64,000 bases of DNA from Rudanella lutea DSM 19387 (lineage in GTDB: Bacteria; Bacteroidota; Bacteroidia; Cytophagales; Spirosomataceae), in assembly GCF_000383955.1 (NCBI RefSeq), contig NZ_KB913013.1, positions 4,483,694 to 4,547,693 on the forward strand, read 5' to 3'. A model generated the notes under the pieces. The model was given only the letters and a program-made list of their open reading frames with translations. It had not been told where the DNA came from and ran no database searches. Shown here piece after piece: positions 1-64,000 of the stretch. How positions within the stretch are numbered: position 1 is the stretch's first letter; each line of letters starts with the position of its first letter. Position numbers and translations under genes: made by a program.

Positions 1-606
1 GGCTGGGGGGCTCCGGCACCCAAAAAGAAAGCAGAACCTGTTGATGATGGCTGGGGGGCTCCCGCTCCCAAGAAGAAGGCAGTAGCCTCGTCGAAAAAAG
101 GAGCAAAAGGTAAAGCAACCAAACCGGCTCCGGCTACGGTGGTGGCTGCGGCTCCGGTTGATACGGTAAAAGCAGCGCCGGCTTTTCAAGGCGATGAGTA
201 CTTTGCTCGTGACCTGAACATTCTGGAGATCAAAGAAGACTGGATTTTCGATCGCAAGCGTTCACGGTTGTACTACGATATCCAAACGGTGACACTTTAC
301 CTGCCTGCCGACAAGAACCCGGCCGGTCTGGAAGTACCTGTAGCGTCGTTCAAATATGCTGATCTGGACAAACTGTTCCGTTCGGATCCGAAGAAATTTG
401 TGTGGTACAACCCGCAAAATCAGGCCCAGCATAAAAACCTGGCCGACGCATTTGATCTTCGTTTGTTCTACGGCCGTATTACCAAAGTATCGAACCCCGA
501 AGACAAAGATCTTGTGGGCGTTTACGGTGATCGTGAAGGCTTGTTGAAGTCAATTCAGACCGAGCACGAGCTGATGGAGATGGAACACGGTTTGTGGGAA
601 TACTAA
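1..606 (+). CDS. gldN: Gliding motility / T9SS protein GldN, C-terminal part (5' end outside window)
   Basis: The frame is open from base 1 and ends at 606, so 201 residues of a longer protein are visible. GldN is a periplasmic part of the T9SS core (GldKLMN), needed for gliding and for secretion of proteins with C-terminal sorting domains. The visible part has a low-complexity Pro/Ala/Lys linker with two copies of GWGAPAPKKKA (bases 1-33 and 49-81). It then has the folded region with EDWIFDRKRSRLYYDIQTVT, a GldN-like 'W.FD..RS' block, and ends ELMEMEHGLWEY. gldKLM would be expected just left of the window. The family call rests on the pattern of the C-terminal domain. The repeated linker is unusual and may be lineage-specific. 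Confidence 0.8.
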   Translation, partial: GWGAPAPKKKAEPVDDGWGAPAPKKKAVASSKKGAKGKATKPAPATVVAAAPVDTVKAAPAFQGDEYFARDLNILEIKEDWIFDRKRSRLYYDIQTVTLYLPADKNPAGLEVPVASFKYADLDKLFRSDPKKFVWYNPQNQAQHKNLADAFDLRLFYGRITKVSNPEDKDLVGVYGDREGLLKSIQTEHELMEMEHGLWEY

Positions 607-620
607 GCCAAACAGACTTA

Positions 621-660
621 AACAGAAAAAGCCCGGTCGAAAGGCCGGGCTTTTTCTGTT
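621..660. terminator. Bidirectional intrinsic terminator between gldN and uvrC
   Basis: Bases 621-636 and 645-660 are perfect inverted repeats (16 bp stem, 8 nt loop). The stem has a GCCCGG core, with A-run and T-run flanks that give a T tract in both directions. It sits between the convergent genes gldN and uvrC and can end transcription from both. Confidence 0.9.
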
Positions 661-683
661 TGATGATGAACTCCGTATTGGCG

Positions 684-2501
684 CTATGTATTTTCGATTC
701 CTTCAAAATACTCCTTTACCTTCCTGGCTTTGTCGGCCCCAACGACTTCGGCAATTTGCTCAATGGGAGCCTCCCGAATCTTTTTGACGCCTTTGAAGTA
801 AGTCAGTAAGCGGGCGGCTGTTTTCTTGCCGATACCCTCGATATTTTCCAATTCGCTGATCAGGCTATTCCGACTCCGTTTGTCACGATGGTATGTGATG
901 GCAAACCGGTGCGCTTCGTCGCGGATGCGTTGAATTAGCTTGAGCGATTCGGACTTTTTATCGATGTAGAGCGGTAGGCTGTCTTCTGGAAAATAGATCT
1001 CTTCGAGCCGCTTGGCAATGCCAATAATCGGTACTTTGCCGTACAAGTCAAGCGCTTTGAGAGCATCGCAGGCGGCACTAAGCTGCCCTTTGCCACCGTC
1101 AATCACAATCAGGTCGGGTAGGCCTGTTTGCTCATCCAGCACACGGCTATACCGGCGGGTTACCACCTCGTGCATACTGGCAAAGTCGTTGGGTCCCACC
1201 ACGGTTTTGATCGAAAAGTGGCGGTACTCCTTATTGGCTGGTTTACCATCTATGAAACAAACCATAGCCGAGACCGGGTTTGTACCCTGAATGTTAGAGT
1301 TATCGAAACACTCGATACGCCGGGGTAGCGACTTTAGCTGAAGATCCTGTTTCAGTTTGATCAGAACCCGATCTTTCTTACTCGCGCTCGCCGTGGCTTC
1401 GGCCGCTGCCCGGTCCTGACGCTCGCGCCGGAAATAGAGCACGTTTTTGAGCGACATATCGAGCAGTTTCTTCTTATCACCGATCTGCGGAATCGTGATT
1501 TCAGCTTTGAGATCTACATCGAGCGGAATATTGGTCATTATTTCCTTGGCCGTGCTGCCGTACTGCCCGCGGAACTCCACAATCATCATGGCCAGAATGT
1601 CGGCATCGGTTTCATCGAGTTTCTTCTTCACCTCCACCGTATGGGTCTGGATAATAGTCCCATTGACGACCTTCATAAAGTTGACGTACGCACAGTTTTC
1701 GTCGGAGGCAATGGTAAACACGTCGGCGTCGGCAATTTTGGGGTTCACCACCGTCGATTTGCTCTGGAAACGCTGCAATACATCCATCTTGTCTTTGTAT
1801 TGCTGGGCCTGCTCAAACGCCAGGGTTTCGGCTGCTTCAACCATCCGGTTGCGGAAATACTCCTGTGCGGGTTTTAGCTGCCCTTTCAGAATCGAGTGTA
1901 CCTGCTCAATGTCGCGGTCATAATCGGGCTCTGACTGTTTGCCTTCGCAGGGGCCTTTGCAGTTGCCGATGTGGTACTCCAGGCAGACTTTGAACTTGCC
2001 CGCTTCGATGTTTTCCTGAGTCAGGTTATAGTTGCAGGTGCGGATCGTGAACAACTGGCTGAACATTTCCAGCACGGTGTACATCGGCTTCAGATTAGCG
2101 TAAGGCCCGTAGAAAGTGCCCAGTTTCCGGTCGATGCGCCGGGTGGTAATTACGCGCGGAAACGGCTCGTTAGTTACGCAAATGAAGGGGTACGTTTTAT
2201 CGTCGCGTAACAAAATGTTGTACTTCGGCAGGTACCGCTTAATCAGCTGATTTTCGAGCAGGAGGGCGTCAAATTCGGTGTGTACAATCGTGAACTCGAT
2301 TTTCCGAATCTGACTGACGAGCCGCAGTGTTTTCCGGTCGTGTTGCCGCGAGTTGGTAAAATAGCTGCTAACCCGGTTGCGCAGGTCTTTGGCTTTTCCC
2401 ACGTAAATCACCTCACCCGTAGCGTCGAAATACCGATAGACACCTGGCTCGTGCGGAATCCGGGCCAGCTCGGTTTTATAGTCGAATTGAGGATTAGCCA
2501 T
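684..2501 (-). CDS. uvrC: UvrABC excinuclease subunit C
   Basis: 605 residues, the usual UvrC length. UvrC makes the dual incisions on either side of a lesion in nucleotide excision repair, after UvrA/UvrB loading. An N-terminal GIY-YIG nuclease begins near residue 15 (EPGVYRYFDATGEVIYVGKA). A UVR motif follows near 205-240 (ETLAFEQAQQYKDKMDVLQ). The RNase H-like second nuclease contains IECFDNSNIQGT and the VGPNDFASMHEV block. A tandem helix-hairpin-helix closes the protein (ENIEGIGKKTAARLL). The start MANPQFDYK places the GIY-YIG domain at its normal distance from the N-terminus. The gene is convergent with gldN and shares its terminator. Confidence 0.97.
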   Translation of the reverse strand: MANPQFDYKTELARIPHEPGVYRYFDATGEVIYVGKAKDLRNRVSSYFTNSRQHDRKTLRLVSQIRKIEFTIVHTEFDALLLENQLIKRYLPKYNILLRDDKTYPFICVTNEPFPRVITTRRIDRKLGTFYGPYANLKPMYTVLEMFSQLFTIRTCNYNLTQENIEAGKFKVCLEYHIGNCKGPCEGKQSEPDYDRDIEQVHSILKGQLKPAQEYFRNRMVEAAETLAFEQAQQYKDKMDVLQRFQSKSTVVNPKIADADVFTIASDENCAYVNFMKVVNGTIIQTHTVEVKKKLDETDADILAMMIVEFRGQYGSTAKEIMTNIPLDVDLKAEITIPQIGDKKKLLDMSLKNVLYFRRERQDRAAAEATASASKKDRVLIKLKQDLQLKSLPRRIECFDNSNIQGTNPVSAMVCFIDGKPANKEYRHFSIKTVVGPNDFASMHEVVTRRYSRVLDEQTGLPDLIVIDGGKGQLSAACDALKALDLYGKVPIIGIAKRLEEIYFPEDSLPLYIDKKSESLKLIQRIRDEAHRFAITYHRDKRSRNSLISELENIEGIGKKTAARLLTYFKGVKKIREAPIEQIAEVVGADKARKVKEYFEGIENT

Positions 2502-2512
2502 TGCTTATCAAC

Positions 2513-2640
2513 AAAAAGTAAAACAGAACGCGGATGACGCAGATTGGGCAGATTAGCACAGATTTCTGATGAATTACTGTGTAAATTTCCCTTATCCGCG
2601 TTATCCGCGTGCCATTGTTTAACGGCCCTCAGGTCAAAAA
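2513..2640. repeat. Imperfect intergenic palindrome, CGCGGAT family
   Basis: The gap between PBP1A and uvrC is filled by an imperfect inverted repeat. ACGCGGATGACGCAGATT and GATTAGCACAGATTT on the left are answered by TGTGTAAATTT and TTATCCGCGTTATCCGCG on the right. The same CACGCGGATGACACGAAT motif recurs at 32261-32285. It looks like a dispersed intergenic element that forms an RNA hairpin at the end of the PBP gene. Confidence 0.6.
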
Positions 2641-2642
2641 AG

Positions 2643-4985
2643 TTACTGCAAAATGCCCTCCTCTTCCTGTGTGGTTACCTTGGGCGGAATGTACCGTTGC
2701 GTAGAGTCGATGTAGTAGCCACCGCAGTCGATTTTGTACTTGTCGGGCTTGCGAAACCGTTCGGGTTTGTAGCGGGTCAGGGTAGGGTCTTTGTACACGC
2801 GCTGCATATACAAGGCCCAGGCGGGCATGGCCACACGAGCGCCCTGCCCGTATTCGATATTTCGGAAGTGGATACTCCGGTCGTCGCCCCCCACCCAAAG
2901 GCCCGAAACCAGATTCTGGGTCATACCCATAAACCAGCCGTCGGAATAGTTGGATGTAGTACCGGTTTTGGCGGCAATTTCGTTGCCCCCGTCGAGGAGC
3001 TTGTACTGGCTTCGTAGCCGGGCCGAGGTTCCGTTGGGTTCTTCTACGGCCCCGCGCATGAGGTACAGCATATCGTACGCCCGCGACGCGTTGATTTCCT
3101 GATTCGCCAACGGACCAAAGCTGGCCAATACGTTGCCGTCTTTATCCCGAATATCCAGAATGAGCAGGGGTTTTACCCGGTAGCCCCCGTTAGCAAATGC
3201 GCAATAGGCGCCTACCATTTCAAACACCGTCACATCGCTCGTACCCAGGCAAAGTGTGGGGTTGGCTGTGAGGGGGCTTTGAATGCCCAGCCGTTTGGCA
3301 TAGTCGACTACGGTTTCAGATTTGGTTTTCTTGATCAACTGGGCGCTCACCGTATTGATCGACTGACCGAGTGCTTCGCGGAGCGACAGGCTCCGGTAGC
3401 TGTATTTGCCATTTGAGTTTTTAGGTGTCCAGGCTGGGCCGCCGTTGTTGTCTTCGCCCCGCGCAAACGTGGTGGGCTGATCGGTAAACTGGTCGCAGGG
3501 GGTTATGAACGCTTTGTCGATGGCGGCCAGGTACACAAACGGCTTGAATGTTGAGCCCGGTTGCCGACGGCTCTGCCGCACGTGGTCAAACTTCATGTAC
3601 TTGAAGTTGATACCGCCCACCCAGGCCTTTACCTGCCCGGTATTGGGGTCCATCGACATAAATCCCACGTTGAGAAGTCGCTTGTAATAGCGGATAGAGT
3701 CGAGCGGGCTGAGGGTAGTGTCTTTTTCGTTTTTCTTGCCCCCGTACGTGAACACTTTCATTTTTACCGGCTTCCGCATCTCGCGCCAGATGGCTTCCTT
3801 ATCGTCGCCGTACTCTTTCACGAGGCTTTTGTACCGGGCTGTACGTTTGGCAACCTGCTCAATGAAGCCTGGTATTTCAACAAACTTGTCTGTCCGCTCA
3901 TCTTTCTTAACCCAGGGGTTGCGGCCCCGCCAGTGTTCGTAAAATTTACGTTGCTGATCGCGCATGTGCTCCATCACACTGGCCTCGGCATAAGCCTGCA
4001 TCCGTGAATCGATCGATGTACGTATTTTGAGGCCGCTGCTGTACAGGTCAAGCTCGGTGCCGTTATTTTCGTTGTACTCTTTGATCCAGCGCTGCAGGTC
4101 ATCTTTGATAACCGCCCGAAAGTAAGCAGCCATACCGGTATTCTGGTTCTCGACGCTAAAATCCAGTTTAAGCGGTTTCTCGCGATACGTAGCAAACTGG
4201 GCATCGGTCAGAAATCCATACTTTTTCATCTGGCCCAGTACCACATTTCGCCGTTGAATGGCCCGTTCTTCGTGGGTGCGTGGGTTATACAACGATGGGT
4301 TCTGGAGCATACCGACCAGCAGCGCGCCTTCTTCCACGTTCAGTTGCCACGGCTCTTTACCAAAATACGTTTTGGTTGCCGTTTTGATCCCGTACGTGTT
4401 GTTGCCAAACGAAACGGTGTTCAGGTACATCATCAGGATTTCCTGCTTCGTATAGTTTCGTTCGAGCCGCACGGCCAGAATCCACTCTTTTGTTTTTGAA
4501 ATCACCGTGCTCACCAGCGGAATATGTCCGAGCCAGCCCCGGTATTTTTCGGCCCGGGTTTCAAACAGGTTTTTGGCCGTTTGCTGGGTGAGCGTACTGC
4601 CGCCCCCTTTCCCACCAAAGGGTAAAATACCCGAAATCGCCCGGAACAAGGAGCGCGGGTCGATGCCCGAGTGGCGGGTAAACCGGGCGTCCTCGGTGGC
4701 AATGAGTGCCGAAATTACATTGGGCGATACCTGTGTAATTTCGATGGGCGTTCGGTTTTCGGTGTAATACTTGCCCAGAATGACGCCATCCTCCGAATAC
4801 AGTTCTGACGCTACCTCGCTCTGTGGGTTTTCGAGCGCTTTGAGGCTGGGCATACCGCCAAACAGCCAGAGGAAATTGTAGCTGACCGCAAAAATGTAGA
4901 AAACGAGTAACGCCAGGCCAATCAACGCATAGCGCCAGAGTCGTTTGATAAGGGTTCTGTACGGGCCAGAAGCAAGTTCGAGCAT
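2643..4985 (-). CDS. Class A penicillin-binding protein (PBP1A-type transglycosylase/transpeptidase)
   Basis: 780 residues. It polymerises and cross-links peptidoglycan in the periplasm and is anchored by one N-terminal membrane helix (about residues 17-40). The GT51 glycosyltransferase domain shows the catalytic Glu98 in the ATEDARFTRHSGID block, then GGGSTLTQQTAKNL. The transpeptidase domain has the nucleophile Ser478 in QPGSTFKPF, the second motif SINT, and KTGTTSNYSDGW near residue 672. All catalytic signatures are present and the length is normal, so it should be a functional bifunctional enzyme. It is transcribed toward uvrC and preceded by another palindromic element and the sprE-like gene. 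The start codon is the first Met of a plausible cytoplasmic tail. Confidence 0.95.
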   Translation of the reverse strand: MLELASGPYRTLIKRLWRYALIGLALLVFYIFAVSYNFLWLFGGMPSLKALENPQSEVASELYSEDGVILGKYYTENRTPIEITQVSPNVISALIATEDARFTRHSGIDPRSLFRAISGILPFGGKGGGSTLTQQTAKNLFETRAEKYRGWLGHIPLVSTVISKTKEWILAVRLERNYTKQEILMMYLNTVSFGNNTYGIKTATKTYFGKEPWQLNVEEGALLVGMLQNPSLYNPRTHEERAIQRRNVVLGQMKKYGFLTDAQFATYREKPLKLDFSVENQNTGMAAYFRAVIKDDLQRWIKEYNENNGTELDLYSSGLKIRTSIDSRMQAYAEASVMEHMRDQQRKFYEHWRGRNPWVKKDERTDKFVEIPGFIEQVAKRTARYKSLVKEYGDDKEAIWREMRKPVKMKVFTYGGKKNEKDTTLSPLDSIRYYKRLLNVGFMSMDPNTGQVKAWVGGINFKYMKFDHVRQSRRQPGSTFKPFVYLAAIDKAFITPCDQFTDQPTTFARGEDNNGGPAWTPKNSNGKYSYRSLSLREALGQSINTVSAQLIKKTKSETVVDYAKRLGIQSPLTANPTLCLGTSDVTVFEMVGAYCAFANGGYRVKPLLILDIRDKDGNVLASFGPLANQEINASRAYDMLYLMRGAVEEPNGTSARLRSQYKLLDGGNEIAAKTGTTSNYSDGWFMGMTQNLVSGLWVGGDDRSIHFRNIEYGQGARVAMPAWALYMQRVYKDPTLTRYKPERFRKPDKYKIDCGGYYIDSTQRYIPPKVTTQEEEGILQ

Positions 4986-4993
4986 AGTTTTCG

Positions 4994-5069
4994 TAGGGTT
5001 AGTGGCAGTGGGCAGTATTTATTCGCAATCAGACAACTAAAGAAATTGCCTACTGCCAATGCCCACTGC
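4994..5069. repeat. Imperfect palindrome, CAGTGGGCA family, abutting the sprE-like stop
   Basis: GGCAGTGGGCAGTA on the left (about 5008-5021) is complementary, with small bulges, to TACTGCCAATGCCCACTG on the right (about 5052-5067). The right arm lies immediately 3' of the stop codon of the minus-strand lipoprotein gene ending at 5070. It could act as a transcript-end hairpin. There is no clean T tract. Confidence 0.6.
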
Positions 5070-7364
5070 TTATTTTCTCTTAGCCGTGGCCTGGTCGGCG
5101 GCTGTTTGCAATTCCTTCACGTGCGGAATCAGCGTACTGGCCGGGTAGTCGCGGATAAAATCGGCTAACGCCTGACGATAGGGCTCCGTTCCCTGTACCC
5201 GACCAATGAGCATGGCCCGCAGTAAGGCAAACTTATCCTCAATTTGCGAACCGGCAAACTGATTCAGGGCCGTTTCGGCACGGGCAAGGCCTTCGGTCAG
5301 GTTACCCGTCTGGTACAGATAGTACACATCGGCGTAAAGTTTCTGCGCCTGTGCTTCGGCCCCGGAGCTGACACCCGCACCGTTGCCCGCAGCTATTTTA
5401 CCAGCAAGCCGCGCATAGGATGTATTCGGAAATTCGGCGAGTAGCTTGTCTTTCCAGGTCGATGTGCGCCCCAACTGATCGTTGGAAACCGACAGGAGAT
5501 AGTACACTTCGGGTTTCTGGAGGGTATTGGGGTAGCGCGTCAGCAACTGCTCAAAGGTCGAGATAGCATCGGCTGGCTGATTAAACTGAAATTTGTACAG
5601 CTTCCCTAGCCGGTACAGGGCATTTTCGACACGACCATTCGATTGTGCCAGGGCTGCAGGTGTCAGTGGGAGTTGCGCTTTCATCGCTTCCAGCCGACTG
5701 CCTACACCATTGGCGCGGCTACCCACGGCGGTGCCGCCTACAGTTGGGGTACCGGCAGCTGCATTCAACGCATCGGCCCGGGTCGGCAGGGGCGCGTTGG
5801 GGTTGATCGTACCCGCTGGTGCTGCACCATCGACGGGGCTATTTTCGGCCGCCACCGCCCGCGTTGCATCCTTGTTACTCCGGCGCCAGTCGTCTTCCAG
5901 CGGGCGGTTTCCCCAGGTACTCGTAAAATCCTGAAGGCCCTGCGTAATCCGGACGGGGTTGTACAGATACCAGCGGTCGTTGGGGGCGAGGTTGGAATTG
6001 GTAGCTCCCGGCTGCGACACCCCAGCCACGGTAGGTGTGCCGGTTGCTTTTTCGATTACCTGACGGGCTAGTTCAGCCTGTTGGGCGTCGCGTTTGTCCT
6101 GCTCCTGCATGGCCTTGTTGAGGGCCTGTGTGAGTGCTTCGGGCGAGAGTCGCGCCAGTTGTTGCAGGCTGTCTTCGGTCCGAATGGTGTTTCGATAGCT
6201 CACGTATTCGTCCAGCGACTTTTTACGGGTCTGAATACTCGCGTAATCGGCCGACTGCTGCGGCAGCAACGCCAGGGCGCTGTCGTAATACATCTGAGCA
6301 TTGACAAAATCTCCCTTCTTCTCGAAATAGAGCTTGCCCATTTCGAGGTACGTGTACGGAACCTGCTCGGTATTGGTGGTGGTAGCCGCCACCGACTGAC
6401 GGTACAGACGAATTGCCTCATCGTAGCGGCCCCGACGGGCTTCGAGCAGGCCCATGGTGTAATAAACTTTGTCTTTCAGGTCGGCATTTTTGCGGTCGCT
6501 CAGCATCTGCTCAAACGACTGGCCGAGTCTGTTTTTGCCCCCGCTGCCCTGAATCAGATAGATGTTGGCGTAAAACTCCTGTTCGTAGGCGGGGCGGTTC
6601 CGAAGCACATCGGCATAGTGCTCGTACGCCTTGGCTGTTTGACCGGCAAGGTCGTATAGCTGCCCGGCAATCAGATGCAGACGAGCCGTCGATTCTTCTT
6701 TCTTGAGCAACGGAAACGTGGCATCCAGTATGGCAGCGGCCACGGCGGGTTCGCCCTTGCGTTGGTGCAAATACGCTTTGGTCAGGTAGTAATCGCGGGT
6801 GTTGTCTTTACTGAGAGGTTGTACCCGCAGGTATTCGGCCACATTGAGGCCATTGTTGTAGTCGCCTGCTTCTACGTACGCCCGCATCAGGTTAACGAGC
6901 GCCGTGTGCTTGTCGTCTTCATTGGTACCTTTGGTGTTCACGTACTTGAACACCTCGATGGCGTTGGGCAGATCCTGCTTCAGTAAACGGGCTTTGCCGA
7001 TGACGATGTACGCATCGTCGAGCCATTTGCTGTTCTGATGCCGCTCCGCTACGAGCGACGCTTTTTTGATCGCTTCATCGAGAAACGGCTTTACCGGCTC
7101 ATTAGTGATTGAGTCAACCGGTAACAAGACGGGGAGAATCTGGTTATAATTTTCCTTACGGTTTTTGTAGAGGGCAATTTCGGCCTGCCGAAGCTGATCC
7201 TGTGCAATAAAATACGCGTTGTAGTGAGCCGTAAGGTTATGATAGGCCTTACTCATGGGCCGATTGCTGTATTGCGAACAGGCACTAAGGCCGGCAAGCA
7301 GCCCTAAACAGGTGGCCCAGCCCAGCAGGCTATTGGCAGAGTCTTGGCGACGGAATTGAAGCAT
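5070..7364 (-). CDS. sprE: TPR lipoprotein, SprE/PorW-like T9SS accessory protein
   Basis: 764 residues from the chosen start MLQFRRQDSANS; an upstream ATG at 7415 would add 17 residues before the signal peptide and is less likely. The signal peptide ends in a lipobox (LSAC, Cys29), so this is a periplasm-facing lipoprotein. After the Cys come SNRPMSKAYHNLTAHYNAYF, like the start of SprE/PorW proteins, and then many TPR-like helical repeats (residues about 60-420). A Pro/Gly/Ala-rich low-complexity region follows (about 440-570), then more TPRs. SprE/PorW supports T9SS function and gliding. A gldN gene 4.5 kb away and a T9SS cargo at 45-48 kb fit this role. The family name is inferred from the N-terminal pattern and architecture; a generic TPR lipoprotein is the alternative. 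Confidence 0.75.
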   Translation of the reverse strand: MLQFRRQDSANSLLGWATCLGLLAGLSACSQYSNRPMSKAYHNLTAHYNAYFIAQDQLRQAEIALYKNRKENYNQILPVLLPVDSITNEPVKPFLDEAIKKASLVAERHQNSKWLDDAYIVIGKARLLKQDLPNAIEVFKYVNTKGTNEDDKHTALVNLMRAYVEAGDYNNGLNVAEYLRVQPLSKDNTRDYYLTKAYLHQRKGEPAVAAAILDATFPLLKKEESTARLHLIAGQLYDLAGQTAKAYEHYADVLRNRPAYEQEFYANIYLIQGSGGKNRLGQSFEQMLSDRKNADLKDKVYYTMGLLEARRGRYDEAIRLYRQSVAATTTNTEQVPYTYLEMGKLYFEKKGDFVNAQMYYDSALALLPQQSADYASIQTRKKSLDEYVSYRNTIRTEDSLQQLARLSPEALTQALNKAMQEQDKRDAQQAELARQVIEKATGTPTVAGVSQPGATNSNLAPNDRWYLYNPVRITQGLQDFTSTWGNRPLEDDWRRSNKDATRAVAAENSPVDGAAPAGTINPNAPLPTRADALNAAAGTPTVGGTAVGSRANGVGSRLEAMKAQLPLTPAALAQSNGRVENALYRLGKLYKFQFNQPADAISTFEQLLTRYPNTLQKPEVYYLLSVSNDQLGRTSTWKDKLLAEFPNTSYARLAGKIAAGNGAGVSSGAEAQAQKLYADVYYLYQTGNLTEGLARAETALNQFAGSQIEDKFALLRAMLIGRVQGTEPYRQALADFIRDYPASTLIPHVKELQTAADQATAKRK

Positions 7365-7578
7365 TGTTGATAATGAACCGATGAATAGCGAATAACCAGC
7401 AGGAAGCCTCCTCATTGGAAACTATGCATCATTCATTTTGCATTATATATCTTACATGACGCTTGCCCCCTTTGGGCATGGCAAACTAACCTTCTAACGC
7501 TGACGGGGTAGGTAGCATTATTTAATATGTGCCAAATTACAAAAAAGAGACCAAACCCCCAGTTGGTACCCGTTCATC

Positions 7579-7827
7579 ATGGAAAATAAGCCCGGCTCAA
7601 CCGATCCCAAAACCCGCTTCGACAAGGCCAACCGCAAGGTCACGTCGTACACGCAGTATAGCAGCATTGCGTTTCAAATGCTCGGCACCATTGGCCTGGG
7701 TGTATGGGGTGGTATGAAACTCGACGAATGGCAGGGCAATCGGCTTCCCGTCTGGACCATTGTGCTGGCATTGACGGCCATTGGAGCGTCACTGTATTTG
7801 TTTATTAAAGGCTTACCTAAAGAATAG
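7579..7827 (+). CDS. AtpZ/AtpI-family F0F1 ATP synthase accessory membrane protein
   Basis: 82 residues. A short charged N-terminus is followed by two membrane helices, FQMLGTIGLGVWGGMKLDEW and WTIVLALTAIGASLYLFIKG. The G-x-x-x-G-x-x-L-D pattern between them is characteristic of the AtpZ/AtpI (putative F0F1-ATPase subunit) family, which helps assemble the c-ring or handles Mg2+/Ca2+ near ATP synthase. It is the first gene of the atp operon, with atpB downstream. The gene is about 210 bp from the divergent sprE-like gene. A shifted-frame ORF at 7529-7717 is a shadow. Confidence 0.85.
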   Translation: MENKPGSTDPKTRFDKANRKVTSYTQYSSIAFQMLGTIGLGVWGGMKLDEWQGNRLPVWTIVLALTAIGASLYLFIKGLPKE

Positions 7828-7911
7828 CTCGCAAAAGCGGTATCAGGGAGTGGTTGTACAAAATCCCGTTCTCCCTTTTACCTTCTCCCTTTCCTACGTT
7901 TTTACCCCCAT

Positions 7912-8286
7912 ATGCTTCGATCAATACTGTTTACCCTCATTCTGGCTTTTGTATTTTTCATAGCTGAACGGTTTGGTTATATCCGTTTTATTCATCCGCT
8001 TTGGAAGGTCATTCTGCTCTTTTACCTCAGTTTGTCGTTTCTAATGCACCGTTTAGTAGAACTTGGAAATCAGGAAAAAGGCGAGCGATTTATTCCTTTT
8101 TATATGGGTTTTACGGTGGCTCGGCTGGTGTTGAGTGTAGCCTTTGTGGGTTTTTTCGTGTATCAGGGTGTTGAGAACAAGCGCATCTTCATCTTCGACT
8201 TTCTTGTACTATATATATTTTACACCGCTTTTGAAATCTACGGATTGAGTCGTAAATTGCGACGCGATTTGAAAGACCGCCTTTGA
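7912..8286 (+). CDS. Small membrane protein of the atp operon (AtpI-like position)
   Basis: 124 residues with about four hydrophobic segments (residues 4-20, 30-46, 66-84 and 93-110) and a basic C-terminus (LSRKLRRDLKDRL). I do not recognise a named family with certainty. It lies between the AtpZ-like gene and atpB, with only 6 bp to atpB, so it is surely cotranscribed. In position and topology it resembles the AtpI-like proteins found in front of atpB in many bacteria, and an ATP synthase assembly role is the likeliest inference. Base composition is more AT-rich than its neighbours. Confidence 0.75.
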   Translation: MLRSILFTLILAFVFFIAERFGYIRFIHPLWKVILLFYLSLSFLMHRLVELGNQEKGERFIPFYMGFTVARLVLSVAFVGFFVYQGVENKRIFIFDFLVLYIFYTAFEIYGLSRKLRRDLKDRL

Positions 8287-8292
8287 TTTCAT

Positions 8293-9396
8293 ATGATGCG
8301 TCGCTTATTTAATAGATTTTTCGTTGTTACTTCTCTGTTTCTGAGCTCGTTTGGTTTAGCTACGGCTCAGGAGCACACGCTCGACGGTCAGGAGACACAC
8401 CAGGAGCAAAAAGAAAAATTCAATGTGGGCGAAATGATTATGCACCACATTCGCGACGACCGGGGCTGGGAATTCGCTCACGGTGTCACGCTCCCCCTGC
8501 CTGTTATTCTGTACACTGCCGACCGCGGCCTGGAGGTCTTCTCGTCGTCGCACCTGAATCACGGTGAGGTGTATAATAATTACAAGTCGGAGCACGGTCA
8601 CCTGTACCGCGTAAACGAAGCGGGCGAGCCGCTCAAAGACGTAAAAGTGTACGATTTCTCGATCACCAAAAACGTAGCTTCGTTGATGCTAAGCGCCATT
8701 CTGCTGATTCTGATTTTCCGGTCGGTAGCGGGTGGATACGTGAGAAACAAAGGCAAAGCTCCAAAGGGTTTGCAATCGTTCCTGGAGCCGATCGTGATGT
8801 TCGTTCGTGACGAGATCGCCAAGCCGAACCTGGGACATCATTACGAAAAATATTTGCCCTACCTACTGACGTTGTTCTTCTTTATCCTGATCAACAACCT
8901 GCTGGGTCTGTTGCCGGGTGGAGCCAACCTGACCGGTAACATCGCCGTAACGCTTGTACTGGCCGTTATTACGTTCTTCGTGGTAAACCTGAACGGTAAC
9001 AAGCACTACTGGGCTCACCTTGTAAAGCCAACGGGTGTACCCGTGGCTCTGCTGCCCATTATGATCCCGGTTGAAATTGTGGGTGTGTTCATGAAGCCGT
9101 TCTCGTTGATGGTCCGGTTGTTTGCCAACATCACGGCGGGTCACATCATCATCCTGAGCTTGATTTCGCTTATTTTCATTGCCAATAATCTGGGCGGCTC
9201 GGCAACGGGTTGGGGGATCAGCTTGATCGTGGCTCCGTTTACGATCTTCATGAACCTGATCGAATTGCTGGTTGCCTTCCTGCAAGCCTTTATCTTCACC
9301 CTGCTCACGTCGATGTACATCGGCAGCGCGATTGAAGATCACCATGAAGCCGATCACGGCATCGGGTACGAAGGTCCTGGTGAAGAAATCGGGTAA
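8293..9396 (+). CDS. atpB: F0F1 ATP synthase subunit a
   Basis: 367 residues, longer than the E. coli subunit (about 270). It has a signal-like N-terminus (MMRRLFNRFFVVTSLFLSS, ending FGLATAQ) and a hydrophilic N-terminal extension of about 100 residues, as is usual in Bacteroidota. The core has five to six membrane helices. The essential half-channel Arg lies in SLMVRLFANITAGHIIILS, and QAFIFTLLTSMYIG is the conserved last helix. Subunit a forms the proton path against the c-ring. The gene follows the small membrane genes and precedes atpE after 161 bp holding an inverted repeat. Confidence 0.97.
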   Translation: MMRRLFNRFFVVTSLFLSSFGLATAQEHTLDGQETHQEQKEKFNVGEMIMHHIRDDRGWEFAHGVTLPLPVILYTADRGLEVFSSSHLNHGEVYNNYKSEHGHLYRVNEAGEPLKDVKVYDFSITKNVASLMLSAILLILIFRSVAGGYVRNKGKAPKGLQSFLEPIVMFVRDEIAKPNLGHHYEKYLPYLLTLFFFILINNLLGLLPGGANLTGNIAVTLVLAVITFFVVNLNGNKHYWAHLVKPTGVPVALLPIMIPVEIVGVFMKPFSLMVRLFANITAGHIIILSLISLIFIANNLGGSATGWGISLIVAPFTIFMNLIELLVAFLQAFIFTLLTSMYIGSAIEDHHEADHGIGYEGPGEEIG

Positions 9397-9403
9397 TTCA
9401 ATC

Positions 9404-9515
9404 GTCAGTGAACAGCTAACAACGAGTAACAGCACAGTAATTAGGGTAGCTCGTTGTGGGCATAAGTGGATCAAGATCATGGTCAATTGTTCACTGATCG
9501 TTGTAAGTTGAGATT
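9404..9515. repeat. Inverted repeat between atpB and atpE
   Basis: GTCAGTGAACA near 9406 pairs with TGTTCACTGAT near 9488. AACAACGA and TCGTTGT elements lie in the arms. It belongs to the same class of gene-end imperfect palindromes seen across the window. In an atp mRNA it could set segmental stability, because atpE is needed in excess. Confidence 0.5.
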
Positions 9516-9545
9516 CGCATTCTTTTGTTTCTTTTTTCATAATAA

Positions 9546-9815
<270 letters not shown>

Positions 9816-9899
9816 TCGCTGAGCAGCAGCACGCGCATTAGCGCAGCTTTTCGCTCACGTATTAGGCAAGAGCGCACGAAAAGCAACCCGTTTTCTGGA

Positions 9900-9937
9900 A
9901 AGTCCCCGTAGTTTGAGGTTGTCGGCTGCGGGGGCTT
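9900..9937 (+). other. Hairpin between atpE and atpF
   Basis: AAGTCCCCG at 9900-9908 pairs with CGGGGGCTT at 9929-9937 with one G-U pair, and the loop is about 20 nt. No T tract follows, so it looks like an mRNA-stability or partial-termination element rather than a full terminator. It would help give more subunit c than b or delta. Confidence 0.55.
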
Positions 9938-9968
9938 CCTAACAAAAGAATGCTCCTCAGAACTTTGC

Positions 9969-10035
9969 AGTCTGCTGTTTACAGTTTTTGGTTTATCTGT
10001 AAGGCAGCCCCAACTGTAAACCGTAAACAGAAAAC
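9969..10035. repeat. GTTTACAG-type palindrome between atpE and atpF
   Basis: CTGTTTACAGTTTTTGGTTTA near 9973 is answered by AACTGTAAACCGTAAACAG near 10013. The arms consist of small direct repeats, and a related element lies between atpF and atpH. The atpF start codon follows 17 bp after the right arm. Confidence 0.6.
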
Positions 10036-10051
10036 ATAAAAACGTCCGGAA

Positions 10052-10546
10052 ATGGATTTACTTACCCCCGATATCGGCCTGTTGTTTTGGCAGATTGTCA
10101 TCTTCGGTGCCCTGTTCTTTATCCTGTCTAAGTTTGCGTGGAAGCCAATCACGCAGAGCCTCAAAGAGCGCGAAACCAATATTCAGAGTGCCCTCGATCT
10201 GGCGGAGAAAACCCGTCAGGAAATGGCCCTTTTGAAAGCTGATAACGAGAAACTGCTGGCTGAAGCTCGTTCGGAGCGCGAAAGCATTCTTCGGGGTGCC
10301 AAAGAAGCCGCTGACCGTCTGGTTGCCGATGCCCAGCAGAAGGCTCAGGTTGAAGCCAATCGGATTCTGGAGCAGGCCCGCGAGTCGATGCAGAATGAGC
10401 GTCAGGCGCTGGTGACGTCGATGAAGAAAGAGGTAGTTACCCTCTCTCTCGACATTGCCGAGAAAGTACTGCGTCGCGAACTGGCTGACCAATCAGCACA
10501 GGAGAAACTGGTACAGGATTTAGTAGCAAACTCACGGCTCAATTAA
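10052..10546 (+). CDS. atpF: F0F1 ATP synthase subunit b
   Basis: 164 residues. One N-terminal membrane helix (about 8-26, LLFWQIVIFGALFFILSKFA) leads into a long amphipathic coiled coil rich in Glu, Lys, Arg and Ala with heptad-like spacing (EARSERESILRGAKEAADRL). It forms the peripheral stalk that links F0 to the delta subunit on F1. The conserved W-K-P-I block (KFAWKPITQSLKER) after the helix is typical. It is encoded between atpE and atpH in the usual order. Confidence 0.96.
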   Translation: MDLLTPDIGLLFWQIVIFGALFFILSKFAWKPITQSLKERETNIQSALDLAEKTRQEMALLKADNEKLLAEARSERESILRGAKEAADRLVADAQQKAQVEANRILEQARESMQNERQALVTSMKKEVVTLSLDIAEKVLRRELADQSAQEKLVQDLVANSRLN

Positions 10547-10548
10547 AA

Positions 10549-10645
10549 TAGTTTACAGTGTAGCGTTTACAGTTTTCAGTTCGCTCATGCCTTCAACGGC
10601 TAAACACAACTGTCGACTGAAAACCGAAAACTGAAAACTGCTAAC
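10549..10645. repeat. CAGTTTTCAGTT palindrome between atpF and atpH
   Basis: CAGTTTTCAGTT at 10570-10581 is exactly complementary to AACTGAAAACTG at 10629-10640. Both arms carry extra degenerate copies (GTTTACAG, GAAAACCGAAAACTG). The element begins three bases after the atpF stop and ends just before the atpH start. Confidence 0.7.
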
Positions 10646-10648
10646 GAT

Positions 10649-11188
10649 ATGGCAGTAGCAACCGTTGCATACCGATACGCCAAGTCCCTGCTGGATCTGG
10701 CACGGGAGAAAGACCTTGTAGCAGACATCCACAAGGATATGCTGTTTTTCAAGAAGACCGTGGACGATAGCCGTCCGCTGGCCTTGATGCTGAAGAACCC
10801 GATCATCCGCGTGAGCAAGAAAGACGCTGTTCTGCGGACGATCTTCAAGGACAAGCTGAACCCAATGACAATGAGCTTCATTGACATTGCTGTTCGGAAA
10901 AACCGCGAGGGGATTCTGGAAAATATAGCTGATGAGTTTATCCGTTTGTACGACGGTATGAAAGGAATTGAGCGGGCTACGGTGATTACCACCACCCCGC
11001 TTACCGACGAACTGCGGACGAAGTTTAAAGAGATGGTAGCCAAAACAACCGGCGGCCAACTGATTGAACTGACCGAGAAAATTAATCCGAAGCTGATTGG
11101 CGGGTATGTTCTCCAACTCGGCGATCGGCAGGTAGATGCCTCGGTTCGAAGCCAACTGAACGACTTGAAACTCTCGTTTCTGAATTAA
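10649..11188 (+). CDS. atpH: F0F1 ATP synthase subunit delta
   Basis: 179 residues, normal for the delta/OSCP family. It has an N-terminal helical domain with AVATVAYRYAKSLLDLAREK, the conserved start of OSCP/delta, and the C-terminal signature ELTEKINPKLIGGYVLQLGD. It joins the peripheral stalk to the top of F1. The start MAVATVAYRYAKSL is the usual one. A strong terminator follows 3 bp after the stop, so this is the last gene of the transcript. atpA and atpG are not here. Confidence 0.96.
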   Translation: MAVATVAYRYAKSLLDLAREKDLVADIHKDMLFFKKTVDDSRPLALMLKNPIIRVSKKDAVLRTIFKDKLNPMTMSFIDIAVRKNREGILENIADEFIRLYDGMKGIERATVITTTPLTDELRTKFKEMVAKTTGGQLIELTEKINPKLIGGYVLQLGDRQVDASVRSQLNDLKLSFLN

Positions 11189-11191
11189 TAG

Positions 11192-11228
11192 AAAAGCCCC
11201 GGTCATCACGTCCGGGGCTTTTTATTGG
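11192..11228 (+). terminator. Intrinsic terminator after atpH
   Basis: AAAAGCCCCGG (11192-11202) and CCGGGGCTTTT (11212-11222) form a perfect 11 bp stem with a 9 nt loop, followed by a T-rich run. It closes the atp transcript. Confidence 0.92.
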
Positions 11229-11283
11229 TAGTTCAGCTATTCAGGGTTAACTTGAGCCTTGCCCTTGCCCGGCCGCTCAGGTT

Positions 11284-13821
11284 ATGTTATCCCTCTGCCC
11301 AATCCTCTATTTACTGGCTGCCCCTTCCGACACACTCCCCGCGCTTGACTCGCTGCGGACCCGGCAGCTAAATGAGGTGGTAGTATCGGCCTCGCGTGTA
11401 CCCGAAAATGTGCTCCGCTCACCTGTAAGCGTAGAGGTACTCGATGAACGAACCATTCGCAAATCGGCCCAACTGTCATATTACGACGCTATCGAGAACC
11501 TTAAAGGGGTTCAGTTGCTCACACCCAGCTTAGGATTTAAGGTTTACAACACCCGCGGGTTTGCCAACACGACCAATGTGCGGTTTGTGCAGCTTGTTGA
11601 TGGACGTGATAATCAGGCTCCGCATATTGGGGCACCCATTGCGGGCGCGTTGGCTCCGTCGGACCTCGATATCAGTCGGGTTGAAATTATGGCCGGAACC
11701 GCTTCGGCTCTGTACGGCCTTAATGCCCTCAATGGCCTTGTCAACCTCATCACCAAAGATCCATTTGAATCACCCGGCCTGACCGTAAGCCAGAAAACAG
11801 GCGCAAACCATGTGGGTAGCGCGGGTGTCGGGACTAAACTTTACAGCGAAAGCAGCATTCGGTATGCTAAGGTTTTGGGAAGTCGGCTCGCTTTTAAAGC
11901 CAATCTGGTGTACCAGACAGGGTACGATTGGGTGGCTAACAACCGTACCGACCTAAACCCCAGTGCCAATCAATCGCTGGGCTTGACCGGCCCGGAACAA
12001 CCGGCTCAGGATCCTGTAAATTCATACGGCAACGAATCGCCCAACCGGCGCACCCTCCGGCTTGATGGTCGTAACGTGGTAGTAGCCCGAACGGGGTATT
12101 ACGAAAGCGAAGTGACCGATTATCGGTTGCGACACCTCCGGGGCGACCTAACTGTGCAATACCGGTTTAAGCCGCAAACAAGTCTGAGCTACACGTATCA
12201 GGGTGCCTTGCTCGATAATGTTTATCAGCGTACCAACCGGTTTCGGCTGGACAATTACGGACTGAGTCAGCACAGCCTGACGTTTGCCTCGCCCACGCTC
12301 CAGATTCGGGCGTACCGTACAGGTGAGAATACCGGAAACTCGTACAACATTCGGTCGATGGCTGAAAACATCGACCGGGCTTTCCAGTCGGATAACGCCT
12401 GGTTCGGACAGTTTTCGGCTCAGTTTGCCGCCAGTCGACAGCAGGGAGCGTCGTTGCCGGTTGCGCTGGCACAGGCTCGTGCACAAGCCGATGCCGGTCG
12501 ACCGCAGCCCGGAACGGCACGATTCGAGGCCTTACTCGATTCGTTGGGACATATCAATAACTGGGATATTGGGGCTGCTCTGCGGGTGCGGTCGTGGTTG
12601 TACCATGCCGAGGCTCAGTTTGAACCCACGCGCGGCCCGTGGGCGGCTTTCCAAAAACAGACCGGTATCGATTTGCTCGTGGGCATGGAGTACCGGCAAT
12701 TCGTTCTGTTTCCTGACGGCAATTATTTCATTAATCCCGAAGCCCCCGGCCAGAATCTGACGTACTCGAAGATTGGGGGATTTGTGCAGGCCAATCGCCT
12801 GTTTCTCGATAATCGGCTCAAATTGACGGGCTCCGTCAGGCTCGACAAAAACAAGTATTTTGAGCCCCGGCTGAACCCTCGGGTGGCCGCCGTTTTCTCG
12901 CCAAACGACAGGCATCATGTACGGCTGTCGTACCAGAATGGGTACCGGTTCCCGTCGCTGTTCGAAGCGTTTTCCAACGTCAACTCAGGTGGTGTAAAAC
13001 GCGTGGGCGGGCTGCCATTGCTTTCGGCGGGTGTGTTTGAGCGGTCGTACTTCCGAACGTCGATAGATGCGTTTGGGGCCGCGATCAATACCGACGTGAA
13101 CACCAACGGACTGACTACCGCGCAGGCTATTGACCGTAACAAAGGGTTGCTGAAACCAAATACGTACACCTACATTAAACCGGAGCAGGTCAATAGTATT
13201 GAGAGCGGGTACAAAGGGCTTTGGTTTGGGGGGCGCTTACAGCTCGACGTGGATCTGTACTATACCCGATACCGCAACTTCATGGCGCAGGTCGAGGCCA
13301 ATATCCCGAAAGGCAACAACCCCGACTCGGTGGCGTATTACCTCGCCGACCGAACTAAACAGGACCGCTACCGGCTCTGGACCAACTCGCGTTCGGTAGT
13401 GCATACCTACGGGGGCAGTGCCGGTGTGCGCTACGCGCTGGCGGGTGGCCGTACGGGTTGGGCCATAGCGGGCAATGCCGCTTACGCCCAACTGAATCGC
13501 ACCGAACAGGGCGACGGCCTCGAAGAGGGTTTCAACACGCCCCGCTGGATTACCAACCTGAGCCTGTCGAAAGTAGGGCTGGTCGGGTTTGCGGTGAACT
13601 ACAAGTACCAAACAGCTTTTCTGTGGCAGTCGGCACTGGCAACGGGTACGGTACCTGCCATTCACACCGTAGATGCACAGATCAACGCGCGGCTCAAAGG
13701 GCTTGTGCTGAAGCTGGGAGCCACCAATTTGCTCAACCGCTCGTATTACTCGTTTCTGGCTGGCCCGGCAGTGGGTGGATTTTATTATCTCTCACTGACG
13801 TACGACGCGCTCACCCGATGA
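11284..13821 (+). CDS. TonB-dependent outer-membrane receptor
   Basis: 845 residues. A short hydrophobic leader (MLSLCPILYLLAA) precedes a TonB-box-like stretch and the plug domain. The plug shows LNEVVVSASRVPENV, the NTRGFANTTNVRFVQLVDG block and VEIMAGTASALYGLNALNG, all classic plug motifs. The rest is a 22-strand barrel pattern with alternating aromatic residues, ending GGFYYLSLTYDALTR. There is no SusC-type carboxypeptidase-like domain at the N-terminus and no SusD partner next door, so it is a siderophore/vitamin-type rather than a polysaccharide-type receptor. The substrate cannot be told. It follows the atp terminator and is convergent with the SGNH hydrolase. Confidence 0.93.
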   Translation: MLSLCPILYLLAAPSDTLPALDSLRTRQLNEVVVSASRVPENVLRSPVSVEVLDERTIRKSAQLSYYDAIENLKGVQLLTPSLGFKVYNTRGFANTTNVRFVQLVDGRDNQAPHIGAPIAGALAPSDLDISRVEIMAGTASALYGLNALNGLVNLITKDPFESPGLTVSQKTGANHVGSAGVGTKLYSESSIRYAKVLGSRLAFKANLVYQTGYDWVANNRTDLNPSANQSLGLTGPEQPAQDPVNSYGNESPNRRTLRLDGRNVVVARTGYYESEVTDYRLRHLRGDLTVQYRFKPQTSLSYTYQGALLDNVYQRTNRFRLDNYGLSQHSLTFASPTLQIRAYRTGENTGNSYNIRSMAENIDRAFQSDNAWFGQFSAQFAASRQQGASLPVALAQARAQADAGRPQPGTARFEALLDSLGHINNWDIGAALRVRSWLYHAEAQFEPTRGPWAAFQKQTGIDLLVGMEYRQFVLFPDGNYFINPEAPGQNLTYSKIGGFVQANRLFLDNRLKLTGSVRLDKNKYFEPRLNPRVAAVFSPNDRHHVRLSYQNGYRFPSLFEAFSNVNSGGVKRVGGLPLLSAGVFERSYFRTSIDAFGAAINTDVNTNGLTTAQAIDRNKGLLKPNTYTYIKPEQVNSIESGYKGLWFGGRLQLDVDLYYTRYRNFMAQVEANIPKGNNPDSVAYYLADRTKQDRYRLWTNSRSVVHTYGGSAGVRYALAGGRTGWAIAGNAAYAQLNRTEQGDGLEEGFNTPRWITNLSLSKVGLVGFAVNYKYQTAFLWQSALATGTVPAIHTVDAQINARLKGLVLKLGATNLLNRSYYSFLAGPAVGGFYYLSLTYDALTR

Positions 13822-13836
13822 GTTGAGCTACAGCCA

Positions 13837-15693
13837 TTATTTTTTACGGGTTTTGCGGGGTTGCTCCTGTACAACCGGCTGGGCTATTGGTTTCAGGTAA
13901 GGACGCATTTTCTCGGCCAGAAGTCCGTAGCCCTGCGCATTTGGGTGCAACCCGTCGGTAAATAGCGATTCGTTTATTTTGCCGTCCGACCCCAGAAAAA
14001 CCGTGCCGGGTTGGGCAAAGGTGGCATTCAATTCACCGGCAATTCGGGCAATGTCTTCGTTTAGTCGGGCAATCCGTTTTTCTTCATTTCGGCGGGGCAG
14101 AATCCCGATCATCAGGAGCTGAGCCGTTGGTTGCCGGGCTTTAATGGCCTGTCCCAAAAACTTCAGACCGGCCACAATGTCGTCGTTGGTGTTTAGCCCG
14201 ATGTTATTCGTGCCGATCATCAACACGACCTGCTCAGCCGTGTAGCCATCCAACTCACCGTGATACACGCGCCAGAGTACGTTTTCGATCCGGTCCCAGC
14301 CGAAACCCATGTTTTGTACCCCCAGCGGTTCCATCACGGCGTTCCATGAATCGGTGCCGCGCGCAATGGGAGCCTGCGGCTCGCCCGCCCAGTAGTGCGT
14401 AATTGAGTTGCCGAAGAAAACGATCCGGGGTGGTTTCGCTTTCACCCGTGCCAGTATGGCCCGGTGGCGGGTCTCCCAGTCGTAAATGCTTGCATCGCGC
14501 GATTGGGTGCGGGCGCGGGTGGTCGACAGGGTGCCCGCCGGTTCGTTCAGAATGGGCCGCAGCACCCGCTCGTAAGCCTCGGCATACTGGAGCATGCCAA
14601 AATCGCTCGGGTGCGTTCCATCGACCATCGATTCGGCGTCGAGGTTAAGGGCTGAGTAGGGAAGCAAATATAAATCCTGAATACCCTCGGCTTTTAGCTG
14701 GGCGAAAATCTGATGCTGTAAGTTGTTGACCTCCTCGTACAACTGCCGCCGACCGGGGTTGGTGCCGCCATCGGTATAGCCCGCATGGTCGACGAGCAGA
14801 ATGGGGGTATTGGGTCGTTTTTGCTTCAGGAGCCGAACCGCGTGCAGGGTGCGGGCGCGGGTGGTATCGAGCGGAATCCCGGTCGACGAAATGAGATTGG
14901 GCAGGCAGTCGAGCACATACACGCGGGCGTCGATTTCGGGCAGGAGTTCGTACACTTCTTTTTCCATGCGGCCATTCCCCGAAAACGCCAGATTGATCAT
15001 GGGCTGATCGAGTTTGCGGCCCAGAATATTCACCCACGACATACCCGCCCGCGAAGCCGAGTACCCGTGGGCAATGGAGGTGCCGTACACCACAATCGGT
15101 TTGTAGGGGCGTACGGGTAACGGAGTAAACGCACTACCGGTTGGCACGCCAATTTCGAGCCATTTGAGTGAGTTGCCCAGTGGGAGGTAAAGCTGGTATT
15201 CGCGACCTTTCTGATGTTGGGGTTCGGAGGGTTGAAGCCCCGTATAGGTGAACCGGATGGTATCACCGAAAGTCGGTCGGCCGTTGCACCAGAGCCATTC
15301 GCCATCGCTGTTGCGGGCGTATAGGTCAACTCCGCTGGCTCCCGTCGTCGACATGTTCGTCAGCGACAGATTACCGTTGACGGCGTAGCGCACGCTGATC
15401 TGATTTGTATTGGCCCGAAACCGAATGAGTAGCCCGGTTGCATGGCGCGACAGGTTCCATACGGCCGGACGCACTGCTTTCTGGGCTACCGCCGGGAGCC
15501 GGTCGTAGGGGCTCAGGAGTGCTTTGCCCGTCCAGCCCTGGCCTTCCAGCACGGGTATGTCCGACTGAGCGGGGTTCCACCACGTAAGCTGAACGGCAGT
15601 TTGGGCCGCCGGGGCCGCTGTTTGGGGTGTTTGTGCGAACGAAAGGTGAATCAGGCAAAGCCCGATTCCGAAAAGGGCAGCAATGCGTTTCAT
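13837..15693 (-). CDS. Secreted double-domain SGNH/GDSL hydrolase
   Basis: 618 residues from the start MKRIAALFGIG, which gives a clean signal peptide ending LSFAQ; an ATG at 15726 would add 11 residues in front of it. After an N-terminal beta-rich region (about 30-180) there are two SGNH esterase domains. The first has VVYGTSIAHGYSASR with the nucleophile Ser, LAFSGNGRM and VDGTHPSDFG with the Asp-His pair. The second has VFFGNSITHYW, NMGFGWDRIENV, MIGTNNIGLN and FTDGLHPNAQGYG. Both domains keep their Ser and Asp/His residues. Such enzymes remove acetyl or other esters from glycans. The divergent neighbour is a sulfatase, which suggests action on a decorated polysaccharide. The substrate is unknown. 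Confidence 0.9.
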   Translation of the reverse strand: MKRIAALFGIGLCLIHLSFAQTPQTAAPAAQTAVQLTWWNPAQSDIPVLEGQGWTGKALLSPYDRLPAVAQKAVRPAVWNLSRHATGLLIRFRANTNQISVRYAVNGNLSLTNMSTTGASGVDLYARNSDGEWLWCNGRPTFGDTIRFTYTGLQPSEPQHQKGREYQLYLPLGNSLKWLEIGVPTGSAFTPLPVRPYKPIVVYGTSIAHGYSASRAGMSWVNILGRKLDQPMINLAFSGNGRMEKEVYELLPEIDARVYVLDCLPNLISSTGIPLDTTRARTLHAVRLLKQKRPNTPILLVDHAGYTDGGTNPGRRQLYEEVNNLQHQIFAQLKAEGIQDLYLLPYSALNLDAESMVDGTHPSDFGMLQYAEAYERVLRPILNEPAGTLSTTRARTQSRDASIYDWETRHRAILARVKAKPPRIVFFGNSITHYWAGEPQAPIARGTDSWNAVMEPLGVQNMGFGWDRIENVLWRVYHGELDGYTAEQVVLMIGTNNIGLNTNDDIVAGLKFLGQAIKARQPTAQLLMIGILPRRNEEKRIARLNEDIARIAGELNATFAQPGTVFLGSDGKINESLFTDGLHPNAQGYGLLAEKMRPYLKPIAQPVVQEQPRKTRKK

Positions 15694-15839
15694 ACGAGGG
15701 ATAGCGGCCGGGAGTTGGATTAGCAAGGACCACTCAACCGGCCTTATGTATCAGAAGGAACCTACCCGCTCGATTATACCCAACGCGTGCGCCACTTCGG
15801 TCTGCTGTATGGGTAAATTCGCCTTTTAAACCCCCTTAC

Positions 15840-15863
15840 GTGTACAAGTCGACTTCTGTACAC
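15840..15863. promoter_or_regulatory. 24-bp imperfect palindrome upstream of the sulfatase
   Basis: GTGTACA (15840-15846) and TGTACAC (15857-15863) flank AGTCGACTTC. It lies 16 bp before the sulfatase ATG, inside the 186 bp divergent spacer with the SGNH gene. This is a plausible operator; nothing in the sequence names the regulator. Confidence 0.45.
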
Positions 15864-15879
15864 CCAAAATCAGACACGT

Positions 15880-17295
15880 GTGATGCACCCCCGAAACCGG
15901 CCTTTCTGGCTCTTGCTGCCCCTTTTGCTTACTGCCCTCGCCACCGTGACTGTAGCCCAGCAGTCGCGGCCCAATATCATCTATATTATGGCTGATGATC
16001 TGGGATATGGAGATTTGGGCTGTTACGGACAACAAAAAGTAAAAACGCCTAACCTCGACCGCATGGCCCGGCAGGGCATCCGCTTTACCCGGTTTTACGC
16101 GGGTAGCACCGTGTGCGCGCCCTCACGTTGTGCGCTCATGACGGGTAAGCACATGGGGCACGCCTACGTGCGGGGCAACGGGGAAATTCCTTTACGCGAC
16201 ACCGATACTACGTTGGCGCAACGGTTGCAGGCCAACGGCTATAAAACCGGTATGTTTGGTAAATGGGGCCTTGGCCTGAACAATAATTCCGGCGCACCGC
16301 AGCGCAAAGGTTGGGACGAGTTTACGGGCTACCTGCATCACCGGCACGCGCATAACTACCATACCGATTCGCTTTGGCAGGTGCGAAATGGACAACTGTC
16401 GGTGTTACGGCTTTCGCCAACCCAGTACACGCACGACGTGATTATGGACCGTGCCTTCGAATTTTTGCAGAATCGGCAGGCCGACAAACAACCGTTTTTT
16501 CTGTACCTGCCTATTACACTCGTGCACGCCGAAATGGCAACGACCGATGAGGACGCTCGCCCGATTCTGACCGCTGACGGCCGAAGCCCGTTTCCCGAAA
16601 CGCCGTTTGTGAAACGCCCCGGCACCTCGTATTCGAGCCAGCAAAACCCCAAAGCAACGTTTGCGGCCATGCTGAGTCGGCTGGATAAGGATGTGGGTAA
16701 GCTTCTGGAACTGCTCAAACAGTACGGTATGGACAAGAACACCTACGTGTTTTTTACGTCGGACAACGGTCCGCATCGGGAGGGTGGGGCTAACCCGGAG
16801 TTTTTCGACAGCAACGGCCCGCTGCGCGGTATCAAGCGCGATTTATACGAGGGTGGTATTCGGGTACCTATGATTGCCTTGGGAGGGCGCGTCAGGCCGG
16901 GCAAGGTGAGCAATGCCGTTTGGGCCAATTGGGACATCAGCCCGACGATTTGCGCCTTAACCCGAACCGCCCCACCCCGTAATATTGATGGGTTGGACAT
17001 GAGTCGGGTACTGATGAGTTCGGCGCCGGCCCCGGCCAACCGATCGTTGTTCTGGCAGTTCGATGAGGGCGAGTTGCGGCAGGCGTTGTTGCAGGATAAC
17101 TGGAAACTGGTGCGGCTGAAGAAAAAGGGGGAACCTGAGCGGCTCGAACTCTACGACCTGGGGCAGGACGAAGGCGAAACCACCAATCTGGCGGCCAGTA
17201 AACCCGATAAAGTGGCCGCCCTGCTGGCCCTGATGAAAGAGGCACAAACGCCCACGGAGCATCCGCAATTTGACTGGAGCAAGAGTGAGCAATAA
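15880..17295 (+). CDS. Arylsulfatase-family sulfatase (exported)
   Basis: 471 residues with an N-terminal signal peptide (LLLPLLLTALATVTVAQQ). The metal-binding start NIIYIMADDLGYGDLGCYG includes Asp39 and Asp40. The formylglycine motif is CAPSRCALMTG with Cys79, the C-x-P-S-R form that needs an anaerobic-type or FGE maturase encoded elsewhere. FTSDNGPHREGG supplies the later Asp-Asn metal ligands, and GKWGLG follows the first half. Length and motif set are normal for the family. It is divergent from the double SGNH hydrolase and ends at a GC-rich hairpin. It probably strips sulfate esters from glycans in the periplasm. Confidence 0.94.
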   Translation: MMHPRNRPFWLLLPLLLTALATVTVAQQSRPNIIYIMADDLGYGDLGCYGQQKVKTPNLDRMARQGIRFTRFYAGSTVCAPSRCALMTGKHMGHAYVRGNGEIPLRDTDTTLAQRLQANGYKTGMFGKWGLGLNNNSGAPQRKGWDEFTGYLHHRHAHNYHTDSLWQVRNGQLSVLRLSPTQYTHDVIMDRAFEFLQNRQADKQPFFLYLPITLVHAEMATTDEDARPILTADGRSPFPETPFVKRPGTSYSSQQNPKATFAAMLSRLDKDVGKLLELLKQYGMDKNTYVFFTSDNGPHREGGANPEFFDSNGPLRGIKRDLYEGGIRVPMIALGGRVRPGKVSNAVWANWDISPTICALTRTAPPRNIDGLDMSRVLMSSAPAPANRSLFWQFDEGELRQALLQDNWKLVRLKKKGEPERLELYDLGQDEGETTNLAASKPDKVAALLALMKEAQTPTEHPQFDWSKSEQ

Positions 17296-17301
17296 TCAAC
17301 G

Positions 17302-17330
17302 GCGGGCGGGTCACAAGGTGGCCCGCCCGC
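17302..17330. terminator. GC-rich hairpin between sulfatase and ankyrin genes
   Basis: GCGGGCGGGTCAC (17302-17314) pairs with GTGGCCCGCCCGC (17318-17330) with one T-G wobble and a 3 nt loop. It lies between convergent genes, so it can serve both. No T tract is present. Confidence 0.75.
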
Positions 17331-17335
17331 TCTGG

Positions 17336-17815
17336 TTACAGCCACTGAAGGGCTTCTTCGTTACCTTGCTGAATGGCTATATCGCGGGCCGAAAGCCCCC
17401 GCGCGTCGCGCAGGCTGGTGTCGGCTCCGGCATCGAGCAGGCATTTCACCATATTGTTACGCCCAAACATAGTGGCAAACATCAGCGCTGTGCCTCCGTT
17501 GCCGTTTTGCAGATCGAGGTCGGCACCGTGTTGAATAAGAAGGTCGGCAATTTCGGGGTGCCCTTTAAACGAAATACCCATAAGGGCCGTGTTGCCGCTT
17601 GCATCCTGAATATTAGGGTCGGCGCCGGCATCGAGCAGGAGCTGGGTAGCTTCCTGCTGGCCGTCGTAGGCGGCTACAATCAGGGGGGTAAAGCCCTTGC
17701 CGTTCTGGATGTTTATATCAACTTGATTGTCGATCAGTTGTCGGAGGTAGGCTGTATCGCCCCGGCGGGCGGCATCGAAGAGTAAATCTTCGGGATGGTC
17801 GGAGTAAAACGCCAT
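17336..17815 (-). CDS. Ankyrin repeat protein
   Basis: 159 residues, almost entirely ankyrin repeats (about four, from residue 12 to 150). Repeats show the consensus, for example GFTPLIVAAYDGQQEATQLL, GNTALMGISFKGHPEIADLL and GGTALMFATMFGRNNMVKCL. No signal peptide or membrane segment is visible, so it should be cytoplasmic and act as a protein-binding scaffold. The partner is unknown. It is convergent with the sulfatase and divergent from the TlpA-like gene. Confidence 0.9.
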   Translation of the reverse strand: MAFYSDHPEDLLFDAARRGDTAYLRQLIDNQVDINIQNGKGFTPLIVAAYDGQQEATQLLLDAGADPNIQDASGNTALMGISFKGHPEIADLLIQHGADLDLQNGNGGTALMFATMFGRNNMVKCLLDAGADTSLRDARGLSARDIAIQQGNEEALQWL

Positions 17816-18010
17816 GAATGCTTGTCTGTTTTGGTCGTTCGGTGCAAGTATAAACCCAAAACGGCCGGATATGTCTTTTGGGCATCTGCAAACCCATGCT
17901 ACGGGCTCATTTTCGCGATAAATGACCCATTCGCCCGCCGTTCATCCGATTCTGTAGCAACGCAATCGGCAAAATCAGTACCTTTAATCGTCTACAAAAT
18001 ACATTCGAAC

Positions 18011-19132
18011 ATGAAAAAGCTGGCTACCATGGCCTTGCTGCTCCTTCCCTCGATGCTCTGGGCACAGGGAGGAGCGTACACCATCAAAGGTAAACTGGGC
18101 AATTCATCGGCAACCAAAGCCTTTTTGCGGTATCGGGCCGGGGCGGCCATCAAAATGGACACGGCGCTTATTCAGCAGGGCGCGTTTGAGTTTAAAGGGT
18201 CTGTAGAGAACCCCATGCAGGCTTCGCTTGCCGTTGAGAAACAGGGCCGGGTGAACCCTGCATCGGTGATGGGCGTGTATCTGGAGCCCGGCACTATCAC
18301 GGTAATTAGCCCCGACTCCATGCAGAATGCCGTAGTGGCCGGCACACCCCTCAACGTGGATAACAACAAGCTACGGATGGCGCTCAAACCGGCTTCGCAA
18401 AAAATGGAGCTGTTCATGAAAGAGTACCAGTCAGCGTCGGCAGAGCAACGTAAGTCGAAGGAGTTCAACGAGTCGTCGGAGAAGCGGTACGAGGCTATTC
18501 AGGCCGAGCAAAAGCAGGTTTGGGCCGATTTTATCAAGAATAACCCCAACAGCCTCATCAGTCTGGATGCGTTGCAGAACTACGGCGGCTATGCACCCGA
18601 ATACACGACCGTGAAGCCCGTGTTTGATGGGTTGTCGGATGCGGTGAAAAACAGCAAAGGTGGTAAAGAGTATGCCGATATGCTGGTGAAGCTGAAGGCA
18701 ACGTCGATCGGCGAAATGGCGATGGACTTCACGCAGGCCGATACGTCGGGCCGGGCCGTGTCGCTCCGCGATTTCCGGGGTAAATATGTGCTTGTTGACT
18801 TCTGGGCGAGCTGGTGCGGCCCCTGCCGGATGGAAAACCCCAACGTGGTGAAGAATTACAATGACTTCAAAGACCGGAACTTTACGGTGCTTGGGGTTTC
18901 GCTCGACCGGCCCAACGCCAAAGACGCCTGGATGAAGGCCATCTACAAAGATAACCTCACCTGGACGCACGTATCGGATCTGAAATTCTGGGAAAACGAG
19001 GTGGCTAAAATGTACGGCGTTCGGGCTATTCCGCAGAACTTCCTGATTGGCCCCGATGGTAAGATTCTGGCCAAGAATATCCGGGGCGAAGACCTCGGCA
19101 AGAAATTGGCCGAACTGATTCCGCAGAAGTAG
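18011..19132 (+). CDS. TlpA-like thiol-disulfide oxidoreductase with DUF4369-like N-terminal domain
   Basis: 373 residues from MKKLATMALLLLPSMLWAQG, a clear signal peptide; an in-frame upstream extension to 17795 lacks any such signal and is rejected. An N-terminal beta domain (about 22-120, YTIKGKLGNSSATKAFLRYR) resembles DUF4369 and leads to a helical linker (140-190). The thioredoxin fold follows (about 235-373) with the active site WASWCGPCRMENP and the cis-Pro at RAIPQNFLI. It is a periplasmic thiol reductant, perhaps for cytochrome c maturation or protein disulfide handling. A TACCTTTA sequence at 17979-17986 is a fair -7 box 24 bp before the start. Confidence 0.93.
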   Translation: MKKLATMALLLLPSMLWAQGGAYTIKGKLGNSSATKAFLRYRAGAAIKMDTALIQQGAFEFKGSVENPMQASLAVEKQGRVNPASVMGVYLEPGTITVISPDSMQNAVVAGTPLNVDNNKLRMALKPASQKMELFMKEYQSASAEQRKSKEFNESSEKRYEAIQAEQKQVWADFIKNNPNSLISLDALQNYGGYAPEYTTVKPVFDGLSDAVKNSKGGKEYADMLVKLKATSIGEMAMDFTQADTSGRAVSLRDFRGKYVLVDFWASWCGPCRMENPNVVKNYNDFKDRNFTVLGVSLDRPNAKDAWMKAIYKDNLTWTHVSDLKFWENEVAKMYGVRAIPQNFLIGPDGKILAKNIRGEDLGKKLAELIPQK

Positions 19133-19138
19133 GAAGGC

Positions 19139-19293
19139 GGTATATAGTTTTTGGTTTTTGGTTTATCGTTTTTAGTTAGGCTGGCGCATGATGGCTGGCG
19201 CATGATGAGACGCAAGTATGCGTCTCTACGCGGGCCGGTCCAACGGCAACCCATAAACGATAAACTCAAAACGATAAACCCAAAAACCATCAA
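19139..19293. repeat. GTTTTTGGTTT palindrome with nested GAGACGCA hairpin
   Basis: The arms are GTTTTTGGTTTTTGGTTTAT near 19147 and degenerate AAACGATAAACTCAAAACGATAAACCC ending about 19284, each a run of short direct repeats. The centre holds two copies of GGCTGGCGCATGATG and a perfect hairpin: GAGACGCA (19207-19214), AGTA, TGCGTCTC (19219-19226). It fills the gap between the convergent TlpA-like gene and a membrane protein. Confidence 0.7.
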
Positions 19294-20549
19294 CCAGGCG
19301 CGACTTCCATTGAGGTCGCGCCTTTTGTTTGGCCCGTAGCTGCCCGCCACAACCCGACAACCCCCATCCACAGCCCCACCGAAAAAAAGAGCATCAGCTG
19401 GGCAAAATACGGGAGATAGGTGCCGGTGCGTTGCAGGATTGATTCGAATACGAGCCCGCCTTCGGTTAGGATGAAGAAGACCAAAATCAGGCCGAGAGCC
19501 GGGCCTGAGGGGCGTAGTACCCCGCGTTGAATGGCCCACGCCAATAGGAAAAAGCTTATGACCCCGATAAATACGAGGTGCAGATACGCAATTACCAGAT
19601 GCCGTTGGGCGTAACTCCACTCGGTGGCCCACACACTCGCCGACCACGCCTGTAGCCCAAGCTTGAGCCCGAAACTCACCAGTGCCAGTTGACCCAGCCG
19701 GTAAGCCACGGGGCGAAGTTCACTTTGCAACCGGGACCGACCTTGCCAGAGTTGCCAAATGAGCCAGCTACCGGCCCCAAGCTGCACTATCCCGGCCACT
19801 CCACCCACTCCCCACACCCACGCGGGTGGTTGAGTCCACAGGGCCGAAAGAGCCAGTGTCCCCACGGTGGCGGCCACCCAGACCGCCAGAAACCAATTAG
19901 CCGCCCGGCCGGTAGGCATACAGCCCCACCGCTCAAGCGGGCGGATGAGCAAGGCCAGGCACCCGAATATGAACCAGCCGTTGTACAGAAAGTGCAGGTA
20001 AAAATAGATCGAGAGGTTGTACCAGATTGTCTCGTGCAAGTGCCGGGCTTTCAGAATACCGAGGGCATACGGCCCCAGCGTCGACACCACCAGAAAAAGC
20101 AAACCCCAGCGCACAAACCGGGCCGCCAGGGAGCGATCGGGTCGGAGGTCGGTGCGGAGTCGCCAGGCCATGTAGTACGACAGCAGTACGTGTAACGTCG
20201 AGAACACGATAGACCCTGCGGCATAGCCCTGCACCGGAAACAGCCCCAGCATCCCGACAATAGCGACCTGAAACCCGATCCAGATCGGGCGGTAGGCTTT
20301 CTGTTGTGCTGAAGAGACAAACTGAGCTACCAAAGCCAGAAACAAGGCGTTGAACGCCCAGCCAAGCAACACCACGTGCGAATGGGCGTGCAGCCAGTAC
20401 GGGTACACAAGCGTGGCCGAAGGTCGCAACAACAGATACCGGAGCAGTACCCCAAGCGCTCCGGCCACTACCCACCACAGTAGGGCGGTTTGCCAGCCGC
20501 GCTGCTCCTGAGTCCGCGCGGTTTGGGGATTTGTATCGGCTACGTTCAT
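19290..20549 (-). CDS. Polytopic membrane protein with conserved His residues (heme-copper-oxidase-like or NnrS-like, function unknown)
   Basis: 419 residues with about 11-12 hydrophobic segments. Helix 2 carries WLHAHSHVVLLGWAFNAL, a middle helix HETIWYNLSIYFYLHFLYNGW, and a later helix RHLVIAYLHLVFIGV. These are His patterns reminiscent of heme-bearing helices in subunit I of heme-copper oxidases and NO reductases. The usual full set of copper ligands is not clear, so I do not call it an oxidase. It is divergent from another polytopic protein and shares a symmetric control region with it, so the two probably act together. A TATTTTTG box at 20557-20564 lies only 7 bp before the ATG, giving an almost leaderless message. 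A heme-binding transporter or sensor is an alternative. Confidence 0.7.
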   Translation of the reverse strand: MNVADTNPQTARTQEQRGWQTALLWWVVAGALGVLLRYLLLRPSATLVYPYWLHAHSHVVLLGWAFNALFLALVAQFVSSAQQKAYRPIWIGFQVAIVGMLGLFPVQGYAAGSIVFSTLHVLLSYYMAWRLRTDLRPDRSLAARFVRWGLLFLVVSTLGPYALGILKARHLHETIWYNLSIYFYLHFLYNGWFIFGCLALLIRPLERWGCMPTGRAANWFLAVWVAATVGTLALSALWTQPPAWVWGVGGVAGIVQLGAGSWLIWQLWQGRSRLQSELRPVAYRLGQLALVSFGLKLGLQAWSASVWATEWSYAQRHLVIAYLHLVFIGVISFFLLAWAIQRGVLRPSGPALGLILVFFILTEGGLVFESILQRTGTYLPYFAQLMLFFSVGLWMGVVGLWRAATGQTKGATSMEVAPG

Positions 20550-20556
20550 ATACCGA

Positions 20557-20564
20557 CAAAAATA
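20557..20564 (-). promoter_or_regulatory. -7 box (TATTTTTG) of the leftward membrane gene
   Basis: This is an exact match to the Bacteroidota TAnnTTTG box, read on the minus strand, ending 7 bp before the ATG at 20549. It is separated by 23 bp from the left half of an inverted repeat. Confidence 0.7.
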
Positions 20565-20587
20565 GCGCAGCGCCCCGCCGAATGGCT

Positions 20588-20621
20588 TGACCTAAATAGG
20601 GCGCCGGTCTGATTTGGGTCA
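20588..20621. promoter_or_regulatory. Inverted-repeat operator centred between two divergent promoters
   Basis: TGACCTAAAT (20588-20597) and ATTTGGGTCA (20612-20621) are inverted with one mismatch and a 14 bp spacer. Each half is exactly 23 bp from its own -7-like box (20557-20564 and 20645-20652). Each promoter therefore reads ATTTRGGTCA-N23-box. This fits a dimeric activator that controls both genes. A Crp/Fnr-type redox or NO regulator would suit the gene products, but this is inference. Confidence 0.65.
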
Positions 20622-20644
20622 GGTCGGAGCTGGGGGGGCGGGTG

Positions 20645-20652
20645 TTTCTTTG
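20645..20652 (+). promoter_or_regulatory. -7-like box (TTTCTTTG) of the rightward membrane gene
   Basis: One mismatch to TAnnTTTG. It is 38 bp before the chosen ATG at 20691 and 23 bp from the operator half site, mirroring the other side. Confidence 0.55.
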
Positions 20653-20690
20653 TACCTGAGGTCAGTTGTCCAATGCCTCGGTGCTGTTGT

Positions 20691-21776
20691 ATGGAATCAA
20701 CCCGTATTCCCCCCATTGCGTTGCTGCCGTTTGCCCTACTGGCGCTGGTATTGGGCATCCTGACCGGTTTGGTTCGGCTGGGCTATCCTATGCCTGTGGC
20801 CGAGGCTGTGGGACAGCACGGGGCGTTGATGATTGGCTCGTTTCTGACCACCCTGATTCTGCTCGAACGGGCTGTGGTGTTCAAAACAAACGGGGCCTTG
20901 CTGGCTCCACTGCTCAACGGGCTCAGCCTGCCTGCTTTCTGGCTGGGGGCCACCGAACTGGCGCAGGGGCTATTGGTTGCGGGTGCGTTGAGCATGGTGC
21001 TGATGACTTATCTGTTTCTGGTTCGGCACCGGCACAGCTATTACTACCTCCTGTTGGCGGGCAGCATATGCCTGGCGGTAGGCAATAGTTTGCTGTTTCG
21101 GAATGGCTTTTATCCGTTGGCCGTGCCCTGGTGGATAGGCTTTTTGCTGTTTACCATTGTGGGCGAACGACTCGAACTGAGTCGGTTTTTGCCACTGACG
21201 ACTGGCCAGCGGGCTTTGCTTTGGGCCTTGCTGGCTCTGGTGGGGCTGGGCATCGGGCAGCCATTTCACGGGGCCGGACAGCCGGTGCTGGGTGCTGGTA
21301 TGCTGGGCGTAGCTCTTTGGCTGCTTCGGTTCGATATGGCCCTCAAATCATTGCGGAAACCGGGGCAGGCCCGCTACAGCGGAGTGTGGTTGCTGATGGG
21401 CTACGGCTGGCTGTTTCTGAGCGGACTCCTGTTCCTGCTGCCCGTGCGCAACGCCTTCTGGTACGACGCAGCCCTGCACAGCTTCTTTCTGGGCTTTGTG
21501 TTTTCGATGATTTTTGCTCACGCGCCCATTATTCTGCCCGGTGTGCTGGGTCAGGGTGGGGTGTTTTATCACCCGTTGCTGTACGCATGGGCCGGGCTCA
21601 ACAGCGTGTCGCTGGGGCTCCGGTTGTTGGCCGACTGGCAGGCACTGCCCGACTGGCGGGTTGTCAGTGGGTTTGGGCAAGCGGCCGCTCTGCTGGGCTT
21701 TTTTGCCACAATGGCCCTCACCGTGACCGGGTTAAACCGGCTTAGTTTTCGTAAAAAAGGCTATTCTCGCGGGTAA
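20691..21776 (+). CDS. Polytopic membrane protein, possibly NnrS-related (function unknown)
   Basis: 361 residues from MESTRIPPIALLPFA; an ATG six codons upstream would add MPRCCC and is possible. There are about 10-12 hydrophobic segments. AVGQHGALMIGSFLTTLILLERAV in helix 2 and ALHSFFLGFVFSMIFAHAPIILP near residue 275 recall the H-G-x-x-M and conserved-His helices of NnrS, a heme/copper membrane protein linked to nitric oxide stress. The match is suggestive only. It shares a symmetric divergent promoter with the membrane protein at 19290-20549. Its last 35 bp overlap the end of the convergent LacI-type gene. Confidence 0.7.
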   Translation: MESTRIPPIALLPFALLALVLGILTGLVRLGYPMPVAEAVGQHGALMIGSFLTTLILLERAVVFKTNGALLAPLLNGLSLPAFWLGATELAQGLLVAGALSMVLMTYLFLVRHRHSYYYLLLAGSICLAVGNSLLFRNGFYPLAVPWWIGFLLFTIVGERLELSRFLPLTTGQRALLWALLALVGLGIGQPFHGAGQPVLGAGMLGVALWLLRFDMALKSLRKPGQARYSGVWLLMGYGWLFLSGLLFLLPVRNAFWYDAALHSFFLGFVFSMIFAHAPIILPGVLGQGGVFYHPLLYAWAGLNSVSLGLRLLADWQALPDWRVVSGFGQAAALLGFFATMALTVTGLNRLSFRKKGYSRG

Positions 21777-22800
21777 CGATGTCAATAGGCATGTAGTGCA
21801 CCGCTTCGACCGGAGTCTGAAACACCAGATGCTGGTACAGGGCCATAATGCTCCGGTAGCCCTGATCTTCGGGCTGATGGCAAATTAGAAAATCAATGGT
21901 GCCCTGCTGAAGGTATTGGCTGTTTTTTTGCACCAGATCGTACCCAATAAGCATCGGTTTGGTCGGTAACGAACTCGATTCGAGGAACCGGGCCACCAGA
22001 AACGTCCGGGAGTTGGTCACAAAAATCAGGTCGAGGTCGGGGTGGGCGGTCAGGTAAGCCGAAAGGGCGGTTGAAACGGCCGTTTGATCCGTTTCGTGCA
22101 GGTCGATCCGGTCGACGAGGCAAGCCGGTCGATGCTCGGTCAGGTACGCCCGGAAGCCCTCTTCGATGCGTCGGTAGGTGAAGCTTTCCAGATCGGCGGC
22201 CAGGTTGACCACCAGCACCCGGCCCGCGCCCCGCAGGGCGTAGGTACTCAGCCGACCGGCCAGATACCCACTCTCAAACAGGGGCGGGCCAATGTACGAC
22301 AGGCTGGCAAGGTCGGGGATGTTAGAGTCGATAAACACATACGGAATACCCCTTTCCCCACACGCCAGGGCAAACGCGCGCGCTTCTTCCACAAACATGG
22401 GCGCCAGCACCACGCCATCGGGCGGGTTGGCCAGAATCAGACGGGTTTGCTCCACAAACGTCTGCTTATCGTTGAGGTCGAAAAAAAGCTCATCCACCCG
22501 CAGCCCGTACGCCCGTACCTCGGCATCGGCCCGCTGAATACCCCGGCGGGGGGCGTCCCAGAAATCCAGTTCGGGTGTTGCCGACGGGATGAGGGCCACC
22601 AGCCGGTTCGATTTGCCCGACGCCAGCCGCCGGGCGAGCAGGTTAGGCTGGTAGTCTAACTCCTGAATGATGGCGAGGATTTTCTCCCGCGTTTTTTCCG
22701 ACACCCCGCCCCGGTTATGAATCACCCGGTCGACGGTAGCAATGGCCACATTGGCCCGACGCGCTATTTCTTTGACGCCCTGAAGTTCTTTCTTTTTCAT
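21742..22800 (-). CDS. LacI-family transcriptional regulator
   Basis: 352 residues from MKKKELQGVKEIAR; an ATG 14 codons upstream (22842) adds a tail without function. The N-terminal helix-turn-helix is VKEIARRANVAIATVDRVIHNRGGVSEKTREK, then the hinge region PNLLARRLASGKS. The C-terminal half is a periplasmic-binding-protein-like effector domain (about 65-345) with VALIPSATPELDFW and PMLIGYDLVQKN. It is the first member of this region on the minus strand after the sugar operon, so it is a good candidate regulator of the amino-sugar genes upstream. The effector is unknown. Its 3' end overlaps the convergent membrane gene by 35 bp. Confidence 0.93.
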   Translation of the reverse strand: MKKKELQGVKEIARRANVAIATVDRVIHNRGGVSEKTREKILAIIQELDYQPNLLARRLASGKSNRLVALIPSATPELDFWDAPRRGIQRADAEVRAYGLRVDELFFDLNDKQTFVEQTRLILANPPDGVVLAPMFVEEARAFALACGERGIPYVFIDSNIPDLASLSYIGPPLFESGYLAGRLSTYALRGAGRVLVVNLAADLESFTYRRIEEGFRAYLTEHRPACLVDRIDLHETDQTAVSTALSAYLTAHPDLDLIFVTNSRTFLVARFLESSSLPTKPMLIGYDLVQKNSQYLQQGTIDFLICHQPEDQGYRSIMALYQHLVFQTPVEAVHYMPIDIVTRENSLFYEN

Positions 22801-22916
22801 CAATACATCGTCCCCTTCGGTCGGGCGGGTTTGCGGGGGCAAAAGGTGTGCCTGTCCGCAAACCCGCCGACTGCAAGATAGGCCACCCGATTGGCATCAC
22901 AAAAGGGGCGGGTTTG

Positions 22917-24299
22917 TTACCTGGACGCCATTTGCAGTGCCTGTGTGGTGGTGTAGTATTTGGCCAGCATGTTGGGCACTTCCCAGGCGGGCAGTTTACC
23001 GGCGCTCAGGTACCGAAAATACGCGTCGGCTACCTGTTTGAAATGGGCTTCGTGCCCCACTTCGTAACGTTCGGGAATACCAATCTGCCATTTGTCGCCC
23101 TGCCGGATAAGCGTCAGACCGGGGTATGTTTTCCGAAGCGTAGCGAGGGCAGTTTCGAGTGTTTTCTCAAAGGCGGCTGCGGCTTGCCCGGCTATGGGTT
23201 TTACGTACAAAACAGGCTTGTACTGCTGAGCGGCTCCCTGTTCAATAATCAGGTGGGCCCGGCTGCCCCGCATGAGCGAGTAGTGGAGGTCGCCGGTGCC
23301 TGCGGGTGGTTCAAAATTCCAGCGGACCGCCACTTTGGCCGTTATACCTTTAAGTCGATACACCATTTCACCATTGGCGTACACATCGAGCAGGCTATCG
23401 CGCCGACTGTTCTGGAGGTAATCGGGGTAGGTATTTTGCCGGGTCACCTGTTTGAACTGAGCCGGAGTGAGCGTAGTGGGCCAGCGCCGGGCGCTGTGCA
23501 TGGCCACATCGGTCTGATAGTTGAGCTTCACGTCCGGGAAACACGACCACTGAATCAGGTCGACGAGGTGAGTGGTTACGTCAACCAGCCCTTCGCCCTG
23601 CTGACGGACATCGAAAAACCAGGCCGGGCGTACCAGCGGCTGCCCCGACACGTATTTGAAAAAGTGGTGCACACTTTCTTTAATCACGGCCGGGTTGTCG
23701 GGGGTACCGCGCTCCAGTTGCCCAAACACGGCCGGCACCTGTGTCAGTGCCCGTTGCAGGGCGTTGGTGATCTCGTACCGCTCGGTCATGATGTCGTACA
23801 GCAACACCTTTTTGCGCTCGGCCGTGGCAAATGCCCCCTTGAGCCGGTCAAAATCAGCCTTGTCGATCGCCATGGGTTTGTCGGACAGAACGTTCATCCC
23901 TGCCCCAACGAGTTGCGGAATGTAGCCGTTTTTCCGCCGGTTATTGCCCGACAGCACCACCACGTTACCCGGTTTGTCGGTCAGGAGCCGGTTCAGGTAG
24001 TCGGGGCTGGTGTACACAATCGGTTTCCAGTGCGTCGGGTTGTCGGCGCGGTTGTTGTACTGCCGGATTCGGTCTTCGTAAGCCTGTAAATCGGGCCCGG
24101 CGGGGGCAAACACCGACACCTCGGGGCTCACCGTGGGGTACATCGATTTCTGCACCAGGGCGGCATGAAAATGGCCGGGGTCGAGTACAACCAGCCGAAC
24201 CGGCGGGGTGGCCGGTCGCGGTTGCGAAGCGGGAGTAGGGGTCAACATGGTGGCGGCAAGCGCGAAGGTGGCGCTCAGGGTAGGCCAGAATAACATCAT
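22917..24299 (-). CDS. Exported Gfo/Idh/MocA-family oxidoreductase with extra C-terminal domain
   Basis: 460 residues. A hydrophobic N-terminus (LSATFALAATMLTPTPAS) looks like a signal peptide. A Rossmann fold follows, with PVRLVVLDPGHFHAALVQ instead of a standard G-x-G-x-x-G. LSDKPMAIDKADFDRL matches the E-K-P block of the family (here D-K-P), and GLVDVTTHLVDLIQW matches the substrate domain. A large C-terminal domain covers residues 290-460. Its ATG overlaps the nagB stop (ATGA at 24296-24299), so the two are translationally coupled. It may act on an amino sugar or its lactone in the periplasm. The cofactor and reaction are not certain. Confidence 0.85.
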   Translation of the reverse strand: MMLFWPTLSATFALAATMLTPTPASQPRPATPPVRLVVLDPGHFHAALVQKSMYPTVSPEVSVFAPAGPDLQAYEDRIRQYNNRADNPTHWKPIVYTSPDYLNRLLTDKPGNVVVLSGNNRRKNGYIPQLVGAGMNVLSDKPMAIDKADFDRLKGAFATAERKKVLLYDIMTERYEITNALQRALTQVPAVFGQLERGTPDNPAVIKESVHHFFKYVSGQPLVRPAWFFDVRQQGEGLVDVTTHLVDLIQWSCFPDVKLNYQTDVAMHSARRWPTTLTPAQFKQVTRQNTYPDYLQNSRRDSLLDVYANGEMVYRLKGITAKVAVRWNFEPPAGTGDLHYSLMRGSRAHLIIEQGAAQQYKPVLYVKPIAGQAAAAFEKTLETALATLRKTYPGLTLIRQGDKWQIGIPERYEVGHEAHFKQVADAYFRYLSAGKLPAWEVPNMLAKYYTTTQALQMASR

Positions 24300-25096
24300 G
24301 CTACAGAGTCTTGGGCCGAATGTTCATCGAGTGCGGGCAGGAGCGATGCGCTGTCGGCATCGATAAACAGCGTAGCGTCTTCGTGCCGACGCAGAATGGT
24401 CGACGGGTACAGTTCGGTAATGTCTGATTGTAAGGTATGCGCAATAGCCTGTGCCTTGTTGTGGCCCGGCACCATGCAAAATACGTGCGGAGCCTGCATC
24501 AGGGCCGGTACGGTAAGCGTGAGGGCGTGGGTCGGTACATCGTCGAAATGGGTAAAGCAACCGTCGTTTACCTGCTGTTGCCGACAGGCCGTGTCCAGGT
24601 CAACCACTTTCACCAGCACCGGATCGTCGAACAGGGCCACGTGCGGGTCGTTGAAGGCAATATGGCAGTTTTCGCCAATGCCCATGCACACAATATCGAC
24701 CGGAAACTGGGTCAGCAGAATAGCGTACCGGTTGCATTCGGCCTCCATATCGGGTGCGTTGCCGTTCAGGTAATACACCTCACCAAAGGGCACCCGATCG
24801 AACAGGCGTTCGCGCAGGAAGTTGCCAAACCCCTGCGGAGCCTCGGCGGGCAGACCCACGTATTCGTCCATGTGAAACGCCCGCACCCGGCCCCAGTCGA
24901 TGTCGGGCTGTACGCGTAGGTTTTCCAGAAATTCCTGCTGCGAGGGAGCCGCGGCAAAAATCATGGCAACGGTATCCTGTTCATTGAGGAGAGTGCGCAT
25001 CCGCTCGGCAACGGCCAAAGCAGCCTTTATGCCCAGTTGAGCGCGGTTGGGATGCAGGCGCAGGGCCAGCCGGTCGGTATGGGTTTGTGGAGTCAT
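24296..25096 (-). CDS. nagB: Glucosamine-6-phosphate deaminase
   Basis: 266 residues from MTPQTHTDRLALRLH. It converts glucosamine-6-P to fructose-6-P and ammonia. Key blocks: AFHMDEYVGLP (the catalytic Asp), GIGENCHIAFNDP (the active-site His, NagB type), and PGHNKAQAIAHTL near the end. The first block, IFAAAPSQQEFLENL, replaces the usual S-G-G-S/T-P phosphate loop, so this is a divergent NagB-family member, and a related sugar phosphate could be its substrate. It follows nagA by 51 bp and overlaps the next gene by 4 bp. An upstream ATG at 25147 adds 17 residues without match and is rejected. Confidence 0.88.
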   Translation of the reverse strand: MTPQTHTDRLALRLHPNRAQLGIKAALAVAERMRTLLNEQDTVAMIFAAAPSQQEFLENLRVQPDIDWGRVRAFHMDEYVGLPAEAPQGFGNFLRERLFDRVPFGEVYYLNGNAPDMEAECNRYAILLTQFPVDIVCMGIGENCHIAFNDPHVALFDDPVLVKVVDLDTACRQQQVNDGCFTHFDDVPTHALTLTVPALMQAPHVFCMVPGHNKAQAIAHTLQSDITELYPSTILRRHEDATLFIDADSASLLPALDEHSAQDSVA

Positions 25097-25147
25097 TGTG
25101 TTTTGGGTTATTGCGTTTTTGGTTTGAGTTAGGAGGGAGGTTCCCAA

Positions 25148-26347
25148 TTAAATTACCGCTTCGGGCTCGCGCTGAAACACAATCCGGCCGCCGACCACCG
25201 TGAGCGCAACATGGCAATCGTCGTCGAACACAACCAGGTCGGCGTCTTTCCGGGCGGTGAGGGAGCCTTTGCGGTCGCCCACGCCCATGATGCGGGCGGG
25301 CGTACTTGTGAGCATCTGCACGGCATCGAGCAACGGAATGTCGGTTTGGGTACGGATGGTCCGCAGCAGTCGGTCAGCCGTAGCCACACTACCCGCAAAC
25401 GCCTGTCGGTTGGGCATTTTAGCAACACCATCCTCCACAATCACGGGCAGTCCATTGTCCCGATTGCCCAGGATACTTGGCCCCGGCGGCATACCCGCAG
25501 CCCGCATGGCATCGGTAATGAGGGCCGTGCGGTCGGGGCCTTTGATCTTGTAAGCCAGCTTGAGCAGCGGCCCCGGCAGGTGAGCCCCGTCGGCAATGAG
25601 CTCTACGTCTAGCTCATCGATCAGGTACGCACTTTCGACCACCCCTGCCAACCGGAACCCCTGCCGCCGGGTCACCGTCGACATGGCGCTGTAAAGGTGC
25701 GTAGCCAAACTGTAGCCATTTTCCACGGCGGCTACTACCTCGTCGTACACGGCATCGGTATGGGCAATGGCGGCCACTACGCCGTTATCGCGCAGGTACC
25801 GGCCAAACGCCAGAGCACCTTTACGCTCAGGGGCAGCACTCCAGCGGGTTACGGCGTTGGTATAGCCCAGTACGGCCCGGTACTCGGCCGGGTCGGGGTC
25901 GCGAATGTAGCGTGGGTCCTGAGCGCCACGCTGGTTCAGGGCAAAGTACGGCCCTTCCAGGTGCATACCCAGAAACTCGGCCCCCTGCGTGTTCTGGCCG
26001 TGGGCGCGTTCGTAGCAGTCGAGTGTGTGCAGTAGCTGATCCTGTGTACTCGTCAGCGTAGTGGGCACCATAGCGGTGGTGCCGTGTTGGGCGTGTAGCT
26101 CGGCAATGCGCAGAAACGCCGTTTCGGTGCCATCCATAAAGTCGTGCCCTCCGCCCCCGTGCACGTGAATGTCGATAAAGCCCGGAGCGATGTATGCCCC
26201 AGCCACATCGATCTCGACCGCGTCGGGCACGTTGAGCGGACCTTCACAGACGTCGGTAATCTGATTGCCGGTGACTAATACCGTCCCGTTCGGGATAATC
26301 CGTTGGGCCGTAACAACCCGCCCGTTGGTCAGTTTAAGGCGTTGCAT
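25148..26347 (-). CDS. nagA: N-acetylglucosamine-6-phosphate deacetylase
   Basis: 399 residues from MQRLKLTNGRVVTAQ; an ATG at 26368 (MNNREAAM) is an alternative. A much longer open frame upstream is a shadow of the transporter. It removes the acetyl group from GlcNAc-6-P in the cytosol. The amidohydrolase fold shows PGFIDIHVHGGGGHDFMDG, the catalytic metal-binding HLEGPYFALNQRGAQD, AHTDAVYDE, ATHLYSAMS, DGAHLP and ITDAMRAAG. All expected metal ligands are present. Its first 14 bp overlap the end of the transporter gene, so the two are one transcript. Confidence 0.95.
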   Translation of the reverse strand: MQRLKLTNGRVVTAQRIIPNGTVLVTGNQITDVCEGPLNVPDAVEIDVAGAYIAPGFIDIHVHGGGGHDFMDGTETAFLRIAELHAQHGTTAMVPTTLTSTQDQLLHTLDCYERAHGQNTQGAEFLGMHLEGPYFALNQRGAQDPRYIRDPDPAEYRAVLGYTNAVTRWSAAPERKGALAFGRYLRDNGVVAAIAHTDAVYDEVVAAVENGYSLATHLYSAMSTVTRRQGFRLAGVVESAYLIDELDVELIADGAHLPGPLLKLAYKIKGPDRTALITDAMRAAGMPPGPSILGNRDNGLPVIVEDGVAKMPNRQAFAGSVATADRLLRTIRTQTDIPLLDAVQMLTSTPARIMGVGDRKGSLTARKDADLVVFDDDCHVALTVVGGRIVFQREPEAVI

Positions 26348-27713
26348 AGCCGCTTCCCTGTTGTTCATGAACGAGTGATTTAGCGGTAACCGGCATGCCC
26401 CACCGGCGCAGCCGATGCCCCCGGAAGGCGTAGTACGCCAGGTAGAGATAACAGGGAAATAAAACCCAGTAAGCCTCGCGCAGGCCGTATTGGTCGGCCA
26501 GCAGGCCATACACCAACGGTAGGAGGGCGTTGCCGCTGAGACCCATGATGAGCAGAGCGGCCCCCACTTTGGTAAACCGGCCCAGCCCGTCGAGAGCCAA
26601 CGGCCAGATACTAGCCCACACAAGCGAGTTGGCCAGCCCCAGTAATACCACAAACCAGACCGACAAATCGGCCTGTAGGCCCAGCACCGAGAGGTTGCCC
26701 CGGCTGAACAGAATCAGCAGCGTAAACACCAGCCCCAGCACCGTGCAGATTCGGAACATGTTTACCTGACTGATGACCTTCGGAATGAGGGCGATGCCGA
26801 TGATGTAGCCGCAAATTGTGGCAAATAGGGTGTACGAGGGCAACACCTTGGCGTCGAGCAGGGGAATACCCATCGAACCGGCGTACCCGATGATCGTGTC
26901 GATGGCGATAACCTGTGTGCCCACGTGCAGAAAGATAGCCAGAGCGCCCAGAATCAGGTGTGGGAACTGGAAAATAGAGGTTTTATCGACGTTGGCCGCG
27001 GCTACATCAGCCGTTTCGTGCTCAGTGTTGATTTCGGGCAGGGGCGACACCCGCACCAGAATCCCCAGCCCAATGAGTACGGTGCCGATTACCGAATAGG
27101 GGACAATGACCCGGCGCACCAGCTCATCGAGGGCGGCCGCTTTTTCGGAAGCGGGCATGGTGGCGAGTTGGCTGAACAGGTCGGTATCGGTAGCCCGCAG
27201 AATCACGGCGGCAAACAGGAGCGGGGCCAGAATACCCGCGCCTTTGTTGCAGATTCCCATGATGCTGATGCGTTGGGCCGCCCGCTCTTTGGGGCCCAGA
27301 ACGGTGATGTAGGGGTTGGCCGCTGTTTGCAGGATAGCCAGCCCGACGCCAATCGTAAACAGCCCAAGTAAAAACGTCGGGTAGGAGCGGGTAAGGGCGG
27401 CCGGTACAAAAATGAAGGCCCCCAACGCCATCACCCAGAACCCAACCATCATGCCTTTTTTGAAGCCCACCCGCTTGAGCAGGTACGACGACGGCACCGA
27501 CATGATGAAGTACGAAATATAGAACGCAAACGTGACCAGATACGAACTGAAATTGGTTAGCTCGCAGGCGATTTTGAAGTAGGGAATCAGAATGGCGTTG
27601 ACCCAGGTTACGAACCCGAATACGAAGAACAGCACCCCAATCAGCAGAATCGACACCATCGTATCGCGTTCGCTGAGGGAGCTGACTTCAACAACCTCTG
27701 GTTTGTTTTTCAT
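26334..27713 (-). CDS. nagP: Sugar MFS transporter, FucP/NagP family
   Basis: 459 residues with about 12 membrane helices. The early helix VLFFVFGFVTWVNAILIPYFK matches the FucP/NagP signature (G-F-x-T-W-x-N), followed by LLKRVGFKKGMMVGFWVMALG. GVGLAILQTAANPYITVLGP is the strongly conserved FucP block. A large cytoplasmic loop lies near residues 215-250. The gene is the promoter-proximal member of the nagP-nagA-nagB-oxidoreductase operon, so GlcNAc is the likely substrate. A LacI-type operator candidate lies in its leader (27739-27749). Confidence 0.9.
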   Translation of the reverse strand: MKNKPEVVEVSSLSERDTMVSILLIGVLFFVFGFVTWVNAILIPYFKIACELTNFSSYLVTFAFYISYFIMSVPSSYLLKRVGFKKGMMVGFWVMALGAFIFVPAALTRSYPTFLLGLFTIGVGLAILQTAANPYITVLGPKERAAQRISIMGICNKGAGILAPLLFAAVILRATDTDLFSQLATMPASEKAAALDELVRRVIVPYSVIGTVLIGLGILVRVSPLPEINTEHETADVAAANVDKTSIFQFPHLILGALAIFLHVGTQVIAIDTIIGYAGSMGIPLLDAKVLPSYTLFATICGYIIGIALIPKVISQVNMFRICTVLGLVFTLLILFSRGNLSVLGLQADLSVWFVVLLGLANSLVWASIWPLALDGLGRFTKVGAALLIMGLSGNALLPLVYGLLADQYGLREAYWVLFPCYLYLAYYAFRGHRLRRWGMPVTAKSLVHEQQGSGYATP

Positions 27714-27719
27714 GATAAC

Positions 27720-28110
27720 TATTGGCTAATGGTTTTTGGCAACCGGTGCTCCGGGTTTTGGTAAGGCCAGTTTCTCTCCTTAAACGCTTTTCAGTACTGG
27801 ACATTCGGACTTCAGACACTGGACGTTAGATTTAACGTGAATTATGGATAATGGCTAACGCGTTAGCACCTATCTGTTTAACAGCTGATTGATACGTATT
27901 TTGTCCTTAACTCACGTTAGACTTACTACCATTTATAGATGGAGGTCTAACGTCTAATGTCCAAATGTCCAGTACTGAGTAAATGCTTGACTGCCCACTT
28001 GTAAGGCCTTAGTTTAAATTAGTTTAGGGTTCGTTCTTTGCTCACTCGTTATCAGATAACAAATTGCGTGAAACATTAAACCAGAAACCCAAAACCAAAA
28101 ACTACTTAAC
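27720..28110. repeat. Composite palindromic intergenic element between nagP and a Gfo/Idh gene
   Basis: No gene is seen in this 401 bp gap. Outer arms: GGTTTTTGGC near 27731 and AAACCCAAAACCAAAAACTA near 28085. Inner arms: TCAGTACTGGACAT near 27791 and ATGTCCAGTACTGAG near 27965 (exact over 14 bp), with GGACGTTAGA against TCTAACGTC between them. GTTAGACTTACTACC near 27924 also occurs at 40188-40202. TTTAACGTGAATTATGGA near 27832 recurs, with one change, at 37315. It is a dispersed mosaic repeat. Confidence 0.75.
27739..27749. promoter_or_regulatory. Possible LacI-family operator upstream of nagP
   Basis: GCAACCGGTGC is centred on ACCGGT, the kind of CG-centred palindrome bound by LacI-family repressors. 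It is 26 bp before the nagP start, and a LacI-family gene closes the same cluster. A single short site is weak evidence. Confidence 0.35.
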
Positions 28111-28114
28111 GTAG

Positions 28115-29503
28115 TTACACCGTTGGCTCCCAACCGCGTTGATATTCGCGTTTCCAGAATCGCTCGGCGGCTTTGTTGTTTTTGATCCGCCCGGTGGCGG
28201 GGTCAATGTCGAGCGTACTGCCCGACCGCAGAGCGATGTTGCCTAACTGACAGAGTAGCGTGCTTTGGTGCCCGCTCAGAATGTCGGAGTTGAGGGCCGC
28301 GCCTTTTCGAATAGCGTCGAAAAAGTTCTGAATATGCAGGGCGTCGAGGGCTTGCGAGGGATTCATACGGTCACGGGCGTTGATGACAACGTCGTTTTTG
28401 ACCTCTTTCACAAGATTATTGTCGAGGTCGTACACCTTGTAGGCGTTGCCCCCGTCGATTTGCAGCGCCCCTTTGTCGCCGTAAAAAATGACGCCTACGC
28501 TGCTCCCTTCAATGGTACGGCCGTTGCAACTGCGGCCCTCCCAGGTCATGCCGGTATTGTTGGCAAATTCGAGGCTGATGACCTGCGTGTCGGGCGTTTC
28601 CCAATCGTCCTGATACCGGTATCGGCCACCGGTCGAGGTCACTCGGGTGGGGTAGTCGACGTTCAGGCCCCAGCGCATCAGGTCGAGCATGTGTGTGCCA
28701 TTGTTGAGCGATTCGCCCGTGCCCCAGTTCCAGAACCAGTGCCAGTTGTAGTGCAGAATATTGTCTTTAAATGCCTGCCGGGGCGCGGGCCCCTGCCACA
28801 GGTCGTAGTTGAGCCACGACGGAACAGCCGATGCTTTACCGACCCCGATCGAAGGCCGATTGTTGGTGTACCAGCCCTTGGCGAAGTACGGCCGACCGAT
28901 GATGCCGTCGCGAACGGCCAGCACCCCGGCCGCTACGTTGGGCCATGATCGGCGCTGATTGCCCATCTGAATCACATTCTTGTATTTTTTCTGGGCGGCC
29001 ACCAGCAGTTCGCCTTCGTGCGGGTTGTGCGAACAGGGCTTTTCGAGGTACACATGCTTGCCTGCCTTAGAGGCCAGCAGGGCCGCCGGTGCGTGCCAGT
29101 GATCGGGGGCTGCTATAATCAGTGCGTCGAGGTCTTTGTCTTCCAGCGCCTTTCGGAAATCGGGCACCGCCTGCGGTTTGGCCTCGCCCAGTTTCTCAAC
29201 GGTGGTAATACACTTATCGGCCGCGCGTGTGTCGACGTCGGAAACCGAACGAACCTGACAGTTGGGTTGCAGGGCAAAGTTGCTTGCTAAGGCCAGCCCC
29301 CGGCTGTTTACACCCATCATGCCCACCTGAATGCGGTCGTTGGCCCCCAGAATCCGGGCGTAACTTTTGGGGCTGAAACCGGGCAATATGCCGCCGAGTG
29401 TCAGGGCTGCCGTACCTGCCAGTGCCTGTCCCATAAAGGTTCGGCGGGAGGGCTGCGTAGTGAGGGAGTCTGGTTCGGATGGGTTGTGCGTGTGTTGATG
29501 CAT
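28115..29503 (-). CDS. Tat-exported Gfo/Idh/MocA-family oxidoreductase
   Basis: 462 residues from MHQHTHNPSEPD; a longer frame to 29566 adds no match. The N-terminus has a twin-arginine signal (PSRRTFMGQALAGTAALTLG), so it is exported folded with its cofactor bound. The Rossmann start is IQVGMMGVNSRGLALAS. The E-K-P block is VYLEKPCSHNPHEGE, followed by MGNQRRSWPNV and WHWFWNWGTGESLNNGTHMLDLMRWGL, all usual for this large Bacteroidota/Planctomycetes subfamily. It sits behind the nag operon in the same direction, separated by 401 bp of repeats, so it is a separate unit. The substrate is an unknown sugar or glycan product. Confidence 0.92.
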   Translation of the reverse strand: MHQHTHNPSEPDSLTTQPSRRTFMGQALAGTAALTLGGILPGFSPKSYARILGANDRIQVGMMGVNSRGLALASNFALQPNCQVRSVSDVDTRAADKCITTVEKLGEAKPQAVPDFRKALEDKDLDALIIAAPDHWHAPAALLASKAGKHVYLEKPCSHNPHEGELLVAAQKKYKNVIQMGNQRRSWPNVAAGVLAVRDGIIGRPYFAKGWYTNNRPSIGVGKASAVPSWLNYDLWQGPAPRQAFKDNILHYNWHWFWNWGTGESLNNGTHMLDLMRWGLNVDYPTRVTSTGGRYRYQDDWETPDTQVISLEFANNTGMTWEGRSCNGRTIEGSSVGVIFYGDKGALQIDGGNAYKVYDLDNNLVKEVKNDVVINARDRMNPSQALDALHIQNFFDAIRKGAALNSDILSGHQSTLLCQLGNIALRSGSTLDIDPATGRIKNNKAAERFWKREYQRGWEPTV

Positions 29504-29956
29504 CTTGTGAGAAGCGGTTCGGGTTGATTGAATCGGATAATTAAGGTGGGTGCTTAAGATAGCCACAAAAGCAACCGAATAGGGGTGGGATACTGCCCGA
29601 CTGAAGGCCGGTTTTTAGCTGTAGACAATACGCAGGCTTGCCGGTTGGGGTACGTACCCGAAACACGATCCGGAAAAAAGATTGGCCGGTTGGCTGGAAG
29701 AAAGTAAAACGACCTGCACAGGAGCCTGAAAGCCAGCTCGGTTGATGGCCATACAGACCCGTTGATCTATAAAATTGGGCTTAATTCGTTGGGCGAAAAA
29801 AAGGTGAAAGGTAGGGCGAGCCATAGATAATTTGGTAAGAAGAGATACTAACGAACAACGTGTACGTACCCGAAAAGTAAACGACAGATCATTGAAAACG
29901 AAATTTGCCTTGAAATTTAATGCAATGCCTGTGCGAAATCAGAGCGGAGTTACCGC
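29504..29956. other. Spacer between the Gfo/Idh and Crp/Fnr genes
   Basis: 453 bp. It holds the promoter region of the leftward oxidoreductase (first about 100 bp) and one possible small ORF on the minus strand (29615-29824). I see no repeat family or RNA gene in it. Confidence 0.5.
29615..29824 (-). CDS. Possible small hypothetical protein
   Basis: 69 residues, MARPTFHLFFAQRIKPNFID to PASLRIVYS. It begins with ATG and fills half of an otherwise empty gap, in the same direction as the neighbours. No family, signal or membrane segment is recognised. Codon use is not decisive, so this may be a chance frame. Confidence 0.3.
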   Translation of the reverse strand: MARPTFHLFFAQRIKPNFIDQRVCMAINRAGFQAPVQVVLLSSSQPANLFSGSCFGYVPQPASLRIVYS

Positions 29957-30550
29957 TCAACGATGCGCTACCTGGGCCCGGATACGGCTTAACGACGGGC
30001 CTTTGATACCCAGATAAGAAGCAATATGTCCGAGCGAAACCCGGTTTAGAATATCGGGTTGCCGGGTCAACAGATCGGTATAGCGCTCCTCCGCCGACTG
30101 GGTCAGCAAGCTTTCCGACCGGGTCTGGTTGATCAGAAAATAATGCTCGGCCAGTAACCGCCCAAACCGCTCCCAACCGTGCGATTGCTGGTAGAGCTCG
30201 CGGAGCCGGTCGTGTTCGATAACCAACAGCTCGGTGTCTTCGAGAGCTTCGATCAGGTAGGGGCAGGTGGTTTGGGTTAACAGGCTTTTGAGCGAGGTCA
30301 AAAATGTGTGTTCGGCTACGAAGTACAGATTGTGCTCCTGCTCGGTTTTTGGGTCCGTGTAATAGACCCGGAACATGCCTTTGAGCACAAACCCTACGTG
30401 TCGGCAAACCGAATGGCTGAAGGTAAACAAATCGTGCCGGGGAATGGCCCGGCTCTGCCAGAACGGTTCGGCCAGGAGAAGGTCTGCCTCGGTAAGCTGG
30501 GCAAATTCGCGTAACTGATGATGTAATACCGTTTGTTGAGACGGAGACAT
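29957..30550 (-). CDS. Crp/Fnr-family transcriptional regulator
   Basis: 197 residues from MSPSQQTVLHHQLRE; the ATG at 30583 adds 11 residues. A cyclic-nucleotide-binding-like domain covers about 10-125, with FVLKGMFRVYY, the beta-roll block. A helix-turn-helix ends the protein (RVSLGHIASYLGIKGPSLSRI). There is no N-terminal Cys cluster, so it is not an Fnr-type iron-sulfur sensor. It is divergent from an OsmC gene over a 177 bp spacer and may control it. Its length and architecture match the many Bacteroidota Crp-like regulators whose ligands are unknown. Confidence 0.92.
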   Translation of the reverse strand: MSPSQQTVLHHQLREFAQLTEADLLLAEPFWQSRAIPRHDLFTFSHSVCRHVGFVLKGMFRVYYTDPKTEQEHNLYFVAEHTFLTSLKSLLTQTTCPYLIEALEDTELLVIEHDRLRELYQQSHGWERFGRLLAEHYFLINQTRSESLLTQSAEERYTDLLTRQPDILNRVSLGHIASYLGIKGPSLSRIRAQVAHR

Positions 30551-30678
30551 AGGCAGGAGTTCGATGGTAACGCGCCAAAACAAAGCCTAAAGTAGCGAGT
30601 TATAGGTCAGACATCGCACGATATACGTTTGGCCGTCGCTTTTTAACATAGGTGAAAATTAAAGGCAGATGGCCTGTT

Positions 30679-30686
30679 TACTTTTG
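30679..30686 (+). promoter_or_regulatory. -7 box (TACTTTTG) of the OsmC gene
   Basis: Exact TAnnTTTG match, 41 bp before the OsmC start codon, in the divergent spacer with the Crp/Fnr gene. A candidate box for the leftward gene (TACTTTAG read on the minus strand) lies near 30590-30597. Confidence 0.65.
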
Positions 30687-30727
30687 CGTCATCCAATCAA
30701 AACATAAACCAACTTAAGTCGCACATT

Positions 30728-31144
30728 ATGAAAATTACCCGCAACGCATCGGCACACTGGGCCGGCACTGGCAAAGATGGTAAAGGCACGCTGACTACCG
30801 CCAGCACAGTGCTGAACCAGACGCAGTACTCGTTTAATACCCGGTTTGAAGATGGTATTGGTACCAACCCCGAAGAGCTTGTAGCCGCTGCTCATGCAGG
30901 CTGCTTTGCCATGCAACTGGCGTTTAATATTCAACAGGCGGGTTTTGCCGCCGACACTCTCGATGTGCGCTGCGACATTACGCTCGAAGATGGCGGTATC
31001 AGCAGCTCAAAGCTGACCCTCAAGGCGAGCGTGCCCAACCTCGACCAGGCCAAGTTTGACGAATTGGTGGCCCATGCCGAGAAAAACTGCCCAATCTCGA
31101 AGCTGTTCAATACCCATATTTCCGTTGATGCTACCCTGGCCTAA
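30728..31144 (+). CDS. OsmC/Ohr-family peroxidase
   Basis: 138 residues. Both catalytic cysteines are visible: AAAHAGCFAMQL (Cys near residue 58) and AEKNCPISKLF (near 122), the two-Cys pattern of OsmC proteins that reduce organic hydroperoxides. The start MKITRNASAHWAGTGKDGKGT is typical of the OsmC rather than the Ohr branch. It is cytoplasmic and acts in peroxide defence. It has its own promoter box and a good terminator (31166-31200), so it is a single-gene unit divergent from a Crp/Fnr regulator. Confidence 0.94.
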   Translation: MKITRNASAHWAGTGKDGKGTLTTASTVLNQTQYSFNTRFEDGIGTNPEELVAAAHAGCFAMQLAFNIQQAGFAADTLDVRCDITLEDGGISSSKLTLKASVPNLDQAKFDELVAHAEKNCPISKLFNTHISVDATLA

Positions 31145-31165
31145 GGGTTTACTCAATGGGTAAGC

Positions 31166-31200
31166 AAAAGCCAATGGACGCCGTGTCTGTTGGCTTTTTT
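31166..31200 (+). terminator. Intrinsic terminator after OsmC
   Basis: AAAAGCCAA (31166-31174) pairs with TTGGCTTTT (31190-31198), followed by T residues. The stem is 9 bp and the loop about 15 nt. Confidence 0.85.
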
Positions 31201-31279
31201 CGTGCCCTGCCGCGAGCTCCGTTGGTTCGATAAAGACCGACCGATTAGTCACTGGCTTGCGCTCCGCAGCCGGAAGCCG

Positions 31280-31287
31280 TACTTTTG
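31280..31287 (+). promoter_or_regulatory. -7 box (TACTTTTG) of the amidase gene
   Basis: Exact TAnnTTTG match, with CTTG 20 bp upstream (31256-31259) as a weak -33 element. The predicted transcript start near 31293 lies after the upstream TTG at 31285, so that codon cannot be the start and the TTG at 31357 is preferred. Confidence 0.6.
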
Positions 31288-31356
31288 CGGCTTCGTTTGG
31301 GTGGCTTTGGGTCTGATTACCAGAGCATCCACCTTCGTTCACAACAAACCACTAAT

Positions 31357-32241
31357 TTGCAGACACTCTTCTTTGCCTTCGTTTGTGCGCTTTGGGCTCT
31401 GACCAACCCCGGCCTTCTGACCGGCACAAACCGGTTGCCCGAAACGGCAGCTACCCTCCGCGAACGACCTAAGCCCGCACCAGAGCAGCCCGATAAACGG
31501 CGAGGAAAGAACCCGAAAAAATCGGCATCGGCGGCCAAGAAGCAACCGGCTGCGAGCCGCAAGCCGCTGAGCGGAACAGTATATTATCTGGCTTCCGGGC
31601 ACGGCGGCCCCGACCCCGGTGCTATTGGTCGCTACGGCAAGCACCTGCTCCCCGAGGATGAGTACGCCTACGACGTGACGATCCGGCTGGCCGATTTACT
31701 CAGGCAACAGGGGGCTACGGTGTACATGATTGTACACGACCCAAACGACGGTATTCGGAATGAGGCTATCCTTAAAATCGACCGCGATGAGGTGGCTTAC
31801 CCGCGTCAGCGTATTCCACTCAATCAAAATACCCGGCTCGATCAGACCACCTCGGCCGTAAATCGACTTTATGCCCGGCACAAAGGACGATTCCAGCGGT
31901 TTATTACCATTCACGTCGACAGCCGGAGTGTGGGCGAAAAAATCGACGTATTCTTTTATCACCACACCCAAAGTAAGTCGGGGGCGCGGCTGGCCCGGCA
32001 TATTCACCGGCGGTTTCGGGCCAACTACAAACGCTACCAGCCCGACCGGCCGTACTCGGGCAACGTGTCGGCCCGTAATACGCTGTATGTGGTTAAAAAC
32101 AGCCACCCGCCCACCGTTTTTATCGAACTGGGCAACATCCAGAACAAGCTCGACCAACGGCGGTTTCTGATTCCGTCGAACCGGCAGGCATTGGCCAACT
32201 GGATGATGCAGGGTATTGTGGATGATTTCCGCACGAGGTGA
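31357..32241 (+). CDS. N-acetylmuramoyl-L-alanine amidase (Amidase_3), probable TTG start
   Basis: 294 residues if translation begins at the TTG at 31357, which gives a signal peptide (QTLFFAFVCALWALT). There is no ATG upstream of the domain in this frame. A low-complexity Lys/Pro/Ala linker follows (about 25-75). The zinc amidase domain has LASGHGGPDPGAIG (first zinc His), the Glu in PEDEYAYDVTIRLA, FITIHVDS (second His) and VFIELGNIQNKLD (catalytic Glu). It cleaves the lactyl-peptide bond of peptidoglycan in the periplasm and acts in cell division or recycling. It is alone between a terminator and the large type IIG-like gene. Confidence 0.88.
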   Translation: MQTLFFAFVCALWALTNPGLLTGTNRLPETAATLRERPKPAPEQPDKRRGKNPKKSASAAKKQPAASRKPLSGTVYYLASGHGGPDPGAIGRYGKHLLPEDEYAYDVTIRLADLLRQQGATVYMIVHDPNDGIRNEAILKIDRDEVAYPRQRIPLNQNTRLDQTTSAVNRLYARHKGRFQRFITIHVDSRSVGEKIDVFFYHHTQSKSGARLARHIHRRFRANYKRYQPDRPYSGNVSARNTLYVVKNSHPPTVFIELGNIQNKLDQRRFLIPSNRQALANWMMQGIVDDFRTR

Positions 32242-32247
32242 TTGAAT

Positions 32248-32306
32248 GGCATGCGGTGGATGATGGCACGCGGATGACACGAATAAAATCTCATCCAATC
32301 CGTGTG
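32248..32306. repeat. Short CACGCGGATGACACG element
   Basis: GGCACGCGGATGACACGAAT (from about 32259) is answered by the degenerate ATCCAATCCGTGTGT. It is a small relative of the element at 2513-2640. Confidence 0.45.
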
Positions 32307-32314
32307 TAACTTTG
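32307..32314 (+). promoter_or_regulatory. -7 box (TAACTTTG) at the start of the type IIG-like gene
   Basis: Exact TAnnTTTG match, ending only 4 bp before the ATG at 32319. With transcription starting about 5-7 bp after the box, the mRNA would be leaderless or nearly so. If the true start codon is further in, the first annotated residues (before ITHQHIDRF) would be lost without harm to the domain. Confidence 0.55.
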
Positions 32315-32318
32315 TTCC

Positions 32319-35300
32319 ATGAGGCTCCAACCCCGTAAGCCGGCTCAGGCACTGGATAAAGCGTACGCCAAACAAACCATCACCCACCAACACATCGACC
32401 GGTTCCGACAGGCCCTGTTGCGGCTGTTGACGCGGCTCGACGAGGGAGAGTCGGAGGTGTACCAGCGGAAAATAATCACCGAGTTTCTGAACGATACGTT
32501 TTACAACGCCCACTCAGGGCTGGCTGTGGCTACCCGCGACCAGAACGATCTGGTGATTTATACTGGCCCGACGGCCGAAGCCGCGCCCGGTGTGCTTATG
32601 GCGGCCAAGAAAGTGTTTGCCGGAGAGATGATGACTATGTTGAAAAACAATGTCAAGTCGCTCCATGAGCTTATTTTGTACTACTTCGAGGAAGCGGAGC
32701 GTCGGCCCGAACGCCCGTTTACGCGGCTGGTCATCACCGACGTGTACAACTGGTTTTTCTTTGCCGAAGCCGATTTTCGGCGGTTTTTCTACCAGAATCC
32801 CCGCCTGCGGAAACTCTACCAGATTAAGGGGCAACAGAAAAAAGACAACGCATTTTTCTTCAGTGAGACGGCCCGGATTCTGCGCGAGATGGACGACGAG
32901 GTGCCCGTAACCTGGCTCAACCTGCGCGAGCTCGAAAACGCGGCCCGTGCCGATAACCCCGCCGACTGGCTTCCGCTTATTCCAGTCTACAAGCTGTTTT
33001 CGCCCGAACACCTGCTCCAGATTCCGCTTACCGACAATGGCGATCTCATCAACGGCCCGTTTGTCGATGAGCTGCTGCATGTGCTGGGCCTCCATCGAAC
33101 CCTATCGGGTGGAGTCCCCCGGCTCGACCGGCTACCCGAACCCGACCGGCAACCGGGCTCCTGGCTCGAAAACACGATTGGATGCCTGCGCGCTACCGGG
33201 GCCCTGACCCACCTGCCCGACCCTAACACCTACGGCCCCGATCCCGAAGGGCAGGAAACCCGCGTTGCTCTCGAACTGCTGTTGACCTGGCTCGGCCGGG
33301 TCTTGTTTCTGAAACGGCTCGAAGGGCAGTTGCAAACCTACCACGGCTACAGCCGCGAGGGTCAGTTCCTGACGGCCCGTCAGCTACGCACTTTTGCCGA
33401 GTTAGGCGAGCTGTTTTTTGAGGTAATCGCCGTGCCGGTCTCGGAGCGGTCGGCTGGGGTGGTGAGCCGATACGGCCCGGCGGAGGCTATTCCGTACCTG
33501 AACAGTGCGCTGTTTGCCCCAACACAGCTCGAACAGGTACTCCCTCTGAGCGCGCTGAACGACCGGCTTACCCTGCCGCTATTTGCCCAAACAAGCCTGA
33601 AAACCCCATCGGGCGACCGGCAAACGGGCGAATTGCCCACGCTGACGTATTTGCTGGCTTTTCTGGATAGCTATGACTTTGCAACCGAAGGCGCGGCCAC
33701 TATTCAGCCCGACAATAAGCCCGCTCTGAACCACACGGCCCTCGGCCTGGTGATCGACCTGTTGAGTAACTCCCGCACCGGAGCCGCGTACACGCCCGGT
33801 TGGGTGGCCGAACATACCGTGCGTGAGCCCATTCGGCGGTTGGTGTTGCAGCGGTTCAACGAGCGGTTTGGTCTGCATTGCGCCGACCTGACCGACTTAC
33901 GGGCTCAGCTTCAGAATATAGAACCGGGCGAAGCCAACGCCCTCATCAATGGTCTGCGCGTGGTAGACCCGGCCGTGGGCGGTGGGCATCTGCTGGTATC
34001 GGCTCTGCACGAGCTGATCGCGATCAAAGCCGAGTTGGGTATTCTGACCGACCCGGCCGGGCGGCTGCTGAGCGGCTACGAGGTGGCGGTTGAAGGGGAC
34101 GATCTGGTGGTCTGGAATACCGACGGTGAGGTGTTTGCGTACCAACCGACAACCGCCCAGAGTCGGCTGCGTACGGGGCAACCCGTAGAGCGTCCGTCGA
34201 CAAGTCGCCGACGGGCACCGGGAGCCTCCGAAAAGCAACGGGTGCAGGAAACCCTTTTTCACGAAAAGCGGATTTTAATCCAGCACTGCCTGTTTGGGGT
34301 CGATGCGGACCCGGTTGCGGTTGAGTTGGCCCGGTTGCGGTTAGCACTCGAATTACTCAAAAGTACCTATTACGTAACCGACGGTAAGGCGGGCTGGTCG
34401 CTACCGAACATCCCTAATCTGGATGCAAATCTGAAGGTTGGTAATGCCCTTATCAGCCGATTTGGGCTTGGGTTTCGGGCGGATACGGTGCGTAACGTAA
34501 GCCTGCGCGAGAAGTTTACGGGTGCGTTTCGGCAGTACCGGACCGACCGGATGGCTTACCCGACTTGTTGGGAGGAAGCTGAAAAAGCCCAAATAGAAGC
34601 CCGAATGGCCGATTTCGAGGCTCTCCTCCCGCAGTTAGCCTTAATCGACGGGAAAGACTATGCCGAGATTCGCGAGCTCGAAACCCGGCGGGCGCAACTC
34701 GCTCTCACCTTCGATTTTGTCGAACACGATAACCGGCTGCAAACGCTGGACGCTCAGGTGGCTGCCCGAAAAAAAGCGTTGGCCGATAAACAACGCCCGT
34801 ACGCACAGGCGGTCGAATGGCGGTTTATGTTTCCCGAAGTGCTCGATGAGGCTGGGGCGTTTGTTGGATTCGATGCGGTGCTGAGCTACCTGCCAATCAC
34901 CGATCCCGATGAGCCGGCTGGCCGCCGGGCCTTGCTGAGTAAATCGTTTCCGAACACCTACGCGCCGGGTATCGGTGCGTATGCCTTATTTGTGGAACAG
35001 AGCCTGAACCTGCTGCGGTCGGGCGGGCAGTTGGCCTGTGTGCTGCCCACCGATTGGATGCGCAGCCCGCACGGTGCTAACCTGCGGCAGTGGCTCAAAA
35101 CAGGCGTGGCCATCGAACAGGTGACCGACTTGGGCGACGACCCGACCGGGGGCGAACCGGTTTGTGTGCTGAACCTGCGCAAGGCCCCGGCCCACGATAA
35201 CTTCCGGGTAACTCAACGAAGGGGGGCGCAACGCCAGGCGACCGAAACGCACAGCCGCTCGTTTGTGATTGCGACCCATTCGTTGCCCGACGACGGGTGG

Positions 35301-36152
35301 CTCCTGTCGGACCCGGCCGGGCAAAACCTGCTCACGCGCATTCGGGAGGCTGGGCAACCGCTCACCGACTATGTGGCCGGTCGGCTGTGGAGCGGTATCA
35401 AAACCGGGCTGGACGAAGCCTTTGTGATTGATACCAAGACCCGAAACCGGCTACTGGCCGACGATCCCCGCTCGGCTGAGGTACTGAAACCCGTTGTGTT
35501 GCCGCGTAACATCGGGCGGTACATGGTTGACCCACCCGCTCGGTTTCTGATCGCTCTCGAACGGGGGATGACGACGCAGCTACGGGGCGAAAGTGACCCA
35601 GAAAGCTGGCTGGCCGAGACCTACCCGGCTGTGCACAACTGGTTAAAACCGTTTGAGGCTAAAGCGCAGGCGCGGGCCAATCAGGGCGTGTTTTGGTGGG
35701 AACTCCAGACAGATGCCACCGTCGTGCAGTTTCGGCAACCGTATATTGTGTTCAATCCGGCTCGGTCGGTACCCGCCTTTGCGCTGGCCGATGGCGACGC
35801 GTACCCACTCGGCAAAACATTCGTGATCGGGTCGGGCGACCGCTACCTGCTGGCCGTGTTGAACAGCGCAGTAGTGGAGTATTTTCTGCGTATAACGACC
35901 CCGGTAACCCATAAAGGCGCCACCCGGCTCCGGCCCGAGCGTTGGGCGCAGATTCCGGTGCCGCCCGCTACGCCCGAACAGCAAGCGCCCATTGTAGCCC
36001 TGGTCGATCAGATTCTGTCCTTGCGGGCGGCAGGGAGCAGTACCGAGGGGCTCGAGGCCGACGTATCAATGTTGGTAGGTGCCCTCTACGGCCTGAATTC
36101 CGATGAAATGGCCGCTATTCGACCGGCTGATGGGGGAGAAACTATTGGCTAA
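32319..36152 (+). CDS. Type IIG restriction-modification homologue with altered nuclease and methyltransferase motifs
   Basis: 1277 residues. Type IIG enzymes (Eco57I-like) join a PD-(D/E)XK nuclease, an N6-adenine methyltransferase and a target-recognition domain in one chain. The order here is the same. The nuclease-like part is at 20-220: NDLVIYTG with Asp77, then VLMAAKKVF. The helical region LHELILYYFEEAERR and VITDVYNWFFF fits the family. SAM-binding motif I is VDPAVGGGHLLVSAL (Asp550). The TaqI-type recognition part near 1020-1240 has LWSGIKTGLDEAFVID and SAEVLKPVVLPRNIGRY. Oddities: the nuclease E-x-K reads A95-A-K97, and the methylase N-P-P-Y reads S856-Y-L-P in FDAVLSYLPITDP. Both active sites therefore look dead, while the frame is intact. 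The best guess is a repurposed DNA-binding protein. It is followed by a WYL regulator. Confidence 0.85.
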   Translation: MRLQPRKPAQALDKAYAKQTITHQHIDRFRQALLRLLTRLDEGESEVYQRKIITEFLNDTFYNAHSGLAVATRDQNDLVIYTGPTAEAAPGVLMAAKKVFAGEMMTMLKNNVKSLHELILYYFEEAERRPERPFTRLVITDVYNWFFFAEADFRRFFYQNPRLRKLYQIKGQQKKDNAFFFSETARILREMDDEVPVTWLNLRELENAARADNPADWLPLIPVYKLFSPEHLLQIPLTDNGDLINGPFVDELLHVLGLHRTLSGGVPRLDRLPEPDRQPGSWLENTIGCLRATGALTHLPDPNTYGPDPEGQETRVALELLLTWLGRVLFLKRLEGQLQTYHGYSREGQFLTARQLRTFAELGELFFEVIAVPVSERSAGVVSRYGPAEAIPYLNSALFAPTQLEQVLPLSALNDRLTLPLFAQTSLKTPSGDRQTGELPTLTYLLAFLDSYDFATEGAATIQPDNKPALNHTALGLVIDLLSNSRTGAAYTPGWVAEHTVREPIRRLVLQRFNERFGLHCADLTDLRAQLQNIEPGEANALINGLRVVDPAVGGGHLLVSALHELIAIKAELGILTDPAGRLLSGYEVAVEGDDLVVWNTDGEVFAYQPTTAQSRLRTGQPVERPSTSRRRAPGASEKQRVQETLFHEKRILIQHCLFGVDADPVAVELARLRLALELLKSTYYVTDGKAGWSLPNIPNLDANLKVGNALISRFGLGFRADTVRNVSLREKFTGAFRQYRTDRMAYPTCWEEAEKAQIEARMADFEALLPQLALIDGKDYAEIRELETRRAQLALTFDFVEHDNRLQTLDAQVAARKKALADKQRPYAQAVEWRFMFPEVLDEAGAFVGFDAVLSYLPITDPDEPAGRRALLSKSFPNTYAPGIGAYALFVEQSLNLLRSGGQLACVLPTDWMRSPHGANLRQWLKTGVAIEQVTDLGDDPTGGEPVCVLNLRKAPAHDNFRVTQRRGAQRQATETHSRSFVIATHSLPDDGWLLSDPAGQNLLTRIREAGQPLTDYVAGRLWSGIKTGLDEAFVIDTKTRNRLLADDPRSAEVLKPVVLPRNIGRYMVDPPARFLIALERGMTTQLRGESDPESWLAETYPAVHNWLKPFEAKAQARANQGVFWWELQTDATVVQFRQPYIVFNPARSVPAFALADGDAYPLGKTFVIGSGDRYLLAVLNSAVVEYFLRITTPVTHKGATRLRPERWAQIPVPPATPEQQAPIVALVDQILSLRAAGSSTEGLEADVSMLVGALYGLNSDEMAAIRPADGGETIG

Positions 36153-36235
36153 AAATGCCCCGGAAAACAGGGCGTTTGGGTTTCGGGAGGTGGATAAAAT
36201 TTCGTAAATTGCCGTATCTGACTATTCCCTTTCAA

Positions 36236-36288
36236 GAACGCGGCCCCGTTGTACCCGACCGCCGGGACGGGGCCGCGTTCGCCTTTTT
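36236..36288 (+). terminator. Strong terminator-like hairpin directly before the WYL start codon
   Basis: GAACGCGGCCCCGT (36236-36249) pairs perfectly with ACGGGGCCGCGTTC (36267-36280), 14 bp with a 17 nt loop, followed by GCCTTTTT. It ends the type IIG-like transcript. Its T tract ends about 2 bp before the WYL ATG at 36291, so the WYL gene cannot be read through efficiently. It needs its own signal or an attenuation control. Confidence 0.85.
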
Positions 36289-36290
36289 CT

Positions 36291-37247
36291 ATGAACCGTC
36301 TCCATCGCCTGACTGCCATCCTGATTCACCTGCAAACTAAGCGGGTGGTGCGGGCGCAGGAACTGGCCGACCGTTTCGGCATCAGCCTCCGCACTGTGTA
36401 CCGCGATGTTCGCTCGCTCGAAGAGGCCGGTGTGCCTATCGGGGCCGAGGCCGGGGTGGGCTATTTCCTGACCGATTATCATTTGCCCCCGGTCATGTTT
36501 ACCAATGCTGAAGCGGGGGCCCTGGTGTTTGCTGCCAAACTGATTGAAAACTGGGCCGACGAATCGGTACAAACGGCCTTTGACTCGGCCCTGTACAAGA
36601 TCAAATCGGTGCTCAAACAAACGGATCAGGAGCACCTCGACGAACTGGCTCCGCAGGTGGCCATTCAGAAACCAGTTACGGGCAAGTACCGGGCGGGTGG
36701 CTTGCTCAACACCATTCAGCAGGCTATCGGTCGGCAGCACGTGCTCCGAATGCACTATCAGGCGGGTTATACCGATGCCGAAAGCTGGCGCGAAGTGGAG
36801 CCCGTGGGCCTGTACCATTACAGCATGGCGTGGCACCTGATTGCCTTTTGCCGACACCGGCAGGATTACCGCGACTTTCGGGTGGATCGGATTCATGAGC
36901 TGACCGATACAGGCCAACGGTTTGCCCGTCATGCCCGAATGACCTTACGCCAATACCTCGATCAGATGCATTCTGATATGCCCCTCACCAACGTGACGGT
37001 GGTGTTCGACAAGTCGGTGGTACGGTTCCTGAACGACCAACGGCACAGCTGGGGTTTTTCGGAAGAGGAAGACCTCGGCGACCGGGTTCGGATGCACCTC
37101 TGTACGCCTTATCTGTGGGGGCTGGCGCGTTGGCTGCTGGCGTTCGGTTCGTCCGTGACGGTAGAGTCGCCCGACGAGCTTCAGGGCATTTTACAACGAC
37201 TCGCCCGCGATATTCAGGCGCATTACCTTGTAGAGGCCGAGGTGTAG
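36291..37247 (+). CDS. HTH/WYL-domain transcriptional regulator (YafY type)
   Basis: 318 residues from MNRLHRLTAILIHLQ; an ATG at 36249 lies inside the terminator stem and is unlikely. The N-terminal winged helix is VVRAQELADRFGISLRTVYRDVRSLEEAGVP with the usual GVGYFL wing. The WYL domain (about 135-230) contains HVLRMHYQAGYTD, VEPVGLYHYSMAWHLIAFCR (WYL-type core) and DYRDFRVDRI. A C-terminal WCX extension follows. Proteins of this type bind nucleotides or nucleic acids and often control restriction or other defence genes. It lies right behind the odd type IIG-like protein, which supports a role in controlling it. Confidence 0.92.
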   Translation: MNRLHRLTAILIHLQTKRVVRAQELADRFGISLRTVYRDVRSLEEAGVPIGAEAGVGYFLTDYHLPPVMFTNAEAGALVFAAKLIENWADESVQTAFDSALYKIKSVLKQTDQEHLDELAPQVAIQKPVTGKYRAGGLLNTIQQAIGRQHVLRMHYQAGYTDAESWREVEPVGLYHYSMAWHLIAFCRHRQDYRDFRVDRIHELTDTGQRFARHARMTLRQYLDQMHSDMPLTNVTVVFDKSVVRFLNDQRHSWGFSEEEDLGDRVRMHLCTPYLWGLARWLLAFGSSVTVESPDELQGILQRLARDIQAHYLVEAEV

Positions 37248-37249
37248 GG

Positions 37250-37592
37250 CTTTAGGTTTATAGTTTTTGGTTTTGAGTTTATGGGTGTCAGTGTTCCGGT
37301 CGATAGTTCTTAGTTTAACGCGAATTATGGAAAATTGCTGACGCGTAGGGCCGCTTCGCTGTTCCGATTCGACAGGCTATCAAACAATCAGTTACGATAA
37401 GCTCTATTCGTAATTCACGTTAGTTTGCATACTATGAGTTAGGAGGAATGGAAGCCCTGAACGTCAGCGGACCGGTCTGCTATTTTTATAAATCACCTTA
37501 TAGTAAGTAGTTCAATATGAGTAGATTATCTGCCTTGTTGGTCGGCCAAAGACTCCAACGCCGGCCACCAGAAACTATAAACCAAAAACCAT
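37250..37592. repeat. Composite palindromic element between the convergent WYL and DoxX-like genes
   Basis: No gene is seen in this 349 bp gap. GGTTTATAGTTTTTGGTTTT (37255) is answered by GAAACTATAAACCAAAAACC (37570). Inside are TTTAACGCGAATTATGGA near 37315 and AATTCACGTTAGTTTG near 37412, which match parts of the element at 27720-28110. It starts at the WYL stop and ends a few bases past the DoxX-like stop. Confidence 0.75.
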
Positions 37593-37596
37593 ACAC

Positions 37597-38142
37597 CTAC
37601 CGGCTCGCATCCGACGGTGCCTTAGCCTGTTTGCGTTCGGCTTCGCGGGCCGCTTTGGGGTCGGCAATGAGTTTGCCACCCCGGACCGTTGCCCCCAAGA
37701 CAATACCGGCCGAGACCAGCACCCCGTTTTTGATGATGTACTGACCCACGAGCGTCGGCACAAACGGGTATTTCCAGGTCTCGTTGGGGAAAAAAGCAAG
37801 CGGCAGAAACGTGCCGATCATTTGCAGAAACAGTAGCCCCAGGGTCAGGCGCATAAACCGTCCTGAAAGTAACCCCAGGCCAATTAGGCATTCCCAAATG
37901 GCCAGCATAATCCGGCTGGTATCGGCCGAGAACATCCCAAAACTGAGTTTGTCGATCGTGCGAATGGCGAGGGTTTCGGCTTCGCTCAGGGCCGGGAAAA
38001 ACTTCTGCCCACCGAACCACAAAAACACAATCCCCAGCGCCAGCCGGAGCATCGTGAGGCCATGACGGGCCATCCAGTTGGCCAGCCGGGAATCCAGCCG
38101 GGCTACGGGTGGGTTGGCATTGACAATATCTTTCTCGTGCAT
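37597..38142 (-). CDS. DoxX/DUF417-like membrane protein
   Basis: 181 residues with four membrane helices (about 28-45, 78-95, 98-118, 133-155). MARHGLTMLRLALGIVFLWF-GG-QKFFP resembles the W-F-G-x-x-K-F block of YkgB/DUF417, and VGQYIIKNGVLVSAGIVLGA the last helix, within the DoxX superfamily. The C-terminus is charged (DPKAAREAERKQAKAPS). The function of these proteins is not firm; they are linked to respiration or oxidative stress. It is convergent with the WYL gene and is probably a single-gene unit. Confidence 0.8.
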   Translation of the reverse strand: MHEKDIVNANPPVARLDSRLANWMARHGLTMLRLALGIVFLWFGGQKFFPALSEAETLAIRTIDKLSFGMFSADTSRIMLAIWECLIGLGLLSGRFMRLTLGLLFLQMIGTFLPLAFFPNETWKYPFVPTLVGQYIIKNGVLVSAGIVLGATVRGGKLIADPKAAREAERKQAKAPSDASR

Positions 38143-38541
38143 GGGGCCGGGTGAATGAGTGAGTTACGGTGCGCCGTATCGGTTGAATTACGGTCTGCCA
38201 TTGAGTCATTCACCTATTCAACTACCCACCTCTTCATTCATTCCTAAAAAAGGGGCGCGTTTGGCCGAATCCTCATTTTTGAGAATAGGCGGCAGTGCCA
38301 TTTTTGTGTACGTGTTGGGCATACCGGATGCGCGCGTTTGATTGTGTTAACGTGTTGATAAACAGAAAACTTCTTTCTTTTAAGACGCCCTGTTATGCTG
38401 ACTTGATCGCTGAGTTAATAACCACCAGCCCGACTATATATCATCGCTTATAAATATTTTCTACGGGCTTAGTAGACTTTTTGGGTAGGGCCGGGTTCTG
38501 GCATAAACAGTCCTTTTTCATGCTCAACAACGTCTATTTTT
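38143..38541. other. 399 bp spacer with an inverted repeat
   Basis: This is the divergent spacer between the DoxX-like and first ferritin-like genes. Near the left end, GGTGAATGAGTGA (about 38150) is complementary to TGAGTCATTCACC (about 38202), with further CATTCATTC copies beyond. The rest is AT-rich promoter DNA with no ORF worth calling; a minor one at 38159-38341 shows no features. Confidence 0.55.
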
Positions 38542-39297
38542 ATGAAAAACAACGATCAACTACCGCGCCCGGAAGTCGGGCCGAGTGTACCGGCCATTCC
38601 CTCGGTCGAACGGCGGCTTTTTATGCGTCAGCTTGGGCTGGTATCGGCCTCTACGGCGGCTTTTCTGGCCTCCTGCACCCGCGAACCGCTCGTTGACCCA
38701 CAAACGGGTAAGCGGCAGGCCCGGCTGGGGGCTGAGGTTCTCCCCGACGGAACCGTTGACCTGGGGTCGGGCGATATTGGTATCTCCAATCTGGCGTACA
38801 CACTCGATCAACTCGAAACGGCCTTTTATGCCACGGCCTTGCAGCGAGCCATGAACGTGACGCCCGAAGACCGCAGAGTACTGGCCGAACTGCACGATCA
38901 TGAAGTGGCCCACCGCGAATTTTTCAAGACATTTCTGGGCGGTATGGCTATCCCGATGCTCGACTTCGATTTCAGCACGGTCGACTTCAGTAACCGAAAT
39001 AGTGTATTCGATGCGGCTCAGCAGTTTGAGAATGTGGGAGTGGCCGCTTTCAATGGTACGGGGCCGCTTATTCACGATGTCGAAGTGCTCAAGATTGCCG
39101 GCAAAATGGTGTCTATTGAGGCCCGGCACGCAACCCTGGCCCGGCACATGATTGCGCCCAAAACGCCGTTTGCTCTCAGTCATGAGCTGATCGATGCGCA
39201 GGGCCGCGATTGGCACCTGACCCCCGGCGAAGTGGTAGCCCGCGCGCAGAAGTACATCAAACAGAAAATCAGCATTGCCAACCTGCCGACGTACTAA
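38542..39297 (+). CDS. Ferritin-like (desiccation-related type) protein with lipoprotein-like signal
   Basis: 251 residues. The N-terminus has VERRLFMRQLGLVSASTAAFLASCT, a twin-Arg-like signal with a possible lipobox (FLASC), so it is exported. A four-helix ferritin-like domain (about 85-235) keeps a complete-looking di-iron set: LDQLETAFYA (Glu), HDHEVAHREFF (E-x-x-H), QFENVGVAAF (Glu) and SIEARHATL (E-x-x-H). Such Ferritin_2 proteins are linked to stress or desiccation in bacteria. It is followed by a paralogue after 66 bp, so the two are cotranscribed. Confidence 0.88.
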   Translation: MKNNDQLPRPEVGPSVPAIPSVERRLFMRQLGLVSASTAAFLASCTREPLVDPQTGKRQARLGAEVLPDGTVDLGSGDIGISNLAYTLDQLETAFYATALQRAMNVTPEDRRVLAELHDHEVAHREFFKTFLGGMAIPMLDFDFSTVDFSNRNSVFDAAQQFENVGVAAFNGTGPLIHDVEVLKIAGKMVSIEARHATLARHMIAPKTPFALSHELIDAQGRDWHLTPGEVVARAQKYIKQKISIANLPTY

Positions 39298-39363
39298 GTG
39301 AATGCGTGCGGCCCATGGCTGTGAATTGAATTCTGCTGTCAACTTCCTAACAACAAGACATTT

Positions 39364-40167
39364 ATGAATTTATTCAACATACTTTCGGAAATAGAACAAC
39401 GCGACGCCGAGGCTTACGACAAGTTTATGGTATCGCGCCGTAAATTGTTCAAAACTACAGCCGTAGCCGCTGCCGGGTCGACAGGCCTGCTGGCGGCTAC
39501 GCTCAACAAGGCCTTTGCCGCCGATGGCGATGTGGCCGATGTGCTCAACTTTGCCCTGCTGCTCGAATACCTCGAAGCGGAGTTTTACGCCATTGGCCTC
39601 AACACGCCGGGGCTGATTCCGGCCAATGACCGGAATGTGTTTGCCAGGATTGGTGAGCACGAGCGGCAGCACGTCGATTTTCTGCGGTCGGCACTGGGCA
39701 GCAGCGCTATTTCGAAGCCCACGTTTGATTTTACGGCGGGTGGCCAATTCCCGACGGTCTTTAGTAATTACCCGACGTTTCTGGTGCTCTCGCAGGCGTT
39801 TGAAGATTTGGGTGTGCGAGCCTACAAAGGGCAGGCGCCCCGGCTCAAAGGAAACCGGGATGTGTTGCTGGCTGCGCTCAAAATTCACTCGGTAGAGGCC
39901 CGGCACGCGGGTGAGGTGCGCCTGATTCGGGGGTTACGGGTCTGGACCTCGGAAGGGGAAACCGGGGGGGCTCCCGCAGCCGTGTATATGGGCGAAAGCC
40001 CAACCATGCAATGGACGGTCGACCTGCCCCCGGTGGTAGGCCCCCGTTTGATTCAGCGCGAGGGCAACGTGGGGCAAACTGTGGAGCGTGTTGTGCGCGA
40101 AGCCTACGACGAGCCACTAACCAAGGAGCAGGTTCTGGCGATTGCCGGGCCGTTTGTGCGCGGGTAG
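39364..40167 (+). CDS. Ferritin-like protein, second tandem copy
   Basis: 267 residues. VSRRKLFKTTAVAAAGSTGLLAAT near residue 20 is a twin-Arg-type signal set behind a 20-residue leader; the N-terminus before it (MNLFNILSEIEQRDAEAYDK) is shared with other family members. The helix bundle has LLLEYLEAEFYA, IGEHERQHVDFL (E-x-x-H), FEDLGVRAYKG and SVEARHAGEVRL (E-x-x-H), so the di-iron site is complete. It is a paralogue of the previous gene. A repeat element begins 5 bp after the stop. Confidence 0.88.
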   Translation: MNLFNILSEIEQRDAEAYDKFMVSRRKLFKTTAVAAAGSTGLLAATLNKAFAADGDVADVLNFALLLEYLEAEFYAIGLNTPGLIPANDRNVFARIGEHERQHVDFLRSALGSSAISKPTFDFTAGGQFPTVFSNYPTFLVLSQAFEDLGVRAYKGQAPRLKGNRDVLLAALKIHSVEARHAGEVRLIRGLRVWTSEGETGGAPAAVYMGESPTMQWTVDLPPVVGPRLIQREGNVGQTVERVVREAYDEPLTKEQVLAIAGPFVRG

Positions 40168-40171
40168 CTCA

Positions 40172-40256
40172 GTGTTGGACGTTGGACGTTAGACTTACTA
40201 CCCTTCTGTAGGGAAGCCTAACGTCTAATGTCCAACATCTAACGTCCAGTACTGCG
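40172..40256. repeat. GGACGTTAGAC palindrome after the ferritin-like pair
   Basis: TTGGACGTTGGACGTTAGAC (from about 40176) pairs with degenerate GTCTAATGTCCAA and TCTAACGTCCAGTACTG on the right (to 40254). GTTAGACTTACTACC at 40188-40202 and CTAACGTCTAATGTCC near 40219 are shared with the element at 27720-28110. Confidence 0.75.
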
Positions 40257-40305
40257 GGTAGCGAGGGCTCTTAAAAAGCTATTGATTGACCCGGTTTTGT
40301 TTGTT

Positions 40306-40337
40306 AGTCCCGGTTCTGTTTTGGGCCGGGACTTTTA
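40306..40337 (+). terminator. Terminator-like hairpin in the 330 bp gap before the response regulator
   Basis: AGTCCCGG (40306-40313) pairs with CCGGGACT (40326-40333), followed by TTTAT. It probably ends the ferritin transcript. The rest of the gap (40338-40497) holds the response regulator promoter; a 61-codon frame there starting with TTG is not supported. Confidence 0.7.
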
Positions 40338-40497
40338 TCGTATGTGGTTCGGGATGTGCGTGGGCACTCAGAGTGATTCAGGCCAGACAGTTGGTGATGT
40401 GCGCTTTTCGACGTATAATCGTACTACGTTAGGGTTCACAGACTGGTCCTATTTACCCACTGCATGACGGCCGGCTTCCGCCCAAACCCATAAAAAA

Positions 40498-40971
40498 ATG
40501 AGAAAGTTACCCGGCGACGCATCGCCCCGGACCAATTTCAGGAATGCGCAGCTGTTAATTATCGAAGACGACCCCGATCACGGCCTGATTATCGAAAAGG
40601 CAATTCGGCAGTGTCTTCCCGAAGTAAAACCCGTACTGGTCGGGTCGAAAGAAGAAGCCATCGCTCAACTGGAGCAATACACCAGCAGTAGTTGGAAATT
40701 GCTTAAACTGATCCTGCTCGATCTGTACCTGCCCGGCCGCGACGATGGCTGGGCCATACTCGAAACAATTAACCAAAAGGCGGCTACACACGGTAAGGTC
40801 CCCGTGGTGCTGTTGAGCTATTCAGACAACCCGAGCGATGTGGAACAGGCCTATGACCTGGGGTGCGCATCGTACGTAGTGAAGCCGAGTGGTTACCCCG
40901 ACTGGATCACTTATTTCGAAACATTCCGAACCTACTGGTGGGAAACCGTAGTGCTGCCGGGTATGCGCTAA
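40498..40971 (+). CDS. Single-domain response regulator
   Basis: 157 residues, one receiver domain. The phosphorylation site is intact: acidic triad Glu23-Asp24-Asp25 (LLIIEDDPDHG), phospho-acceptor Asp75 (LILLDLYLPGRDDG), Ser107 and Lys129 (YVVKPSG). This is the type often called Rcp1-like, with D-L-x-L-P-G. No output domain exists, so it passes phosphate or binds a partner. It is convergent with a LytTR protein (4 bp apart). A partner kinase is not in the window. Confidence 0.92.
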   Translation: MRKLPGDASPRTNFRNAQLLIIEDDPDHGLIIEKAIRQCLPEVKPVLVGSKEEAIAQLEQYTSSSWKLLKLILLDLYLPGRDDGWAILETINQKAATHGKVPVVLLSYSDNPSDVEQAYDLGCASYVVKPSGYPDWITYFETFRTYWWETVVLPGMR

Positions 40972-40975
40972 CTGC

Positions 40976-41752
40976 CTACCCGATAGCCAATACCGGCTGC
41001 GCTACCAGTAACCAGTACCGGCATAGTTGCTCAATGGCCTGCCCAAACAATTTCGGATCGTCAGGAATTTGTACAACCGAATTGGCCCCCAGCGTGTACG
41101 GGTGGTCGGGATCATCGTCGGGCGAAGCCAGCCAGATTACGGGGATATTCTGCAATTTCGGGTGGCTCTTGAGCGACCGCAGGGTCAGGCTTCGATCGGC
41201 CCGGTTGGTGCGGGCGTCGAGCAAAATGAGCGACGGGTTTTTGTGCATAGGGCGTTGCAGCAAATCGGTAGCCAATGCCCCGCCCAGCTCCACCGACTGA
41301 ATCTGGCAATGCGGCCCGAACCGCTCAACCCGTTCGCGGGTGAGCAACAGGGCGTTGCCGGTCATCACCACCAGCATACGTAGCGAGGCCACCGCTCGAA
41401 TACCCGGTGTGGCTACGGGTAGGGTAGCCGTATGGCCGGCCTGATTCAGTAGCTGTTGGCCTACCTCGGTCCACCGTCGGCGACTTACGGGAAGTTCGGC
41501 CCCGTCCTGCATCCTGACAAGGCCGGGCATTTTTGGGCGGGGGGGCGGCAACACGGTGGCAATAAAAACCGGGTTGATAAGCACTGTTTTATGCACCCGG
41601 ATAAACGAAGGCAGCCGCTCTTCGAAGTACGTCAACGGTTTGGCCAGCAGTCGGCGGTCACCATTTCGGAACTGGAGCCAGGTGTAGTTGTTCGCGCCCG
41701 AAAAATAGGCGAACAACGAAGGGTGTTCGAGAAGGTCGCTGAGAAATTGCAC
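40976..41752 (-). CDS. LytTR DNA-binding protein with C-terminal degenerate receiver
   Basis: 258 residues. The LytTR domain is at the N-terminus (about 11-102: LFAYFSGANNYTWLQFRNG, then FIRVHKTVLINPVFI). The C-terminal half (about 125-245) has a receiver-like pattern with LILLDA (Asp169) and PVIWLASPDDDPD, but the acidic pair is replaced (LVVMTGN) and the conserved Lys position reads QIPDD. It would not be phosphorylated normally. The order LytTR then receiver is the reverse of the usual LytR/AlgR layout. It is convergent with a true receiver protein. Confidence 0.85.
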   Translation of the reverse strand: MQFLSDLLEHPSLFAYFSGANNYTWLQFRNGDRRLLAKPLTYFEERLPSFIRVHKTVLINPVFIATVLPPPRPKMPGLVRMQDGAELPVSRRRWTEVGQQLLNQAGHTATLPVATPGIRAVASLRMLVVMTGNALLLTRERVERFGPHCQIQSVELGGALATDLLQRPMHKNPSLILLDARTNRADRSLTLRSLKSHPKLQNIPVIWLASPDDDPDHPYTLGANSVVQIPDDPKLFGQAIEQLCRYWLLVAQPVLAIG

Positions 41753-41905
41753 AGGTGGTCGGGGGCGGAAGTTGGAACAAGAGGAATAGCTAACCGACGG
41801 AGCCCGAAAGCCCCGCCGGTTGGCGCTAAGAGGACAACTGTCACTCCGTCTATTCTGTTAGCCGAGCCATACCCAACGGGCCAAAAAGTTTGTCAATGCC
41901 CCTGA

Positions 41906-42072
41906 TACTAAGAGAATGAATAATGAACAATGAACAATGAACAGTGAATAATGAATAATGAATAGTGGACAGTGAACAGTGAATGGATAATTGGATTACC
42001 TGCTGATAATCAATCGTTTCATTATGCATTTTACACTGTACATTGTGCATTGTTCATTCTCCATTGTTCACT
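41906..42072. repeat. TGAACAATGAA palindromic element
   Basis: The left arm (41915-41985) has ten or so degenerate copies of TGAACAATGAA/TGAATAATGAA. The right arm (42018-42072) has the complement, TTGTTCATTCTCCATTGTTC. The stop codon of the minus-strand acyl-CoA dehydrogenase (42068-42070) lies inside the right arm, within the motif. The rest of the 315 bp gap (41753-41905) is the LytTR gene's promoter. Confidence 0.75.
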
Positions 42073-43291
42073 TAAACGCCGGAATTCCCGTGATTTCGGC
42101 ACCCAGAATGAGCAGGTGAATATCGTGGGTACCCTCGTAGGTTACCACCGATTCGAGGTTCATCAGGTGTCGCATAATCGGGAAGTCGCCCACAATACCC
42201 ATACCGCCCAGAATCTGCCGGGCTTCGCGCGCCACGCGCAGGGCCATGGCTACGTTGTCGCGCTTGGCCAGTGAAATTTGGGCGGTTGTGGCCCGGTTAT
42301 CATTTTTGAGCATACCCAGCCGCCAGCATACGAGTTGGGCCTTGGTGATGTCGGTGAGCATTTCGGCCAGTTTTTTCTGCACCAACTGAAACGAGGCAAT
42401 CGGTTTACTGAACTGCATCCGTTCGAGGGCGTAGCGCCGGGCCGTTTCGTAGCAGTCCATGGCTACACCGATAGCCCCCCAGGCAATGCCGTACCGGGCC
42501 TGATCGAGGCACTGAAGCGGGCTGCGAAGGCCCCCTGAGCCGGGCAGGATATTCTCTTTCGGAATGCGTACGTCCTGAAACACCAGCTCGCCCGTGATGC
42601 TCGCCCGCAGCGACCATTTGTTGTGAATTTCGGGCGTAGAAAAGCCGTCCATGCCCCGCTCCACAATAAGCCCCCGAATTTTACCCTGCTCGTTTTTGGC
42701 CCATACCACGGCAATGTCGGCCAGTGGGGAGTTGGTGATCCACATCTTCGAGCCGTTCAGAATATACGCCGAACTGGTTTCCACAAAGCTTGTTTCCATA
42801 CCGCCGGGGTTGGAGCCGTGGTTAGCCTCGGTCAGTCCAAAACACCCCAGCAACTCGCCCTTAGCCAGGCGGGGCAGGTATTTCTTTTTTTGTTCTTCGG
42901 AGCCAAACGCCCAGATCGGGTACATCACCAGCGAGCTTTGCACCGATACCGTGGAGCGCATACCGGAGTCGCCCCGCTCAATTTCCTGCATCATCAGGCC
43001 ATACGAAATGTAGTCGAGGCCCCCGCCCCCGTACTCAACCGGGATGGTCGGCCCAAACGCGCCAATCTGTCCAAACTTCGGCACGATGCCCGCCGGAAAC
43101 TCGGCCTTCTGCGCCTGTTCTTCGATAATGGGCGTGATTTCACGGCTCACAAAGTCGCGAATCGACGACCGGACGAGCTTGTGTTCGGGCGTGAGTAAAT
43201 CGTCGATGTCATAAAAATCGGGCGACTCTACGGGAGCTACCGACCGGGCAGCGCCGTTGGGGCGGGTGGCGGTTGAGGGGAACGTTTGCAT
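42068..43291 (-). CDS. Acyl-CoA dehydrogenase, glutaryl-CoA dehydrogenase-like
   Basis: 407 residues. FAD flavoprotein that oxidises acyl-CoA. GCFGLTEANHGSNPGGMET is the family block 1, WITNSPLADIAVVWAKNE follows, and RQILGGMGIVGDFPIMRHL block 2. The C-terminal base region is VVTYEGTHDIHLLILG, the glutaryl-CoA dehydrogenase form with the catalytic Glu. This fits lysine or tryptophan degradation. There are no neighbours from such a pathway, so a general short-chain enzyme is the alternative. The final codons run into a repeat element. Confidence 0.9.
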   Translation of the reverse strand: MQTFPSTATRPNGAARSVAPVESPDFYDIDDLLTPEHKLVRSSIRDFVSREITPIIEEQAQKAEFPAGIVPKFGQIGAFGPTIPVEYGGGGLDYISYGLMMQEIERGDSGMRSTVSVQSSLVMYPIWAFGSEEQKKKYLPRLAKGELLGCFGLTEANHGSNPGGMETSFVETSSAYILNGSKMWITNSPLADIAVVWAKNEQGKIRGLIVERGMDGFSTPEIHNKWSLRASITGELVFQDVRIPKENILPGSGGLRSPLQCLDQARYGIAWGAIGVAMDCYETARRYALERMQFSKPIASFQLVQKKLAEMLTDITKAQLVCWRLGMLKNDNRATTAQISLAKRDNVAMALRVAREARQILGGMGIVGDFPIMRHLMNLESVVTYEGTHDIHLLILGAEITGIPAFK

Positions 43292-43464
43292 AGCGTGTCA
43301 ACGAATGATCAATAAAGGTTGTTTGGCAAAAACGGCGTAGAATAATGGGCCGCGCAGTTTGGGCCATGACTGGAAACCCGATGAGCCGGAAAGTTAAAAA
43401 CTTCAGCAACGGCATGAAATAATAACTATATTTATCGTTGTATTCCTACAAAAACCGTTCGCGT

Positions 43465-44856
43465 ATGAAACCATTGCTGTTTACCTTGTTTTTTATGCTG
43501 GCGTGGTGCTCAGTGGCTACCGCTCAGACTCGCATCATCAGCCTGTCCGATACGAGTGGGCACGGGTTGAGCCTTGCCGTGCTGAACCGACAATATCCAC
43601 CGGTTGAAACCCTGTTTGCGAGCCAGCCCAAAGCCCGGCAAGAGCTTCGGATGCGCGCTATACAGCAATTTAATGGGTTTATCCGGGAGCATAACCTGGC
43701 CCAGAAACGGGTGGCCTTTGGTCTGCGCGAATACTATGAACCAACGGGCGAGGCTGCTACGGTGCTTGTGGATTGGCTCGTACCGACACCCGACTCCACC
43801 AAAACGCAGATACTCGAAAAACTGGCCCAATACTACCGGACTAAACGGTTTCCGGCAACGGCCTCGACCCGGTTTCGTAACCAGCTGATGCACGTGGGCA
43901 ACATTCCCGAAAAACGAACGGTACGCACCGGAGCCGGGGTGCTTAGTACAGTGGAGCAGGCCCGGAATACCACCCGCCCCGATACCGTCACGAAGCTTTA
44001 TTTCAATCAGCTCGAACTCCAGCGCATCCCCGAAGAGGTGTACCGGTTTCCGAACTTGCAGGAACTCGACCTGTCCAGAAACCGGATCAGCAGCTTGCCC
44101 GCTCGCCTGACGGCCGACCTTCCGAAACTGCAACGGCTGAGTTTGCTCTACAACGCCCTGCCCGACGATAGTGTGTCGTTTGTTCCGAACAAACACCTCC
44201 TGGCGCTCAATCTGCAAGGCAACCGGCTGACCTATGTGCCCGCGAGTGTGCGGCAGAACCGACGGCTCGAAAGCCTCTGGATAGGTAACAACAAGCTCAA
44301 AACGGCCGATCTGCGCGGGCTACGCCGACTTACCGATCTGAACCTGTACAATGCGGGGTTGGCCGAGTGCCCGACCTCGCTCACGCGGCTCCGGCGGCTT
44401 AAGGTGCTCGATCTGTACTACAATACCCTGACCGAGTTGCCCGCCCGGCTGTCGCGGCTCCGGCGGCTCGAACAGCTGGCCATTTCGCACAATCGGTTGC
44501 GGACCTTGCCCGACCGACTCGCCCGCCTGAAACGGTTGCAGGTGCTGTATGCCCACCATAACCAGATCGGTGGCCTGCCCGACCGGTTCAAGCGGTTTCG
44601 GAGCCTGCGCCTGCTCGATTTGAGTTACAACTACCTCAGTACCACCCCGCCCGTGCTCGACCGGATGTATTCTCTCGAAGAACTTGACCTGAACAGCAAC
44701 AACCTCCAGACACTTTCGCCCGGCCTGACCAACCTCCCGAACCTCAAAAAACTGTATCTGCGCAGTAATCCGATTGTCGATGATAAAAGCCGGGTTGGTC
44801 TGTTCGCTCAGACTATTCAGCAGCTCGAAGCGAGTAAGGTTGAGGTGTTTCACTAA
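43465..44856 (+). CDS. Exported leucine-rich repeat protein
   Basis: 463 residues from MKPLLFTLFFMLAWCSVATAQ, a clean signal peptide. The N-terminal 160 residues have no family match. From about residue 180 there are about 11-12 LRRs of 23 residues, for example LQELDLSRNRISSLPARL and LKVLDLYYNTLTELPARL. The repeats are rich in Arg (LRRL), giving a basic face. No T9SS tail or anchor is seen, so it may be periplasmic. It probably binds proteins or polysaccharide. The neighbour downstream is the T9SS cargo. Confidence 0.88.
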   Translation: MKPLLFTLFFMLAWCSVATAQTRIISLSDTSGHGLSLAVLNRQYPPVETLFASQPKARQELRMRAIQQFNGFIREHNLAQKRVAFGLREYYEPTGEAATVLVDWLVPTPDSTKTQILEKLAQYYRTKRFPATASTRFRNQLMHVGNIPEKRTVRTGAGVLSTVEQARNTTRPDTVTKLYFNQLELQRIPEEVYRFPNLQELDLSRNRISSLPARLTADLPKLQRLSLLYNALPDDSVSFVPNKHLLALNLQGNRLTYVPASVRQNRRLESLWIGNNKLKTADLRGLRRLTDLNLYNAGLAECPTSLTRLRRLKVLDLYYNTLTELPARLSRLRRLEQLAISHNRLRTLPDRLARLKRLQVLYAHHNQIGGLPDRFKRFRSLRLLDLSYNYLSTTPPVLDRMYSLEELDLNSNNLQTLSPGLTNLPNLKKLYLRSNPIVDDKSRVGLFAQTIQQLEASKVEVFH

Positions 44857-45081
44857 GCTGGTTTTGGGTGCTAACCTGTTGGTAATCAAATATAAATGAA
44901 ATATTATTGATGTGAAATTCTGAAAAATTTTCGGCTCAAATTTTTTTCATAAATAATTGATAGTAAGAAGGTTGTGTGTTCGGTTAGTCCAGAATTGACC
45001 GTCGCGTCCATGAAAGGCTAAAATATGGTATGGTTTGTGGTAACGGGCAGGGCATTAGAACCTTTCCATACTCAGCCTATC
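44857..45081 (+). promoter_or_regulatory. AT-rich promoter region before the T9SS cargo gene
   Basis: 225 bp with several A/T runs (AATTTTTTTCATAAATAATTG) in an otherwise GC-rich neighbourhood. TATGGTTTG at 45027-45035 resembles the -7 box but has one base too many. It lies 46 bp before the chosen ATG. It is probably a strong or regulated promoter. Confidence 0.5.
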
Positions 45082-48000
45082 ATGAAGTACAATTTTCCAC
45101 GGTTAACAGCCTTCGTGGTTTATTGTTGCCTGCTTTGCGGATTCGTCTGGCAGGCAGCCCAAGCGCAACGATTAGACACGTTGATGGCCCGCCCGGCTCC
45201 GGATATTGTGGTACCTTATCACGAAATCAGACTGGACGGAGCCTTATTTTACCTCGCCGACGACGGCCAAACGGGGTACGAACTCTGGCGCACCGACGGC
45301 ACCCCGGCCGGTACCCGCCGGGTCAAAGACATTCGGCCCGGCCGGGCGAGCGCCTTTGTTTCAGACTCAACCCACAGCGCCCTGACCGACGCGAACACCC
45401 TCAGCCCCGCCAAAGTGAAGGTAGCCCTGCGCGATTTTCGGCCGTTCAGGCACGGGAATCGCCTGTATTTCTGGGCCGACGATGGCGTTACGGGCATTGA
45501 ACTCTGGCGCACCGATGGCACCGAAGCCGGTACGCAACGGGTCACCGATCTGATTCCGGGCGCACTGAGCAGTGGTACGCAGGCCGATATTCTGTACGGG
45601 GGTGGTGGGCGCTACCCCAGCCGGTTTGCGGTCAACGGCCAGAAGTTACTCCTCTGGTCCGACGGGTTGGCCAATTACCTTATCGAGGCCGACGGGGCTA
45701 CAGGGGCGGTGCGTACGTTCAACGTGCAAAGCAGCCCGTATCTCAGCGTGCAACCCAAGTGGGTGCAGGTAGCCAACAACCGGTTGTTTGTACAAACGGC
45801 CTTCGTGAGTAACGGTAAATCGTTTTGTAGCCTGCTCGAAGTAAGCCGCGACTCGGTGCGGAGCATCGTGGTCAACCAGTCGGGTGCCGATGTGTTCGGG
45901 CTGGTGTCGGCCGATGATCGTGGTCTTTTGTATAGTATTCAGACCGAAGATGCCCGCAGCCGGTACACCAACCTGTTTCGGCGCGATACCGGTGGCCGAA
46001 CCCGGCTTATCTGGAGCATCGGTATGCTAAAGCCGACTACCGGCACTCGTACCCAACAGGTGGTAACGATGGGATCGGCGGGGCCGTACGTGCTCCTGCT
46101 CCAGACCGATCTGGCCAATGAAAACGGCAAGGGGTATCAGGAGGTGTGGCGACTTGATACCCGCACCGATCGCTACACCCTTGCCCGGCGGTACGACCGC
46201 GAACTGAGTGCCGGCCGGTTGTTGCGGAACTCGGAGCTACTGAGCGAGTACGTGGCCGGGCCGGGTGGTATGCTGCTCGTGGGTGCCCGCGCCGACTCAA
46301 CGGCCGCCACGCCAAGCCGGTTCAGTGTACAGGCGTTCGATCCGGCTACGGCCCGGCTCGTTATGCTCGACGATAGCCTGAACCAATACACCCACCAACC
46401 CGTGGGCGGGGTGGGTAAACAGGTTTTTCTGACCCGCAAACGCACTACCGATCGGGTACAGGCGTGGCTCACCGACGGCCTTGTCCGTCAGCCATTGGCC
46501 GATCTGGGGCCGTCGACATTTCCTGTGGGGCTCACCCGCACCGAAGCGGGGCTGGTGGCGCCGGTCTACAATGCCGTGCGGCTGGGCAGCCGCGCACTGG
46601 GCTACAAACTCGATGTCTGGCAAATTGACTCGACTGCCGCCCGCACCGCCCGCGTGGGGCAGGCCCGGTTCCGGCCGGGCGGGCTGGGTGCGGTGGTTAG
46701 CTCAGGCGGGCGGCTGTACGGCTTCGACGGGAATGGGCTTTTGCTGCTTTCGGCCGCAGCTCCCGATTCTATCCGGCCGGTGGCCAGTCTGGTATCGGCC
46801 GCCAGTTTGTTCAATACCAACGTGTCTACTCAGGCCGAAACCGTGCATCTGGGCGTCGTAAATGGGCGGGTGCTGGCCCGCCGATTCAGTGGCGGTGTGG
46901 CCAATCTGATTGCGTTGAATCCGGGTGCACCCCCACGTCAGTGCCTCATTGGGCTGGGCCCGCAAACGCCTGCTTCGGTAGCCGACAGCCGGGGTAAGCA
47001 TCTGGCTTACTGTCCACAAAAAGACTCTGTGCTGGTGTTTAAACGCCAACAGCCCGGCTACGGGGGTACACAGGTGGGTGAGGTGACGCAGATTTATTAC
47101 AAACGTATTCAGTGGTTGCGCGACAGTACTCAGCTATCGGTCGGTTCTACCGATAGTATCCGGTTGGTGAAGCAAACGGGGCTGTACACGCTCTCAGTCC
47201 GGGGTGTGGCCGATGGCTGTGTGGCAACGGATAGCTGGCAGATAGCCAACGATGTGCCCCGCGTGTCGATTCTGGTGCAGAACGGCCTGCAAGGTACCGC
47301 CCGTGTGATCGAGACCAATCTGGCCGCGCAGGTTACGGGTGGGCTTCCCCGCCCGACCGCCCCTTACTATGCCGGTACTTGGTCGGTGCAAACGGCGGGT
47401 GGTGTCGTGAAAGCCATCGGAGCCCAGCAGGAAGTCAACACGGCCAACACAGCCAGTTATCCGAGCACGATCAAGGTGGTGGAGCTGGGCACCTACTCGC
47501 TCCGCATTACCGACGCGACCGGTTGCACGGCCGTTGAGTCGGTTGTGCTCGATCAAGCCCTGAAAGAGTTTGTGGTGTCGGCCCGGCTGGTTGAGGGAAA
47601 AAATGAGTTTTGCGCGGGCTCGCCCATTGCGTTCGGTTCCGATGTTTCCGGCGGGAAAGCCCCGTATCGGGTGCGTTGGCTCAACCTGGGGCAACCCGTA
47701 ACCGACATGACCGGGCTGGCACCTACCATCACGGCTACGTATGCCCAAACCGGCATTGCCGCCGACCAGAAAGTGTATCTCCTCGAAGTGACCGACGCCA
47801 ACGGCCGAACGGCGGTTTCATCCCTGTTGCGGGCGTATGTGTACCCTCGCCCGGCGGCCACGCTCGTAGCGAGCAGTGCGCAGGTGTCGGCTACCCGAAC
47901 CGCCACACTCACGGCCGGATCGAGCAATTACCCGAACCCTTCGTTTGGGTGGTCGTTCAACGGGAAAACGATGCTTGGGGCTACGGCCAAATCGATCACA

Positions 48001-48417
48001 GCATCGGCTGCGGGGCTGTATTCGGTAACGGTTGGTTCGGGAACAAGCCAGAATTGCCGGGCCATTCTGAGTACAACACTGACTGATGCCGGTGCCCGTG
48101 GCCGAGTGGCAACAACCGCCGAATGGCCCGGCGAGGTAATTCCCGATGCCGATGTGCTGACGGTAATGCCTAATCCGACTGATGGAGTGAGCCGGGTGCA
48201 GTTACGGCTGCCGCAGCAACGGCTGCCGCAGCAACCAACCCGGGTGATGGGGGCGGTGTATGCCCCTGATGGCCGAACGCTCCGTACCTGGTCCGCAGAA
48301 CCGACCTCGACAACCTACGAAACGGAGCTGGACCTGAGTAGTTTGCCCGCGGGCGTTTACATTCTCCGGCTCGAAGCAGGCTCACGGGCCTACACCCGCA
48401 AGCTGATTCGGCAGTAA
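45082..48417 (+). CDS. ELWxxDGT repeat protein with type IX secretion tail
   Basis: 1111 residues from MKYNFPRLTAFVVYCC; the ATG at 45025 adds 19 residues before the signal peptide. Two ELWRTDGT-x-AGTQRV blocks near residues 72 and 150 are the characteristic Bacteroidota repeat, probably beta-propeller blades. A long beta-rich middle and Ig/PKD-like domains from about 720 on follow. The C-terminal 80 residues (LTVMPNPTDGVSRVQLRLP, then LPAGVYILRLEAGSRAYTRKLIRQ) form a type A T9SS sorting domain. The protein is therefore moved over the outer membrane by the system whose GldN and SprE-like parts are also in the window. Function is likely adhesion or surface structure. Confidence 0.93.
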   Translation: MKYNFPRLTAFVVYCCLLCGFVWQAAQAQRLDTLMARPAPDIVVPYHEIRLDGALFYLADDGQTGYELWRTDGTPAGTRRVKDIRPGRASAFVSDSTHSALTDANTLSPAKVKVALRDFRPFRHGNRLYFWADDGVTGIELWRTDGTEAGTQRVTDLIPGALSSGTQADILYGGGGRYPSRFAVNGQKLLLWSDGLANYLIEADGATGAVRTFNVQSSPYLSVQPKWVQVANNRLFVQTAFVSNGKSFCSLLEVSRDSVRSIVVNQSGADVFGLVSADDRGLLYSIQTEDARSRYTNLFRRDTGGRTRLIWSIGMLKPTTGTRTQQVVTMGSAGPYVLLLQTDLANENGKGYQEVWRLDTRTDRYTLARRYDRELSAGRLLRNSELLSEYVAGPGGMLLVGARADSTAATPSRFSVQAFDPATARLVMLDDSLNQYTHQPVGGVGKQVFLTRKRTTDRVQAWLTDGLVRQPLADLGPSTFPVGLTRTEAGLVAPVYNAVRLGSRALGYKLDVWQIDSTAARTARVGQARFRPGGLGAVVSSGGRLYGFDGNGLLLLSAAAPDSIRPVASLVSAASLFNTNVSTQAETVHLGVVNGRVLARRFSGGVANLIALNPGAPPRQCLIGLGPQTPASVADSRGKHLAYCPQKDSVLVFKRQQPGYGGTQVGEVTQIYYKRIQWLRDSTQLSVGSTDSIRLVKQTGLYTLSVRGVADGCVATDSWQIANDVPRVSILVQNGLQGTARVIETNLAAQVTGGLPRPTAPYYAGTWSVQTAGGVVKAIGAQQEVNTANTASYPSTIKVVELGTYSLRITDATGCTAVESVVLDQALKEFVVSARLVEGKNEFCAGSPIAFGSDVSGGKAPYRVRWLNLGQPVTDMTGLAPTITATYAQTGIAADQKVYLLEVTDANGRTAVSSLLRAYVYPRPAATLVASSAQVSATRTATLTAGSSNYPNPSFGWSFNGKTMLGATAKSITASAAGLYSVTVGSGTSQNCRAILSTTLTDAGARGRVATTAEWPGEVIPDADVLTVMPNPTDGVSRVQLRLPQQRLPQQPTRVMGAVYAPDGRTLRTWSAEPTSTTYETELDLSSLPAGVYILRLEAGSRAYTRKLIRQ

Positions 48418-48501
48418 ATTCGGGCAGAAGCGCTGACATCTCTCTAAAGTAGTGTGAGTTAGGGCGCGAACCCTTATTTCTCACAACTCATGTTAACCCG
48501 G

Positions 48502-48560
48502 GCTGGCATTCTAAGAGATGACATCTCTCCAAATGAGATGTCATCTCTTAGAATGCCAGC
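48502..48560. repeat. Perfect 26-bp hairpin between convergent genes
   Basis: Bases 48502-48527 and 48535-48560 are exact complements over 26 bp with a 7 nt loop (TCCAAAT). The inner part reads AGAGATGACATCTC, itself a near palindrome. A related GACATCTCTCTAAAG occurs at 48434. No T tract is present. It could end both genes, or be a tiny mobile element or replication/protein-binding site. Confidence 0.8.
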
Positions 48561-48593
48561 CAACGCGTGTTTCCACGTCGGTGACCAATGGTT

Positions 48594-50192
48594 TTACGGG
48601 CGATACAGTTTCGCCAGCTCTTCGGCGCACCGTTCGCCATCCATCGCAGCCGATACAATGCCCCCGGCGTAACCGGCACCTTCGCCACACGGAAACAGTC
48701 GGCGGATTTGGACGTGCTCGCAGGTCTGCCGGTCTCGTGGGATACGCACGGGCGACGAGGTACGACTTTCGATACCGATTAACTGTCCTTCGTTGGACAA
48801 ATACCCCTTCATTTTGCGGCCAAAGTCGCGCAGACCCGCCCGCAGGGGTTGGGCAATGTGCGCGGGCAGTACCTCGGCCATGTCGGCCGATAGTAAGCCG
48901 GGCTGGTACGAGGTCGGCAACAAGGCGGGCGACAGCTTACCGTTGACAAAATCGGCTATCCGCTGGGCCGGGGCCGTTTGGGTCGGAGTTTGGCTACCCC
49001 GGCTGGCTACCTGGCAGGCATTCTGTTCCACGGCCTGTTGCAGGGCCAGACCCGCGAGAGGGCCATGCTCGGCATAAGGGGCTAAATCGTGATCGGTAAT
49101 GGCTACAACCAGCCCGGAGTTGGCAAATTTGGAGTCCCGACGCGAGGGCGACATGCCATTGACCACCAGCTCGCCGGGGGCCGTAGCTGCCGGGACAATA
49201 AATCCGCCGGGACACATACAAAACGAAAAAACGCCCCGCTCAACGCCCTCAAACCGGGTTTGGGTCACCAGGCTGTACGATGCTGCCGGGAGGTAATCGC
49301 CCCGGCCCTCAGCCTGCGTAGGGAGATGGTATTGCAGGGTGTCGATGAGGGACTGCTGATGCTCGATCCGTACGCCCATCGCAAACGGCTTGGCCTCAAT
49401 GAGTACGTTGCGCGCGTGCAGCAGATGAAAAATATCGCGGGCTGAGTGGCCGGTAGCCAGAATAACGCCAAGGCCGGACCACTCGCGGCCGTCGTGCGTG
49501 ACAACGCCCCGCATCTCGCCCCCGTGCAGGATGAGGTCGGTTACTTTGGTGTCGAAATGCACCTCTCCGCCTGCGTTCAGGATCTGCTCGCGCAGGGCGG
49601 CCACCACACCCGGCAGTTTATTGGTGCCGATGTGCGGATGGGCGTCTACCAGTATCTGATCGGTTGCGCCGTGGGCCACCAGAATCTCCAGAATCCGGCG
49701 GACATCGCCCCGTTTGGTGGCACGGGTGTACAGTTTGCCGTCGGAGTAGGTACCCGCCCCGCCCTCGCCAAAGCAGTAGTTCGACTCGGGGTTGACAATA
49801 TGGTCTTTGTTGATGGCAGCCAAATCGCGACGACGTGCCCGGACATCGCTGCCTCGTTCCAGAATAATCGGTTTAATCCCCAGCTCAATCAGGCGCAGGG
49901 CGGCAAATAAACCGGCTGGCCCTGCCCCGACAATAACGACTGGTTGGGCATTGGTTACGTTGGGGTAGTGCAACCCGTGCTGAAGCAGCGGGGTAGGGGC
50001 CTCGCCGACAAACACCTCCGTATCGACATGCACACGTACCTGACGGCCGCGGGCGTCGATAGACTGCCGTTTTTTACGGACTGTAATGTCGGGTGAGTCA
50101 GGAAGCCGGAGTTGGCGAAGGGCCTCGGCGCGGAAGGTCGCGTCGGTAAAGGCCTGCTCGGGTGTGAGCGAGAGCGACAGTTGATGAATCAT
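48594..50192 (-). CDS. FAD-dependent oxidoreductase (NAD(P)/FAD superfamily, YhiN/BaiN-like or uncharacterised FAD dehydrogenase)
   Basis: 532 residues. VVIVGAGPAGLFAALRLIELG near residue 85 is the dinucleotide fold, and VRARRRDLAAINKDHIVNPE and NYCFGEGGAGTYSDGKLYTR belong to the family of 'FAD-dependent dehydrogenases' with unknown substrate. The end shows FPCGEGAGYAGGIVSAAMDGERCAEEL, the second FAD contact. The N-terminal 80 residues carry a small alpha-beta domain typical of this group. It is a cytoplasmic redox enzyme with no pathway neighbours, between a hairpin and the CRISPR trailer. Confidence 0.88.
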   Translation of the reverse strand: MIHQLSLSLTPEQAFTDATFRAEALRQLRLPDSPDITVRKKRQSIDARGRQVRVHVDTEVFVGEAPTPLLQHGLHYPNVTNAQPVVIVGAGPAGLFAALRLIELGIKPIILERGSDVRARRRDLAAINKDHIVNPESNYCFGEGGAGTYSDGKLYTRATKRGDVRRILEILVAHGATDQILVDAHPHIGTNKLPGVVAALREQILNAGGEVHFDTKVTDLILHGGEMRGVVTHDGREWSGLGVILATGHSARDIFHLLHARNVLIEAKPFAMGVRIEHQQSLIDTLQYHLPTQAEGRGDYLPAASYSLVTQTRFEGVERGVFSFCMCPGGFIVPAATAPGELVVNGMSPSRRDSKFANSGLVVAITDHDLAPYAEHGPLAGLALQQAVEQNACQVASRGSQTPTQTAPAQRIADFVNGKLSPALLPTSYQPGLLSADMAEVLPAHIAQPLRAGLRDFGRKMKGYLSNEGQLIGIESRTSSPVRIPRDRQTCEHVQIRRLFPCGEGAGYAGGIVSAAMDGERCAEELAKLYRP

Positions 50193-50349
50193 GCTTGCTT
50201 GGGGTCAGTTTCTATCTGACAGTAGCACAAAAATACGGCTAAATCGCGGGGGAATCAAGGCTGGTGACGCCCCGTCGGAGTCCGCGTACGTCCATTGGCC
50301 AAATGACTAATTTGGTTGCGTTGCGGTTGAATGGATTCTTACTATCGCC
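50193..50349. other. Spacer between FAD gene promoter and CRISPR trailer
   Basis: 157 bp. It holds the leftward gene's promoter and the far end of the CRISPR array. I see no gene or cas element here. Confidence 0.4.
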
Positions 50350-53300
50350 GTTTCAATCCTTCTTATCATGGATGTTGGTCAGTGACTGCCCAGACTCGCG
50401 TCATTGCAGTCTGGATGCCGAATACATTTCAATCCTTCTTATCGTGGATGTTGGTCAGTGACGGGGGACAGGGGCTGGTTAATCACCACATTGTCGGGCT
50501 TCAATCCTTCTTATCATGGATGTAGGTCAGTGACCGGGCCAGAGATGCGGGTTGGAGTGTCGATACGATGTTTCAATCCTTCTTATCGTGGATGTAGGTC
50601 AGTGACCAACTGCAGGTGTACCCTCCGCTACACCCCCGCTACGTTTCAATCCTTCCTATCGTGGATGTAGGTCAGTGACCTCTGCCAACGAATCTATTAC
50701 CTCGGAGCCAACGGTAGTTTCAATCCTTCGTGGATGTTGCTCAGTGACGAACCTTCGTAAAGGCTGACCACCCCCTACCATCATGTTTCAATCCTTCTTA
50801 TCGTGGATGTTGCTCAGTGACCCGATCAACTGCACTGTCGGGTATGGGTATAGTCCCGTTTCAATCCTTCTTATCGTGGATGTTGCTCAGTGACCACGAA
50901 CCCGCTGTTTTGAACGCGTTCAGATCAGCGGTGCCCAGTGCAAGTTTCAATCCTTCTTATCGTGGATGTTGCTCAGTGACGATACCGAACGGGGCCAAAC
51001 TACCCTACCACCGCGAGTTTCAATCCTTCTTATCGTGGATGTTGCTCAGTGACCAGGCAATGAGGCCAGCAGTTTGCCCCGCTCCTTTTGTTTCAATCCT
51101 TCTTATCGTGGATGTTGCTCAGTGACTCGATTTAGCGCGTGCTTGGGGGGCTGCTGACAGTGTTTCAATCCTTCTTGTCGTGGATGTTGCTCAGTGACTT
51201 GGCCTGATTCGCAATGAAAGCGATTGTCTGGCCACGTTTCAATCCTTCTTATCGTGGATGTTGCTCAGTGACACGCTACTCGAAGCGGCTGAGGGACTAC
51301 TGGCCTCACCGTTTCAATCCTTCTTATCGTGGATGTTGCACAGTGACGTTGTGCATCACTTTGATAAGCAAAGTTATACGTTTTGGTTTCAATCCTTCTT
51401 ATCGTGGATGTTGCTCAGTGACCATGATTGAACGCGAGCGCGCCTACATCGGAGCGCTAGTTTCAATCCTTCTTATCGTGGATGTTGCTCAGTGACTTGA
51501 GCTGTTGCTTGGAGTTCTTCGGAAACCCAGACCGTTTCAATCCTTCTTATCGTGGATGTTGCTCAGTGACCTGTTACCGGGGCCGCCGTGCCGCCACCTG
51601 GGGGCGGTTTCAATCCTTCTTATCGTGGATGTTGCTCAGTGACTCCAGATGGAAACCGCGATAGATTGAGTACATTAGGTTTCAATCCTTCTTATCGTGG
51701 ATGTTGCTCAGTGACAATTGCGACCTGTTTCAGCACAGGACATTGAGCAGTTGTTTCAATCCTTCTTATTGTGGATGTTGCTCAGTGACACGCCATCGTG
51801 TTCGATGTGGCTGGCGGCAAGGGTTAGTTTCAATCCTTCTTATCGTGGATGTTGCTCAGTGACTAGAATAGCGCGTACACCCGTCATTTTGATGTATTCG
51901 CGTTTCAATCCTTCTTATCGTGGATGTTGCTCAGTGACCCGACAGTCGCCTTTATGGGCAAGCCGCACGGCCGACGTTTCAATCCTTCTTATCGTGGATG
52001 TTGCTCAGTGACAGACAACGAAGCCGTAGAGGATGCCTGTAAGCAACTGTTTCAATCCTTCTTATCGTGGATGTTGCTCAGTGACGAGCCGGGTCTGTTT
52101 GGGTCGGCTACCTCGGCCGTAGAGTTTCAATCCTTCTTATCGTGGATGTTGCTCAGTGACTAGGTGCCGGGTGCGGTGGCCATTTCGATTAGGCTACGTT
52201 TCAATCCTTCTTATCGTGGATGTTGCTCAGTGACAAAACCCAGCGATGCCCCCAGCTGCGTAATGGTCAGGGTTTCAATCCTTCTTATCGTGGATGTTGC
52301 TCAGTGACGATTTGGGCGAGGAAGAGGCCGAAACCCGCATCTACGGGTTTCAATCCTTCTTATCGTGGATGTTGCTCAGTGACACTGCACCGGGAAAATC
52401 CACCAGCTGAAACGTCGTTTGTTTCAATCCTTCTTATCGTGGATGTTGCTCAGTGACGACGCATGAGGTTCGATGATTTGGGGGTTGATTGGGGTTTCAA
52501 TCCTTCTTATCGTGGATGTTGCTCAGTGACTGAACGTAATAGATTTTTTTACCCTGATTGCTGTCTAGTTTCAATCCTTCTTATCGTGGATGTTGCTCAG
52601 TGACCCCGCAAGTCGGTGATGTAGTTATCTGGCAGTACGGGTTTCAATCCTTCTTATCGTGGATGTTGCTCAGTGACCTTGCTTCGGCCTGTTGCTTTAG
52701 CCGTTCCTGTCCGGGTTTCAATCCTTCTTATCGTGGATGTTGCTCAGTGACGGCTCATTTCAATTGTCTCGAAATACTGCTCAATCTGTTTCAATCCTTC
52801 TTATCGTGGATGTTGCTCAGTGACTTGCAAGGTTTCAGCACCTTTAGCTTTATTACCGCAGTTTCAATCCTTCTTATCGTGGATGTTGCTCAGTGACTCG
52901 ACTTGACCAGCTTCTTGAACCGCTCGTCGCGGAGTTTCAATCCTTCTTATCGTGGATGTTGCTCAGTGACGAAGACCGGCTGCGGAAATCTCGGTGAGCG
53001 TTCAGTGTTTCAATCCTTCTTATCGTGGATGTTGCTCAGTGACCAGAAATCGGGTAGGTTGTATCAATGGTTTGGTGTACGTTTCAATCCTTCTTATCGT
53101 GGATGTTGCTCAGTGACTTTTCTGTGGGTTATAGGTTGCCTTGTTCGGCTGCCGAGTTTCAATCCTTCTTATCGTGGATGTTGCTCAGTGACACGGTTGC
53201 GGGCGTATTGCTGGGCCTCCCGGTAGCCGTTTCAATCCTTCTTATCGTGGATGTTGCTCAGTGACCCTCTGTCCGCTACGATCAGAGTTTGCCACCAGCC

Positions 53301-54823
53301 GCGTTTCAATCCTTCTTATCGTGGATGTTGCTCAGTGACTGACCGGCTAATTTTCCCGTTTACGCGAATATCCAGGTTTCAATCCTTCTTATCGTGGATG
53401 TTGCTCAGTGACTGATATTCTTGAAGCTATCCTTGAGAACATCGACCTGGTTTCAATCCTTCTTATCGTGGATGTTGCTCAGTGACAACCGGAGTATTTG
53501 TCTATCCAATACTCTTTCCAATGTTGTTTCAATCCTTCTTATCGTGGATGTTGCTCAGTGACATCCGACCTCTATCAGTCCGCTCACGGGCGGCTTAAGT
53601 TTCAATCCTTCTTATCGTGGATGTTGCTCAGTGACCGGATTGGTCGATAATCTCGATGTACGTGTACATGGTGTTTCAATCCTTCTTATCGTGGATGTTG
53701 CTCAGTGACATAGAGGCACACTTTTTTCGTTCTCCGTGCTGTATAGTTTCAATCCTTCTTATCGTGGATGTTGCTCAGTGACCCCGGTCGAAACAGGCGC
53801 CTTGCGTGATCGGTTTTTGTTTCAATCCTTCTTATCGTGGATGTTGCTCAGTGACCGCCACTTCATGAAATCCATGAATGGCGTAGCTCCGGTTTCAATC
53901 CTTCTTATCGTGGATGTTGCTCAGTGACATGATGCTGGCTATGAGCGGGGCAAACAGGACACTTAGTTTCAATCCTTCTTATCGTGGATGTTGCTCAGTG
54001 ACCGTATATACCGGTACGGGTAAAGCTGGCTCCCGGTGAGTTTCAATCCTTCTTATCGTGGATGTTGCTCAGTGACTGCTTCTCGTCCTTCACGTAAGCT
54101 GTTAGGTGCTCATCTGGATGGTTTCAATCCTTCTTATCGTGGATGTTGCTCAGTGACCAAGAGCTTCTCCAATCCATTCGATAGCGTCTGCTTGTTTCAA
54201 TCCTTCTTATCGTGGATGTTGCTCAGTGACTTGAGGGTAAAACGTATCAGGTTGTACGTAATGCAGACCCGTTTCAATCCTTCTTATCGTGGATGTTGCT
54301 CAGTGACGCAGTCAATGGGAAAACGGGCAATGTGACGTTAGACGTTTCAATCCTTCTTATCGTGGATGTTGCTCAGTGACTGACAAAAAAGCAAAACAAG
54401 AGGCTGATAATTGAGGTTTCAATCCTTCTTATCGTGGATGTTGCTCAGTGACGGTGCTGATGGGTGTTTCGAAACAATTCAGCCTGTTTTGTTTCAATCC
54501 TTCTTATCGTGGATGTTGCTCAGTGACGCATCGGGGCCGGGTTGGTACGTGTTCGCTACACTCGAAGTTTCAATCCTTCTTATCGTGGATGTTGCTCAGT
54601 GACAGTCGAGCAAATAACGCTCTACATACGAACGTCTTAGTTTCAATCCTTCTTATCGTGGATGTTGCTCAGTGACAAAATCGCCCGGTAGAGTTCCTGA
54701 TGGTCGGTGAGGGTTTCAATCCTTCTTATCGTGGATGTTGCTCAGTGACTAGAGGACCACTACTTAGAAAACCTCAAGCCTGAGGAGTTTCAATCCTTCT
54801 TATCGTGGATGTTGCTCAGTGAC
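50350..54823 (-). CRISPR. Type I-B CRISPR array, 61 repeats and 60 spacers
   Basis: The 37 nt repeat on the plus strand begins GTTTCAATCC and ends TTGCTCAGTGAC. On the minus strand it ends GATTGAAAC, the usual 3' handle of type I-B crRNAs, so the array is transcribed leftward from the leader at the right. First repeat 50350-50386, last 54787-54823. Most are identical. The five leader-distal repeats (50350-50679) differ at two to four positions (TTGGTC or TAGGTC instead of TTGCTC). The sixth (50717-50748) lacks TTATC. Other single changes: 51162 (TTGTCG), 51311 (TTGCACAG), 51753 (ATTGTGG). Spacers are 35-40 nt except one of 49 (50895-50943) and one of 44 (54077-54120). Polarity fits older spacers on the left. 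Confidence 0.97.
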
Positions 54824-55023
54824 GCGTTGATATGTGTAAAGCCTTGATTTAGTGGGGAAAAGCCGCTATTTGCTCCCTCTCTTTTTAGATAATTTAGCAC
54901 GTCAAAGAACGGTTTACAGCGCCCAAATATGCATCGCTCCGTAAAGCTAACCCGATGATTCATAGTAGCTTAAGGTCGTTTTTGGAGTTGATTCAAATAC
55001 GTTTGCACCCGGAAAGCTACCTA
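54824..55023 (-). promoter_or_regulatory. CRISPR leader
   Basis: 200 bp between the last perfect repeat and the cas4 stop. It is AT-rich compared with the flanks and has no ORF. On the minus strand CATATTTG at 54928-54935 is a near match to TAnnTTTG and may drive the array. Leaders of type I-B lie at this repeat end, where new spacers are added. Confidence 0.75.
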
Positions 55024-55596
55024 TCACCGAATGCAGACGTTCCGATACGTGCAAGTTACACAACGAGCCTTGGATTTCGTCGCCTTAGGAAACCGATTTT
55101 GGTCAATAATTGCAAAAACTGATTCGGCCGCCCGCTTCACATCGGTTTTATTCTCGTCGGAAATAGGTACCTCAATAACCCGGTTATTACTCCGCGTATA
55201 AACCAGAAAACCCCGGTCAACCCGTCGCCCAAAATTCTCCTCAATCAGCCAGGCATAACAGTATAACTGAGTCCTGTATGTGTCATAAACCCGATCTTTA
55301 TACTCCGCAAACTTGTAATCGAGTGGGACCATCGTGCCATCAGCAAAGCCCAGTACCTCATCCACCGTTCCGCGCAACAGGCTGTTGGTCAGGTATTGGT
55401 CGAGGTGTTTCTCTACCACGGCAAGCCGACGGCGCAGGTAGTCTTTATTCCGTTCGAGCCGCTCATCGTGCAGATGTCGCCCCCGCATAACCTTATAGTT
55501 GTTCTCTTCAAATTGTGGAATGCCCAGCACATACTCGAAATACGTAAACCGGGGACAAAACAGATACTCGATAATGTGGGAAGGGGTGAGGGTCAT
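55024..55596 (-). CDS. cas4: Cas4 (adaptation exonuclease)
   Basis: 190 residues. RecB-family nuclease that trims prespacers and chooses the PAM during spacer uptake. The N-terminal Cys lies in EYLFCPRFTYFEYV, and the C-terminal cluster is CVTCTYRNVC, which gives the four iron-sulfur ligands. The nuclease core shows MVPLDYKFAEY (Asp and Lys) and TQLYCYAWLIEE (Gln-Tyr motif). It lies last in the operon, 58 bp after cas2 behind a small palindrome. In most type I-B loci cas4 lies before cas1. Confidence 0.93.
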   Translation of the reverse strand: MTLTPSHIIEYLFCPRFTYFEYVLGIPQFEENNYKVMRGRHLHDERLERNKDYLRRRLAVVEKHLDQYLTNSLLRGTVDEVLGFADGTMVPLDYKFAEYKDRVYDTYRTQLYCYAWLIEENFGRRVDRGFLVYTRSNNRVIEVPISDENKTDVKRAAESVFAIIDQNRFPKATKSKARCVTCTYRNVCIR

Positions 55597-55660
55597 GGGC
55601 GAATGGGTGAAAGAGTGAAAGAGTGCGGGCCGCGTTTTCTCCCTCTTTCATTCTTTAGAA
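55594..55660. repeat. GAAAGAGTGAAAG hairpin between cas2 and cas4
   Basis: GGGTGAAAGAGTGAAAGAGTG (from about 55603) is complementary to CTCCCTCTTTCATTCTTTAG (to about 55659). It is the same sequence class as the element between cas6 and cas1. The cas4 start overlaps its left edge. Confidence 0.65.
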
Positions 55661-55945
55661 GAACAGGGCTCGTATTTCGTCGGTAACCAGTTTTCGGTCA
55701 AAGGCCTGCCCTAACAGGGCCGTTTGTTGTAGTTCGCTCCGGCTCATCGGGAAGATATACACCTTGTCGGTTTCTTCGTCAATCAGCTCTTCCAGTTGCA
55801 GTTGCAGCGTATCTTTCTGATTGGGGGTTAACGTACCCAGAAAACACGAAAACTGAACCCGGTACAGTCCCGCCTGCCGACAACATTTTGCCGCTTTCGT
55901 CCGCGATTTATCCTTCACAATATCGTACAGAACCCAAACGATCAT
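55655..55945 (-). CDS. cas2: Cas2 (adaptation)
   Basis: 96 residues, ferredoxin-like fold. MIVWVLYDIVKDKSRTKAAK begins with the usual beta strand and Asp8, and LYRVQFSCFLGTLTPNQ is the second strand region. With Cas1 it forms the integrase complex that puts new spacers at the leader end. Its start overlaps the cas1 stop by 4 bp (ATGA type). Confidence 0.96.
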   Translation of the reverse strand: MIVWVLYDIVKDKSRTKAAKCCRQAGLYRVQFSCFLGTLTPNQKDTLQLQLEELIDEETDKVYIFPMSRSELQQTALLGQAFDRKLVTDEIRALFF

Positions 55946-57006
55946 AGTTTTTGGTGGTCAAAAGTCGGCGTATTTTTTCCAATTAACTCGTTGGCAAACT
56001 GATGGGTGTCCAGTTGGATACAATGGCTGCGCGTCAGGTTACGCCCCCGATACCGAATCGGGTCCTGATCGAAAAAACCATTAAACGCATCAACAAGCAG
56101 CATCTTCCCTTCGGCATTGAGCGTTACCCCGCCCATTGATGCGCCGTTGCGCACGGCCGAAACCGCCGAAACATGGGCCCGCTCAGGGTCGCGGAGGTTC
56201 ACTTTCTTGCCCGAAAACAGCCGGAATACTACCTCGTCGGCCCAAACCCGGTACGGCTCAATAAAGTCATACACCATACTCAGTTGATTGTAATCGTCGC
56301 GATGCAGGAAACCAACATAAGGGTCCAGGCCGGCAATCATCAGCGCCTTCTCAATCCGACTGTACAGAATACCGTAGGCATAATTCAGAAAGGCGTTGAA
56401 GCCGTCCTGAGCCGGTCGGCTGCTGCGTCCGCTGAACTGATACTCCTTCGGCAGTACATAGCTGAGGGTTTCAAAATAGAGCCGTCCGGCTGTTCCTTCC
56501 AACCCGCGCAGCGTGTCGGCCACAGCCGCAACGTTGGGGGCCTCCTGGGTACTGATCGAGAGCGACAGAGCTTCCAGTCGGGTCAGCTTGTCATTGAGGT
56601 AATCAGTGTGCTGCGCCCGGTGTTTTTTCAGGTCTTTGATAAATTGGAGCTGATTGTCCACTTTAGTCATCAACCAGGTTTTCACCCACCGCAGCCCCTC
56701 AGGGCCCAGGCTTGCTTCGAGTTGGCGTTTGCGGATTTTGGTCGTGCTGCCCAGTTTGGTGTGCCATACCCGCCCAATGGGATCGCCGTGTTGTTCCAGA
56801 AACACCAGATCGACGTTATGGCGCATGGCCAGCTTCACGGCATCGGTACTGAGGCTCGTGCCTGTTGCCAGCATAATGTGGGTGACTTTCTCGGCCGAGT
56901 AGGTGGCTACACTCACGACGCGTCCGTCTTCGCCCCGGCGTCGGATGTCGAACATGGCGTCTTTTACGTGCAGGTAGGTTCCGTAGGTAGTGATGTGGAG
57001 TTGCAT
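55942..57006 (-). CDS. cas1: Cas1 (spacer integrase)
   Basis: 354 residues. The three metal ligands are Glu170 (LRGLEGTAGRLYF), His235 (YVGFLHRDDYNQ) and Glu250 (YDFIEPYR), the E-H-E/D set of active Cas1. YQFSGRSSRPAQDGFNAFLNY is the conserved core block. The N-terminal beta domain starts MQLHITTYGTYLHV. It is translationally coupled to cas2 and separated from cas6 by 70 bp with a palindrome. Confidence 0.97.
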   Translation of the reverse strand: MQLHITTYGTYLHVKDAMFDIRRRGEDGRVVSVATYSAEKVTHIMLATGTSLSTDAVKLAMRHNVDLVFLEQHGDPIGRVWHTKLGSTTKIRKRQLEASLGPEGLRWVKTWLMTKVDNQLQFIKDLKKHRAQHTDYLNDKLTRLEALSLSISTQEAPNVAAVADTLRGLEGTAGRLYFETLSYVLPKEYQFSGRSSRPAQDGFNAFLNYAYGILYSRIEKALMIAGLDPYVGFLHRDDYNQLSMVYDFIEPYRVWADEVVFRLFSGKKVNLRDPERAHVSAVSAVRNGASMGGVTLNAEGKMLLVDAFNGFFDQDPIRYRGRNLTRSHCIQLDTHQFANELIGKNTPTFDHQKL

Positions 57007-57107
57007 GGGTTAAAGAGTGAAAGGCGAAAGAGTGAAAGAGCAAAGCTGGAGTGCCGGAGCGACGTGAGCCGGTCTTTCACTCTTTCACTCTTTCGCTCTT
57101 TAAAATT
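57005..57107. repeat. GAAAGAGTGAAAG palindrome overlapping the cas6 3' end
   Basis: AAAGAGTGAAAGGCGAAAGAG (57013) is complementary to CACTCTTTCACTCTTTCGCT (57081 onward), and the centre reads GGAGTGCCGGAGCGACGTGAGCC. The right arm encodes the last Cas6 residues (KSERVKE) and its stop. Confidence 0.75.
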
Positions 57108-57778
57108 GTCCCGAATCCCCGCGATACGGCCTTGCCCATGCCCAGCCCATCGGGCAGAATTACATTCGTTGTGAAGCCGCCCGAAAAGACGACCATCGTC
57201 TGGTTTTTGAATTGGGTAGTGTGCTCCTCCGTTCGCAGCCGGACCATCACCCGCTCCGTGGGTTCCAGCCACAGCCCAAACTCCCGGAAGGTAGCCAGCA
57301 GCTGACTCGTCAGAATGCGTTTGAGCTGGGCCTGCCGTTCATCGGGCGTGTAGCGTTGATAGTCGCGGTAGTTGGCCTGATTGAGGGCCATCCAGCGCGT
57401 CTCGAACCGGTAGTCGATCAGGTCGTCTGAGATGCCGAGTGTGGCCTGTTCGTGTCGAATGTGCTTGCTCAGGACGGGAAAATCGGCCTCGTCAATCCGA
57501 AGCTGACGTATTTTGAGAAACAGTTGTGCCAGCAGCCCGGCCCCTTCGCCCGCTCCCACGAGTGTCGGGACTCGGTCGAGCACCTTATACTGCACGAGCG
57601 GGTAGGCGTAGCGGAACTTCACCTCGTCGTTGTCGGCTTCGAGGTGGTTATGCAGCAGGGGCGAGTACTCGCGAAACAGATCGCCGAAGTAACCCCGCAG
57701 CTTGTGCGCGTCGCGCGTCCGCAGGGCAATTTCAGGAAAGGTAATGGTGGTGAGGGGGAGGGTGGTAGTGGAAGGCAT
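57077..57778 (-). CDS. cas6: Cas6 (crRNA-processing endoribonuclease)
   Basis: 233 residues with two ferredoxin-like folds. The C-terminal Gly-rich loop is PDGLGMGKAVSRGFGTIL, the main family signature. FREYSPLLHNHLEADN near residue 35 is a likely site of the catalytic His. It cuts the repeat RNA to leave the 8 nt ATTGAAAC handle. It stands between cas3 and cas1, not at the front of the operon as in most I-B loci. The last seven residues come from a repeat element. It starts 2 bp after the cas3 stop. Confidence 0.92.
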   Translation of the reverse strand: MPSTTTLPLTTITFPEIALRTRDAHKLRGYFGDLFREYSPLLHNHLEADNDEVKFRYAYPLVQYKVLDRVPTLVGAGEGAGLLAQLFLKIRQLRIDEADFPVLSKHIRHEQATLGISDDLIDYRFETRWMALNQANYRDYQRYTPDERQAQLKRILTSQLLATFREFGLWLEPTERVMVRLRTEEHTTQFKNQTMVVFSGGFTTNVILPDGLGMGKAVSRGFGTILKSERVKE

Positions 57779-57780
57779 GG

Positions 57781-60207
57781 TTAGTGGTGGTGGGTTAGTG
57801 GCTGGCTTACAGAAGCATAGCCTGTATTTTGGCGAAAATTATCGTGGTTGTATTGATAGCAGGCTGACGGATTACTTCGACGCGAAACATAGAAAAAGTG
57901 CTCCTTTTCGCTGTCAAACACAATCTGTGATGCCTTACCACCTCCATTTGGTAAATAAGGAAGCGGTACGTTTACTACATATTCATAAAACCTAGCTTTG
58001 ATCAATGCAAATTCGCGCTTACGCTCGTAGGGTTTCAAGTCCTGCCGATTACTGATCGCTACGTACTGCTCCCAAAGTTGTTCAGCTTCCTCATTCAGCT
58101 GTACATAAACAGATTCCGTATCCTGGTCTTCGACAAACTGAAACTTGCCCACTTTCTCAAATTCCAACGCCTGTAATGCCGTCAATTCTTGTGATACCAA
58201 GACATCAGCCTGCTTGCGGACTTCCTCAAAATAGGCTTCAATCAAGGAGAGATAACCATGTTCGTCCGTCTCCGAAACAGCTTTTAATACATTACCCGTT
58301 TTTATCAGCAAGTCGCCCCCGTACACCATACCACTGGCTCGTTTCATTTCGGCAACAGCATATAGAAAAACCTCACTTGGTACAGCTTTCTCATTGTACC
58401 GGTTGGCGCGGCCAGCTGCCTGAATAATAGAATCAAGCGGAGCCATCGTTCTGAAAACTGTATCTACCGACACGTCAACGCCAGCCTCAATAAGCTGGGT
58501 AGAAATAATTACCTGCTGTTTGGGCCCTTTGTACTTTTTAATACGGTCGATAATTCGTTTGCGTTCGTAAGGGGTAATGAGTGTAGTGAGGTAATAAACG
58601 TCGGTTTTGTCTTCGCCCAAAGTAGTCGCCACAGTCTTGAAGCACTCCAACGTAGCTTTTTTGGTATTCAGAATGACCAGTACGTTTTTAGTTGGGTTAC
58701 CCTGGCAGTAGTCAATTACATCTTGCTGGAACTCTTTAAAACTGACCTCCTGACGGGTGCGGTTAATTAGCCGAGTTCGGTTAAAGTGTGGGCTTTTGAA
58801 ATAATTGCGATAGTTGGGTACCAACTCTGTAATCTCCTCATCAGGTGTGAAAATCAACGGTTGGGTGGCCGACATCAGCACGAAATAGCAATTGTACCGT
58901 TCGCCCAGCGTCTTAAATGTTTGCCGAATCAGGGGCCACAATTCGTACTTTACCTGCTGAACTTCGTCCAGTATGATAACTGAGTTAGCCAGATTGGGCA
59001 GTTTCAATAGTTTGGTTTTATCATTTGAAAACAGTGTTTCGAGCAACTGCACAAACGTCGTGACAACGATACCCGACTGCCACGTTTCAATCAAAAACTG
59101 ACTTTTATCCTGGTCAAGCGTATCATCACCAACTTTGTAGGCCGGTTCGGCTAAATGGTGATGTTTGAGCAAAATATCAGAAGTTGGATTGTTAAATACG
59201 TCCTGAAACACCCCAAAATTCTGGTCAATGATGGACGTAAAGGGGATAGTTATAACCAGGCGTCCGGCTTCCAGTCTCAGCTTCTGTTGTAATGCCAAAC
59301 CAACCGCCAGCGAAGTAAGCGTTTTGCCCAGTCCTGTTGGTAACGTAATGGAATACAGGTGCTGTTCGGGCTTGCAAATTCGGGAAACGGCTTCAAGTGT
59401 TTCCTGATAAGCCTGATTTTTTAGTTTATCCAGACTGCTTTGGGGCTTGTCAAAACCCTTCTGTTGCCGGTACGTTTCTAGCGCAGCTAAAGCCGGTTGA
59501 GTTGCCGATGGGACATCGATACCTTTCAGAATAACATCCGATTTGTCGGAGAGCAAAAGCGTGCCGTAGAACAACTGATGCCAGTAGAAATAGCGATTTT
59601 TGGCGTCAGCAGGAAGGTCTTCGTATTCGCCGAGGTCGAAAAAATCAAGTGAAAAATCCCCATATTCGTCCAAATACGCCTGCTCTTCAATATACAGTTT
59701 GAAGGACGCCCAATCGAAACTAAAGTCGACCACAGAGAGTAGTTCGTTTAGAATTGCTTCTGTCTCACCTTCATCTTGAAAGGCTGCAATTTGCTCAGAA
59801 AGAATATTGGCTTTTTCTTCTAAATACAGCTCATCTGCAAAATCTTTCAGATTGCCATGATGCCGTTTAACAGCCGTAAATACCAGATAAGGCAGAAGTT
59901 TACGATCAGTTTCGTTAAGATCAAACCGGGCTAAATACTGTTTAACTACCACTTTTGCTAATAGGGCCGACAGTAAGGCGTGTTCCTTTGGCCCTGTTAC
60001 TTTGTGGTCAGGCGAAAGCATGTATATTTGAAAAAAACGCGTTCCTTTCGCAACATCATGGGTTACCCCAGCCAGATAGCCAAGGTCTGCCAGTAAGCCC
60101 TCAGGCAAACCAAAATCAGTGTTTCGGTTTGTCAGCAATTGACGACATGACTCAGCTACCTGCCGCAAGTGTACAATTAGCGGAACGCCGGGGTGTGAAT
60201 AAAGCAT
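57781..60207 (-). CDS. cas3: Cas3 helicase-nuclease
   Basis: 808 residues. The N-terminal HD nuclease shows GVTHDVAKGTRFFQIY (His50-Asp51), KEHALLSALLA and AVKRHHGNL. The SF2 helicase has the Walker A loop LPTGLGKTLTSL (about residue 290), DEVQ (about 412), MSATQP and the last motif QAAGRANRYN. All motifs are present. It is recruited by Cascade to nick and unwind target DNA. The start overlaps the cas5 stop by 1 bp. The gene appears more AT-rich than cas1, cas6 and the host genes around. Confidence 0.96.
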   Translation of the reverse strand: MLYSHPGVPLIVHLRQVAESCRQLLTNRNTDFGLPEGLLADLGYLAGVTHDVAKGTRFFQIYMLSPDHKVTGPKEHALLSALLAKVVVKQYLARFDLNETDRKLLPYLVFTAVKRHHGNLKDFADELYLEEKANILSEQIAAFQDEGETEAILNELLSVVDFSFDWASFKLYIEEQAYLDEYGDFSLDFFDLGEYEDLPADAKNRYFYWHQLFYGTLLLSDKSDVILKGIDVPSATQPALAALETYRQQKGFDKPQSSLDKLKNQAYQETLEAVSRICKPEQHLYSITLPTGLGKTLTSLAVGLALQQKLRLEAGRLVITIPFTSIIDQNFGVFQDVFNNPTSDILLKHHHLAEPAYKVGDDTLDQDKSQFLIETWQSGIVVTTFVQLLETLFSNDKTKLLKLPNLANSVIILDEVQQVKYELWPLIRQTFKTLGERYNCYFVLMSATQPLIFTPDEEITELVPNYRNYFKSPHFNRTRLINRTRQEVSFKEFQQDVIDYCQGNPTKNVLVILNTKKATLECFKTVATTLGEDKTDVYYLTTLITPYERKRIIDRIKKYKGPKQQVIISTQLIEAGVDVSVDTVFRTMAPLDSIIQAAGRANRYNEKAVPSEVFLYAVAEMKRASGMVYGGDLLIKTGNVLKAVSETDEHGYLSLIEAYFEEVRKQADVLVSQELTALQALEFEKVGKFQFVEDQDTESVYVQLNEEAEQLWEQYVAISNRQDLKPYERKREFALIKARFYEYVVNVPLPYLPNGGGKASQIVFDSEKEHFFYVSRRSNPSACYQYNHDNFRQNTGYASVSQPLTHHH

Positions 60208-60959
60208 CAGAGATAAAGAATATTGCCAAAATCAGATGTTTCAATCCAGGTGCTAGTTCGAACCGCAACAGTGCTCCCGTCAGCATCTACAAGCACTTCT
60301 CCATATCGGGTAACGACGCGCTCTTTTGATAGCTCAATCGGCATAGTCTCGACGTAGTAGTGCGCCGTTTGATTGAACTCTATGGGTGAACTATCCGTAA
60401 GCGCTGACAGATTCACCGCCGATCGAATAGGTACCGTGCTACCTGCACTTGTTTTCAGCGAAGCCGAGCAAACCACCGTATTACTCAACACCGCTGTAAA
60501 CTGACTCAAACCCAGATAAGGCGTAAAATGGTGCGCGTTATTGGTTAATCGTTCGCTTAGTTTGTCAATTACAGTCTCATCCTGATGCTGCACGAAGACC
60601 CGAAACGCAGGGTTTTTGAGCAGTTCAAATTCGATCTGTGTGCGTCCACTCTTTTTGATTTCAAAGAATGAATTGCCTGTATCGAGCAGATTAAAGCCAA
60701 TATTCACCTTTTTTACAGGAGACAACAGTTGTATGGCAACCCCACAAACGGCGCTGCTAAAGAGTTCCTGTACCGGTGTTACGTTGCCTGGAAAGCGGCC
60801 GGGGGCCGTTTCGCGTTCTATGCCCAGCACGGCCCCCAACAGCCCCGTTAGTGCCGTTCGCGTGGGAATCGGGTAAGTCAGGGGCGAGGTGGTGGTGTTG
60901 AACTTGCGAAAGTGGCCGTACTCGCCCGATACTTCGAAGACGATTAGCCGGTTGCTCAT
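60207..60959 (-). CDS. cas5: Cas5 (type I-B, Cas5h-like)
   Basis: 250 residues. MSNRLIVFEVSGEYGHFRKF and TSPLTYPIPTRTALTGLLGAVLGIE are the beta-alpha start of the Cas5 family, with the Gly-rich G-L-L-G-A-x-L-G loop. It caps the 5' handle of the crRNA in Cascade. The start overlaps the cas7 stop (ATGA), and the stop overlaps cas3 by 1 bp. Confidence 0.94.
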   Translation of the reverse strand: MSNRLIVFEVSGEYGHFRKFNTTTSPLTYPIPTRTALTGLLGAVLGIERETAPGRFPGNVTPVQELFSSAVCGVAIQLLSPVKKVNIGFNLLDTGNSFFEIKKSGRTQIEFELLKNPAFRVFVQHQDETVIDKLSERLTNNAHHFTPYLGLSQFTAVLSNTVVCSASLKTSAGSTVPIRSAVNLSALTDSSPIEFNQTAHYYVETMPIELSKERVVTRYGEVLVDADGSTVAVRTSTWIETSDFGNILYL

Positions 60960-61849
60960 AATGATAGTTGTCCATTAGTCAGCGGATGCGAGGTTTTGAG
61001 CCGTGGGTCAATCCGCACTGTGACCGCCTTAATCTTGTTTTTATTGCGCCCCAACTCAGCCAGTAACTCGGTTACGTCGAGTGTATAGTCGTCCGTACTG
61101 CGGAGTTGCATTTCGTTTTTATCAGAAGCCAGCTTCAGCCGTTGCCGAAGACCGCCAATATAGAATGGCTCGTTGTACTCCACCGTCAGTAACAGTAAGG
61201 GCGTTTGCCCGAACTTTGACCGGGAAATCAGGTTTTTAGTGCCTTCCCAAATACCTTCAAGCAACAAGGCTTTGTCGTCGTCTGTCATTTGGGAGTAGGC
61301 GGCCGCTTTTTCGTTAACAATGCCGTTGAAGCCAATCAGAGCGTACGGCACTTTGTACTCAGTGCGGAACGTAGCCTGCCCTTTTTTATCGCCTGATGCA
61401 AAGGCTCCGGTTCCCTGCTCCGTTACGATGTCAGTCTTGTTCAGCGATTTACCCATCTGAAATTGGGTTGGACCAACCAACGTAATAGAGTCTTTGTCAA
61501 GTGGCAATACGCCCCCAAATGTCCGTACATCGATGCACTGATTCAGTACGGTTTGTTTGTTTTCCTGGAACGCTTTTGCCCGGCGTTTACCGTCAACGAT
61601 GTAGGTTTTGTCGCCGTCCTGATACGTGGTTTCGCGCACAAAGATGTCTTTGCCGTTGGTGCCGTTATAGCCTTTGTACTCGTACCAATAGTCACGGATG
61701 GTGCGCTTTAGCCGCACGTCGGACACCAGTACGCGGTTTTCTTCTGAGTCGTAACGGGGGCGGTTTTCGTTGAGAGGGTCACCGTTAGGATTAGCGTTTT
61801 CAATTTCGTACAAAAAGAGAATTTCGGTTCGGTTGGTCAGTGTAGCCAT
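60956..61849 (-). CDS. cas7: Cas7 (type I-B, Csh2-like Cascade backbone)
   Basis: 297 residues. NRTEILFLYEIENANPNGDP is the start of the Cas7/Csh2 family, followed by RVLVSDVRLKRTIRDYW and DVRTFGGVLP. Several copies line the crRNA in Cascade. The gene follows cas8 after 5 bp and overlaps cas5 by 4 bp. Confidence 0.95.
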   Translation of the reverse strand: MATLTNRTEILFLYEIENANPNGDPLNENRPRYDSEENRVLVSDVRLKRTIRDYWYEYKGYNGTNGKDIFVRETTYQDGDKTYIVDGKRRAKAFQENKQTVLNQCIDVRTFGGVLPLDKDSITLVGPTQFQMGKSLNKTDIVTEQGTGAFASGDKKGQATFRTEYKVPYALIGFNGIVNEKAAAYSQMTDDDKALLLEGIWEGTKNLISRSKFGQTPLLLLTVEYNEPFYIGGLRQRLKLASDKNEMQLRSTDDYTLDVTELLAELGRNKNKIKAVTVRIDPRLKTSHPLTNGQLSL

Positions 61850-61854
61850 GTTGC

Positions 61855-63738
61855 TTATTTGTTTTCGTTGGTTTCAGGTTTTTCTATACGGAATCGGTGA
61901 GCCATCTCTAAGCCAGCCACGAAATAGAACGATAGCTCATTGTTCGAAAGGGTTGGCAGCTTGTGGCTGTTCAGGGTAAAATGCTCGCTAATGATGTGGC
62001 TAAGTGTTTCGTAGCGTTTACCATAATCACGGTATTGCGCCAGTTTTGCCATCGTTTCGAGATAGACAGTTTTCAGCGTTTCGGGATTCAGGTTGTATCC
62101 TTTCAGCTTTTTCTCAAAGGGGGTTCCGCCCAGTTCACGTTGCTGAATATTAAGCAGTAAGCGCACCAACACCCCTACGGCAAAGATGCCCACCTTGTAA
62201 GGGTCATCCAGAAACTTAGGATTGTCGTTAACAAATTGCCTGAAAAGTGTTTCGTCAAACGCACGGCCGTATTTTGCCTCGACCTGTGCTTCGTCGGTTT
62301 GTTCGTCGATTTGCATGGTTATGGTTTGACTTGTGGTAATGAGTGATAGGTAAGTGAGGTAGTTGAGCAGTAAGTGAGCCTTAAGAATAGTAAGTCCTGC
62401 GGGTTCAACGTAGCCTTCTGAGGTCTGGGCTTTGTTATAATTAGCCCGGATTTGCGCCATGAAGCGGTTGTAAAGCGTTTGCCGATTAATGGGACGGCCT
62501 ACGAAAACATCGTTGACGATGCCGTAGAAGTCATCTTCGTAAAACTGCTTGAATAGCCCAAAAGAAAACGTGAGGTCGTGCGGCTCCTTCTTGATGCGGT
62601 ATGCCGCCTTGTAGAGTGGGTTCGGGTTCACCTTCGCCGGAGCCTCTGAGAACAACTTTCGGAAACGTGAAGGCAAGATTTCTTCCAGCAGCAGTTTGAT
62701 TTTGATTGCCTTTGTGGTCGGATTCTCCTCAAAAAACAGCAAGTTCAGCGTAAAGCAGTTATCTGCTTTACCGATCTCCTGCATGATTCGATCTTCAATC
62801 CGCTTCTCTTTCTCCGCTTCCGATAATTGAAACTCTAATCCTGTAATCAACTTGAGAGCTTTTTCCAGTCCGTTGGTGTCAGAGCTCAATACGGTTTTCG
62901 GAATGGCGAAATAACTACTACCGTAAAAGTACTTCTTCAATTTCTGGGCGACGTACTTTTGCCCGTACTCAAATTCCAGCGAACAATCGGAGCAAATGGG
63001 GTAGTTTTTCCAGTTACCGCGTTGGTCAAAAAAGCCGCTCACCATACCCGGCTTATCGACTGTTGCATATTTGAATGGTGAGGCAAAGCCATGCAGCAAC
63101 GGTTTTTTCTCGAGGCAAACCGAGCAAAACTGATCTTTCCCCTGCGACGTAACCCCGTATTTCTCCGACTTGCCCGATGTACCACTGAGCAGAATTTGCT
63201 GTTGAAAAATGGGAAAGTCTGCCAGGTAACGGCGAACGCCATCCGATTCAAAACAGATGCTAAATCCCGACGACTGTTGCCGCTTTTTATCCATTTGGCC
63301 GTAAGCACTCTGCAAGGCGGCAAGTACCTCGTCATACTCAGCGGTCAGGCGGTGTTGCAAGGCCAACAAAAGGTTCAGGTCCTGTTGGTTGTTATTGACT
63401 CTACAAAGTGCAACAGCATTTTTAACTTGAACTGTCAGGAGAGTATTAAGCTTTTTCGCCAAATCTCCCGCTTTGGTGGTAAATGTAATGTCGCCACCTC
63501 TAGGCGAACCACCCCGATACAGATATTTTGGGTATGTTGTTTCGCTGGCTTTTTCTATGTCAACACCTGTAAACCGACAAGTCAATTGCCCACTCTCCTC
63601 ATAGATTGAGAATACGGCCAATATCATGTCATAGTTGATGCCCGGAAACATATTTTGCACGTACAGCATGTACGGCTCCGCTTGGCTCTCTTTTTGAAGA
63701 GCTAACCGGCCAATGGCGGCTATCGCTTTGTCCTGCAT
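61855..63738 (-). CDS. cas8b: Cas8b (Csh1/TM1802-like large Cascade subunit)
   Basis: 627 residues. It is the first gene of the operon. A zinc-finger-like set is seen: Cys205/Cys208 (FCSVCLEKK) and Cys249/Cys252 (ICSDCSLEF), as in TM1802-type Cas8b. The large subunit recognises the PAM and starts R-loop formation. The rest has no simple motif; QMDKKRQQSSGFSICF and EYGQKYVAQKLKKYF are typical long helices. Its identity also rests on place, just before cas7 and cas5. Like cas3 it looks AT-richer than the surroundings. Confidence 0.88.
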   Translation of the reverse strand: MQDKAIAAIGRLALQKESQAEPYMLYVQNMFPGINYDMILAVFSIYEESGQLTCRFTGVDIEKASETTYPKYLYRGGSPRGGDITFTTKAGDLAKKLNTLLTVQVKNAVALCRVNNNQQDLNLLLALQHRLTAEYDEVLAALQSAYGQMDKKRQQSSGFSICFESDGVRRYLADFPIFQQQILLSGTSGKSEKYGVTSQGKDQFCSVCLEKKPLLHGFASPFKYATVDKPGMVSGFFDQRGNWKNYPICSDCSLEFEYGQKYVAQKLKKYFYGSSYFAIPKTVLSSDTNGLEKALKLITGLEFQLSEAEKEKRIEDRIMQEIGKADNCFTLNLLFFEENPTTKAIKIKLLLEEILPSRFRKLFSEAPAKVNPNPLYKAAYRIKKEPHDLTFSFGLFKQFYEDDFYGIVNDVFVGRPINRQTLYNRFMAQIRANYNKAQTSEGYVEPAGLTILKAHLLLNYLTYLSLITTSQTITMQIDEQTDEAQVEAKYGRAFDETLFRQFVNDNPKFLDDPYKVGIFAVGVLVRLLLNIQQRELGGTPFEKKLKGYNLNPETLKTVYLETMAKLAQYRDYGKRYETLSHIISEHFTLNSHKLPTLSNNELSFYFVAGLEMAHRFRIEKPETNENK

Positions 63739-63860
63739 ATGCCTTTCATCGTTTTCTTATTTCGCAAATCAAAATCATAAAAGTGACGTATGCTGTCACA
63801 AAACTTTACGCGTACGTGTTTATTGGTTGTACCTTCGTCTGTCTGTAATCTGTTTCGATC
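63739..63860. promoter_or_regulatory. Divergent promoter region: cas operon (left) and small gene (right)
   Basis: On the minus strand TGATTTTG (63770-63777) is a one-mismatch TAnnTTTG box 31 bp before cas8. An inverted repeat, GTGAC-N7-GTCAC (63783-63799), lies just upstream and could be an operator. On the plus strand TACCTTCG at 63830-63837 is a weak box for the small gene at 63861. Confidence 0.5.
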
Positions 63861-64000
63861 ATGACTATCCTGCAAATTCCTGTTCCCGAAACCACCGCCG
63901 AACGCTTTCGGGCTTTGTCAGAGCAACAGCAAACATTCGTTTCGCAGTTAGTAACTGACTGCCTGAACGAGCCAACGAGCCTGACAGACGTTATGGACTA
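63861..64000 (+). CDS. Partial small protein, possibly a VapB-type antitoxin (3' end outside window)
   Basis: 46 complete codons are visible, MTILQIPVPETTAERFRAL to TSLTDVMD. The pattern, a short beta strand then a helix and L-x-x-x-M-D, recalls small antitoxins whose C-terminus follows with GLTxEIL. The open frame runs off the window, so neither length nor a toxin partner can be seen. The call is a guess from shape. Confidence 0.35.
   Translation, partial: MTILQIPVPETTAERFRALSEQQQTFVSQLVTDCLNEPTSLTDVMD

Follow-up and report, generated by a model that had tools for sequence, protein, structure and literature searches.

The locus and its type IIG-like gene

The window, the whole stretch of DNA analysed here, is 64,000 nt of Rudanella lutea DSM 19387 (contig NZ_KB913013.1); all positions are window positions. 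It carries a homologue of type IIG restriction enzymes in which both catalytic sites are replaced, a state that we call double-dead, or dead for short. The features at the locus are as follows.

31285..32241, + strand: upstream neighbour, Amidase_3; taken as an address marker
32307..32314, + strand: TAACTTTG, Bacteroidota -7 promoter box; matches TAHHTTTG, with 4 nt from box end to ATG
32319..36152, + strand: double-dead type IIG homologue; ATG start, 1277 codons, frame open throughout, homologues found
32337..33032, + strand: DUF7149, nuclease-like domain; residues 7-238, E 4.5e-69
32547..32549, + strand: Asp77, retained, from alignment with relatives
32601..32609, + strand: A95-A96-K97 at the E-x-K slot, E to A, from alignment with relatives
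33048..33719, + strand: DUF7814; residues 244-467, E 1e-57
33966..33986, + strand: methyltransferase motif I, D550-P-A-V-G-G-G, retained, from alignment with relatives
34284..35138, + strand: Eco57I-type methylase domain; residues 656-940, E 9e-17
34887..34898, + strand: Y857-L-P-I at the NPPY slot, with N and Y replaced, from alignment and chain scan
35733..35960, + strand: TaqI-like specificity domain, degraded; residues 1139-1214, under the Pfam cut-off
36249..37247, + strand: downstream neighbour, WYL regulator; excluded from the unit

The first-pass annotation described an intact frame with the type IIG order, and the domain matches agree: DUF7149, DUF7814 and the Eco57I methylase follow one another in the 1277-codon protein, and the PADLOC type IIG model PDLC03612 covers residues 14-1267 (E 6.8e-160). 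An assembly or frame error at 32319-36152 is unlikely, because the 84%-identical orthologue of R. paleaurantiibacter (L002) has the same E95A change and also lacks NPPY. A paralogue search of the gene's own genome returned a single match, the gene itself.

Alignment with relatives upheld the earlier reading of the nuclease site, in which A95 replaces the E of E-x-K and K97 and D77 are retained, as well as that of motif I with Asp550. NPPY is indeed replaced, but not where it had been placed: the slot is Y857-L858-P859-I860, one residue later than S856-Y-L-P, and S856 aligns with the G preceding NPPY. The first-pass annotation had named a true motif elsewhere in the chain as evidence that would overturn its reading. 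Chain scans found no E-x-K in residues 1-240 and no match to [NDS]PP[YFW] anywhere in the protein; the sole [NDS]PP string, D1071-P-P-A, lies within the C-terminal recognition region. Of the residues by which type IIG enzymes are recognized, the window protein has neither a complete PD-(D/E)xK nuclease set (E95 to A) nor a motif IV of the form (N/D/S)PP(Y/F/W), and both the cutting and the methylating chemistries are predicted to be lost. The nuclease-like and methylase parts are detected; the TaqI-type recognition region, said earlier to remain, survives as a degraded trace (PF12950, E 0.035, 14.8 bits vs a cut-off of 26.5). In two intact relatives PF12950 matches with E values of 1.5e-10 and 3.2e-17.

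Dead and intact homologues

The homologue set comprised 108 distinct frames, of which 12 were not scorable and 96 were scorable at both sites. Both sites are kept in 84 of the 96 and both are lost in 12; loss of one site was seen in none. Eleven of the double-dead proteins fall among the 15 members of one clade, in Rudanella and the genera g33 and g11. The twelfth, L066, sits elsewhere in the tree, and by its placement its double loss is independent of the clade's. In all, 11 genomes besides the window's carry double-dead homologues, and there are intact sisters as well, some at an identical chromosomal address to dead copies. A single origin of the dead clade appears in the best tree (bootstrap 56, SH-aLRT 99) and is not firm: a tree that joins the three dead genes of Rudanella to L049, from the same genus, was not rejected (AU p 0.498), and the differing nuclease lesions could reflect separate losses. 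Plasmid records matching the gene number 84, with identity of at most 32% among the best 15 of the 84, and one phage record matches.

The lesions differ among the dead proteins. In place of the N of NPPY, the 11 dead members of the clade carry Y, R, R, Q, E, V, V, C, C, Q and Y, and L066 carries H. At the nuclease site, depending on lineage, the E has become A, N or G, or the K has become R. Of the 11 dead clade members, 8 no longer have the Thr of motif X and 1 has lost the Asp of motif I; in six of the 11 the chain stops before the recognition domain. Compared with the intact consensus, the dead members are most alike at motif I (identity 0.79) and in the nuclease-like domain (0.61-0.62), and least alike around motif X and in the recognition region (0.38 each).

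The promoter box is shared by the whole clade. TAHHTTTG is reported as the Bacteroidota -7 consensus (PMC6847099), and in 15/15 members, including 11/11 dead ones, the T of such a box falls at -12 to -15 relative to the start codon; as background, 28 of the 5862 ATGs of nine loci have a box so placed. The position of the box predicts a leaderless transcript. The sequences show that both catalytic motifs are gone and that the long frame and the start-proximal promoter box are retained.

Selection after loss of the catalytic motifs

Selection was measured in three pairs whose ancestor was judged from shared lesions to have been dead already: the window gene and L002, L037 and L038, and L042 and L043. 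The ancestor of the window gene and L002, for example, is taken to have been dead because the two species share lesions. Under neutral decay dN/dS is expected to be about 1. The values were 0.170 (CI 0.138-0.206) for window-L002, 0.215 (0.167-0.269) for L037-L038 and 0.228 (0.168-0.302) for L042-L043. At the dS of 0.503 for window-L002, about 64 nonsense changes would be expected under neutrality and 0 are present; about 24 are expected in each of the other two pairs, again with 0 present. These counts show that amino-acid changes and stop codons have been purged by selection since the loss. The claim that the gene was preserved after losing both activities is thereby borne out: judged by substitution patterns, selection has maintained the gene since the loss, as expected of a pseudoenzyme.

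The strongest alternative is that this is a decaying restriction-modification gene, still unbroken, which has drifted neutrally since its activity was lost. The intact sisters are indeed more constrained (dN/dS 0.075; in a codon model of the N-terminal part, 0.077 vs 0.18-0.22 for the dead genes), as are nine neighbouring genes (0.013-0.098). The loss or degradation of the recognition domain fits drift too, as does the motif IV residue, which still shifts between close dead relatives (Y/R in window-L002, Q/E in L037-L038). Presence is likewise patchy, with a dead copy in 8/36 g33 genomes, and the gene's role is dispensable for that reason. Nevertheless, we hold drift to be unlikely, given the upper limits of dN/dS in the three dead pairs, the missing stops and the promoter box kept in every dead clade member. 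Nor was a half-broken copy seen at the 26 g33 loci lacking the gene, where tblastn (E 1e-3) found a remnant in 0/26. In 13 of the 26, the spacers that separate the coiled-coil gene from the GHMP kinase gene yielded nothing convincing (E 0.043 at best in tblastn and 0.010 in blastn, the latter with matches of 17-25 bases), and an Rfam search of five gene-less loci gave 14 matches, every one under the gathering score. The spacer of one gene-less locus (L126) apparently holds small ORFs, plus a 26-bp inverted repeat.

Fold, neighbours and possible role

The AlphaFold model of window residues 1-985 is confident (pLDDT 84.3), as is that of L042, a dead relative without the recognition domain (82.7). 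Foldseek matches of the window model included BrxX, CamA, MmeI and BpuSI, with E values of 1e-6 or better, to 1e-13, and low whole-chain TM-scores of 0.13-0.30. These matches are active enzymes and are silent on any new role. With the type IIG enzymes RM.BpuSI, MmeI and DrdV and the DUF7149-DUF7814 family, the window protein shares a single chain of nuclease-like and helical domains with an Eco57I-type core, a C-terminal part, here a remnant, and a predicted fold over residues 1-985 that matches MmeI, BpuSI, DrdV and BsaXI. Unlike those enzymes, it has the E of ExK and the N and Y of NPPY replaced, and the recognition domain is degraded in it and absent in six dead relatives. By model and alignment, then, it is a protein of homologous fold whose catalytic residues are lost. 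The best Foldseek match was BREX PglX/BrxX (about 800 columns, TM-score about 0.3); the match to the PglX NCBIfam model was weak, at 44.2 bits vs a cut-off of 500. BrxX methylates, whereas in the window protein the methylase motif is lost. METTL14, the degenerate partner of METTL3, is another protein in which motif IV of the methyltransferase fold is ruined, reportedly to EPPL instead of DPPW, and which is kept for a non-catalytic role (PMC5023411), but it works in an RNA complex of eukaryotes whose active partner is known. Among the titles found in a mostly open-access literature, none reports this family, and no paper there joins a Spirosoma methylome with restriction-modification.

We think it likely that the gene encodes a type IIG pseudoenzyme, derived from a resident restriction-modification protein and retained because it binds instead of catalysing. 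A new non-catalytic job is probable because relatives keep similar dead proteins intact under selection. In RM.BpuSI, changing the NPPY Asn to Ala (N406A) is reported to abolish SAM binding, methylation and cleavage alike (PMC3817140). Loss of this Asn probably disabled methylation and cleavage together here as well, so that the chemistry could have gone in a single step without harm. The nuclease site would then have eroded differently by lineage. Less surely, what selection now preserves may be the ability of the nuclease-like domain and the methyltransferase scaffold to bind, with the pseudoenzyme working through occupancy, not chemistry.

A second alternative, close to the first-pass proposal, is a sequence-specific DNA-binding or SAM-responsive regulator working with the adjacent WYL regulator. 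The WYL gene does adjoin the dead gene in the window and L002, and the recognition region of this pair is still under purifying selection (dN/dS 0.194), even though the TaqI_C match in the window is under the Pfam cut-off. Against this, a similar WYL gene was present in just 1/53 compared loci (L002; some loci had flanks of only about 1.5 kb), and none lies near the copy of the third Rudanella genome (L048), so the WYL gene was rejected as a partner. Sequence-specific DNA binding as a common role is weakened by the dead members that end before the recognition domain (6/11), and SAM sensing by the frequent loss of the motif X Thr and by the loss of SAM binding in RM.BpuSI N406A. We therefore regard the WYL-linked regulator as improbable. 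Least probable of all is an enzyme still active with an altered site, which might, for instance, methylate a different substrate. Motif I, the Asp of motif II and the fold are mostly retained, and other methyltransferases use D or S at the N of motif IV, but no new motif has been fixed, since the first NPPY residue differs among dead members, and the N406A effect and the motif X losses (8/11) also speak against it.

Returning to a pseudoenzyme with a binding role, our lead guess, a tentative one, is a competitor or decoy against related restriction enzymes, or a sink for phage anti-restriction proteins that target those enzymes. In full, we offer as a possible though doubtful scenario that a restriction-modification gene turned at least two times, with death via the NPPY Asn, into a non-catalytic, leaderless-transcribed protein that blocks related enzymes or absorbs anti-restriction proteins by occupancy. 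Restriction genes are usually viewed as working or broken; here a set of homologues is double-dead yet selected, with no half-dead form among the 96 scored. With intact sisters as ready-made controls, it becomes testable how the chemistry of a restriction enzyme can be shed with the host surviving, and what the protein does afterwards. The PADLOC match is also a warning for annotation, coming as it does from a protein whose motifs predict neither cutting nor methylating.

No gene partner common to the dead copies was found. Amidase_3 is the upstream neighbour in three Rudanella genomes. A full-length intact DUF7149 enzyme was absent from the best few candidates in 10/11 dead-bearing genomes; within g33, another intact DUF7149 enzyme occurs in 1/8 dead-bearing genomes vs 8/27 without the clade gene (p 0.65). 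A 172-aa gene had no homologue found in the dead-bearing g33 genome G182; its homologues occur in 23/36 g33 genomes, mostly at other places and with lower identity. It lies further from the dead gene in L044, and in L042, L043, L046 and L047 it directly follows the dead gene and is itself followed by an RND efflux set.

The window gene and its catalytic sites

The gene lies on a single open frame:

32319-36152, + strand, type IIG restriction enzyme homologue, 1277 codons

Its protein carries the Pfam domains DUF7149 (residues 7-238), DUF7814 (244-467) and Eco57I methylase (656-940), and residues 14-1267 are covered by the PADLOC type IIG model (E 6.8e-160). The TaqI_C recognition domain is a trace below cut-off (E 0.035); the intact relatives L035 and L045 score E 1.5e-10 and 3.2e-17. 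One copy was found in the genome itself, and the orthologue of Rudanella paleaurantiibacter (L002), of the same genus, is 84% identical.

When the protein was aligned with relatives having both the nuclease motif E-x-K and the methylase motif IV, NPPY, the E-x-K slot was A95-A-K97 and the NPPY slot Y857-L-P-I, with D77 and the motif I residue D550 retained. The first-pass annotation had placed the lost motif IV at S-Y-L-P; the loss is borne out, and the position was one residue too early. Nor was a true motif found elsewhere, as scanning the entire chain for [NDS]PP[YFW] and residues 1-240 for E-x-K gave no match.

Dead relatives and their lesions

BLAST of the collected loci gave 165 matches, representing 108 distinct frames, of which 12 (fragments, and far relatives with a non-aligning first domain) were not scorable at both sites. 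In this sample, skewed to close relatives because the best few candidates per genome were scored and part of the places found was fetched, 84 of the 96 scorable frames had both motifs, 12 had neither and none had exactly one; six proteins with a K-to-R change count as lost because the accepted nuclease pattern was D/E-E-K, that for the methylase being N/D/S-P-P-Y/F/W. The double-site loss claimed for the window gene is real and more general than was first stated.

Of the 222 family genomes, 82 had a match at E 0.001, and 98 of 390 genomes of the order (family members included) matched intact L035 at E 1e-80. A closer set, or clade, of 15 has nine members in genus g33, two in genus g11 and four in Rudanella, the window gene among these four; 11 of the 15 are dead, i.e., lack both motifs. 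L035 and L039 retain both. L040 and L049 have the nuclease motif and end at a contig end before motif IV; L041, a C-terminal half with NPPY, is on a different contig of L040's genome (G116), and L040 and L041 are likely halves of one intact sister gene, separated by an assembly break rather than being a pseudogene. Among the three dead Rudanella genes, the window gene and L002 have E changed to A, and L048 has N for that E, E for D77 and H for the motif I Asp. The eight dead g33 genes are L037 and L038 (D77 to G, E to G) and L042, L043, L044, L046, L047 and L050, all six with K to R and ending before the recognition domain. The twelfth dead gene, L066:7966-11427 (G220, genus g36), encodes a DUF7149 homologue with R77, S-V-K and HPPF; because it clusters with proteins of another, intact subfamily, its loss looks independent.

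The best tree places the 11 dead genes together, nested in intact ones (bootstrap 56, SH-aLRT 99; long branches are involved), and FastTree with 98 rows recovers the same group (support 1.0). An alternative tree, in which the three dead Rudanella genes group with L049 from the same genus, is no worse a fit (AU p 0.498). Within the clade there may have been one loss or several.

Constraint, promoter and possible role

Three close pairs of dead genes have lesions in common, so that death predates each split. Their dN/dS values were 0.170 (0.138-0.206, window-L002), 0.215 (0.167-0.269) and 0.228 (0.168-0.302), as against 0.075 (0.049-0.110) for an intact pair over 620 shared N-terminal codons and 0.013-0.098 for nine genes neighbouring the window gene; a more distant intact pair, L035-L039, gave 0.178, not below window-L002. 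Under a codon model the values were 0.19 (three Rudanella genes), 0.22 (six g33 genes) and 0.08 (four intact genes); the intact estimate covers the N-terminal part only, on which the dead sets gave 0.18-0.22. By these comparisons constraint on the dead genes is relaxed yet clearly present. Under drift alone about 64 stop codons would be expected in the window-L002 pair, and none was observed. Resemblance of the dead genes to the intact consensus is greatest in motif I and the nuclease-like domain, and smallest around motif X and in the recognition region. The window gene is probably a selected type IIG pseudoenzyme with a non-catalytic role.

In all 15 clade genes, dead and intact, TAHHTTTG starts 12-15 bases upstream of the ATG, against a background of 28 of 5862 ATGs in nine loci. 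The box is absent at that place in L066 and in four intact genes from outside the clade whose start was identified, though L068, among these five, has it at -39; a fifth intact gene from outside the clade, L036, had not been trimmed to the start codon and was excluded. PMC6847099 describes TAHHTTTG as the -7 element of Flavobacterium johnsoniae, its T falling at -12 relative to the start of the transcript, and gives leaders of >10 nt for 87% of predicted transcripts in that species. Given the 12-15 base spacing versus -12, clade transcripts are predicted to have leaders of 0 to 3 nt. The promoter appears to have outlived the enzyme.

A type IIG enzyme that no longer methylates but still cuts should attack the DNA of its host. 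Loss of the NPPY Asn would remove both activities at once, and hence be safe for the host, if DUF7149 homologues behave like RM.BpuSI, whose N406A (NPPY) change abolished SAM binding, methylation and, surprising the authors of PMC3817140, cleavage. Such a one-step loss fits the absence of the Asn from 12 of 12 dead proteins, with many different replacements, and nuclease lesions that vary by lineage. On the same assumption, the N406A result speaks against the SAM sensing offered earlier as one role. The dead protein should still fold, judging from AlphaFold pLDDT values of 84.3 (window residues 1-985) and 82.7 (L042). Foldseek matches include BrxX, CamA, MmeI and BpuSI, with whole-chain TM-scores by query length of 0.13-0.30; these low values reflect differing domain arrangements or matches spanning part of the chain. 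The protein could act by binding. METTL14 (PMC5023411) shows that a methyltransferase fold whose motif IV is ruined can serve as a partner or binding subunit. The leading guess, that the dead proteins are competitors or decoys, is itself rather unlikely.

Chromosomal address

Most g33 and g11 clade genes lie at, or derive from, one chromosomal address, given their common neighbours. In 9 of the 11 g33/g11 genomes that have a clade gene, dead or intact, it is preceded by a 217-aa gene and a ~166-aa coiled-coil gene (~0.7 kb away in g11). In the remaining two, the coiled-coil gene precedes L038, and a GHMP kinase gene follows both L037 and L038; the same kinase gene is downstream of the 217-aa gene in 14 of 26 g33 loci without a clade gene. 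The 217-aa gene is present in 35 of 36 g33 genomes (83-100% identity), and its protein (L042:6680-7330) matched nothing in Pfam or NCBIfam at E 0.001. At the 26 gene-less loci tblastn (E 1e-3) found no gene remnant; the coiled-coil gene was found at 20, the L130 and L131 stretches being short. At one locus without a dead gene, the coiled-coil/GHMP kinase spacer (L126:1781-2960) contains an inverted repeat of 26 bp without mismatch, a 63-nt direct repeat in three copies and, on inspection by eye, small ORFs resembling lipoprotein genes; in g33 loci of this kind the spacer is alike across species (L112 versus L126, L121, L135 and L127: 83, 75, 70 and 66%).

The Rudanella address differs, with the clade gene following Amidase_3 in the window, L002 and L048. 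The WYL gene that the first-pass annotation took for a partner is downstream in the window and L002 only; L048, at the same address, lacks it, and the partnership is not supported. Two adjoining genes at window 38542-40167, 37-39% alike and ferritin-like by eye, are side by side in L002 too.
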